In this document: positions 1 to 38,636 of the stretch, one piece after another
Numbering within the stretch: the first letter of the stretch is position 1
Layout of the letters: each line of letters starts with the position of its first letter
DNA from: an uncultured Pelagibacteraceae bacterium
GTDB taxonomy: Bacteria; Pseudomonadota; Alphaproteobacteria; Pelagibacterales; Pelagibacteraceae
Assembly (NCBI GenBank): GCA_902562205.1
Contig: CACESO010000010.1
Location: 1 to 38,636 of the forward strand
DNA: 38,636 bases
Direction: 5' to 3'
Notes under the pieces: generated by a model
Seen by the model: only the letters and a program-made list of their open reading frames with translations
Database searches by the model: none
What the model was told of the DNA's origin: nothing
Program-made: the position numbers and the translations under genes

Positions 1-2
1 GT

Positions 3-1319
3 TTTTGGGAGGATAAATTTGATAAAAACATCAAGAAACACACACAATTTTTAAAAAAGAATATTACTGACCAAAATAAGTACAACGAGAAGTTTTCAGA
101 AATATTTCAAAATATGGAGATATTTGAAAATGAAAATGAAATTAAAAATGAGAGTAATGATGAAAGTAATAATAATGAAAATGATAAAAATAATAATAAC
201 GATAGTAATAATGAAGATAAAGAAGGTAAAGCGGAGGAAACTAGTGAGAACAAAAGTTTAGAAGGTAGTGATGATCTAAATGACTTTAGAATGGAAGAAG
301 AATTTTTTGAAGATGGAGATCAGAAAGAAAATGCAGAAAATATCATTCAAAAACTAAATGTTTCAAAAGGCAACAAGGAGTATAAAATTTTTACAAGTAA
401 TTTCGACGAAATTGAAAAAGCTGAAAATTTAGAAAAAGAAGAAGAAATTAAAAAACTGAGAAATAATCTAGATCAACAACTTACTAGTTTTCAGGATGTT
501 ATAACTAAACTTGCTAACAAATTACAAAGGCAGTTGTTAGCAAAGCAAAATAGATCATGGGAATACGATCTGGAAGAGGGTTTATTAGATAGTTCGAAAT
601 TAAGTAGAATAATTATAGATCCACAAAATTCTCTATCATTTAAAAAAGAAAAAGATTACGAGTTTAAAGATACTATGGTAACGCTTTTAATTGATAACTC
701 AGGGTCAATGCGAGGAAGACCGATAACGATAGCTGCATTATGTGCGGATATACTTTCAAGAACTCTTGAGAGATGTAACGTTAAAGTAGAGATACTCGGT
801 TTTACAACCAAAAACTGGAAAGGTGGAGAGGCAAGAGAAAAATGGAGTAAGAATGGTAAACCAAAAAATCCAGGAAGACTTAATGATTTAAGACATATAA
901 TTTATAAAGCAGCTGATGTACACTGGAGACAATCAAAAAAAAATCTTGGACTAATGCTCAAAGAAGGATTGCTTAAAGAAAATATTGATGGAGAAGCAAT
1001 ACTGTGGGCATTTAATAGACTTGTTAAACGAAAAGAAGAGAGAAAAATAATGATGGTTATTTCTGATGGAGCTCCTGTTGATGACTCAACACTGTCAGTA
1101 AACTCAGGCGATTATTTGGAGAAACATTTAAAAAGAACTGTAAAATTTATAGAATCTAACTCAGACATCGAACTACTTGCAATTGGTATTGGTCATGACG
1201 TTTCAAGATACTATAAAAAGGCAATCAAAATTTCAGATGTGCAAGAATTAGGTGACGTTATGATTTCGCAACTCAGCAATTTGTTTGAAAAAAAGAAGAG
1301 TACAAAAAAATTAAATTAA
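3..1319 (+). CDS. cobT: CobT-like VWA-domain protein (cobaltochelatase subunit CobT), 5' end cut by window
   Basis: The reading frame is open from base 3, so the start lies outside the window; 438 residues are visible, while the family usually has about 600. The visible part begins with a very acidic, Asn/Glu-rich low-complexity stretch (about bases 114-460), then a Lys/Glu helical stretch, then a C-terminal von Willebrand factor A domain. The MIDAS metal-binding motif DNSGS is at bases 693-707, and a second conserved strand, MMVISDGAP, lies near base 1050. In known systems CobT pairs with the AAA+ ATPase CobS to drive cobalt insertion by CobN in aerobic cobalamin synthesis; the pair is cytoplasmic. 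CobS would be expected upstream, out of view. The gene converges on regB with a 4-base overlap. Family assignment is firm; a role in B12 synthesis is inferred and doubtful if the genome lacks CobN. Confidence 0.85.
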
Positions 1320-2596
1320 AGGTTTTTAAGATCTTTATTTTTCCATGTCAATAAAACTTCTGCCCCTGATCTTGTTTTTGAATTTCTACAAATTACTCTT
1401 GCACCATTTCTTTCAAGTAAAGTTTTACCTATAAAAATTCCAAGACCTAGTCCTGACTTCAGCTTATCATCATTAGACGGAGATTTAATATAAGGTTCTC
1501 CAATTTTGTTTAAAACATCTTTTGAATAACCATTTCCATCATCTTCTATTGATATCTCGGTTAATTGATTGTCACTTTTAATCGATATATATATTTTTTT
1601 TTTTGCGAATTTATTTGCATTGCCAACAAAATTTCTTATTCCATAAACAATCTCTATTAATTTTGTTATCTTAAAAGAATTCGTGTCTTGGCTATTGTTC
1701 AATATAAATTCCTTATTTGAAATGTCTTCAAAAGATTTGATTATTTCACTTACATAATCAAACATTGAACATTCTTGATCAATAAAATCATCTTCAACAC
1801 CAGGATTTATTGACAATCTTTTAAGGATCTGACTGCACCTATCGACTTGGTTTACTAGTAATTCAAGGTCTTTTTTGAGTTCTTTTTTATCTTTAAGCTG
1901 ATCATGAAGATCTTGAGAAATTATTTTTATGGTCGAAAGAGGTGTGTTCAAAGAATGAGCAGCAGCTGCAGCCTGTCCTCCCAATGATACTAACTCATGT
2001 TCTTTTGCAATAAATTCCTCAATCTTATTTAGTGCTTCTTTTCTTAAGTTAGATTCTCTTCCAAATAATATTGCAAAATAATTTAGAAAAATAAGAGCAA
2101 TAATTAAGGATATTGATGTACCATAATGGTAAAAGTCATTAATAATTAATTTTTTACCTGAGGGGTAAATCAAATGTTTGTGGAAAAGTGTAAGTAAAAT
2201 TATTGAAAATATTGTTATCAATATTAATGATAAACTTGTTTTAAATGACAGATTAGATGAAGAAAAAACGCTTGGAATTATTAAAAAAATTGAAAAGGGA
2301 TTTAAAACTCCCCCTGAAAAGTAAAGTATTAAACTTAATTGAAGTATATCGATCAACAAAAATGAAAATGAAGCTCTGTTTGAAAGAATGTTTTTTTTAT
2401 AAAAATAAATTAAAATTATATTGGATATTACTCCTAGAATTATAACAACATTGACAATTAAAATATCAAATTGAAAATTGAAAACATATTTTACAACATT
2501 TACTGTTAAGAACTGACCTAAAATTGCTATCCATCGAAGATTGATATAGGTAGTTTTGTTTAATGTATATATTTTCGAAACTGACCTAGGCTCCAT
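1316..2596 (-). CDS. regB: Redox-responsive sensor histidine kinase, RegB/PrrB/ActS family
   Basis: This 426-residue membrane kinase has about six hydrophobic segments in residues 20-178, then a dimerisation/phospho-acceptor domain and a C-terminal ATPase domain. The quinone-sensing motif GGVLNPF is at 95-101. The H-box reads [14 protein letters not shown] with the phospho-accepting His at 214. The redox Cys is at 254 in DRCSQIL, exactly 40 residues after the His, as in Rhodobacter RegB (H225/C265). The N-box is near 322-328, the G1 box DDGNG at 352-356 and the G2 box GLGLG at 382-386. The family senses the ubiquinone pool and oxygen state and phosphorylates RegA, which is not in this window. 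The start codon lies 2 bases after the gyrB stop, so the two are probably cotranscribed and coupled. Odd: the residue after the H-box His is Ser, not the usual Glu. Confidence 0.9.
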
Positions 2597-2598
2597 AC

Positions 2599-4689
<2,091 letters not shown>

Positions 4690-4824
4690 TCATTTTTATG
4701 TGTTGATATAAAACTTGGTTAAAACACAACATCAAATTAGTCTCAGTTTTATTGATTAATTAAGCAACATTTTTTTTTTTTTACTAAAATCTAAAAAAGT
4801 CGCTTTAAAGCATTATTAAAAGCA

Positions 4825-4853
4825 TAAAAAGAGAGATTCGTGTATAAATCTCT
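4825..4853 (-). terminator. Candidate intrinsic terminator after the GT2 gene
   Basis: On the minus strand a 7-bp stem (AGAGATT paired with AATCTCT) closes an 8-base loop and is followed by C and then five T residues. It lies 16 bases beyond the stop codon of the GT2 gene, in the orientation expected for ending that transcript. The stem is weak, with only two G-C pairs. The rest of the 4660-4869 gap is AT-rich and shows no gene. Confidence 0.5.
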
Positions 4854-4869
4854 ATTTAACCAAGTAATA

Positions 4870-5745
4870 TTAGATATAATTTTTTTTTGTAATTTTTTTA
4901 AATTTGTAAAAAGCCATTATTTTTGAGAGAAAATATACAACTTTGCTAGGCCGTAAAATTATCAAGTTCAACAAAAGTTTTGTAAAATATTTAGGGACCT
5001 TATTGCTTAATTCGTTAAGTAGCCTTTCGTGTTTTTTGATCTTATAAAAATAATAAAGTTCATCAAAAGTGAAATGAAAATGTCTTAAAAAAGTTTTCTT
5101 AATGGGATTTCTCACTTTAATTTGACCATGTTCATGTGTCGCTCTAGCATTTAAAACCTGAATAACAGCTTTTTTTTTATCTCTTATACGTTTGCAAAGA
5201 TCATCATCTAAAAAATAAAGAAATAAATTTTCATCATATAGACCAATATTTATTATATCTGCTCTCTTGAACATTATTATTGATCCAAGAACAGTTTCAG
5301 CGCAAATATCTCCATCAAGAATAATAGGTTTCTTGTATAAATAATTCTCTGGAAAATTTCCTGCATTTGTACTCAAGTTTCGCTCTTTATCAAATAATGT
5401 TGGAGATACAATGAAAGAGTTTTCATATTTTTTATGAGCATCCAAAAGTTTGAATATATCTTTTTGATCAATTATGCCATCTGCTTGAAACATTAAAATA
5501 AATTCTGTATCTGAAAGTTTAATAGCCTGATTTGCCGCTTTTGAATATCCGTAATTTTTTTCATTTAATATATACTTGTAAATCTTATAATTTTTTGTGA
5601 CTATTCTTTTAAGAGCTATATTGTTTGCGTTGTCTACGATTATAATTTTAAAATTTTTTAAATTTTCTAAACATCGTAAAACTATCTTTTCTTTTTCCTC
5701 ATAAAGAATGATAATTATTGTAATTTCATTAGATGCAGTACTCAC
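4870..5745 (-). CDS. Glycosyltransferase family 2 (rhamnosyltransferase-like)
   Basis: A 291-residue GT-A fold enzyme, probably cytoplasmic and membrane-associated, transferring a sugar to a surface polysaccharide. The start is NEITIIIILYEEKE, the first nucleotide-binding Asp is in IIIVDNA (Asp38), ILNEKNYGYSKAANQAI at about 59-75 is typical of the family, and the DXD-equivalent region reads FQADG at 86-90. Further on, GSIIMFKRADIINIGLYDENLFLY and the DDDL acid cluster match the acceptor half of WcaE/RfbF-type enzymes. The start codon is GTG; no in-frame ATG lies close by. It reads in the same direction as the tRNA-Ser and the DUF6492-like and DUF4422 genes upstream, and a likely terminator follows. 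The sugar and acceptor cannot be told from the sequence. Confidence 0.8.
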   Translation of the reverse strand: MSTASNEITIIIILYEEKEKIVLRCLENLKNFKIIIVDNANNIALKRIVTKNYKIYKYILNEKNYGYSKAANQAIKLSDTEFILMFQADGIIDQKDIFKLLDAHKKYENSFIVSPTLFDKERNLSTNAGNFPENYLYKKPIILDGDICAETVLGSIIMFKRADIINIGLYDENLFLYFLDDDLCKRIRDKKKAVIQVLNARATHEHGQIKVRNPIKKTFLRHFHFTFDELYYFYKIKKHERLLNELSNKVPKYFTKLLLNLIILRPSKVVYFLSKIMAFYKFKKITKKNYI

Positions 5746-5903
5746 ATTTAATAGTTGAAAGATTTTATTTCTTTTGAAAAAGGGCTAGTTATTAATTTGC
5801 AAAATAATAAAAGGTTTATTAAAATTTTTCTCATTGCATTGACGCCCATATAACGACCATATTATCTTAGCTTGATTTTGACAATTGTAAAAGAGTAAAT
5901 AAA

Positions 5904-5993
5904 TGGCGGAGAGAGTGGGATTCGAACCCACGAAAGAGTTTCCCCTAAACACGCTTTCCAAGCGTGCGCCTTAAACCGCTCGGCCATCTCTCC
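5904..5993 (-). tRNA. tRNA-Ser (anticodon GGA)
   Basis: On the minus strand the 90-base sequence folds as a class II tRNA. The acceptor stem GGAGAGA pairs with TCTCTCC, followed by discriminator G and an encoded CCA. The anticodon stem CACGC/GCGTG encloses the loop TTGGAAA with anticodon GGA. A long variable arm and the T-loop GTTCGAATC are present. It reads UCC/UCU serine codons. Its 5' end is only 10 bases after the stop codon of the upstream DUF6492-like gene, so it may be transcribed with that gene or from a promoter inside it. Confidence 0.96.
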
Positions 5994-6003
5994 AAATTTT
6001 TAT

Positions 6004-6996
6004 TCAATTCATCTTATCAACATTTAAAGTAAACAGAACATTATGTTTAATTAGATTATAATAAAATTTTAATTTTGTTTTTAAAACTATAACTGTAAAG
6101 TCAAACCAACCTAATTTTCGTTTCAACATTCCCCTGCTATTAATATTGTTGTGAGTATGTTCGTAAGTTACATTTGTAATATTTAAAATACTCAAAAAGT
6201 TTAGTTGTTTCGATGTCAATAAGCCTTTCAATCCTTTTCTAAGATTTGCTATCAACTTTTGTTTTCCAGGTTTTGCTAAGGTATTTGAATTACCAATTAA
6301 TTCGTACTCTGAAAATAAAGATCCATTATAAGGACCGTTTAATATAAAAATTTTCTTCATTATCAAAACAGATAGTTTGCTTGCAATAGTATTAATTTTT
6401 ACACTTTTGATCTTTAATTTTTTCATTAGTATTTTACATTCATCCTTAGTTATTGATCCAAATTGAACAACAAAAGAAATGAAATATTTGGGGAGCTCTC
6501 CTAATAAAGCTTTATTGGTTTCAAAATATGATTTATGAAATTCTGTATAAGTACCAAACTTTCTAGAAAAATCTCCACTAAAAAATTCAATTTTTTTTGT
6601 TATAATTGTGTCTGCATCCCATAAGATCACTTTTTCATGAAATTTTTGTAAAAAATAAAAAGTAAATGTAAGTTTCAAAACTTGTTGGTAGTACCAAGAT
6701 AATCTCTTTTTAAATAAACCTCTAAATTTATATTTTTTTGATAATCGATAAAATATTTTTTCAAACTGAGGGAACGATATTATTTTATCTTCACTAATTA
6801 TAGTAAACTCATTAAATCTACATTTTTTTTTAAAGTGTTTAAAATCTTTTTTTGGGCAAATAATAAAAATGTTGAAATCTTTGTAAAATGATTTTAATTT
6901 TTGATAGTTGTTAATTATAATCGGTATGTTCCCTTTCAGGGAAACCTGGCATATATTTAGTTTATCTTTACTAAATTTTATTTTATCTAATTTCAT
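6004..6996 (-). CDS. Putative glycosyltransferase, DUF6492-like
   Basis: A protein of about 330 residues, probably GT-A-like and involved in surface glycan assembly. It has RLSWYYQQVLKL at 98-109, then VILWDADTII, with the putative metal/nucleotide-sugar motif DAD at 127-129. The combination of a tryptophan-rich helix and a WDADT strand is typical of the DUF6492 family, though the match is from memory. I chose the ATG at 6996 because it forms a 4-base ATGA overlap with the stop of the DUF4422 gene; a longer frame from 7029 would overlap by 37 bases. It sits directly upstream of tRNA-Ser. Very high Lys/Phe/Ile content reflects the extreme A+T bias. Donor and acceptor are unknown. Confidence 0.65.
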   Translation of the reverse strand: MKLDKIKFSKDKLNICQVSLKGNIPIIINNYQKLKSFYKDFNIFIICPKKDFKHFKKKCRFNEFTIISEDKIISFPQFEKIFYRLSKKYKFRGLFKKRLSWYYQQVLKLTFTFYFLQKFHEKVILWDADTIITKKIEFFSGDFSRKFGTYTEFHKSYFETNKALLGELPKYFISFVVQFGSITKDECKILMKKLKIKSVKINTIASKLSVLIMKKIFILNGPYNGSLFSEYELIGNSNTLAKPGKQKLIANLRKGLKGLLTSKQLNFLSILNITNVTYEHTHNNINSRGMLKRKLGWFDFTVIVLKTKLKFYYNLIKHNVLFTLNVDKMN

Positions 6997-7790
6997 AAAA
7001 GATGAGAGTCTGAAAATATCCAAGGCCATTCAATAGTTTTTGAATATTTTCTGAACCAAAATGGCATATATCTTTCTGCGAGAAAAGCATATAATCTAGT
7101 TTGATCATAACCTTTTAAATTTTCAAACCCAAAAATTTTCTCGCATTCAAACAACCATTCAAACTGATCTCTAAAAAAATTATTTAAAAATTTTTTTTTT
7201 GAAATAAACATTATGTGTGGATTATATGTTGTATTTCTATCTACGAATTCTGTAAAATCAGATTTATCTTTTTCATTCATTACTCTTATCGCTTTTTCTA
7301 ATACTCCATAGCCATGATGAAGATCAAATTGTGTTCTAATATTTATACGTTGGTGATCGAATAACAGTATCGGTTTTCTAATAACATTCCTCCAACCTCT
7401 CTTTAAAAGTTTTGATAATTTTGTTCCAAGAGGAATTGGTTCACAAAGCACCGCATCATATTTTTCCCATTCATTTGGTACGCTTTTTAGAATGATATTT
7501 GAAATATCATTATCTTCTCTATGACTTCTCGAATTTAGCCAAAATCTTCTTTTTTGACAAAATCCTATCCAATCATTATTACCGTATTTTTCGAGTTTAT
7601 TTTTCCAAAACCAATAATGAAAAGTTAATTCTGAATAATGTCTTTCCTTTTTTTGAATATTTTTACCACTTAAACAAGTAATATATTTTTGATTGAATTG
7701 TCTTTCACCTACTCCAACTAAATTAATATCTAGATCCTCCAAATACTTGATAGGTTTATCAGTTACACAAAAAATATTAAGATTGTTCAT
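6993..7790 (-). CDS. DUF4422 domain protein, probable glycosyltransferase
   Basis: 265 residues covering almost exactly one DUF4422 domain. Recognisable parts are HYSELTFHYWFWKN (about residues 51-64), NDWIGFCQKRRFW (about 72-84), the central DLHHGYG, FISKKKFLNNF and the closing GFENLKGYDQTRLYAFLAERYMPFW-type block. Proteins of this family are found in capsule, O-antigen and LPS clusters, often fused to or next to glycosyltransferases, and are thought to transfer sugars; the reaction is not established for this one. It overlaps the DUF6492-like gene by 4 bases, so the two are likely translated together. The 54-base gap to the divergent GT61 gene must hold promoters for both directions. Confidence 0.75.
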   Translation of the reverse strand: MNNLNIFCVTDKPIKYLEDLDINLVGVGERQFNQKYITCLSGKNIQKKERHYSELTFHYWFWKNKLEKYGNNDWIGFCQKRRFWLNSRSHREDNDISNIILKSVPNEWEKYDAVLCEPIPLGTKLSKLLKRGWRNVIRKPILLFDHQRINIRTQFDLHHGYGVLEKAIRVMNEKDKSDFTEFVDRNTTYNPHIMFISKKKFLNNFFRDQFEWLFECEKIFGFENLKGYDQTRLYAFLAERYMPFWFRKYSKTIEWPWIFSDSHLL

Positions 7791-7844
7791 ATATTAGTTT
7801 TTAGACCACAAAATATATTATATAAACAAATTAAAAATTTAAAA

Positions 7845-8915
7845 TTGAGAAAAAAACTTAAAAAAACTTATAAATTATTAAGAAGTTACTATTTCTCTAC
7901 TTTGTACAAAAAAATCCATCTTAAATCAGAGTTTCGGCCAAAATTTGTAAAATTAAAAAAACCTAAACTAAATAAAGTTTCTTATAAAGTATACTCAATA
8001 AAAAATTGCCGAATTTATACGAATTGTGTTGAAAATGTAAGTGTAATAAAAAACAATCAATTAATTGCAGAGGGTTCGTTTCAACAAATAAGTGGTAAAC
8101 TAGTAAGCGCAAAAAGAAATGAAGTTTTAAAATCAGGAACGCCGAAATTTTTAAAAAAAATAAATGGAAATGTTTTTAATCTGACACAAGGGGCAAGCGG
8201 GTATAATAACTATTCTCACTGGTTACTTGATATCGTACCAAAAATAATAATCTTATCTAGAGCTTATGATTTAAAAAAGGTAGATTATTTTTATTTCTCA
8301 AAATTAAATCATTTTCAAAAGGAAACTCTTAAGATACTAAAATTAAGTTCGATAAAAATTATAGATAGCAAATTCAATAAACATTGTTTAGTGGAAAATT
8401 TGATGTTTTGTACTCATCCACATTATTTTAAAGGAACCCTTTTTAATGCTCACAGTAACATTCCAAAATGGATTATATATAATCTAAGAAAAATATTTCT
8501 AGCCGCTGCAAGTAAAAAAATTGGAAATTATAAAAAAATTTATATTGATAGGTCTGACTCTCAATACAATCATTGTCAAATTATTAACGATACAGAAATT
8601 AAAGAATATTTGAAAAAAAAGGGTTTCAAAATAATTAGATTATCTGAGTATAGTCTCAAAGAACAAATTTCGATCTTTAAAAATTGTAAACTTGTTGTGG
8701 GACCACATGGTGCAGGTTTAGTAAATCTCATATTTTGTAAAAAAAAAACCAAGGTTTTAGAAATAAAGAATATAGGACATCCAAATATAGGTTATCAAAA
8801 AATCAGTAAATACAACAAACTAAAACATCAATATATCATGTTGAAAAAAATAGAAAATAATAAGCAAGGAGATATGTTTTTGCCAATAAAAAAACTTGAA
8901 AAGTTTTTGAATTAG
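7845..8915 (+). CDS. Glycosyltransferase family 61 protein
   Basis: 356 residues with the two hallmark blocks of GT61 (DUF563): NYSHWLLDIVPKI at about 122-134 and GPHGAGLVNLIFC at 286-298, with KIYIDRSDS at about 231-239 between them. Bacterial members take part in capsule or LPS synthesis. The start is uncertain: the first plausible codon is TTG at 7845, the frame stays open upstream, and no ATG is near; TTG is chosen because the divergent gene starts at 7790. It is the only plus-strand gene of the glycan block and converges on the GT17 gene with a 4-base overlap. The lone orientation suggests it was inserted independently of its neighbours. Confidence 0.75.
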   Translation: MRKKLKKTYKLLRSYYFSTLYKKIHLKSEFRPKFVKLKKPKLNKVSYKVYSIKNCRIYTNCVENVSVIKNNQLIAEGSFQQISGKLVSAKRNEVLKSGTPKFLKKINGNVFNLTQGASGYNNYSHWLLDIVPKIIILSRAYDLKKVDYFYFSKLNHFQKETLKILKLSSIKIIDSKFNKHCLVENLMFCTHPHYFKGTLFNAHSNIPKWIIYNLRKIFLAAASKKIGNYKKIYIDRSDSQYNHCQIINDTEIKEYLKKKGFKIIRLSEYSLKEQISIFKNCKLVVGPHGAGLVNLIFCKKKTKVLEIKNIGHPNIGYQKISKYNKLKHQYIMLKKIENNKQGDMFLPIKKLEKFLN

Positions 8916-9721
8916 ATAATCCAATCTTTATAAATATTTCGACTTTTAATTAAATATTCTGGAAATGAGTTATCTAAATCCACTTTAATGAAGTTATCTT
9001 TTCTTCCAATAATGTCCTCCCCCGAAATAATTTTTTTTTTTATTTCGTCTAGCTGAAGATATTTGGGATCAATACTTTCATTAAAATGTATAGGATCGTT
9101 TGTTTCACATAAATTTTTATATTTATAGAGTAAATTTTCAGCAGTCTTTAAATTGCAAAAATGCCAGCCACCATCTTTAATTATATTATTTAATCTTATT
9201 TTATCCAAACGCCAGAAAGGTCTTTTTTTAAATTTGAGGTCTCTTAACCATTGAGGAGATTTCAGATATTTTTTTACACAGATTCTTGTACCATTCCAGA
9301 ATGGATGATTTTTACTCTGTAAATTGAATTTATAATAAAAATGTTTTTGTTGAAATGTAGCATATCTCATTTTGTGTTTAAAACTTTTTATACTATTTGG
9401 ATTAGGAATTTCATCTAAATCTGAAATCAAAATTATATCATCATCCTTTGCATTTTTGATTCCTCTTGATATAGAATTTCTTTGATGATTTTCTCTTAAA
9501 TAAGGATCTTCACCACCAGGAAGATCTGTAACTGGTATATAAATAATTTTATTTCTAAATTTTTGAAATTTTTTAATATCAAATTTTAATTCTTTTGGAT
9601 TATTTTGCCAAGTTTTGTCACCTTCTACAATAACAAAGTGATCAACTGTTTTATCCAAAATATTTAATCTTAATTCTAGAAGTAAGTCTTCATCCCAATA
9701 TGAAAAACAATCGTATATCAT
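8912..9721 (-). CDS. Glycosyltransferase family 17 protein
   Basis: A 269-residue protein starting MIYDCFSYWDEDLLLELRL, the typical opening of GT17 enzymes (family of beta-1,4-N-acetylglucosaminyltransferases). The acidic catalytic/metal motif is DLDEIP at 101-106, preceded by VIVEGDKTW (30-38) and NHQRNSI (78-84). WHFCNLKTAENLLYK in the C-terminal half also fits the family. I use the ATG at 9721, one base after the lepA stop, rather than the longer frame from 9787 that would run into lepA. The coupling makes it the last gene of the long translation run, an odd place for a glycan enzyme. The true sugar and acceptor are unknown. Confidence 0.8.
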   Translation of the reverse strand: MIYDCFSYWDEDLLLELRLNILDKTVDHFVIVEGDKTWQNNPKELKFDIKKFQKFRNKIIYIPVTDLPGGEDPYLRENHQRNSISRGIKNAKDDDIILISDLDEIPNPNSIKSFKHKMRYATFQQKHFYYKFNLQSKNHPFWNGTRICVKKYLKSPQWLRDLKFKKRPFWRLDKIRLNNIIKDGGWHFCNLKTAENLLYKYKNLCETNDPIHFNESIDPKYLQLDEIKKKIISGEDIIGRKDNFIKVDLDNSFPEYLIKSRNIYKDWII

Positions 9722-9722
9722 T

Positions 9723-11531
9723 TTAATTTTCTTTATTGATTTTAAGCACTCCAATAAATGCTTCTTGAGGGATTTCCACTCTTCCAAATTGTTTTGATCT
9801 AGCCTTCCCCTTTTTTTGCTTATCTAGCAGTTTTCTTTTTCTATCTCTTGCTCCTCCGCCATGGATTTTTGTAAGAACATCTTTTTTAAAACCTTTTATA
9901 GTTTCTCGAGCGATAATCTTTCCTCCTATCGCGGCTTGAACAGGAATCATAAAATTATGTCGCGGAATTAAATCTTTAAGTTTTTCACAAACATCTCTGC
10001 CTATCGTTTGTGCAAAATCTTTATGAACCATCATTGCAAGTGCATCAACTGGCTCAGAATTAACTAATATTCCTAATTTTACCAAATCACCTTCTTTGTG
10101 GCCCATTATCTCGTAGTCAAAACTTGCATATCCACTTGTCATAGATTTCAATCTATCATTAAAATCAAAAACAACTTCATTAAGAGGTATTTCGTAATTT
10201 AGTACCGCTCTATTTCCTGAATAGTTTAAATTTTTTTGAATGCCTCTTTTGTTTTGACAGAGCTTCATTATGGAGCCCAAATATTGATCAGGTGTTATTA
10301 TTGTTGCTTTTATCCATGGCTCTTCAATAAATTTAATTAAAGTTGGATCAGGTAAATTAGAAGGATTTTGTAAATCTTGGATATTGCCATTATTTAAGTG
10401 GACTTTGTAAACTACACCCGGAGTTGTTGTTAATAAGTTAATATCAAATTCTCTCTCAAGTCTTTCGGTAATTATCTCAAGGTGTAACAAACCTAAAAAA
10501 CCACACCGAAATCCAAGCCCAAGTGCTGAAGAGGACTCTGCTTCATAAGAAAAGCTAGAGTCATTTAGTTGTAGTTTAGCTAAACCGTCTTTTAATTTCT
10601 GATACTCAGAACTATCGACTGGGAATAGACCGCAAAAGACCACTGGTTTGCTGGGTTTAAATCCCGGTAAAGCTTTTTTAATAGGACTTTGTGACTCACA
10701 GATAGTATCGCCAACTTTTGTATCAGATAAATTTTTAATTCCTGTAATAATAAATCCTATTTCGCCGGATTTTAATTCATCGATGTCTTTAGCTTTTGGT
10801 GTAAAAACTCCTACTTTTTCAACTATATGCTCCTGGTCAGTAGACATCATTTTTATTTTCATATTTTTTTTAAGTGTTCCGTCTATCACCCTTACCAATA
10901 TAATTACTCCCAAATATGAATCGTACCAACTATCTACAAGTAAACATTTTAACAATTCTTTTGTTTCACCTTTTGGGGGCGGTAGTGTCGAAACTATTTG
11001 CTCTAGAATATCTTCTATACCTTCACCTGTTTTTCCTGAACAAGGAACAGCATTAGAAGTATCAATACCAATTACATCTTCAATTTGTTTTTTAGTTCTA
11101 TCTAAATCAGAGGCAGGTAAGTCAATTTTGTTTAGTACAGGTATTATTTCGTGATTTATATCTAGCGCTTGATAAACATTTGCAAGTGTTTGTGCTTCAA
11201 CACCTTGGGTACTATCCACAATTAATATTGATCCTTCACATGCGTAAAGTGATCGACTAACCTCATAACTAAAGTCTACATGGCCAGGTGTATCAATAAT
11301 ATTAAGTATATATTCTTTGCCATCTTTAGCCTTGTAATTTAGTTTTACTGTTTGGGCTTTAATTGTGATTCCTCGCTCTCTTTCTATGTCCATAGAGTCT
11401 AATACCTGATCCTTCATCTCTCTTTCTGTCAGGCCTCCACATTTATGAATTATTCTATCTGCTATTGTCGATTTCCCGTGGTCAATATGAGCGATGATAG
11501 CAAAATTTCTTATGTTATCGAGATTAGACAT
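9723..11531 (-). CDS. lepA: Elongation factor 4 (LepA)
   Basis: A 602-residue translational GTPase of normal length, which acts on ribosomes in initiation or back-translocation. G1 is AHIDHGKST (14-22), the switch region has RERGITI (51-57), G3 is DTPGH (80-84) and G4 is NKID (134-137). The LepA-specific C-terminal domain ends with [20 protein letters not shown]. It directly follows pheT with no spare base, and is followed after one base by the GT17 gene, so translation is probably coupled along the chain. In many other bacteria lepA is paired with lepB; here it is attached to the pheST run. Confidence 0.97.
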
Positions 11532-13916
11532 TTATGATCTTAATTTTGCACCAGTTTTTTCTTCAACTGTGCTAACTATTTTTTTAGATATATTTGTCAG
11601 ATCACTTTCATTTAAAGTCTTATGATCAGACTGAATTGTTACTTTTAATGCAATTGATTTTTTATCAGATGGAATATTTTCTCCCTCATAAACATCAAAA
11701 ATTTTTACATCTTTGATTAAATCTTTCTCTATTTTTTTAATAACGTCTATTAAATTTTGAGCCCTAGTCTCTTTGTTAACCAAAAATGCAAAATCTCTAT
11801 CTGATTTTTGGTAATCTGAAAAAGTTAGACTTTCTTTAGTCTTTATATTCTTAGATTTGTAATCGACTAAATCTTCTAAAATAATTTCAAATCCAAAAGT
11901 ATTTGAAATTATTTTTGGATGCAAAGCGCCAAAATATCCAATAACAAAATTACCGTCTTTAGAAACTACAGAGCCCGAAATACCGGGATGATAATAAGAA
12001 GGTGTGTTGTCTTCAATTTTAAACTCATCTTTTTCTATTCCAAGTTCGATTAATGTTTGAACTAAATCCTTTTTGATATGAAATACATCAATTAAATCCT
12101 TATTCTTTAAAGAATTCTCTTCATCTATAAATTGTTTTTTTATTCCACAAATAATAGTTTTTTGTTGACCAGGTTTTTTTCCCGTAAAAATTGGACCAAT
12201 TTCAAAAAGGGCTTGATCGCCAAATCCTCTATTTAGATTTTTTTCCAAATAGAAAATTAAGTTAGGATATAAAGAATTTCTTAATACATTTAAATCTGAA
12301 CTTATTGGATTTACAATCTTTACACTTTCTAGATTTTCTCTAAATTTGCTATTGATCTTTTCGTCAGTAAACGACCATGTTATTGTCTCAAGATATCCTT
12401 TTGAGGCTACTGATCTTTGAACTAAATGAAAATGTTTCTGAAAGAAATTAAGTGTTGGTTTTGTTCGTTTTTTCTCAGGTTCAATGGACTTAATTTTTTC
12501 AAATCCAATAATTCTGATTACTTCCTCCACAAGATCAATCTCACCAAAAATATCTGGTCTCCAGCTAGGGACTTTAACATTAAGAAATTTTTCCTTTGAT
12601 TTAATAATAAAACCTAGGTTTGATAAAATTTTTTTTATCTCATTAGAGTTTATGTTGGTCCCAACTGTCTTTGACACCATTTTGGGGTCAAATTTTATCT
12701 CAAGATCTTTAAATTTTTTCGTTTGTTGAACATCAAATTTAGATACTTCTCCTCCGCAAATTTCTAAAATTAGCTCAACAGCTGTATCAAGACCAGCAGT
12801 CACAGATTGAGGATCTACACCTCTTTCAAAACGGAACTTGGCGTCACTATTCAAATCCAATTTTTTAGCAGTTTTTCTTGTGATTGACGGATCAAAGTAA
12901 GCTGACTCTAATAGTATATTTTTTGTGTGTATTTCTGTCCCTGACCTTTCGCCTCCGATTATTCCCCCTAAACCAAGCACACCTTCATCATCGGATATCA
13001 CGCACATATTTTCACTAAGCGTATAATTTTTATTATCTAAAGCTTTAAAACTTTCTCCTTTTTTTGAGTTTCTAACAGTAATTTTATTCTTTATCTTGTC
13101 TAAATCGTATGCGTGGAGGGGCCGGTTTAAATCAAACATTACATAATTTGTTATATCAACAACAGCAGAAATAGGTCTTAAACCAAGTGCTAAAATTCTA
13201 TTTTTTAACCATCCAGGACTTTCAGTGTTTTTGATGTTTTTAATAATACAACTACCAAAAATTGAGCATGCCTGTTTTTTATTTTTTTCAATCTTTATCT
13301 TAAGGTTGTGCTTAACGTTTTTTTTAATTTTGCTTTTTTTGAGTTCTTTTAATTTTCCGAAGTTAGAGGCTGATAAATCTCTTGCTATACCTCTTACGCC
13401 AAGACAATCTGGTCTGTTTGGTGTAATTGATAATTCAATTACATTTTTTCCTTTTTTTTCGCCAAAAAATGGTTTTCCAATTTTTGTTTTATATCTATCA
13501 TTAAGATCTATTATTCCTTCGCTCTCATTAGAAAGTTTCAATTCTGACTCAGAACAAAGCATTCCGTAAGAGGTTTCTCCTCTAATTTTAGATATCTCTA
13601 ATTTCATTCCATTTTTTGGAATTACTGAACCAGGAGGTGCATAAATTGTCAGAAGTCCGTCTCTAGCATTAGGTGCACCACATACAACTTTAAGAGTTTG
13701 CTTTTTTCCAATATCAACATCACATAACTTAAGCCGGTCAGCATTAGGATGCTTATTTGCTTTTATTATTTTTGCTACAATAAATTCACTAAGCTCATTT
13801 TTAACTGGTTCAACTTTTTCTACTTCTAAGCCAATACTATTTAATCTTTGGATAATTTGAGGCTCGCTTTTATTTGTCTTTAAATGTACATCGAGCCAAT
13901 CTTTTGTGAATTTCAT
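11532..13916 (-). CDS. pheT: Phenylalanyl-tRNA synthetase beta chain
   Basis: 794 residues, normal for bacterial PheT; with PheS it forms the (alpha-beta)2 enzyme charging tRNA-Phe. The N-terminal tRNA-binding (EMAP-like) domain covers about residues 39-150 ([19 protein letters not shown]). B3/B4 editing follows ([18 protein letters not shown] at about 164-181; GGIIGG), then B5 and the catalytic-like domain, then the C-terminal ferredoxin-like anticodon-binding domain in the last 95 residues ([12 protein letters not shown]). It overlaps pheS by 4 bases in the ATGA arrangement, as expected for subunits made in equal amounts, and its stop abuts the lepA start. Confidence 0.97.
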
Positions 13917-14980
13917 TTACTTAAACCTCTGTAATTTGTTGGAACATCTAAAGGATCAAAACCATAATAATTTAACCATCTATAATCACATTCGAAAAAT
14001 GACCTTAAATCGTTTATTCCATACTTAAGCATTGCCAATCTATCAATACCAATACCAAATGCGAAACCCTGATAAATTTTCGAGTCAACTTTGCAGTTTT
14101 TTAAAACATTTGGGTGAACCATTCCACATCCAAGTATCTCAAGCCATTTATCGCCCTCACCAATAATAATTTTGTTATTTTCAATTCTATACCCAATATC
14201 TACCTCAGCTGAAGGTTCTGTAAATGGAAAGTGACTAGGTCTAAATCTCATCTTAATTTTATCCACTTCAAAAAATTCTTTAATGAAATAATTTAAACAT
14301 CCTTTTAAATGTCCCATATTAATATTTTTATCAATATGAAGACCTTCCAGCTGATGAAACATCGGTGTATGAGTTTGATCACTATCGCTACGATAAGTTC
14401 TTCCAGGTGCAATAATCTTAAAAGGAGGTTTACCTTTTAACATCGTGCGAACTTGAACTGGAGAAGTGTGGGTCCTAAGCAAAGTCTTCATATTTTCATC
14501 CAAATAAAATGTGTCATGCATATCTTTTGCTGGATGATCTTCAGGAGTATTTAAAGCAGTAAAATTATTATAATCATTTTCAACGTCGGGCCCTTCTTCT
14601 ACGCTAAATCCTATTTCTGAAAAAATACACGATATTTCATCAATAACTTGAGATACAGGGTGTATCTTTCCTAATTTGAATTCTTTCTCAGGTAAAGTAA
14701 CATCAATTTTTTCTTTTTTTATTTTTTCATTTAGATCTTTATCCAAAACTTCTGTGGCTTTTGATCTAAATATTTCAAGTAATTCTTGTTTTGCTTTATT
14801 GATATTGGATGCAAAAGTTTTTTTCTCATCCTCAGATAAAGAGCCAAGTTTTTTAAACTGAGAATTAATAAATCCATTTTTACTGAAAATATCTGTTTTT
14901 ATAGATTCAATTTCTTTTGAATCCTGAGTGCTGTTTAATCTGTTTTTAAACTCGAGAATTTTTTTTTCAAAATCAGACAT
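13913..14980 (-). CDS. pheS: Phenylalanyl-tRNA synthetase alpha chain
   Basis: 355 residues, normal length. The N-terminal coiled coil covers about residues 1-90. The class II catalytic domain has motif 1 near [10 protein letters not shown] (107-116), motif 2 [12 protein letters not shown] (193-204), the substrate region [17 protein letters not shown] (246-262) and motif 3 [14 protein letters not shown] (305-318). It makes Phe-tRNA together with PheT. The order thrS-infC-rpmI-rplT-pheS-pheT matches the classical proteobacterial arrangement. The 43-base gap to rplT is too short for a pheM-like leader peptide but holds a small hairpin. Confidence 0.97.
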
Positions 14981-14992
14981 TTTTACAGATTA

Positions 14993-15009
14993 TTTCTTAA
15001 ACTAAGAAA
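14993..15009 (-). promoter_or_regulatory. Small hairpin between rplT and pheS
   Basis: On the minus strand TTTCTTA-GTT-TAAGAAA forms a perfect 7-bp stem with a 3-base loop, 12 bases before the pheS start codon. No T-run follows, so it is not a standard terminator. It could tune pheS translation or stop ribosomes from reinitiating, but the stem is almost all A-T and may be chance. Confidence 0.25.
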
Positions 15010-15023
15010 AACAATAGGGAAGA

Positions 15024-15380
15024 TTAATTAAGTGCTGCTTGAGCTTTTTTTACAATTGTTTTAAACGCTTCGGGGTTATCATAAGCAATTTCAGCTAGAA
15101 TTTTTCTATCTAACTTGATACCAGATTTACTTAAAGCATGTATAAATTTTGAATAAGTAAGTCCTTCACCTCTTACTCCCGCATTAATTCTTTGGATCCA
15201 TAAAGACTTAAATTCTCTTTTTTTATTCCTTCTATCTCTATATGCATATTGCATCGACTTTTCCATTGCTTGTCTTGCAACACGAATAGTGTTTTTTCTT
15301 CTTCCCCACTGACCTTTTACAGCCTTAAGAACTTTTTTATGTTTTGCTCTGCTTGTAACTCCTCTTTTTACTCTTGGCAT
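15024..15380 (-). CDS. rplT: 50S ribosomal protein L20
   Basis: 118 residues, the usual length, strongly basic. The N-terminal part [19 protein letters not shown] and the internal [19 protein letters not shown] and [14 protein letters not shown] are near-diagnostic for L20, which binds 23S rRNA and is needed early in 50S assembly. It starts 1 base after the rpmI stop codon, so L35 and L20 are probably translationally coupled. In other bacteria L20 represses this operon by binding its mRNA; whether that occurs here is not visible. Confidence 0.98.
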
Positions 15381-15381
15381 T

Positions 15382-15588
15382 TTATCCTCTCAAACTATAT
15401 GGCATGTATGATTTTACAATTTTGCCATCCTGTTTAGACATTACAGTTGTTCCTCTTTGTTTTCTAATTTGTGAATTCGTTCTCTTGATCATGCCATGTC
15501 TCTTCCCAGCTTGAGGCATTATTACCTTCCCTCTTGCAGAAATTTTAAATCTTTTTTTAGCTGAACTTTTTGTTTTTAACTTTGGCAT
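15382..15588 (-). CDS. rpmI: 50S ribosomal protein L35
   Basis: 68 residues starting [20 protein letters not shown], characteristic of L35, with the usual RHGMIKR segment in the middle. It is a small basic protein of the large ribosomal subunit. It lies between infC (46-base gap) and rplT (1-base gap). Its upstream leader carries an unusual C-rich run in the place where a ribosome binding site would be expected. Confidence 0.97.
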
Positions 15589-15590
15589 AA

Positions 15591-15600
15591 CTGGAGGGGG
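15591..15600 (-). promoter_or_regulatory. C-rich element just before the rpmI start codon
   Basis: The minus strand reads CCCCCTCCAG directly followed by TT and the rpmI ATG. No purine-rich ribosome binding site is present at this spacing. In a genome this A+T rich, a run of pyrimidines with seven C residues in eight bases at a start codon is striking. It could be a protein or RNA recognition site in the infC-rpmI-rplT transcript, where L20 autoregulation is known in other bacteria. Function is inferred only. Confidence 0.3.
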
Positions 15601-15634
15601 TTATACAAATATAATGATAAATTTTCAAGAATAA

Positions 15635-16180
15635 TTAAATTGGTTGAATAACCATTATCATCTGTTTGCCTTCAAATTTAGGCTGTAACTCTACTTTTCC
15701 AAGTTTTTCTATATCGGTCTTAATCTTATCCATTAATTCATGTCCAAGATTTGAGTGTTGTAATTCTCTTCCTTTAAATTTAATAGTAAATTTTACTTTA
15801 TCGCCTTTACTCAAAAATTTTTGAGCATTTTTAATTTTAAACGAGTAGTCATGAATTTCTGTTACTGGTCTAAGTTTTATTTCTTTAAGTTCTACTTTTT
15901 TTTGCTTCTTTTTTGCTTTATTAGCTTTTTTTTGGGTATCATATTTAAATTTACCCATGTCCATGATTTTACAAACTGGTGGTTTAGCATTTTGAGCGAT
16001 CTCAATTAAATCAAGCCCTTCATTTTTAGCCATATTAATTGCCTCTTGGGTATTTAGTATTCCTAAATTTTTTCCATCACTTGAAATTACCTGTACCTCT
16101 TGAGACATAATCCTGTTATTTGAACGAGGTCCTCTATCCTTTGTTCTTTTCTGAAAATAGTTTTGTTTGAAATCTGCCAC
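15635..16180 (-). CDS. infC: Translation initiation factor IF-3
   Basis: 181 residues, normal length. The N-terminal domain (NNRIMSQEVQVISSDGKNLG, EAINMAKNEGLDLIEI, PPVCKIMDMGKFKYD) is joined by a Lys-rich linker (KKANKAKKKQKKVELKEIKLRP) to the C-terminal domain (DYSFKIKNAQKFLSKGDKVK, FKGRELQH). IF-3 binds the 30S subunit and checks start-codon choice. The start codon is GTG, placed directly against the thrS stop. Rare start codons on infC are known in other bacteria as part of autoregulation (AUU in E. coli); GTG is milder, so that control may be weak here. Confidence 0.97.
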   Translation of the reverse strand: MADFKQNYFQKRTKDRGPRSNNRIMSQEVQVISSDGKNLGILNTQEAINMAKNEGLDLIEIAQNAKPPVCKIMDMGKFKYDTQKKANKAKKKQKKVELKEIKLRPVTEIHDYSFKIKNAQKFLSKGDKVKFTIKFKGRELQHSNLGHELMDKIKTDIEKLGKVELQPKFEGKQMIMVIQPI

Positions 16181-18097
16181 TTATAATGATGGAGCTTTAT
16201 TTAAAGCTTGATAGTGATTTATAAATTTTTTTAGTTCCATATTTTCTTGTTTTGTAGAATCCAATTGTCTAATAGTTACACTATTACTGTCAACTTCTTT
16301 TTTTCCACAAATTAATAGTATAGGAACCTTTGATAACGAATGTTCCCTTATTTTGTAATTTAAATTGTGATTCTTCAGATCAACTTCTGAGTTTAGACCA
16401 GATGCTATAAGCTTTTTGTTAACTTCAACTGAATAATCATTAAAGTCTTCAGAAACTGGTATTACCATGATTTGAGATGGGCTTATCCAAAATGGAAGTT
16501 TTCCAGAGTAATTTTCAATTAATATTCCAATAAATCTTTCAAGAGAACCGAATAAAGCTCGGTGTAACATCACTGGAACTTTCTTTGATCCATCTTTATC
16601 TACAAAAGATGCACCTAATCTTCCTGGTAAATTTAAATCAACCTGAAGAGTTCCACATTGCCAGTCTCTTCCTATTGCGTCTCTTAAGACAAATTCAATT
16701 TTAGGACCATAAAATGCACCTTCCCCTTTATTGATGCTATATTCTAATTTTGTAGCTTTAACAGCTTCCAATAAAGCTTTTTCTGCTTTGTCCCAAACCT
16801 CATCCTCTCCAACTCTAAGGTCTGGTCTATCAGAATATTTTAAAATTACATTTTCAAATCCAAGATCTTTATAAATATTTAAAATAAGATTTGTAACTGA
16901 TAGAGACTCGTCTGTAATTTGATCTTCTGTGCAAAAGATATGCGCATCATCTTGGGTAAAAGCTCTTACTCTTAACAAGCCATGTAATGCTCCTGATGGT
17001 TCATACCTATGAACTTTTCCAAATTCAGACATTTTATAAGGAAGGTCTCGATAACTCTTTAATCCTTGATTGAATACTTGGACACACCCTGGACAGTTCA
17101 TGGGTTTAATCGCAAATACTTTTTCATCTGGAGTTTCAGACGTGTACATGTGTGCACCAAATTTTTCCCAGTGACCAGATTTTTCCCACAAAGATCTATC
17201 TAAAACTTCTGGGGTATTAATTTCTTTATAACCTGCTTCATTTTGTTTTTTTCTCATGTAGTCAATAAGTTTTTGAAATAATGTCCATCCTCTTTGATGC
17301 CAAAATACTGCACCTGGACTTTCTTCTCTAAAATGAAATAAGTCCATTTCTTTACCAAGTTTTCTGTGATCTCTTTTTTCAGCTTCCTCTAACCTTTTAA
17401 TATAATTATCTAAATCTTTTTTTGATGCCCAAGAAGTTCCATAGATCCTTTGCAGCATTTCATTTTTTGAGTCACCTCTCCAATATGCGCCTGCAACCTT
17501 AGTTAACTTAAAATTTTTACCAATTTTGCCAGTGGATGATAGATGCGGTCCTCGACAAAGGTCATGCCATTTACCATGAAAGTATATAGAAATTTCCTCA
17601 TTCTTTGGAATATCTTTAATAATTTCTGACTTGTAGTTTTCGCCAATTTTTTTGAAATGCGAAATAGCTTCATCTCTATCCCAAACCTCTCTATAAGTTG
17701 GTTCATCTCTATCAACAATTTCTGACATCTTTGATTCAATCTTTTTTAAATCAGCCTCAGTGAAGGGTTCTTTTCTGGAAAAGTCATAATAAAAACCATT
17801 CTCAATAGTTGGTCCGATCGTCACTTGAGTTCCAGGAAATAGTTCTTGGACCGCCATTGCTAAAATATGGGCTGTGTCATGTCTGATAGTATCAAGCCCG
17901 TCTTTATCTTTTGACGTTAAAATTTTTACTTCACAATCCTTTTCAATTTCATAACTTAAATCTTTTAATTTTCCATCGACACTTATAACTAGAGCTTCTT
18001 TTGCTAGAGATTTACTTATTTTTTCAGCAACTTTAAGTCCTGAAACTTTTTCTTTAAAGGCTAATTTTTTTCCATCGGGTAAAGTAATATTAGGCAT
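16181..18097 (-). CDS. thrS: Threonyl-tRNA synthetase
   Basis: 638 residues, normal length. The TGS domain covers about residues 1-62. The editing domain has HDTAH with His73 and His77, the same numbering as in E. coli, and the later WHDLCRGPHL block. The class II core has the zinc Cys in MNCPGCVQVF, motif 2 in RYEPSGALHGLLRVRAFTQD, and motif 3 in LHRALFGSLERFIGILIENY. The C-terminal anticodon domain ends the protein. The start overlaps the end of the upstream GT4 gene by 8 bases. No T-box or operator-like leader is possible here because the gene is embedded in a run. Confidence 0.98.
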   Translation of the reverse strand: MPNITLPDGKKLAFKEKVSGLKVAEKISKSLAKEALVISVDGKLKDLSYEIEKDCEVKILTSKDKDGLDTIRHDTAHILAMAVQELFPGTQVTIGPTIENGFYYDFSRKEPFTEADLKKIESKMSEIVDRDEPTYREVWDRDEAISHFKKIGENYKSEIIKDIPKNEEISIYFHGKWHDLCRGPHLSSTGKIGKNFKLTKVAGAYWRGDSKNEMLQRIYGTSWASKKDLDNYIKRLEEAEKRDHRKLGKEMDLFHFREESPGAVFWHQRGWTLFQKLIDYMRKKQNEAGYKEINTPEVLDRSLWEKSGHWEKFGAHMYTSETPDEKVFAIKPMNCPGCVQVFNQGLKSYRDLPYKMSEFGKVHRYEPSGALHGLLRVRAFTQDDAHIFCTEDQITDESLSVTNLILNIYKDLGFENVILKYSDRPDLRVGEDEVWDKAEKALLEAVKATKLEYSINKGEGAFYGPKIEFVLRDAIGRDWQCGTLQVDLNLPGRLGASFVDKDGSKKVPVMLHRALFGSLERFIGILIENYSGKLPFWISPSQIMVIPVSEDFNDYSVEVNKKLIASGLNSEVDLKNHNLNYKIREHSLSKVPILLICGKKEVDSNSVTIRQLDSTKQENMELKKFINHYQALNKAPSL

Positions 18098-19247
18098 TTA
18101 TTAATTTTTTATATTCTGAATAAGTTGAAAAACACATTTTTTCAACATTAAATTTTTTTTGGACGTTTTTTCTACCATTATTTCCCATCACATTAAGTGA
18201 AGTATCGTCTAACCTAAAAATAAAATCTAATTTTTCACTCAAAGAATGATGATCGCTAGAACTAAATAATAACCCAGTTTTATTATCAACTATTGTTTCC
18301 TTAGATCCACCAATATCACTTGCAACTATTGGTTTTTTCATTGATTGTGCTTCAACTGATATTCTACCAAAAGCCTCAGGTTCAATTGATGCAGAAACAA
18401 TAACGCTAGAGACGCTATAAGCCACAGGCATTGAGGGCGCATGTTCAAGAAAAATTACTTCATTATTTAATCTAAATCTTTCAATCAACCTAATTAGTTT
18501 TTTTTTGTAAATTTTTCTTCCTTGATCAGACCCGAGAAGTATGGCAATAAAGTTTTTATAACCAAATTTTGTTTTGAGATCATTAAGAGCCTCTATAAAG
18601 ATTTCTTGACCTTTCCACTCAGTAAGTCTTCCTGGCATTAAAATAATCTTTTTATTAGCATCAATATTAAGTTTTTTTAAAAATTTTATTCTATCTGCTT
18701 CTTTGATGTTATCAGGATCATAATACTCAGTATTAATCCCTCTAAAAATAACTAAAAATTTTTTAATTCTGGAAATGTACTCTGGATATTTTTCTTTGAT
18801 ATGGGAAAAAATAAAATTTGAACCTGCAATTACACAATCTGACTGAAGCATAATTGCATTGTATTTTTTTTTTATTGAATTATTAAAATTATATGTCCCG
18901 TGGAATGTTGTTACTAATTTACATCTAGTTATTTTTGAGACATAATAACATGACCATGCTGGCGCTCTGCTTCTAACATGAAGTATATTAATTTTATAAA
19001 ATAGAACTATAAAAGTAAGTATAAATATATTTATTAAAATCAGTAAAGGATTTTTGCTGTGAACAGGAAGTCTAAATAGTTTTACTTTTTTTTTGTCTAT
19101 ATATTTCAATAACTCTCCTCCGCTAGTAGCAATAAAGGAGCTTGATTTTTGTTCTTTTAAATAATGAGCAAGATCGTAACAACCTATTTCGGCTCCACCA
19201 TAACCAAGTCTGGGTATTACTTGTAAAACTTTTAATTTAGATGACAT
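18090..19247 (-). CDS. Glycosyltransferase family 4 protein
   Basis: 385 residues with a GT-B fold. The N-terminal half has LQVIPRLGYGGAE (8-20), with the acceptor-side GGAE motif, and VTTFHGTYN (112-120). A hydrophobic stretch at about 66-83 probably sits on the membrane face. The donor half has MPGRLTEWKG (204-213) and the EX7E pair Glu291/Glu299 in EPEAFGRISVEA, then KKPIVASDIGGSKE. These are typical of retaining GT4 enzymes for LPS or other surface glycans. It is the first gene of the minus-strand translation run and overlaps thrS by 8 bases. The 36-base gap to the divergent hydrolase must carry its promoter. The sugar is unknown. Confidence 0.88.
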   Translation of the reverse strand: MSSKLKVLQVIPRLGYGGAEIGCYDLAHYLKEQKSSSFIATSGGELLKYIDKKKVKLFRLPVHSKNPLLILINIFILTFIVLFYKINILHVRSRAPAWSCYYVSKITRCKLVTTFHGTYNFNNSIKKKYNAIMLQSDCVIAGSNFIFSHIKEKYPEYISRIKKFLVIFRGINTEYYDPDNIKEADRIKFLKKLNIDANKKIILMPGRLTEWKGQEIFIEALNDLKTKFGYKNFIAILLGSDQGRKIYKKKLIRLIERFRLNNEVIFLEHAPSMPVAYSVSSVIVSASIEPEAFGRISVEAQSMKKPIVASDIGGSKETIVDNKTGLLFSSSDHHSLSEKLDFIFRLDDTSLNVMGNNGRKNVQKKFNVEKMCFSTYSEYKKLINA

Positions 19248-19283
19248 TTATCTAACTTATAATATCATATTTAAAATTTCAAA

Positions 19284-20030
19284 ATGACTAAATTCAATTA
19301 TATCTATTTTAAAAAGGATAAAAAATTACGAATTTTGAATAGTAAATTAAATTCTAAACTCACTGTTGTGTTTTTGCACGGTTTAAAATCTGATATGGAA
19401 GGAAAAAAACCTCTTTTTTTAAATAAATATTGTAAGAAAAATAAAGTTAACTTTCTGTCTCTCGAATATTCTGGTCATGGCAAGTCGTATGGAAAATTCG
19501 AAAATGGTACTATTTCTCAATGGAGGAACAACGTTAAATTTGTAATTCGCAAAATAATTAAAAAAGAAAAATTTTTAATAGTTGGTTCAAGTCTAGGTGC
19601 TTGGCTCGGATTACTGCAATTTCAAGATTTTAAGAAACAAATAATTGGATTTATTGGAATAGGTTCCGCTCCTGAATTTTTGGATAGGTTAATTTGGCAA
19701 AAACTGAAAAACAATGAAAAAAAAATGTTTTTAAAAAAAAAATTCTACATGCTTAAAAGTGATGGCTATGAATATAAAATCAAATTAGCTTTTCTAAAAG
19801 ATGGTAGAAAAAATAAAGTTCTTAATAAAAAGATAAACTCAAAAATCCCTGTTTTTTTAATTCATGGGAAAAAAGATAACGTTGTTCCTTTAAAACTATC
19901 AAAAAAAATCTTTAGTATTTTTCCTAAAGCAAAAAAGAAAATGCAGATTATAAAGGGAGGCGATCATAGCTTGTCCCGTAAAGGAGATTTAAATAAACTC
20001 GCAAATTTAATAGACGAAATTATACATTAA
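19284..20030 (+). CDS. Alpha/beta hydrolase (ABHD10/BEM46-like)
   Basis: 248 residues with an alpha/beta-hydrolase fold and the complete triad: nucleophile Ser103 in GSSLGAW (101-107), acid Asp198 in HGKKDNVVP (194-202) and His228 in GGDHSLS (225-231). The oxyanion strand is VVFLHGLKSDMEGKK (28-42), and LEYSGHGKSYG (60-70) is typical of the family. Related proteins act as acyl-protein thioesterases or carboxylesterases; the substrate here is unknown. It has no signal peptide and is probably cytoplasmic. It stands alone on the plus strand, transcribed divergently from the GT4-thrS run, and its end overlaps the SDR gene by 11 bases tail to tail. Confidence 0.82.
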   Translation: MTKFNYIYFKKDKKLRILNSKLNSKLTVVFLHGLKSDMEGKKPLFLNKYCKKNKVNFLSLEYSGHGKSYGKFENGTISQWRNNVKFVIRKIIKKEKFLIVGSSLGAWLGLLQFQDFKKQIIGFIGIGSAPEFLDRLIWQKLKNNEKKMFLKKKFYMLKSDGYEYKIKLAFLKDGRKNKVLNKKINSKIPVFLIHGKKDNVVPLKLSKKIFSIFPKAKKKMQIIKGGDHSLSRKGDLNKLANLIDEIIH

Positions 20031-20877
20031 CCTTCAAACCTTCTTCGTAGGTTGGGTAAATTAATTTTAATTTAAATATATCTTTAATCTTTTTATTTGA
20101 AACTTTTTTAGAATCTTTATAGAAATCTTTCAGCATACCTTCCTCTAACTCATCAAAACTAATAATTTTTGGTAATTCAAAATTAATCAAATTACATGCA
20201 TATTTAACGACCTCAATATTTGATGCTGGCTTATCATCTGACAAATTGTAAATATCATTATTTAAAGACTTATTTAGTGACAGATATAATGTTTGAGCTA
20301 TATCTTTAACGTGTATCCTTGAAAAGAAGTGATTTTTTTTTTCAACAACAAATTTTTGATCATTTCTAAGTCTGGTAATTGCATTGTATCTATCAGAATA
20401 AATCCCAGAAAGTCTAAAAATTTGAACTGGCAATGAATTTTTTGTTCCAATAGACAACCAATCTTTCTCAACATTTAATCTGTTTTTTCCTGCAAGCGAT
20501 TGTGGATTTGTTGTGCTGTCTTCATTTACCCAGGCTCCATCGTGATTACCATAAACACTTGTTGAGGATAAATAAGTTAGCCATTTTAGGTTTTGTAAAT
20601 TTAAATTATTTTTTGCTAATCTTTCTATAAACATATCCTTCCCATTTATTGGGGGAACAGATATCAAAATATGATCGGACTCTTGTAATGGATTGATCAA
20701 ATCTTTATCAAAATCATTTTCATTAAATTCATAATTAAAATATTTTAAATTTTTAAAAGTAAGCTCGGAAGTATTTTTTCTTGATGTGGTTGTTAATCTT
20801 AAATCAACATTAGAACTTAATAGATGGTCCACAAAAGATTGGGCTACCTGTCCAAAACCAAAACAAAATAATTTCAT
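20020..20877 (-). CDS. NAD(P)-binding SDR/epimerase family protein (YeeZ-like)
   Basis: 285 residues with an N-terminal Rossmann fold. The dinucleotide motif is FGFGQVAQ (6-13), followed by ISVPP, then YLSSTSVYGNHDGAWVNED (about 102-120), in which the Ser/Thr pair is the usual extended-SDR catalytic region. The expected Tyr-x3-Lys is replaced by a Lys/Arg-rich GKNRLNVEKDW segment, as in the YeeZ-type branch often listed as a NAD-dependent epimerase without known substrate. RLSGIYSDRYNAI and FSRIHVKDIAQTL fit the same branch. It starts 6 bases after the gltB stop and is probably cotranscribed with gltDB. Function is unknown; a link to glutamate metabolism is only suggested by position. Confidence 0.75.
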   Translation of the reverse strand: MKLFCFGFGQVAQSFVDHLLSSNVDLRLTTTSRKNTSELTFKNLKYFNYEFNENDFDKDLINPLQESDHILISVPPINGKDMFIERLAKNNLNLQNLKWLTYLSSTSVYGNHDGAWVNEDSTTNPQSLAGKNRLNVEKDWLSIGTKNSLPVQIFRLSGIYSDRYNAITRLRNDQKFVVEKKNHFFSRIHVKDIAQTLYLSLNKSLNNDIYNLSDDKPASNIEVVKYACNLINFELPKIISFDELEEGMLKDFYKDSKKVSNKKIKDIFKLKLIYPTYEEGLKVNV

Positions 20878-20883
20878 TTTTTA

Positions 20884-23800
20884 TTAACTTGCGAAATTAG
20901 AGATTTTATTTGTAATAGGATTTTCAAGTTTGTCGATCATTTCTTTTGGGCAGACTTGAATAAAATTATTAATCTCTGTATCAAAGTTTTCTAATATTTT
21001 TTTTGAAACGTTTGAATTTGTCTCATTTGAATGTTCTTCAACTAATTTTTTTAGAAATTCCTGCCAAAATTTTGTCTCAACACCTTGCCAAATTACACTT
21101 TCAGGATTTACTCTTTTTTCGAATTCTTTTTCTTTATCATAAATAAAAGCCATACCACCTGTCATACCGGCAGCAAAATTATCTCCAGTATTTCCTAAAA
21201 TTACAATATTTCCCCCTGTCATGTATTCACAACCATTTGAGTCACATCCTTCAATTACAGCTGTTGCTCCAGAATTTCTTACAGCAAATCTTTCACCTGC
21301 TTGTCCTGCAGCAAATAATTTTCCTGAAGTTGCTCCATATAAAACTGTATTACCAATAATTGTGTTGTCTTTTGAAATCAAATTACTTTCTTTGCTTAGC
21401 TTAATTACTATTTTACCTCCTGATAATCCTTTCCCAACATAATCATTTGCATCGCCGCTCAAAACTAATTTAAGTCCTTTAATACCAAATGCACCAAAAG
21501 ATTGTCCTGCAGATCCTTCAAAATTCAAAGTTAAGTAGTCATCGTTTAATTTTGCATTATTATATTTCTTATATAATTCATAAGAAATACGTGTGCCTAC
21601 AGCTCTATGAGTATTTTCAATCTGGTAGGATTTTTCAATTTTTTCATTGTTATCGATTGTTTTATTTATCTCTGGCCAAATTTCTTGATCTAAAGTGTCT
21701 GGTACGAAATTTATTATTTGTTTTTCACAATATCTTTTGTTTTTACCAGGATCAGCACGTACAAATAGGGGGTTCAGATCTAAATCATCCAAATTTGGAG
21801 ATCCTTTACTTATCTGTCTTAAGAGATCTGTTCTCCCAATTATTTCATTTAAAGATTTAAATCCAAGTTCAGATAGAATTTCTCTCACCTCTTGAGCTAT
21901 AAAAGAAAATAGGTTAACCACCTTATCAGGCGTTCCGTTAAACTTTTCTCTCAATTTTTCATCTTGTGTGCAAACTCCTACTGGACACGTGTTTGAATGA
22001 CATTGTCTTACCATAATACATCCCATTGCAACCAAAGCAGTTGTTGCTACACCAAATTCTTCTGCACCCATCATTGCAGCAATTACAACATCTCTTCCAG
22101 TTTTTATTCCCCCATCTGTTCTCAGTGTTACAGTATGTCTTAAATTATTCAGCGTTAAAACTTGATTTGCCTCGGTCAATCCCATCTCCCAAGGTATACC
22201 AACATATTTAACACTAGTTTGAGGAGTAGCTCCTGTTCCACCGTTATGCCCAGAAATTAAAATTATATCAGCTTTTGCCTTTGCAACTCCTGCTGCAATC
22301 GTACCAATACCAGAAGATGCAACAAGTTTTACCCCAACACGTGCTTTAGGATTTATCTGTTTTAAATCATAAATTAATTGTGCCAAATCCTCAATTGAGT
22401 AAATGTCATGATGAGGAGGGGGCGATATTAATGTTACCCCTGGAGTAGAATGTCTTAATCTAGCAATTTCTTTTGTAACTTTAAATCCGGGTAACTGTCC
22501 ACCTTCTCCTGGTTTAGCACCTTGTGCAATTTTTATTTCTATCTCGTTACAGTTATTTAAATAATTAATTGTAACTCCAAATCTCGCGGATGCTATTTGT
22601 TTCACTCTTGAATTAGCACTATCCCCGTTAGATTGAATTTGAAATCTTTTTTCATCTTCACCACCTTCTCCACTACAAGATGCTCCTTTAATTCTATTCA
22701 TTCCAATGGCTAGTGTTTCGTGAGCTTCCTTTGATAGTGCCCCATGAGACATGCTTCCACTTCCAAAACGTTTTAAAATATTCTCAACTGGTTCTACTTC
22801 ATCGATGCTGATTGTATTTTTTTTCTTGAAATCGATTAAATCTCTTAAATTTATTGGGGGTAACTCATAAATTCCTTTAGAGTATTTTTTATATAATTCA
22901 TAAGATTTGTTTGTAACTGCCGATTGAAGTAAATGTATTAGTTTACCTTGATATTGGTGTGTCTCACCATTTTTTCTATATCGGTAAATCCCACCTATTG
23001 GCAATACGTTTGTGTCAGATCTAAAAGCCTCCTCATGAATACCTCTTATTTTTTTTTCAATCCCTGTAAGTCCGATACCTGAAATTTTAGATGTAACACC
23101 AGGAAAAAAATCATTAACAATTGTTCTGCTTAATCCTACAGTTTCAAAATTACATCCTCCTCTGTAAGAACTAATTACAGAAATACCCATTTTTGACATT
23201 ATTTTTAAAAGACCTAAGTTTACGGATTTTACATATCTTTCTACACAATCATCATAAATAAACTTTCCAAATAATTTTTTTTCAAATCTCTGGTAGAGAC
23301 TGTCTAATGCTAAATAAGGATTAACTGTTGTAGCTCCAACCCCTATTAGAGTTGCAAAAGAGTGAGTATCTAGCGCTTCACCCGTTTGAGCATTAATTGA
23401 GACATAACCCCTTAACTTTAATTTGATAAGATGGGTATGAACTGCACCAATACATAGAAGCATAGGAATTGGGAACTTATCTTTAGAAACTTCTTTATCA
23501 CTTAAAATAAGTTGCGTTACCCCTTGTCTTACTAAAACTTCTGCCTCTTTTTTTAATCTTTCGAGTGAAGACTCTATATTTTCTTCATTTGTAAAAGTAC
23601 AATCTAAAACGTGATTATTCTTGTCAAAAAAAGAAACAAACTTTTCAAACTGTTTGTTTGAAAGAATTGGACTATTTAGTACGTAAATGTTTTCTTCGGT
23701 AAGGTTATTAAAATCTAAAATATTACCAAGATTTCCAAACCTTGTTTTTAAACTCATAACTTTATTTTCTCTTAATGAGTCGATTGGCGGGTTTGTTACT

Positions 23801-25410
23801 TGGCTAAAATTCTGTCTAAAAAAATGATACAGGGGTCTATACTTGTTAGACAATACTGCTAGAGGTGTATCATCACCCATTGATCCAGTTGCCTCTTTTG
23901 CATCCTCTGCCATTGGGTGAAGTATCAATTCAAGGTCCTCTAGACTGTATCCAAAACAATGTTGAAGTTTTCTTAATTGATCACCTTTAAATAAATTTGT
24001 CTCATTTTTGATTGGGAATTTTTTATCTAAATCAATAATCTGGTTATTAAAATGTTTGTATTCTTTTGCTAAGTAGTTTTTAATCTCTTTGTTCTTAAAT
24101 ATTTTTCCTTTTTCTATCCTTACTCCTAAAATTTCACCAGGGCCTAATCTTCCTTTTGAAACTATCTTTTTTTCATTAAGTTCGATCATTCCAGTTTCTG
24201 ATCCAGCAAAAAGTAAATTATCTTTTGTGATTGTGTATCTCATAGGTCTAAGACCATTTCTGTCTGTTGCAACTATCACCCATTCATTATCTGTGGCAGC
24301 GATAGCTGCAGGACCATCCCATGGTTCCATTGTGCTATTAAGAAAGTTAAATAATTTTTGATGTTCTGCTGGAAGCACTTTACTTTTCTTAGACCAAGCG
24401 TCAGGTATTAACATTAATTTTGCTAAAGGCGCAGGTTGACCAGAAATATTAAGTAATTCAAAAACATTATCTAATGATGCTGAGTCTGAATTTCCGCTTG
24501 GGATCACTGGTTTTAAGTTCTCCATATCCTCAAAAACTGGGCTGAACATTTCTTCCTCATGGACCTTCATCCAATTTACGTTACCTTTTAGGGTATTTAT
24601 TTCTCCATTATGAGCTAGAGCTCTGAATGGTTGTGCCAGATCCCAGCTTGGTGCAGTATTGGTCGAAAATCTCTGATGAAAAATTGCATATCTTGATACA
24701 AATCTTGGATCTTTAAGATCTAAATAAAAATCAGACAAAGACTCAGCAAGGAACATTCCCTTGTAAATGATTGATTTAGAGCTAAACGAACATATATAAA
24801 ATTCATTAAGGTTTTCTTGAAGTATTTTTTTTTCAATCTTTCTTCTAGCTTCATAAAGTTTTATCTCTAGTGACTTACCCTTTTCATTTTTATCATTATA
24901 TTTAAACAAGACTTGTGTAATTTCTGGTCTATTTAAATCTGCCTTTTCTCCAAGGACAGAAGGGTTAACAGGTACCTGTCTCCATCCATAGATGTTAAAA
25001 TTACTTTTTGTTAATTCACTTTCAACAATAGTTCTGCAAGCTTCTTGAGCGCCATAATTATTTCTTGGAAGAAACAACATTCCCACACAAACTTCTGAGT
25101 TATCATGTTTATGACCTGTAGCTTCAATTTTTTCGACAAAAAAATCTGAAGGAATTTCTATATGGATACCAGCACCATCACCTGTTTTTCCATCAGCATC
25201 AATTGCTCCTCGATGCCAAACAGCTTTTAATGCTTCAATTCCATATTCAACAACTTGTCTCGATTTTTTTCCATCTGTGGATGATACCAAACCAACTCCA
25301 CATGCATCATGTTCCATATTTTCGCTGTAAACATGATTTGATTTTAATAATTCTAAGTTTTCTTTCCTTCTTAATTTTTCTAACTTAAGATTTATCTTTT
25401 TCTTACTCAC
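20884..25410 (-). CDS. gltB: Glutamate synthase (NADPH) large subunit
   Basis: 1508 residues, standard length for the GOGAT alpha chain, converting glutamine and 2-oxoglutarate to two glutamates. The glutaminase domain starts at Cys37 in HDACGVG. The preceding 36 residues match the length of the propeptide removed in Azospirillum, so Cys37 should become the N-terminal nucleophile. The start codon is GTG. The FMN/2-oxoglutarate domain contains GEGGEDEKRF and AKPGEGGQLPGFKV, and the 3Fe-4S ligands lie in CIMVRQCHSNTCPVGVC at about 1125-1145. The C-terminal beta-helix has the repeated G-x-x-G turns (GLSGGKIVI, GNTVLYGATSG). It starts 2 bases after gltD. Confidence 0.97.
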   Translation of the reverse strand: MSKKKINLKLEKLRRKENLELLKSNHVYSENMEHDACGVGLVSSTDGKKSRQVVEYGIEALKAVWHRGAIDADGKTGDGAGIHIEIPSDFFVEKIEATGHKHDNSEVCVGMLFLPRNNYGAQEACRTIVESELTKSNFNIYGWRQVPVNPSVLGEKADLNRPEITQVLFKYNDKNEKGKSLEIKLYEARRKIEKKILQENLNEFYICSFSSKSIIYKGMFLAESLSDFYLDLKDPRFVSRYAIFHQRFSTNTAPSWDLAQPFRALAHNGEINTLKGNVNWMKVHEEEMFSPVFEDMENLKPVIPSGNSDSASLDNVFELLNISGQPAPLAKLMLIPDAWSKKSKVLPAEHQKLFNFLNSTMEPWDGPAAIAATDNEWVIVATDRNGLRPMRYTITKDNLLFAGSETGMIELNEKKIVSKGRLGPGEILGVRIEKGKIFKNKEIKNYLAKEYKHFNNQIIDLDKKFPIKNETNLFKGDQLRKLQHCFGYSLEDLELILHPMAEDAKEATGSMGDDTPLAVLSNKYRPLYHFFRQNFSQVTNPPIDSLRENKVMSLKTRFGNLGNILDFNNLTEENIYVLNSPILSNKQFEKFVSFFDKNNHVLDCTFTNEENIESSLERLKKEAEVLVRQGVTQLILSDKEVSKDKFPIPMLLCIGAVHTHLIKLKLRGYVSINAQTGEALDTHSFATLIGVGATTVNPYLALDSLYQRFEKKLFGKFIYDDCVERYVKSVNLGLLKIMSKMGISVISSYRGGCNFETVGLSRTIVNDFFPGVTSKISGIGLTGIEKKIRGIHEEAFRSDTNVLPIGGIYRYRKNGETHQYQGKLIHLLQSAVTNKSYELYKKYSKGIYELPPINLRDLIDFKKKNTISIDEVEPVENILKRFGSGSMSHGALSKEAHETLAIGMNRIKGASCSGEGGEDEKRFQIQSNGDSANSRVKQIASARFGVTINYLNNCNEIEIKIAQGAKPGEGGQLPGFKVTKEIARLRHSTPGVTLISPPPHHDIYSIEDLAQLIYDLKQINPKARVGVKLVASSGIGTIAAGVAKAKADIILISGHNGGTGATPQTSVKYVGIPWEMGLTEANQVLTLNNLRHTVTLRTDGGIKTGRDVVIAAMMGAEEFGVATTALVAMGCIMVRQCHSNTCPVGVCTQDEKLREKFNGTPDKVVNLFSFIAQEVREILSELGFKSLNEIIGRTDLLRQISKGSPNLDDLDLNPLFVRADPGKNKRYCEKQIINFVPDTLDQEIWPEINKTIDNNEKIEKSYQIENTHRAVGTRISYELYKKYNNAKLNDDYLTLNFEGSAGQSFGAFGIKGLKLVLSGDANDYVGKGLSGGKIVIKLSKESNLISKDNTIIGNTVLYGATSGKLFAAGQAGERFAVRNSGATAVIEGCDSNGCEYMTGGNIVILGNTGDNFAAGMTGGMAFIYDKEKEFEKRVNPESVIWQGVETKFWQEFLKKLVEEHSNETNSNVSKKILENFDTEINNFIQVCPKEMIDKLENPITNKISNFAS

Positions 25411-25412
25411 GA

Positions 25413-26852
25413 TTAGGCTACCTTTCTCTTTGAGTCCTTTAAATCTTTCAAATATTTATGAATACTTTCTGCAACATCTCTTCCATCTTTTATAGCCCAA
25501 ACAACCAATGAAGCTCCACGAACTATATCGCCAGCAGCAAATACACCTTTTACACTTGTCTCCATAGTATCAAAATCAATTTTTATTGTACCCCATCTTG
25601 AAACTTGTAATTTGTTTTCACCAAATAAAACTGGTAGATCTTCCGGGTCGAAGCCTAATGATTTAATAACCATGTCAGCTTTCAATTCGAAATCAGAGTT
25701 TTCTTGAATAATAGGTTTTCTTCTTCCACTTTCATCAGGATCTCCAAGTTTAATTTTATCTACAGAAACTTTTTCTATTTTATTTTTACCTAAAAACTTT
25801 TTTGGACTAGATAACCAAACAAATTCAACACCTTCTTCCTCAGCGTTTGCAACTTCTCTTGATGAACCTGGCATGTTTTCTTTATCTCTTCTATACAAAC
25901 ATTTTACTGATTTAGCTTTTTGTCTCACTGCGGTTCTTACACAGTCCATTGCTGTATCACCACCGCCAATTACAATAACATCTTTATCTTTTGCATTTAA
26001 AGATCCATTATCAAAGTTTTCAACATTATCTCCAAGACCCTTTTTATTTGATGCGGTCAAAAATTCCATAGCAGGATAAATGTTATTCAAATCGCTTCCT
26101 TCAATTTCAATTTCTCTTGGTTTATAAACCCCAGTAGAAATTAAAACTGCATCGTGCTTCTCTCTCAATTCGTTTAATGATGCATCTTTTCCAACTTCAA
26201 AATTTAAAACAAACTTAATACCACCATCTTGTAATAGCTTTGTTCTTCTTTCGACAACATGTTTTTCCAATTTAAAATTTGGTATTCCGTATATTAATAA
26301 TCCACCAGCTCTATCATATCTATCGTAAATAGTTATTTGGTAACCTTTTTTTCTAAGCTGCTCGGCACAAGCCATACCTGCGGGTCCAGATCCAATGATT
26401 CCTATACTTTGAGTTAATTCTCTCTCAACTTTGATTGGCTTTACCCAACCCTTGTCCCAAGCATTGTCGGTTATAAATTTCTCAACAGATCCTATCGTTA
26501 CCGTGCCATGACCAGACTGTTCGATAACACAATTCCCTTCACACAATCTATCTTGCGGACAAATTCTTCCGCAGACTTCTGGCATATTATTTGTACTTTG
26601 AGATAAATTGTAAGCCTCTTCTAATCTTCCCTCCGCTGTAAGTTTTAACCAATCTGGAATATTATTACTTAAAGGACAGTGAACTTGGCAAAAAGGAACA
26701 CCGCATTGAGAGCATCTGCTTGATTGTTCTTTCGCACCTTCATGAATGAACTCTTTATATATCTCATTAAAATCTTCTTTTCTGGAATCGGTTTTCCTTT
26801 TAGGTGGGTTCTGTTGACCTATTTCCACAAATTTGAGCATTTTTTCAGACAT
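25413..26852 (-). CDS. gltD: Glutamate synthase (NADPH) small subunit
   Basis: 479 residues, normal length. The N-terminal iron-sulphur part has Cys47, Cys50, Cys55 and Cys59 (CSQCGVPFCQVHC) and Cys94, Cys98, Cys104 and Cys108 (CGRICPQDRLCEGNC). The FAD motif GSGPAG is at 154-159, the NADPH motif VIGGGDTAMD and the RRDKENMPGS block follow, and VFAAGDIVRGASLV closes the FAD site. It supplies electrons from NADPH to GltB in the cytoplasm. It is the first gene of the gltD-gltB-SDR unit. The 178-base gap upstream, shared with uppP, holds a palindrome that may be the control site. Confidence 0.97.
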   Translation of the reverse strand: MSEKMLKFVEIGQQNPPKRKTDSRKEDFNEIYKEFIHEGAKEQSSRCSQCGVPFCQVHCPLSNNIPDWLKLTAEGRLEEAYNLSQSTNNMPEVCGRICPQDRLCEGNCVIEQSGHGTVTIGSVEKFITDNAWDKGWVKPIKVERELTQSIGIIGSGPAGMACAEQLRKKGYQITIYDRYDRAGGLLIYGIPNFKLEKHVVERRTKLLQDGGIKFVLNFEVGKDASLNELREKHDAVLISTGVYKPREIEIEGSDLNNIYPAMEFLTASNKKGLGDNVENFDNGSLNAKDKDVIVIGGGDTAMDCVRTAVRQKAKSVKCLYRRDKENMPGSSREVANAEEEGVEFVWLSSPKKFLGKNKIEKVSVDKIKLGDPDESGRRKPIIQENSDFELKADMVIKSLGFDPEDLPVLFGENKLQVSRWGTIKIDFDTMETSVKGVFAAGDIVRGASLVVWAIKDGRDVAESIHKYLKDLKDSKRKVA

Positions 26853-26961
26853 AGTGTGGTGGCTTATATATTATTAGACTGTTGAATTAAACGAAAAATA
26901 GGACAGTTATTATTACCTATATTTTAAAAAATTCACTGTTTTTGCTAGTTTTTTCCTGTTT

Positions 26962-26978
26962 TGCATACCTCATATGCA
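26962..26978. promoter_or_regulatory. 17-bp palindrome, NtrC-box-like, between gltD and uppP
   Basis: TGCATA and TATGCA are perfect inverted arms separated by 5 bases. The total length, the TGCA ends and the spacing resemble the NtrC-type box (TGCAC-N7-GTGCA). It lies 109 bases before the gltD start and 52 bases before the uppP start. Position before the GOGAT genes makes nitrogen control plausible, but the identity of the binding protein is inferred. No clear sigma54 element was seen. The rest of the 26853-27030 gap is AT-rich without a gene. Confidence 0.4.
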
Positions 26979-27030
26979 TTCATGTTATTGCTTTAATTTA
27001 CCCTTAATTAGTTTAGTTAAATAATTAATA

Positions 27031-27795
27031 ATGGCGGAATTCTTCGAGATTATAATTTTATCAGCAATACAAGGGATATCTGAATTTATTCCTGTCAGTT
27101 CATCTGCTCACTTATACTTAATGTCTGAAGTACAAAATTTTGAGATAAAGTCTCTTTTAACTGATGTTTCTCTTCATCTAGGATCACTATTAGCAATACT
27201 ATTTTATTTTAGAGATGATTTTTTAAAATTATTCAAAGATCAAAAATTACTTAAATTATTAATTTTTGGATCTCTACCTCTAATTATAGTTGGTTTCTTT
27301 GTATTCAAAACCGGATTAATTAATTATTTTAGAAGCATTGAAATAATAGCGTGGACTACAGTAATTTTTGCAATCTTTTTATATATTGCTGATAAATTTT
27401 CTGTAAGAAAAAAAATTGATACAGATTTAAATTTAAGGGCAATACTTGCTATTGGCATTTTTCAAGTGCTTGCATTAATTCCAGGAGTAAGTAGAGCTGG
27501 AATTGTTATTACTGCTGGCAGATTTCTCAACTTTGATCGATACGATTCAGCCAAAATTTCATTTTTTCTCTCTGTGCCAGCAATCGCCGGTGCAAGTTTT
27601 TTAAACTTAAAAGAATTAACTTTTTCAAATATTGAAGTAAATTTTATTGTTTTGCTTGCGGTCATCTGTTCTTTTATTTTCTCATATATCACAATTAAAT
27701 ATTTTTTAATTTTTGTTAAAAAATTTAGTATGAATTTTTTTGTAATTTATAGGGTTTGCTTAGGATTAGTCTTATTTTGGTTTATCTATACTTAA
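27031..27795 (+). CDS. uppP: Undecaprenyl-diphosphatase (BacA/UppP)
   Basis: 254 residues, slightly shorter than E. coli BacA (273), with about seven to eight membrane segments. The conserved site is QGISEFIPVSSSAHL (14-28), which carries the (E/Q)xxxE pair Gln14/Glu18, and PGVSRAGIVIT (151-161) with Arg155. FLSVPAIAGAS also fits. The enzyme removes phosphate from undecaprenyl diphosphate to recycle the lipid carrier for peptidoglycan and surface glycans, which links it to the glycosyltransferases elsewhere in the window. It converges with the DMT transporter gene, with a 24-base overlap of coding ends. Confidence 0.93.
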   Translation: MAEFFEIIILSAIQGISEFIPVSSSAHLYLMSEVQNFEIKSLLTDVSLHLGSLLAILFYFRDDFLKLFKDQKLLKLLIFGSLPLIIVGFFVFKTGLINYFRSIEIIAWTTVIFAIFLYIADKFSVRKKIDTDLNLRAILAIGIFQVLALIPGVSRAGIVITAGRFLNFDRYDSAKISFFLSVPAIAGASFLNLKELTFSNIEVNFIVLLAVICSFIFSYITIKYFLIFVKKFSMNFFVIYRVCLGLVLFWFIYT

Positions 27796-28677
27796 TCGTT
27801 TAAATTCTGGCATCAATTGTGACAACAAAACTCCAGCAAGAATAAATAAACATCCTAAAATATTATCTATGTTTAAAATTTGATTTAATATAATCCAAGC
27901 TGCTATCGTTGCAAAAACACCCTCTAATGAATAAATTATTGCTGCTGGTGCGGGACTAATATTTTTTTGTGCATAAATTTGTAAAACAAAGGCAAATCCA
28001 CCAGATAATACGCCTGCATAAAGAATTTCATATGTCTCGGATAAAATATTTGAAATTGTAAAGGTCTCATAAACTAATCCAATAAAGATTGATAAAATTG
28101 ATACTATTAAAGTTTGAATAAGGCCAACTGTGACTGGTAAATCAAATTTTTCCACTAGTTGTCCGATAAAAATAATATGTAAACTCCAAAATAAAGCACA
28201 TATCAATACTAATATATCTCCTTTTCTAACTGATGCGTCGTAAAAATTTGTTAGCAGATATCCTCCTACTACACACAACAAAACAGATGGCCAAACACTC
28301 CAATGAACTTTTTTTCGATAAAGAATATAAAGAACAAATGGTACTAAAGGTACATAAAAAATTGTAAAGAAAGCTGCATTAGCTACATCAGTATAGAGGA
28401 GTGCGACTTGTTGTAATGCAGAGGCTAAGAATAAAAATATGCCTATAGAGATTGAGAGATATAGAAAATTCTTTCTATCTTTATTAAATTCATTAAAAAA
28501 TTTATTTTTTTCAATTATTAAAAAAAAAGGAACCAGCGCAAGGAAACCAACAAAAAATCTCACTCCATTAAATGTGAAAGGGCCAATTTCATCCATCCCT
28601 GTATCTTGTGCAATAAACGTGGTACCCCAGATTAAACAGCAAACAAACGCGCTTACAAGTGATAGTCTTTTTGACAT
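27772..28677 (-). CDS. DMT-family (EamA) membrane transporter
   Basis: 301 residues, strongly hydrophobic, about ten membrane segments in two EamA repeats. The first repeat opens with CCLIWGTTFIAQDTG and FNGVRFFVGFLALVPFF; the second has GDILVLICALFWSLHIIFIGQ, then SLEGVFATIAAWIILNQ, the usual end signature of EamA proteins. Family members export or import amino acids, nucleotides or other metabolites; the substrate cannot be read from sequence. It starts 8 bases after the aceF stop, so it is likely cotranscribed with the pyruvate dehydrogenase genes. Confidence 0.88.
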   Translation of the reverse strand: MSKRLSLVSAFVCCLIWGTTFIAQDTGMDEIGPFTFNGVRFFVGFLALVPFFLIIEKNKFFNEFNKDRKNFLYLSISIGIFLFLASALQQVALLYTDVANAAFFTIFYVPLVPFVLYILYRKKVHWSVWPSVLLCVVGGYLLTNFYDASVRKGDILVLICALFWSLHIIFIGQLVEKFDLPVTVGLIQTLIVSILSIFIGLVYETFTISNILSETYEILYAGVLSGGFAFVLQIYAQKNISPAPAAIIYSLEGVFATIAAWIILNQILNIDNILGCLFILAGVLLSQLMPEFKRLSIDKPK

Positions 28678-28685
28678 TTAGTTAA

Positions 28686-29582
28686 TTATATTGAGAGGTT
28701 GTAGGCAAAATTTTTACCAAGGTTTTCTTTAATCTCATTACAAAATTTTGCAGCATCTGCTCCGTTAATAATTCTGTGATCATAGGATAGTGACAGCGGA
28801 AGTATAAGTTTGTCACTTTTATCTTTTTGAAATATTTTTCCAATTCCTAATATGGCTACCTCAGGTGGATTTATTATAGGTGTAAAAAATGTTCCACCTA
28901 TCCCACCAAGACTAGTGATAGTTATTGAACCACCTTGAAATTCTTTTTTGTCAATTTTTAAATTTCTACATTTATCACTTACTTCTTTTAATTTTTGCGA
29001 TAAATCAGATATTTTAAATTTATCGGCATCTCTTATTTTAGGAACCATAAGACCGTGTGGAGTATCTACAGCAATACCGATATGAAAATATTTTTTTAAT
29101 ATAATTTGATAATTTTCTTCATCTTTTATTGATGAATTGAATATAGGATATTTCATCATACTTTTTACCAATGCCTTAATTATAAAAGCAAGTGGGGTAA
29201 TTTTCTTTTGCTCACCTGTGTAACCATCCTTTAAATTTTTACGGAAGTTTTCAAGTTCAGTAACATCAGCTTCATCATGATGAGTAACATGTGGAATAGT
29301 TCTCCAAGATTCGGATAACAACGGTGCTGCAAGCCTTTTAACTCTTGGCATTTCAACAATTTCTATTTCGCCAAATTCAGAGTGATCAACTAAGTTTTTT
29401 TTAGGTTCTGGTTTTTGGGTTTCTTTTACCGGTATACTCTTTTTAGAATTTTTTATAAAATTTTTGACATCTTCCTCTGTTATTCTCCCGTTTCTTTCAG
29501 ACCCTTTTAAGTTATATATATCAGCCCCTAATTCACGTGCAAATTTTCTTACTTTTGGAGTAGCGAGTATTCTATTAATCAT
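28686..29582 (-). CDS. aceF: Pyruvate dehydrogenase E2 (dihydrolipoyl acetyltransferase) lacking a lipoyl domain
   Basis: 298 residues, far shorter than usual E2 chains (about 400-630). It begins at once with the peripheral-subunit-binding domain (ATPKVRKFARELGADIYNLKG, about residues 7-27, through GRITEEDVKNFI), then a Lys/Pro linker (about 46-75), then the acetyltransferase domain. The catalytic block SYDHRIINGADAAKF has His269; the fourth residue on is Asn273, where many E2s have Asp, but Asn is also known in Azotobacter E2. There is no lipoyl domain; it is found instead at the start of AceE. The start is 2 bases after the aceE stop. The protein should form the complex core and accept acetyl groups from lipoyl arms carried by E1. 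Confidence 0.93.
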   Translation of the reverse strand: MINRILATPKVRKFARELGADIYNLKGSERNGRITEEDVKNFIKNSKKSIPVKETQKPEPKKNLVDHSEFGEIEIVEMPRVKRLAAPLLSESWRTIPHVTHHDEADVTELENFRKNLKDGYTGEQKKITPLAFIIKALVKSMMKYPIFNSSIKDEENYQIILKKYFHIGIAVDTPHGLMVPKIRDADKFKISDLSQKLKEVSDKCRNLKIDKKEFQGGSITITSLGGIGGTFFTPIINPPEVAILGIGKIFQKDKSDKLILPLSLSYDHRIINGADAAKFCNEIKENLGKNFAYNLSI

Positions 29583-29584
29583 AA

Positions 29585-32500
29585 TTATAATTTTGTAGGT
29601 ATAGGTTTATTTTTATCAATGTTATATTTCTTAATTGCTTGTTCTGCATATTTTGATGGAATTAATTGTTCTTTTGCTAAAACACTTAAAGCGTAGGTAA
29701 CAATATATTTTTTATCCACCTCAAAGAAATTTCTAAGTTTTTCCCTACTGTCACTTCTTCCATAACCATCTGTTCCAAGCGAATAAAAACTTTTGTTAGT
29801 AAAAGGTCTTATTTGATCTGATGTAATTCTCATATAGTCTGATGCAGCTAGTATAGGACCTTCGGCATCTTTTAAACAATTTTCAACATATGTTTTTTTA
29901 GGTTTTTCTTTTGGATTTAAAAGATTAAATCTCTCCACTTCCATACCATCTTTTCTCAATTCATTAAAACTTGTCACACTCCACACATCACAATCAATTT
30001 TAAAATCTTTGTCTAATATGTCTGCCGCCTGCATCATTTCTCTTAAAATAGTTCCAGATCCTAATAGTTGGATTTTTGTTTTTTTATTTTTTGAAATTTG
30101 TTTAATTTTATACATTCCTTTTAAGATTGCTTCTTCAATATTTTTATCTTTTGGTATTGCTGGATGCGGATAATTTTCATTCATTGTTGTAATATAATAA
30201 AAAACATTTTCTTTTTTTTCATACATTCTTCTTAAACCATCTCTGAATATTACAGCTAACTCATAAGCAAAGGTTGGGTCATAGGAAACACAGTTAGGTA
30301 TTGTAGATGCAAGTAGATGGCTATGTCCATCTTGATGTTGTAATCCTTCTCCAGCCAAAGTTGTTCTTCCAGATGTAGCACCTATAAGAAATCCTCTTGC
30401 CTGACTATCACCTGCGGCCCAGGCGAAATCACCGACTCTTTGAAAACCAAACATTGAATAGAACAAATATATTGGAATCATTTCTATATCATGATTAGTG
30501 TATGATGTTCCTGCTGCTATCCAAGATGACATGGAACCAGCCTCCGTTATTCCCTCCTCTAACACCTGTCCTGATTTATCTTCCCTATAAGATGAAAGTA
30601 GTTTCGAGTCCACAGGCTCATACTTTTGACCCTCATGTGCGTAAATACCAATTTTTTGAAAAAAACCCTCCATACCAAATGTTCTAGCCTCATCAGGAAT
30701 TATAGGAACCAATTTAGGTGAAACATTTTTATCTCTTAAGAGGTTTGTTAACATTCTCACTAACGCCATAGTCGTCGACATTTCCTTAGTCCCTGTAGAC
30801 TGTTTCATCACATTAAAGATATCTTTTGGAGGAACTTTAATTGATTTGGCAAAAGATGATCTTTCAGGAATGAAACCTCCAAGTTGAAGTCTTCTCTCTT
30901 TTAAATATTTTATTTCTTGTGAGTCTTCTTTTGGTCTGTAGTATTCAATATTTTTTACCTGCTCGTCAGTTAAAGGAACATCAAATCGATCTCTGTAATA
31001 AAGTAAATCGTCTACGTCCAATTTTTTTTGTTGATGAGTGGTATTAATACTTTCCCCAGATTTACCCATTCCATAACCTTTGATAGTTTTGGCAATGATC
31101 ACTGTTGGACTACCTTTATTTTCTACTGCTCTATGGTAAGCTGAATACACTTTATGTGGATCATGGCCTCCTCGATTAAGCTTCCATATATCTCTATCGG
31201 TTAGGCTTGAGACCATTTCTTTTAATTCTTTGTATTTTCCAAAAAATTTGTCTCTTACATATGCGCCGCCCTTCGCCTTAAATGCTTGATACTCACCATC
31301 AACAGCTTCATTCATTCTTTTTACCAATAAGCCTGTTTTATCTTTTGCTAATAATTGGTCCCAATAAGATCCCCATATCACCTTTAACACGTTCCAACCG
31401 GCTCCTCTAAAAATTCCTTCAAGTTCCTGAATTATCTTTCCATTACCTCTAACGGGTCCATCTAATCTTTGAAGATTGCAGTTAACCACAAATATTAGGT
31501 TGTCTAATTTTTCTCTGGATGCTAATCCAATTGCACCTAAAGACTCTGGTTCATCCATTTCCCCATCTCCTAAAAAGGCCCAAACTTTTCTATTCTCATC
31601 TTTAATCAAACCTCTATTTATTAAATATTTCATAAATCTTGCTTGGTAGATCGCTAACATTGGGCCAAGACCCATTGATACAGTTGGAAACTGCCAATAG
31701 TTCGGCATCAGCCAAGGATGAGGATAAGATGATAAACCGCCTGGTAGGACTTCTTGTCTAAACGAGTCTAGTTGTTTTTCAGTTAATCTTCCCTCTAAAA
31801 AAGATCTTGCATAAATTCCAGGAGCACTATGACCTTGGAAATATATTAAATCTCCACCAAACTTATTATTTTTTGCTCTCCAAAAATGATTCATACCAAC
31901 GTCATATAATGTTGCAGCTGAAGCAAAGGTTCCTATGTGACCACCAAGATCAGGGTTTTTTTTATTAGCTCGTACAACCATAGCAGCTGCATTCCATCTA
32001 ATTAAAGATCTTATTTTTCTCTCAATGTTTTGATCCCCTGGAGATTTTTTATCCTCTTCAGGAGGAATAGTATTTATGTAAGGTGTATTTCGAGACAAGA
32101 CTAAATCTGAGCCCTCTTTATAAGAATGCTCAATTAATTGTTTTATTAAATATTGAGCTCTTTCTTTACCGTCATTTTGAAGAACTGCAGATAAAGACTC
32201 TAGCCACTCTTTAGTTTCAATTGGATCTAAATCATTGCCATCAGATATTATTTCAATATTTCTGGTTGGTTTCTTTTTCTCAAGGCTTATAGTTTGTGTT
32301 TCAACAGGTTTTTCTTGTTCTGCCCTTTGAGATTTTTCTGCGTCTACAATTATTTTTTCAGTATCTTGAGGAATATCTAAATTTTTGACTTCTTTTTTCT
32401 CAGGTTCAGGTTTTTTTTCAGAGGCAGATTGAATTTCTACTAGTTTGTCTCCCTTTGATACTTTATCACCAACTTTTACTAAAATTTTTAATACATCGCC

Positions 32501-32656
32501 CTCTTCTGTACTTGGTACTTCTACACTTGATTTATCACTTTCAAGTGTAACAATAGAATCATTTTTTTGAATTTTTTGGCCTTCCTTAACAAGGACTTCG
32601 ATAATCTCTACGTTATCAAAATCTCCTATATCAGGTACTAGAATATCTTTTTTCAT
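29585..32656 (-). CDS. aceE: Pyruvate dehydrogenase E1 (homodimeric type) with N-terminal lipoyl domain
   Basis: 1023 residues; ordinary AceE has about 890. Residues 1-77 are a full lipoyl domain (ILVPDIGDFDNVEIIEVLVK, then ESDKSSVEVPS) with the lipoyl-accepting lysine at 42. A charged linker rich in Lys, Glu and Pro covers about 78-135. The E1 part begins near 141 at DLDPIETKEWLE, matching E. coli AceE close to its own N terminus, so nothing of E1 is lost. The thiamine diphosphate region runs from GDGEMDEPESLGA (363-375) to VNCNLQRLDGPVRGNG (391-406). The enzyme decarboxylates pyruvate and acetylates lipoate. With the lipoyl-free E2 downstream, the fusion explains where the arm has gone. E3 is not in the window. 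Confidence 0.95.
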   Translation of the reverse strand: MKKDILVPDIGDFDNVEIIEVLVKEGQKIQKNDSIVTLESDKSSVEVPSTEEGDVLKILVKVGDKVSKGDKLVEIQSASEKKPEPEKKEVKNLDIPQDTEKIIVDAEKSQRAEQEKPVETQTISLEKKKPTRNIEIISDGNDLDPIETKEWLESLSAVLQNDGKERAQYLIKQLIEHSYKEGSDLVLSRNTPYINTIPPEEDKKSPGDQNIERKIRSLIRWNAAAMVVRANKKNPDLGGHIGTFASAATLYDVGMNHFWRAKNNKFGGDLIYFQGHSAPGIYARSFLEGRLTEKQLDSFRQEVLPGGLSSYPHPWLMPNYWQFPTVSMGLGPMLAIYQARFMKYLINRGLIKDENRKVWAFLGDGEMDEPESLGAIGLASREKLDNLIFVVNCNLQRLDGPVRGNGKIIQELEGIFRGAGWNVLKVIWGSYWDQLLAKDKTGLLVKRMNEAVDGEYQAFKAKGGAYVRDKFFGKYKELKEMVSSLTDRDIWKLNRGGHDPHKVYSAYHRAVENKGSPTVIIAKTIKGYGMGKSGESINTTHQQKKLDVDDLLYYRDRFDVPLTDEQVKNIEYYRPKEDSQEIKYLKERRLQLGGFIPERSSFAKSIKVPPKDIFNVMKQSTGTKEMSTTMALVRMLTNLLRDKNVSPKLVPIIPDEARTFGMEGFFQKIGIYAHEGQKYEPVDSKLLSSYREDKSGQVLEEGITEAGSMSSWIAAGTSYTNHDIEMIPIYLFYSMFGFQRVGDFAWAAGDSQARGFLIGATSGRTTLAGEGLQHQDGHSHLLASTIPNCVSYDPTFAYELAVIFRDGLRRMYEKKENVFYYITTMNENYPHPAIPKDKNIEEAILKGMYKIKQISKNKKTKIQLLGSGTILREMMQAADILDKDFKIDCDVWSVTSFNELRKDGMEVERFNLLNPKEKPKKTYVENCLKDAEGPILAASDYMRITSDQIRPFTNKSFYSLGTDGYGRSDSREKLRNFFEVDKKYIVTYALSVLAKEQLIPSKYAEQAIKKYNIDKNKPIPTKL

Positions 32657-32674
32657 CTATATTTTCAAAAGATC

Positions 32675-32745
32675 AATATTTTAACATATTTATATCTTTT
32701 TTTCGTCATCCTAAAATGAGTTAATTTGAATATGTTAAAAATATT
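32675..32745. repeat. Inverted repeat upstream of aceE
   Basis: TTTTAACATATT (32679-32690) and AATATGTTAAAA (32729-32740) are perfect 12-bp inverted copies; allowing one extra A, pairing extends to 32675-32690 with 32729-32745. The spacer is 38 bases. The inner part lies 18 or more bases before the aceE start and contains -10-like sequences, so the arms could be operator half-sites or stem halves. All but two pairs are A-T, so chance is possible. Confidence 0.35.
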
Positions 32746-32848
32746 TATTAATTTTATTAAGAAAAAGCCTAATTATAAAAATTTAGACGCAAAAATTTGG
32801 GTGCAAAATATTATTCTTAATAAATATTATAAATCACTTAAATATTAA
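32732..32848 (+). CDS. Possible small basic protein, 38 residues
   Basis: An ATG-started frame fills most of the gap between aceE and the thiolase gene and ends 4 bases inside the tail of the latter. The product opens MLKIFINFIKKKPNYKNLD and continues with AKIWVQNIILNKYYKSLKY. It is basic, with one Trp, and has no recognisable domain. No clear ribosome binding site is seen, and the start lies inside the right arm of the inverted repeat. It is unknown; short open frames occur by chance, but this one is kept because it contains several G/C-bearing codons and fits the gap neatly. Confidence 0.3.
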   Translation: MLKIFINFIKKKPNYKNLDAKIWVQNIILNKYYKSLKY

Positions 32849-33951
32849 TCTTTTTCTATACACATTGAAATTCCCATCCCTCCTCCGATGCATAATGTTG
32901 CCAAACCTTTTTTTCCACTTATTTTTTTTAATTCATTTAAAAGTGTAACAACAATTCTTGCTCCAGAGGCACCTATCGGATGACCGAGCGCTATTGCTCC
33001 ACCATTCACATTTACTTTTTCTTTAGGAACTTTTAACTCTTTAATTACAGCAATGCTTTGAGCAGCAAAGGCTTCATTAATTTCTACCAAATCCAAATCT
33101 TTTATATTCCATTTCGCTATTTCAAGAGCTTTGTTTGATGAGGGGATTGGCCCTAATCCCATCATAGATGGATCAACACCACAGGTTGCCCAAGATATAA
33201 TCTTTCCTAATATTTCTAAATTATTTTTTTCAGCTAACTCTCTTGTTGTTAATACCACTGCAGCTGCTCCATCATTTATACCCGATGAATTTCCGGGAGT
33301 GACAGTTCCTTTTTCCTTAAAAACAGAATTTAATTTTGATAGGTCGTTAATTGTAATTCCAGTTCTTGGATGTTCGTCAATATCATCGTTAATAATTTCG
33401 GTGTTAAATTTTTTTTTGCTCATTGCTATGTTTGCTTTATGTTGAGATTGAAGTGCAAACTCATCTTGTTCTTGTCTTGATATATCATATTTTGCAGCAA
33501 TATTTTCAGCTGTAACACCCATATGATAATTATAAAAAGCATCCGTCAAACCATCTTTCATCATTTGATCATGAATTGAATTAGTCATACTTTCTTGACC
33601 ACCAGCAATTATAAAGTTTGCAGAATTTGTTAGTAATGACTGATAACCATTTACAATTGATCGTAGTCCAGATCCACACACCTGGTTTATAATTATTGCA
33701 GTCTTTTCTTTTGGAATTCCAGAATTTATAGCTGCTTGCCTTGCTGGATTTTGTCCACATGATCCTGTCAAAACTTGTCCCAATATTACCTCGTCAATTT
33801 CATCTACATTCAACCTAATCTTTTCAATTAAACTTTTAATTACCAAAGAACCTAAATCATGTGCCTGTAAATCTTTATAAATACCTTTATATCTTCCAAT
33901 AGCTGATCTTTGAGCCGCAACGAAAACAATGTCTTTAGAATTTTTTGACAT
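32845..33951 (-). CDS. Acetyl-CoA acetyltransferase (compact thiolase)
   Basis: 368 residues; the Zoogloea enzyme has 392. The catalytic residues are Cys92 in NQVCGSGLRS, His324 in LGHPIGASGAR and Cys354 in LCIGGGMG, and YHMGVTAEN is kept. The enzyme joins or splits acetyl-CoA/acetoacetyl-CoA (PhaA/AtoB type). Compared with the Zoogloea enzyme recalled from memory, about 16 residues are missing between GGQESM and DGLTDAF, the tetramerisation-loop region, and about 11 more before KLNSVF, near the CoA-binding loop. The frame is intact, so this is not a frameshift. It stands alone on the minus strand, divergent from tRNA-Arg, and no partner beta-oxidation or PHB gene is adjacent. Direction in the cell is unknown. 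Confidence 0.92.
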   Translation of the reverse strand: MSKNSKDIVFVAAQRSAIGRYKGIYKDLQAHDLGSLVIKSLIEKIRLNVDEIDEVILGQVLTGSCGQNPARQAAINSGIPKEKTAIIINQVCGSGLRSIVNGYQSLLTNSANFIIAGGQESMTNSIHDQMMKDGLTDAFYNYHMGVTAENIAAKYDISRQEQDEFALQSQHKANIAMSKKKFNTEIINDDIDEHPRTGITINDLSKLNSVFKEKGTVTPGNSSGINDGAAAVVLTTRELAEKNNLEILGKIISWATCGVDPSMMGLGPIPSSNKALEIAKWNIKDLDLVEINEAFAAQSIAVIKELKVPKEKVNVNGGAIALGHPIGASGARIVVTLLNELKKISGKKGLATLCIGGGMGISMCIEKD

Positions 33952-34014
33952 TAATATAGAATAATTATTTATTTAAAAATTACATTATTTAATATGATTT
34001 TTTTTTATAATTTA

Positions 34015-34091
34015 GCGCCTGTAGCTCAACTGGATAGAGCGCTTGGCTACGGACCAGGAGGTTCTGGGTTCGACTCCTAGCAGGCGCACCA
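34015..34091 (+). tRNA. tRNA-Arg (anticodon ACG)
   Basis: A 77-base cloverleaf with the acceptor stem GCGCCTG paired to CAGGCGC, discriminator A and an encoded CCA. The anticodon stem CTTGG/CCAGG encloses CTACGGA, giving anticodon ACG, which reads CGN codons after A-to-I editing by TadA. The T-loop is GTTCGACTC. It lies 63 bases from the start of the divergent thiolase gene and is followed within 5 bases by a small open frame. Confidence 0.96.
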
Positions 34092-34095
34092 AATT

Positions 34096-34179
34096 ATGAA
34101 AATCTCTTTACAATCAAGTGTTGTATATTTTTTTACTATAGTGTTAATAGTTTTAATTTTATTAACAATTTTTTTATAA
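34096..34179 (+). CDS. Possible 27-residue single-span membrane microprotein
   Basis: The frame begins 4 bases after the CCA of tRNA-Arg and ends 3 bases before the ATG of the thioesterase gene. The product has a short polar start (MKISLQSS) and then a continuous hydrophobic stretch of about 19 residues (VVYFFTIVLIVLILLTIFL), enough for one membrane helix. AT-rich DNA easily yields such stretches by chance, and no ribosome binding site is evident, so confidence is low. If real, it would be read from the tRNA or thioesterase transcript. Confidence 0.35.
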   Translation: MKISLQSSVVYFFTIVLIVLILLTIFL

Positions 34180-34182
34180 AAA

Positions 34183-34584
34183 ATGAAAAACAATTTTGAA
34201 CAAATCAGCAAAGTTTCTGGTTTTATGAAACACAATGGTGGTCTTCTTTTTAGAGATTTATCAAAGACTGAGTTTGAATTTAAAAGCACAATACAAAAAA
34301 TTCATTTAAATAGAAGAGACATTACCCATGGAGGTTTTATTTGTTCTTTAATTGACGCAGGTGCCGGAACTGCCGTATATAGAGCTAGCAATAATCAATC
34401 ATGTGTAACTGTGTCATTAGATGTAAAATTCATTGCGCCATCCAGACTAGGGGATCAAATATTAGGTAAAGTAAATGTATTAAAGAGAACAAAGTCAATG
34501 CTATTTGTGAATTGTAATTTATATATAAACAAAAATATTATTGCATCTGCAACAGGTGTTTGGAAGGTAATAAAAAAAATATGA
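34183..34584 (+). CDS. PaaI-type hotdog thioesterase
   Basis: 133 residues, one hotdog domain. The signature ITHGGFICSLIDAGAGTA (47-64) gives the HGG turn and the acidic Asp58 on the central helix, as in PaaI/YbgC-like acyl-CoA thioesterases. TVSLDVKFIAPSRLGDQILGK and VNCNLYINKNIIASATGVWKV complete the sheet. It probably hydrolyses a small acyl- or aryl-CoA in the cytoplasm; the substrate is unknown. It overlaps the racemase-family gene by 4 bases (ATGA), so the two are likely cotranslated. The start ATG at 34183 follows the small frame after tRNA-Arg. Confidence 0.85.
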   Translation: MKNNFEQISKVSGFMKHNGGLLFRDLSKTEFEFKSTIQKIHLNRRDITHGGFICSLIDAGAGTAVYRASNNQSCVTVSLDVKFIAPSRLGDQILGKVNVLKRTKSMLFVNCNLYINKNIIASATGVWKVIKKI

Positions 34585-35279
34585 TTGGGATTTTAGGAGG
34601 GATGGGAACCCAGGCTGGTTTAGATATTTGCAATAAGTTAGCTGTTTTATATAGAGGTAAACAAGATCAACAATACCCAAAATTTTTATTATACAATAAA
34701 TCTGATACCCCTAATAGACCAGAAAATTTAAAAAAATATTATACCGTCCTAAAAGAATTAGTAAAAGGCTGTAAATTATTAGAAAAAAATAAATGTAAGT
34801 TTATTGTAATTCCCTGTAATACGGCACATTTTTGGTATGATGATTTAAAAAAAAAAGTCAAGATACCTATCTTAAGTATGCCTGAAGAAGTCTATAATCA
34901 TACCAAAAAAAACTGTAAAATAAATTCTCAAATCGGAATACTCGCCACTGAGGCAACTTTAAGCACAAAAATTTACCACAAATACTTCAATAAAAGATTT
35001 AAACTTTTGTCACCTCCAAAAAAAATACAAAAAAAAAATGTAAATAAAGCAATTAAATTTGTAAAAATGGGCAACGTCAGAAAAGCAGAAAAAATAATTA
35101 AACCAGCCGTTAATTATTTAATAAAAGTAAATTGCAAAAAAATTATTTTGGGATGTACGGAACTACCTATAGCAATTTTTGCTTTCAAGTCTTTTAAAAA
35201 AGCAAAAAAATCAAAAATATTTATCGATCCAAATTTAATTTTAGCGAATACTTGTGCAAAAAAATATAAAGCTGCATAA
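34581..35279 (+). CDS. Aspartate/glutamate racemase family protein
   Basis: 232 residues from the ATG at 34581, chosen because it forms an ATGA overlap with the thioesterase stop and gives the standard opening MIGILGGMGTQAG. Two catalytic cysteines, Cys79 in IPCNTAHFW and Cys192 in LGCTELP, are both present, as expected for cofactor-independent racemases. The glycine-rich start and the Asn/Thr after the first Cys favour the aspartate racemase (YgeA/RacX-like) branch over MurI. It may make D-amino acids or act on a related substrate; this cannot be told here. The closest partner is the thioesterase upstream. Confidence 0.85.
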   Translation: MIGILGGMGTQAGLDICNKLAVLYRGKQDQQYPKFLLYNKSDTPNRPENLKKYYTVLKELVKGCKLLEKNKCKFIVIPCNTAHFWYDDLKKKVKIPILSMPEEVYNHTKKNCKINSQIGILATEATLSTKIYHKYFNKRFKLLSPPKKIQKKNVNKAIKFVKMGNVRKAEKIIKPAVNYLIKVNCKKIILGCTELPIAIFAFKSFKKAKKSKIFIDPNLILANTCAKKYKAA

Positions 35280-35316
35280 TTAGATCAAATATGTTAATAT
35301 CGAAAAAAAAATAAAA

Positions 35317-35388
35317 ATGAGAACTTTTACCTCAATGATTCGGACTAGTTTTAGACTATTTTTGTTCTTTAGCGATAACAATATATAG
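35317..35388 (+). other. Short open frame in the leader of the helicase gene
   Basis: A 23-codon frame (MRTFTSMIRTSFRLFLFFSD and three more residues) lies in the 141-base gap before the helicase gene and ends 32 bases before its ATG. It could be a leader peptide, but nothing beyond the open frame supports it. The gap otherwise is AT-rich and holds no clear terminator. Confidence 0.12.
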
Positions 35389-35420
35389 TAGTAAAAAAAT
35401 TTAATACACCAAAAGTAGAA

Positions 35421-37901
35421 ATGACAAAAAATAAAATTACTGCTGTCCTCGGACCTACAAATACAGGAAAAACCTTCCTTGCTATTGAAACAATGCTCTC
35501 TTTTAGCTCTGGAATGATGGGTTTTCCCCTGAGGCTTTTAGCAAGGGAAGTTTATGACAAAGTTATAAAAAAAACTGATCCAAATAAAGTTGCGTTAATC
35601 ACAGGTGAGGAAAAAATTATACCTTCTAACGCAAAGTATTATTTTTGCACTGTAGAGTCTATGCCTATAGAAAAAGATTTGGAATTTGTGGGAATTGACG
35701 AAATTCAAATGTGCTCTGACCATGAAAGAGGTCATATTTTTACTGACAGATTATTAAACCTAAGAGGTGAAAAATTAACAATGTTCATGGGATCAAACTC
35801 AATGAAAAATATTATTGGAAAATTAGATGGTGATATAGAATATATAGATAGAAAAAGACTATCAAAATTAAGTTATTCAGGTCACAAAAAAATCTCTCGA
35901 ATAGAGAGAAAAAGCGTAATAATAGCATTTTCAGCAGAAGAGGTTTACGCAATTGCAGAATTGATTAGACGTCAAAAGGGCGGAGCTGCAATTGTTATGG
36001 GTTCTTTAAGTCCCAAAACAAGAAATTCACAAGTAAATTTATATCAATCTGGTGATGTTGACTATCTAGTTGCAACTGACGCAATTGGTATGGGAATAAA
36101 TATGGATTTAAACAATGTTTTTTTTTCAAGTATAAAAAAATTTGATGGTAAAAAAATAAGGAGACTTAGATTATCCGAGATTGCTCAAATCGCTGGAAGA
36201 GCAGGTAGGTATCTTAATGATGGATCTTTTGGGATAACGGGTGAATGTGGTGAGATAAGTCCAGAGGAAATTGAATTGCTTGAAACTCACAAAATTGATG
36301 ACATTAATACAATTTTTTGGAGGAATCCAAATTTAAATTTCAAAAATGGACAGTCACTAATCAAGTCATTAGAGGAGAAACCGAATAAACCTTGGCTTAA
36401 AAGAATTTCGGAGTGTGAGGACGAAAAGGTTTTAAAATATATTTTGAAAGACACAGAAAAATTACAAATTTATAATAATGAAAAAGAATTAGAGCTGTTA
36501 TGGGAATGTTGCCAAATTCCTGATTTTGTAAAAAAAACTTATGGAAATCATTTAGAAGTAATTGGAAAAGTATTTAATTTTTTAAGAGAAAAAACAGGAA
36601 AAATTTCAAATAAATACATGAAAGAACAACTTTCAATTTTAGATAAAGTTGATGGAAATGTAGATTCTATATCTAATCGAATTGCTAATGTTAGAACATG
36701 GTCTTATGTTTCTAATAAAAATGGGTGGGTAGAAAATCAAGATTATTGGGTTAAAAGAACAAAATCTTTAGAAGATAAACTGTCTGATAGATTGCATGAA
36801 GAACTTACCAAAAGTTTTATTGATAAAAGAGCGAGTGTACTAGCAAGAGGTTTAAAACAAGATATTTCTTTTGAGACAAAAATTGAAAATAACGAAAAAG
36901 TTTTGATCAACAATCAATTTATCGGAAATCTAAAAGGTCTAAAGCTTGAATTAGATTTTAAAGTTGGCGATTTAGAAACCGATATTAAATCTTTAAAAAA
37001 AGCTGCAAGGCAAAATGTTAGTCCAGAAATTTCAAAAAGAATTAAACAAATAATTGAAGGAAAACAAATTGATTTAAAAGAAGATAGAAAAATTTATTGG
37101 AATAATTTTCCAATAGCAATACTTGCTAAAGGTGCAGATTATTTATCTCCAGATTTAAATTTAATTATAGATGACATTGTGGAAAATGATGAAAAATTAA
37201 AACTCCATACCTTTTTGAAGAAATGGCTGGATAAAAAAATTATTGATGAATTAGACAGTTTATTGAAACTGAAGAGTTTAAATTCAGTAAACGCTCAAAT
37301 AAGAGCTTTATCATACCAATTATATGAAAATAACGGCGTAGTAAAAAGAGAGGAAGTTTTGGATATAATTAAAAAAATGGGGCAAGATGAGAGAAAAACA
37401 CTTAGAAATTTAGGAGTAAAATTTGGAAGATATCATATATTTTTGTTCAAGCTTTTTAAACCTAGTGTTGTCTCTTTAAGAATTTTACTTTGGAAGAATT
37501 TCAATGGAGAGGATTTAAATCTACACCCTCCTACTTTTGGATTAAATTTTGTGAATGACGTTAAATATAAAAATCAAAAATTTATGCTTTTATGTGGGTT
37601 TGAAAAATTTGATAATTTTTTTGTTAGAATTGATATTTTAGAAAGATTGTTTATTGAAATAATTAATTCTAGTGAAAGCAAATCAGACAAAGTTAAACTA
37701 ATACCCAAAATGTTAAATTTACTGGGCTGTAACAAAGAAAGTTTTATAAAAGTAATTAAACTAATGGGATATAAAGTTTTTGATGAGAAAAATGAAACTT
37801 TTTTTAAATATAAACCTTTTAAAAAGATTAAAAAGAGTCTAAATTTAAAGATCAATAAAGATAATCCCTTTGAAGCGTTGAAACAGTTAGATTTAAAATG
37901 A
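35421..37901 (+). CDS. SUV3-like superfamily 2 helicase
   Basis: 826 residues. Walker A is GPTNTGKT (11-18), followed by MGFPLRLLAREVYDK (33-47), a block near-diagnostic of SUV3 helicases. Motif II is DEIQ (93-96), FMGSNSM (122-128) corresponds to motif III, VATDAIGMGINM (217-228) is motif V and QIAGRAGRYLND (256-267) is motif VI. The long C-terminal part (about 300-826) is all-helical, with Trp-rich patches, and has no domain I can name. In mitochondria SUV3 unwinds RNA for the degradosome, and alphaproteobacterial homologues are thought to be its bacterial relatives; RNA unwinding here is inferred. The stop overlaps the TerB-like gene by 4 bases. Confidence 0.9.
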   Translation: MTKNKITAVLGPTNTGKTFLAIETMLSFSSGMMGFPLRLLAREVYDKVIKKTDPNKVALITGEEKIIPSNAKYYFCTVESMPIEKDLEFVGIDEIQMCSDHERGHIFTDRLLNLRGEKLTMFMGSNSMKNIIGKLDGDIEYIDRKRLSKLSYSGHKKISRIERKSVIIAFSAEEVYAIAELIRRQKGGAAIVMGSLSPKTRNSQVNLYQSGDVDYLVATDAIGMGINMDLNNVFFSSIKKFDGKKIRRLRLSEIAQIAGRAGRYLNDGSFGITGECGEISPEEIELLETHKIDDINTIFWRNPNLNFKNGQSLIKSLEEKPNKPWLKRISECEDEKVLKYILKDTEKLQIYNNEKELELLWECCQIPDFVKKTYGNHLEVIGKVFNFLREKTGKISNKYMKEQLSILDKVDGNVDSISNRIANVRTWSYVSNKNGWVENQDYWVKRTKSLEDKLSDRLHEELTKSFIDKRASVLARGLKQDISFETKIENNEKVLINNQFIGNLKGLKLELDFKVGDLETDIKSLKKAARQNVSPEISKRIKQIIEGKQIDLKEDRKIYWNNFPIAILAKGADYLSPDLNLIIDDIVENDEKLKLHTFLKKWLDKKIIDELDSLLKLKSLNSVNAQIRALSYQLYENNGVVKREEVLDIIKKMGQDERKTLRNLGVKFGRYHIFLFKLFKPSVVSLRILLWKNFNGEDLNLHPPTFGLNFVNDVKYKNQKFMLLCGFEKFDNFFVRIDILERLFIEIINSSESKSDKVKLIPKMLNLLGCNKESFIKVIKLMGYKVFDEKNETFFKYKPFKKIKKSLNLKINKDNPFEALKQLDLK

Positions 37902-38320
37902 TACTTAAATTTTTTAATAAGAATAACGAAAAAACTGACGTAAATTTAGAGTCTATCAACATTGCCTGTCTTTTAATTCATGCAGCTAAAATAGATGAAA
38001 ATTACACATCAGAAGAAAAGGAAATTGTCAAAAAGACAGTCAAGAAATTATACCCTGATTTAGATAACTTGGATGAAGTTGTTTCAAAAGCAGAACAAAA
38101 AGAAAATGATTCAAATCATATTCAAGAATTTACCAAGGAAGTAAAGTCCTTAAGTTTGGAAAACAAAATTATAATTGTTGAAACTTTATGGAGAATAATA
38201 TTGTCAGATGGAAAATCAGATATATACGAGAATAACCTTATGAGACGTTTAGCTGGGTTGCTTTATTTGGATGATAAGATAATGGGTGAAACAAAAGTTA
38301 AAATACTAAATAACAAATAA
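37898..38320 (+). CDS. TerB-like family protein
   Basis: 140 residues, mostly helical and acidic, matching the TerB/DjlA-N fold. [28 protein letters not shown] (about 22-49) carries the acidic Asp-Glu turn after the first helix, and a second copy is [31 protein letters not shown] (about 92-122). Such proteins were first linked to tellurite resistance and probably bind divalent metal, but stand-alone members in alphaproteobacteria have no settled role. It is joined by ATGA to the helicase upstream and shares one base (TAATG) with fdxA downstream, so the three are very likely one transcript. Confidence 0.75.
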
Positions 38321-38636
38321 TGACTTACATAGTAAACGATAAGTGTATTAAGTGTAAATTAATGGATTGTGTGGAAGTATGTCCAGTTGATTGTTTTTAC
38401 GAGGGAAAAAATATGCTTGTAATTAAACCAGATGAGTGTATAGATTGTGGCGTTTGTGAGCCTGAGTGTCCAGTAGATGCTATAAAACCTGATACAGAAG
38501 ATGGAAGTGAAAAATGGTTAGAGTTAAACAAAAAATATGCGGAAATATGGCCAAACATATCAGAAAAAAAAGATCCACCACTAGATAACGAAAAATATAA
38601 AAATGAAGAAAATAAATTTGAAAAGTATTTTAAAGA
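38320..38636 (+). CDS. fdxA: 7Fe ferredoxin FdxA, 3' end cut by window
   Basis: 105 full codons are visible with no stop before the window end; the family has about 107-112 residues, so only a few are missing. The opening [21 protein letters not shown] and CPVDCFYEG is typical. Cys9, Cys17 and Cys50 should hold the 3Fe-4S cluster, and Cys21, Cys40, Cys43 and Cys46 the 4Fe-4S cluster; Cys25 corresponds to the free Cys of Azotobacter ferredoxin I. The C-terminal part [17 protein letters not shown] is also conserved. It is a cytoplasmic electron carrier. ATG at 38320 overlaps the TerB-like stop by one base. Confidence 0.95.

Follow-up and report, generated by a model that had tools for sequence, protein, structure and literature searches.

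The usual account of active-site coupling in 2-oxoacid dehydrogenases relies on swinging arms that are part of the E2 core. A lipoyl domain located off E2 is already known in principle, on E1-beta in Zymomonas and on E3 in Mycoplasma. In the pyruvate dehydrogenase (PDH) of Zymomonas mobilis, the lipoyl domain on E1-beta was reportedly described by Neveling in 1999; this E1 is heterotetrameric, and E2 also contains a lipoyl domain. For Mycoplasma hyopneumoniae PDH, whose E2 is not known to contain a lipoyl domain and whose E1 is heterotetrameric, Matic is said to have placed the lipoyl on E3 (PdhD) in 2003. E3 (PdhD) is likewise named as the lipoylated subunit of this complex in an excerpt of PMC7873978. 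In Escherichia coli, each E2 chain contains three lipoyl domains, amounting to 72 per core (PMC8421416, in the section drawn on here).

SAR11, in which the TCA cycle is supplied by PDH, is ranked among the most abundant ocean families in part of the text of PMC10030771. The window, i.e., the whole 38,636-nucleotide stretch of DNA analysed here, comes from an uncultured member of the SAR11 family Pelagibacteraceae and contains an aceE-aceF pair in which a lipoyl domain is found on E1 and none on E2. With a probability of about 0.86, the pair is read here as encoding a working PDH complex whose only swinging arm belongs to E1, and which originated in two steps, a copying of the lipoyl domain and then its loss from E2.

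Gene and domain layout of the aceE-aceF locus

The features of the locus, all on the minus strand, are as follows.

29585..32656, minus strand: aceE, lipoyl-domain-fused homodimeric-type pyruvate dehydrogenase E1 (1023 aa ORF; Pfam, NCBIfam)
32432..32647, minus strand: AceE lipoyl domain, aa 4-75 (PF00364; lysine K42 in ESDKS)
32237..32428, minus strand: AceE charged linker, 64 residues, aa 77-140 (sequence)
32111..32236, minus strand: E1 N-terminal docking segment, aa 141-182 (alignment with E. coli E1 residues 6-47)
29585..32236, minus strand: E1 catalytic body, aa 141-1023 plus stop (TIGR00759; PDB 1l8a)
28686..29582, minus strand: aceF, lipoyl-free dihydrolipoyl acetyltransferase E2 (298 aa ORF; Pfam, NCBIfam)
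29463..29570, minus strand: AceF peripheral subunit-binding domain (PSBD), aa 5-40, at the extreme N terminus of E2 (PF02817, E3_binding)
28719..29369, minus strand: AceF acetyltransferase domain, aa 72-288, with SYDHRIING (PF00198, 2-oxoacid_dh; fold match 4n72/7b9k)

The two genes are separated by 2 bases. Pfam assigned AceE residues 4-75 to Biotin_lipoyl (4.5e-18; 65.3 bits, cut-off 22.1) and placed the transketolase-type E1 domains C-terminal of it. Residues 141-1021 covered positions 4-883 of the 885 in TIGR00759 (1441.9 bits, cut-off 859.9), and AceE matched PDB 1l8a with 1157 bits. AceE thus departs from the usual architecture, which has no extra N-terminal domain, in that a lipoyl domain and a linker precede E1. 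In AceF, E3_binding (5-40) and 2-oxoacid_dh (72-288) were the only Pfam domains; Pfam detected none of the N-terminal lipoyl domains of which an AceF is expected to have at least one, and the protein fell under the TIGR01348 cut-off (318.1 versus 552.1 bits). It nevertheless contains the PSBD and the catalytic domain with DHR motif of an E2, and aligned with E. coli AceF from residue 328 on. Its model was moderate (69.6), with AceF-type cores (4n72/7b9k) as the structure match. The motif S[FY]DHR[VILM][IV][DN]G was found in 132 of 134 E2s, the two exceptions being outgroup loci with DHRAIDG; L184, a locus with a broken aceE frame, was excluded from all motif counts and trees. The anatomy given in the original prediction, namely a complete lipoyl domain with K42 in ESDKSSVEVPS, a linker of about 60 residues, a full-length homodimeric-type E1 and a lipoyl-free AceF starting with the subunit-binding domain, was therefore confirmed throughout.

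The AceE lipoyl domain combines the family match and lipoyl lysine of an AceF-type domain. Each of the three lipoyl domains in E. coli AceF matched it, and it is p-type (TIGR01348, 2.1e-22, versus sucB, 7.5e-9). Every one of the 84 different E1 lipoyl domains of the family (130 counting repeats) contained ESDKS. The domain is under strong purifying selection: its dN/dS was 0.014-0.031 across four clades (G347, which ends at a contig edge, left out), with 0.031 and 0.024 in two clades having lipoyl-free E2, while that of the linker was 0.14-0.31 in the same four clades. The linker was longer in rows with lipoyl-free E2 (median of 64 versus 50), a difference that has no significance with four independent pairs and that may be due to kinship alone.

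Six acidic residues of the E. coli lipoyl domain are named as E2 contacts in an extract of PMC8421416. By alignment, five of the six are retained in AceE (D9, D14, E17, E39 and D41), the sixth being N15. On the E2 side, E. coli R407 corresponds to R80 of AceF, which was invariant across 19 sequences, and the basic contact residues K391 and K396 are not retained. The AlphaFold model of full-length AceE, built with 20 aligned sequences, had a mean pLDDT of 46.2. It was good only for the lipoyl domain, where 10-residue blocks across residues 1-80 had pLDDT of 72-87; the E1 body was poor, and the model is uninformative for E1-E2 geometry.

Residues 141-182 of AceE correspond to the E. coli E1 stretch that forms chain C of PDB 9h1n (residues 6-47). 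D142, D144, P145, E147, T148, E150 and W151 were invariant in 20 aligned sequences, and conservation is claimed for these 20 alone; a widened regular expression matched 70 of 127 fused AceEs, and the exact motif varies across the family, with DPSET, DPQET and DPLET among the variants. In E. coli, the N-terminal region of E1p was observed by NMR to bind mainly the PSBD (PMC6270654, in the part consulted).

Genome content and recurrence in Pelagibacteraceae

The source assembly is 89% complete and consists of 26 contigs. Profile searches of it revealed two E2 catalytic domains, those of a lipoyl-bearing SucB and of the lipoyl-free AceF, and three Biotin_lipoyl domains (PF00364), located in SucB, in AceE and in an AccB-like protein whose biotin motif is EAMKTM. 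A second AceF-type lipoyl domain besides that of AceE was not found in the assembled genome, and a second lipoyl-bearing E2p, which the original prediction had named as a finding that would count against it, was rejected for the genome as assembled. One E3 scored above its cut-off (466 aa, adjoining sucB) and had no PF00364 match, so that the Mycoplasma-type placement on E3 does not apply; nor does the Zymomonas type, E1 being homodimeric by TIGR00759. PF00676 gave three matches: a strong one, assigned to SucA from its position and length, and two weak ones of 32.3 and 28.7 bits. LipA is present, and LipB was not found in the 89% complete assembly.

The incompleteness of the assembly, together with weak matches to lipoyl-AceE in some relatives, leaves a very slim chance that a second lipoyl-bearing E2p or a stand-alone lipoyl protein is encoded in the unassembled 11%. 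Among genomes with lipoyl-free E2, for example, two matches at E≤0.001 were counted in G093 and three in G083, the further ones being weak; however, G051, which is 99% complete and whose E2 is also lipoyl-free (L007), gave a single match at this threshold. Moreover, a separate lipoyl ORF was found at only one of 40 loci chosen for a short E2 and lipoyl-free in E2 (L079, where the aceE frame is broken); L093 and L096 end before the aceE start and are uninformative.

Could the SucB lipoyl domain also serve E1p in a hybrid particle with 2-oxoglutarate dehydrogenase, the E1 lipoyl domain being auxiliary? The genome holds one SucB with one lipoyl domain and only the E3 next to it. However, the SucB domain is o-type and, aligned by eye, has V and I where AceE has D9 and D14, and E. 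coli-type E1p prefers p-type lipoyl domains. The strong purifying selection on the E1 lipoyl domain, its lysine kept in every case seen, and the retention by AceF of its own PSBD and catalytic domain likewise argue against a hybrid. Such hybrids do exist in Corynebacterium, according to a passage of PMC7568260; for the SAR11 complex this arrangement is judged very unlikely.

Lipoyl domains on E1 and E2 were distributed 1:0 in 78 of 135 parsed aceE-aceF pairs, 1:1 in 44, 2:1 in three and 1:2 in two, the second E2 domain of the last lacking the lysine; the 1:0 layout is thus not a chance occurrence. These pairs are an uneven sample, 40 loci having been taken for their short E2 frame and some genomes being present twice; after merging of identical proteins (112 rows), the 1:0 layout was retained in 64. 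L079, L093, L096, L102 and L116 yielded no intact pair. In 73 of 99 family genomes, spanning many genera, the AceE alignment began at residue 8 or before and extended to 1021 or beyond. A chimeric assembly or frame fusion, the other result named in advance as damaging, has therefore a negligible probability and is rejected, the same pair recurring in many Pelagibacteraceae genomes; chimeras can occur in single-cell genomes, and aceE frames are split in L079 and L102.

The search for fusions suggested in the original prediction was positive for many Pelagibacteraceae and for none outside the family among the matches listed from 289 class and 398 phylum genomes; within this scope a fusion elsewhere is rejected. 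Because the phylum scan (E≤1e-100) might have missed a lipoyl segment separated from E1 by a linker, the regions upstream of E1 were inspected in 20 outgroup AceEs. These comprised all 18 non-family matches in the phylum listing with an open frame of at least 960 aa (including G554) and, from the class listing, G667 with 990 aa and G563 with 924 aa. The lipoyl profile found no domain upstream of E1 in these 20, and detected the E2 lipoyl domains of seven outgroup pairs as a control. A scan with the source E2 as query reaches close relatives only; all its 37 loci were SAR11, which is uninformative on distribution.

Evolutionary history of the arm

In a rooted core tree of E1 and E2 (quick search, LG+G4, 112 rows), the lipoyl-AceE fusion maps to one fully supported basal branch of the family, at a point where one or two lipoyl domains are retained on E2. 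Lipoyl-free E2s arose after that, by parsimony more than once, with five changes on the best tree, four of them forced by well-supported branches; eight losses are needed if regain is disallowed. The original prediction spoke of an arm moved from E2 to E1, and this simple transfer was not supported, given the basal position of the fusion while E2 kept its domain, and the 1:1 pairs; the anatomy, the recurrence and the lack of a second lipoyl E2p in the assembly stood.

In a tree of the lipoyl domains (73 columns), E1 domains formed one group in 0% of 200 bootstrap trees, though the supported branches are compatible with such a group; repeated copying or E1/E2 gene conversion is thus possible. 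An early E2 loss with regain from E1 in some lineages, or gene conversion, in place of many losses would accord with the five changes obtained when gains are allowed at equal costs, versus eight with losses only, and with 30 E1 domains, the source clade included, that adjoin E2 domains rather than other E1 domains. However, the E2 domains of a lineage are not nested within its E1 clades, the E1/E2 labels need four changes versus 28 when shuffled, and all seven outgroup E2s have a lipoyl domain, making this history rather unlikely. Most likely, the fusion came first, by copying of the arm onto E1, and the original on E2 was lost afterwards, apparently several times.

Proposed operation and relation to known systems

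In the proposed scheme, a lipoyl copy would have been added to aceE in the family ancestor, making the E2 domain redundant, which would then have been lost in several lineages, that of the source included. Part of SAR11 probably has an armless E2 hub to which E1 brings the only arms, with E2 losses that were independent and occurred several times. The AceF-type lipoyl domain is joined by a flexible linker to the E1 segment predicted to dock on the subunit-binding domain of E2, and, since it precedes this segment, the arm would be tethered close to the start point of an E2-borne arm. E1 would reductively acetylate the lipoyl group of its own or its partner chain, and the acetylated domain would then visit the E2 catalytic domain and the E3 bound to adjacent E2 chains, while E2 would serve as hub and transacetylase only. 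From the anatomy and the E1-PSBD docking known in E. coli, E1 is expected to dock on AceF, acetyl transfer to depend on this docking and the number of arms to be set by the bound E1 chains; lipoylation of K42 and catalysis are presumed.

If so, an E2 chain without docked E1 would have no arm of its own, and the family would offer a repeatable route for rewiring a central multienzyme complex in a streamlined genome. A natural complex with arms on E1 only tests whether arms must originate from the core, how many are needed and whether E1 occupancy can set their supply, and the sister lineages with 1:0, 1:1, 2:1 and 1:2 layouts form a ready-made natural series.

Overall, the SAR11 complex resembles Z. 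mobilis PDH in that an E1 chain bears a lipoyl domain, and differs from it in having an E1 of the homodimeric AceE type and a lipoyl-free E2. With M. hyopneumoniae PDH it shares a lipoyl domain on a subunit other than E2, whereas the arm is on E3 there and on E1 here. Its E1 and E2 belong to the same families as E. coli AceE and AceF and share with them the docking segment and the catalytic domains, but in E. coli all lipoyl domains are on E2 and E1 has none. A fused AceE is also encoded by other Pelagibacteraceae aceEF pairs, in which E2 is lipoyl-bearing in the 1:1, 1:2 and 2:1 layouts.

Anatomy of the locus and its genome

The pairing of a lipoyl-bearing AceE with a lipoyl-free AceF is real, recurrent and under purifying selection. 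The aceE and aceF genes are separated by 2 bases, and their domains were assigned by profile matches as follows.

Features of the aceE-aceF locus (all genes on the reverse strand)
32845-33951, thiolase gene, upstream of aceE
29585-32656, aceE, 1023 aa
AceE residues 4-75, lipoyl domain
AceE from residue 141, full homodimeric-type E1
28686-29582, aceF, 298 aa
AceF residues 5-40, peripheral subunit-binding domain (PSBD)
AceF residues 72-288, acetyltransferase domain
27772-28677, EamA transporter gene, downstream of aceF

The original prediction of a complete lipoyl domain on a homodimeric AceE, with K42 as the putative lipoyl lysine, was borne out, and the linker, claimed at about 60 residues, measures 64. 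AceF begins with its PSBD, as had been proposed; a domain search found nothing ahead of the PSBD and acetyltransferase domain. Elsewhere in the window, a block of glycosyltransferase-like ORFs (4870-9787), named by eye, lies between gyrB-like and lepA-like genes and may represent a variable surface-polysaccharide island.

The E1 lipoyl domain is nearest to the AceF type (TIGR01348, 2.1e-22, versus sucB, 7.5e-9), and all three lipoyl domains of Escherichia coli AceF align across almost its entire length. Passages of PMC8421416 name six acidic E. coli lipoyl residues that lie where this domain meets the catalytic domain of E2; by our own mapping, five of the six are kept (E218 is replaced by N15), and among their basic partners on E2, R407 is kept as R80 and K391 and K396 are not. 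AceE residues 141-182 align with residues 6-47 of E. coli E1 (chain C of PDB 9h1n), in the N-terminal region that, according to NMR work in PMC6270654, binds chiefly to the PSBD. The E1-borne arm therefore begins directly beside the docking segment, a motif whose exact form is variable across the family.

The genome (1.03 Mb, 26 contigs, 89% complete; the window is contig 10) was searched for another lipoyl-bearing pyruvate dehydrogenase E2, and none was found: its two E2 catalytic domains belong to SucB (440 aa, with a lipoyl domain) and the window's AceF. Three Biotin_lipoyl domains were detected, in SucB, an AccB-like protein with EAMKTM, and AceE. The single E3 above cut-off adjoins sucB and carries no lipoyl domain. 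Of three PF00676 matches above cut-off, one stands out at 190.9 bits and, judged by its position and its 952-aa frame, is SucA; the other two score 32.3 and 28.7 bits. LipA was found; LipB, for octanoyl transfer to K42, had no match in the 89% complete assembly, and the one BPL_LplA_LipB match, a 168-aa protein, is read here as BirA-like.

Distribution within and outside Pelagibacteraceae

The fusion recurs in related genomes. In 73 of 99 family genomes, counting the matches listed, the AceE alignment starts no later than query residue 8 and extends to at least residue 1021; the others gave fragments, partial alignments, weak matches or the unfused paralogue alone, and a single genome gave no match. 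A scan of GTDB for close relatives returned 37 loci, all titled Pelagibacteraceae, Pelagibacter or Pelagibacterales, on which the family name is based. E2-type matches at 1e-40 occurred in 240 of 300 genus genomes; the weakest of these matches may be SucB. Whole E2 frames among the matches listed (149) were either at most 330 aa (62) or at least 415 aa (87), with none between. In 135 parsed operon pairs, a set enriched in short E2s through the choice of loci, the numbers of lipoyl domains on E1:E2 were 1:0 in 78, 1:1 in 44, 2:1 in three, 1:2 in two and 0:1 in eight, the last comprising seven AceEs of other families and one broken frame (L184).

Several loci depart from this pattern. In L079 (G129), L102 (G254) and L184, aceF is intact and the aceE frame is broken, likely through errors in single-cell or metagenome assemblies. 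The E2s of L119 (G005) and L123 (G048) have two lipoyl-like domains, the second of which lacks the lipoyl lysine and is a retained, dead domain. In four genomes of the same genus (G097, G107, G440 and G464; 92-97% complete), a search at E<=1e-20 returned no AceE. Loci L224-L227 (G009, G069, G040 and G375) encode an additional AceE paralogue that lacks the fusion; it is about 53% identical, its frames measure 890-902 aa, and no E2 or lipoyl gene was found among ORFs of at least 120 aa within about 3.4 kb or more on either side; in G009 it adjoins TRAP-transporter-like and PEP-mutase-like genes, named by eye. Several aceE copies are reported for SAR11 IIIa in the accessible part of PMC10030771.

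Lipoyl-AceE was also sought in other Alphaproteobacteria, and a class scan of 289 genomes found none outside the family among the matches listed: the five outside genomes with a close AceE (E of 0) have 0:1 pairs, and none of these AceEs aligned before residue 120. Of 398 genomes scanned across the phylum, 161 had a match at 1e-100, and among the matches listed every alignment outside the family began at residue 75 or later. None of 20 fetched outgroup AceEs has a lipoyl domain upstream, 19 of the frames being open for at least 960 aa. At E<=1e-20, no AceE match was obtained in 16 listed genomes of a sister family of the same order (f2; G392-G407); homodimeric pyruvate dehydrogenase may be peculiar to Pelagibacteraceae within its order. 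The scan counted 37 more genomes lacking a match, beyond those it names. Three outgroup alphaproteobacterial loci (L136, L137 and L138) contain, besides aceEF, a short ORF that starts with a lipoyl domain and apparently runs off the end of the locus; it may encode a lipoyl-E3 fusion.

History and selection

A core tree built from E1 and E2 (112 rows, 1186 columns) separates all fused AceEs, by a single branch with full support (100), from outgroups that carry lipoyl domains on E2 only. The earliest branch within the fused side holds the 1:2 and 2:1 layouts. Lipoyl-free E2 requires five changes on the best tree, four of them forced by well-supported branches (shuffled mean, 36.5), and forms eight separate groups under a loss-only assumption; the window's group comprises 23 rows, all with lipoyl-free E2 (100, well supported).

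In a tree of lipoyl domains (73 columns), those of the family, from E1 and E2, group together and apart from outgroup E2 domains (96/94, well supported), which fits copying within the family. The E1 domains do not form one group (three changes needed; together in 0% of 200 bootstrap trees), and this scatter counts against the simplest copying story, although one E1 group is compatible with the supported branches. With so short an alignment, more than one order of copying fits the tree, and E1 and E2 domains may have been exchanged.

For the lipoyl domain of E1, pooled dN/dS was 0.031 and 0.024 in two clades with lipoyl-free E2, while two 1:1 clades gave 0.031 and 0.014. These values are close to those of the E1 core (0.020-0.028); the linker was far higher (0.14-0.31). 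ESDKS is kept in all 84 different E1 lipoyl domains, and the lysine is absent from two of 45 different E2 lipoyl domains, the second domains of the 1:2 layouts.

Proposed mechanism and comparison with known systems

Judging from domain anatomy and what is known of the enzyme family, E1 would most likely decarboxylate pyruvate and acetylate the lipoyl group on itself; the lipoyl domain would then swing on its linker to E2, where acetyl-CoA would form, and to E3 for reoxidation. E2 would provide docking sites and the transacetylase.

A full-text search, mostly outside subscription papers, returned no report of a lipoyl-fused homodimeric E1, or of the trait in SAR11, among the matches listed; a SAR11 genome paper mentions aceEF, with no description of its domains in the passages at hand (PMC10030771). 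Among 35 matched PDB sequences, none is listed with lipoyl and E1 parts in one chain.

Whereas the E. coli core bears 72 arms on E2, according to PMC8421416, arms in the window's enzyme would at most equal the bound E1 chains. Lipoyl domains likewise occur on non-E2 subunits elsewhere: on E3 in Alcaligenes, Neisseria and Mycoplasma hyopneumoniae, and on E1 in Zymomonas (alpha in the text, beta in a cited title), as stated in excerpts of PMC7873978. The surprise is the homodimeric E1 type as carrier together with an armless E2, rather than a new class of machine.
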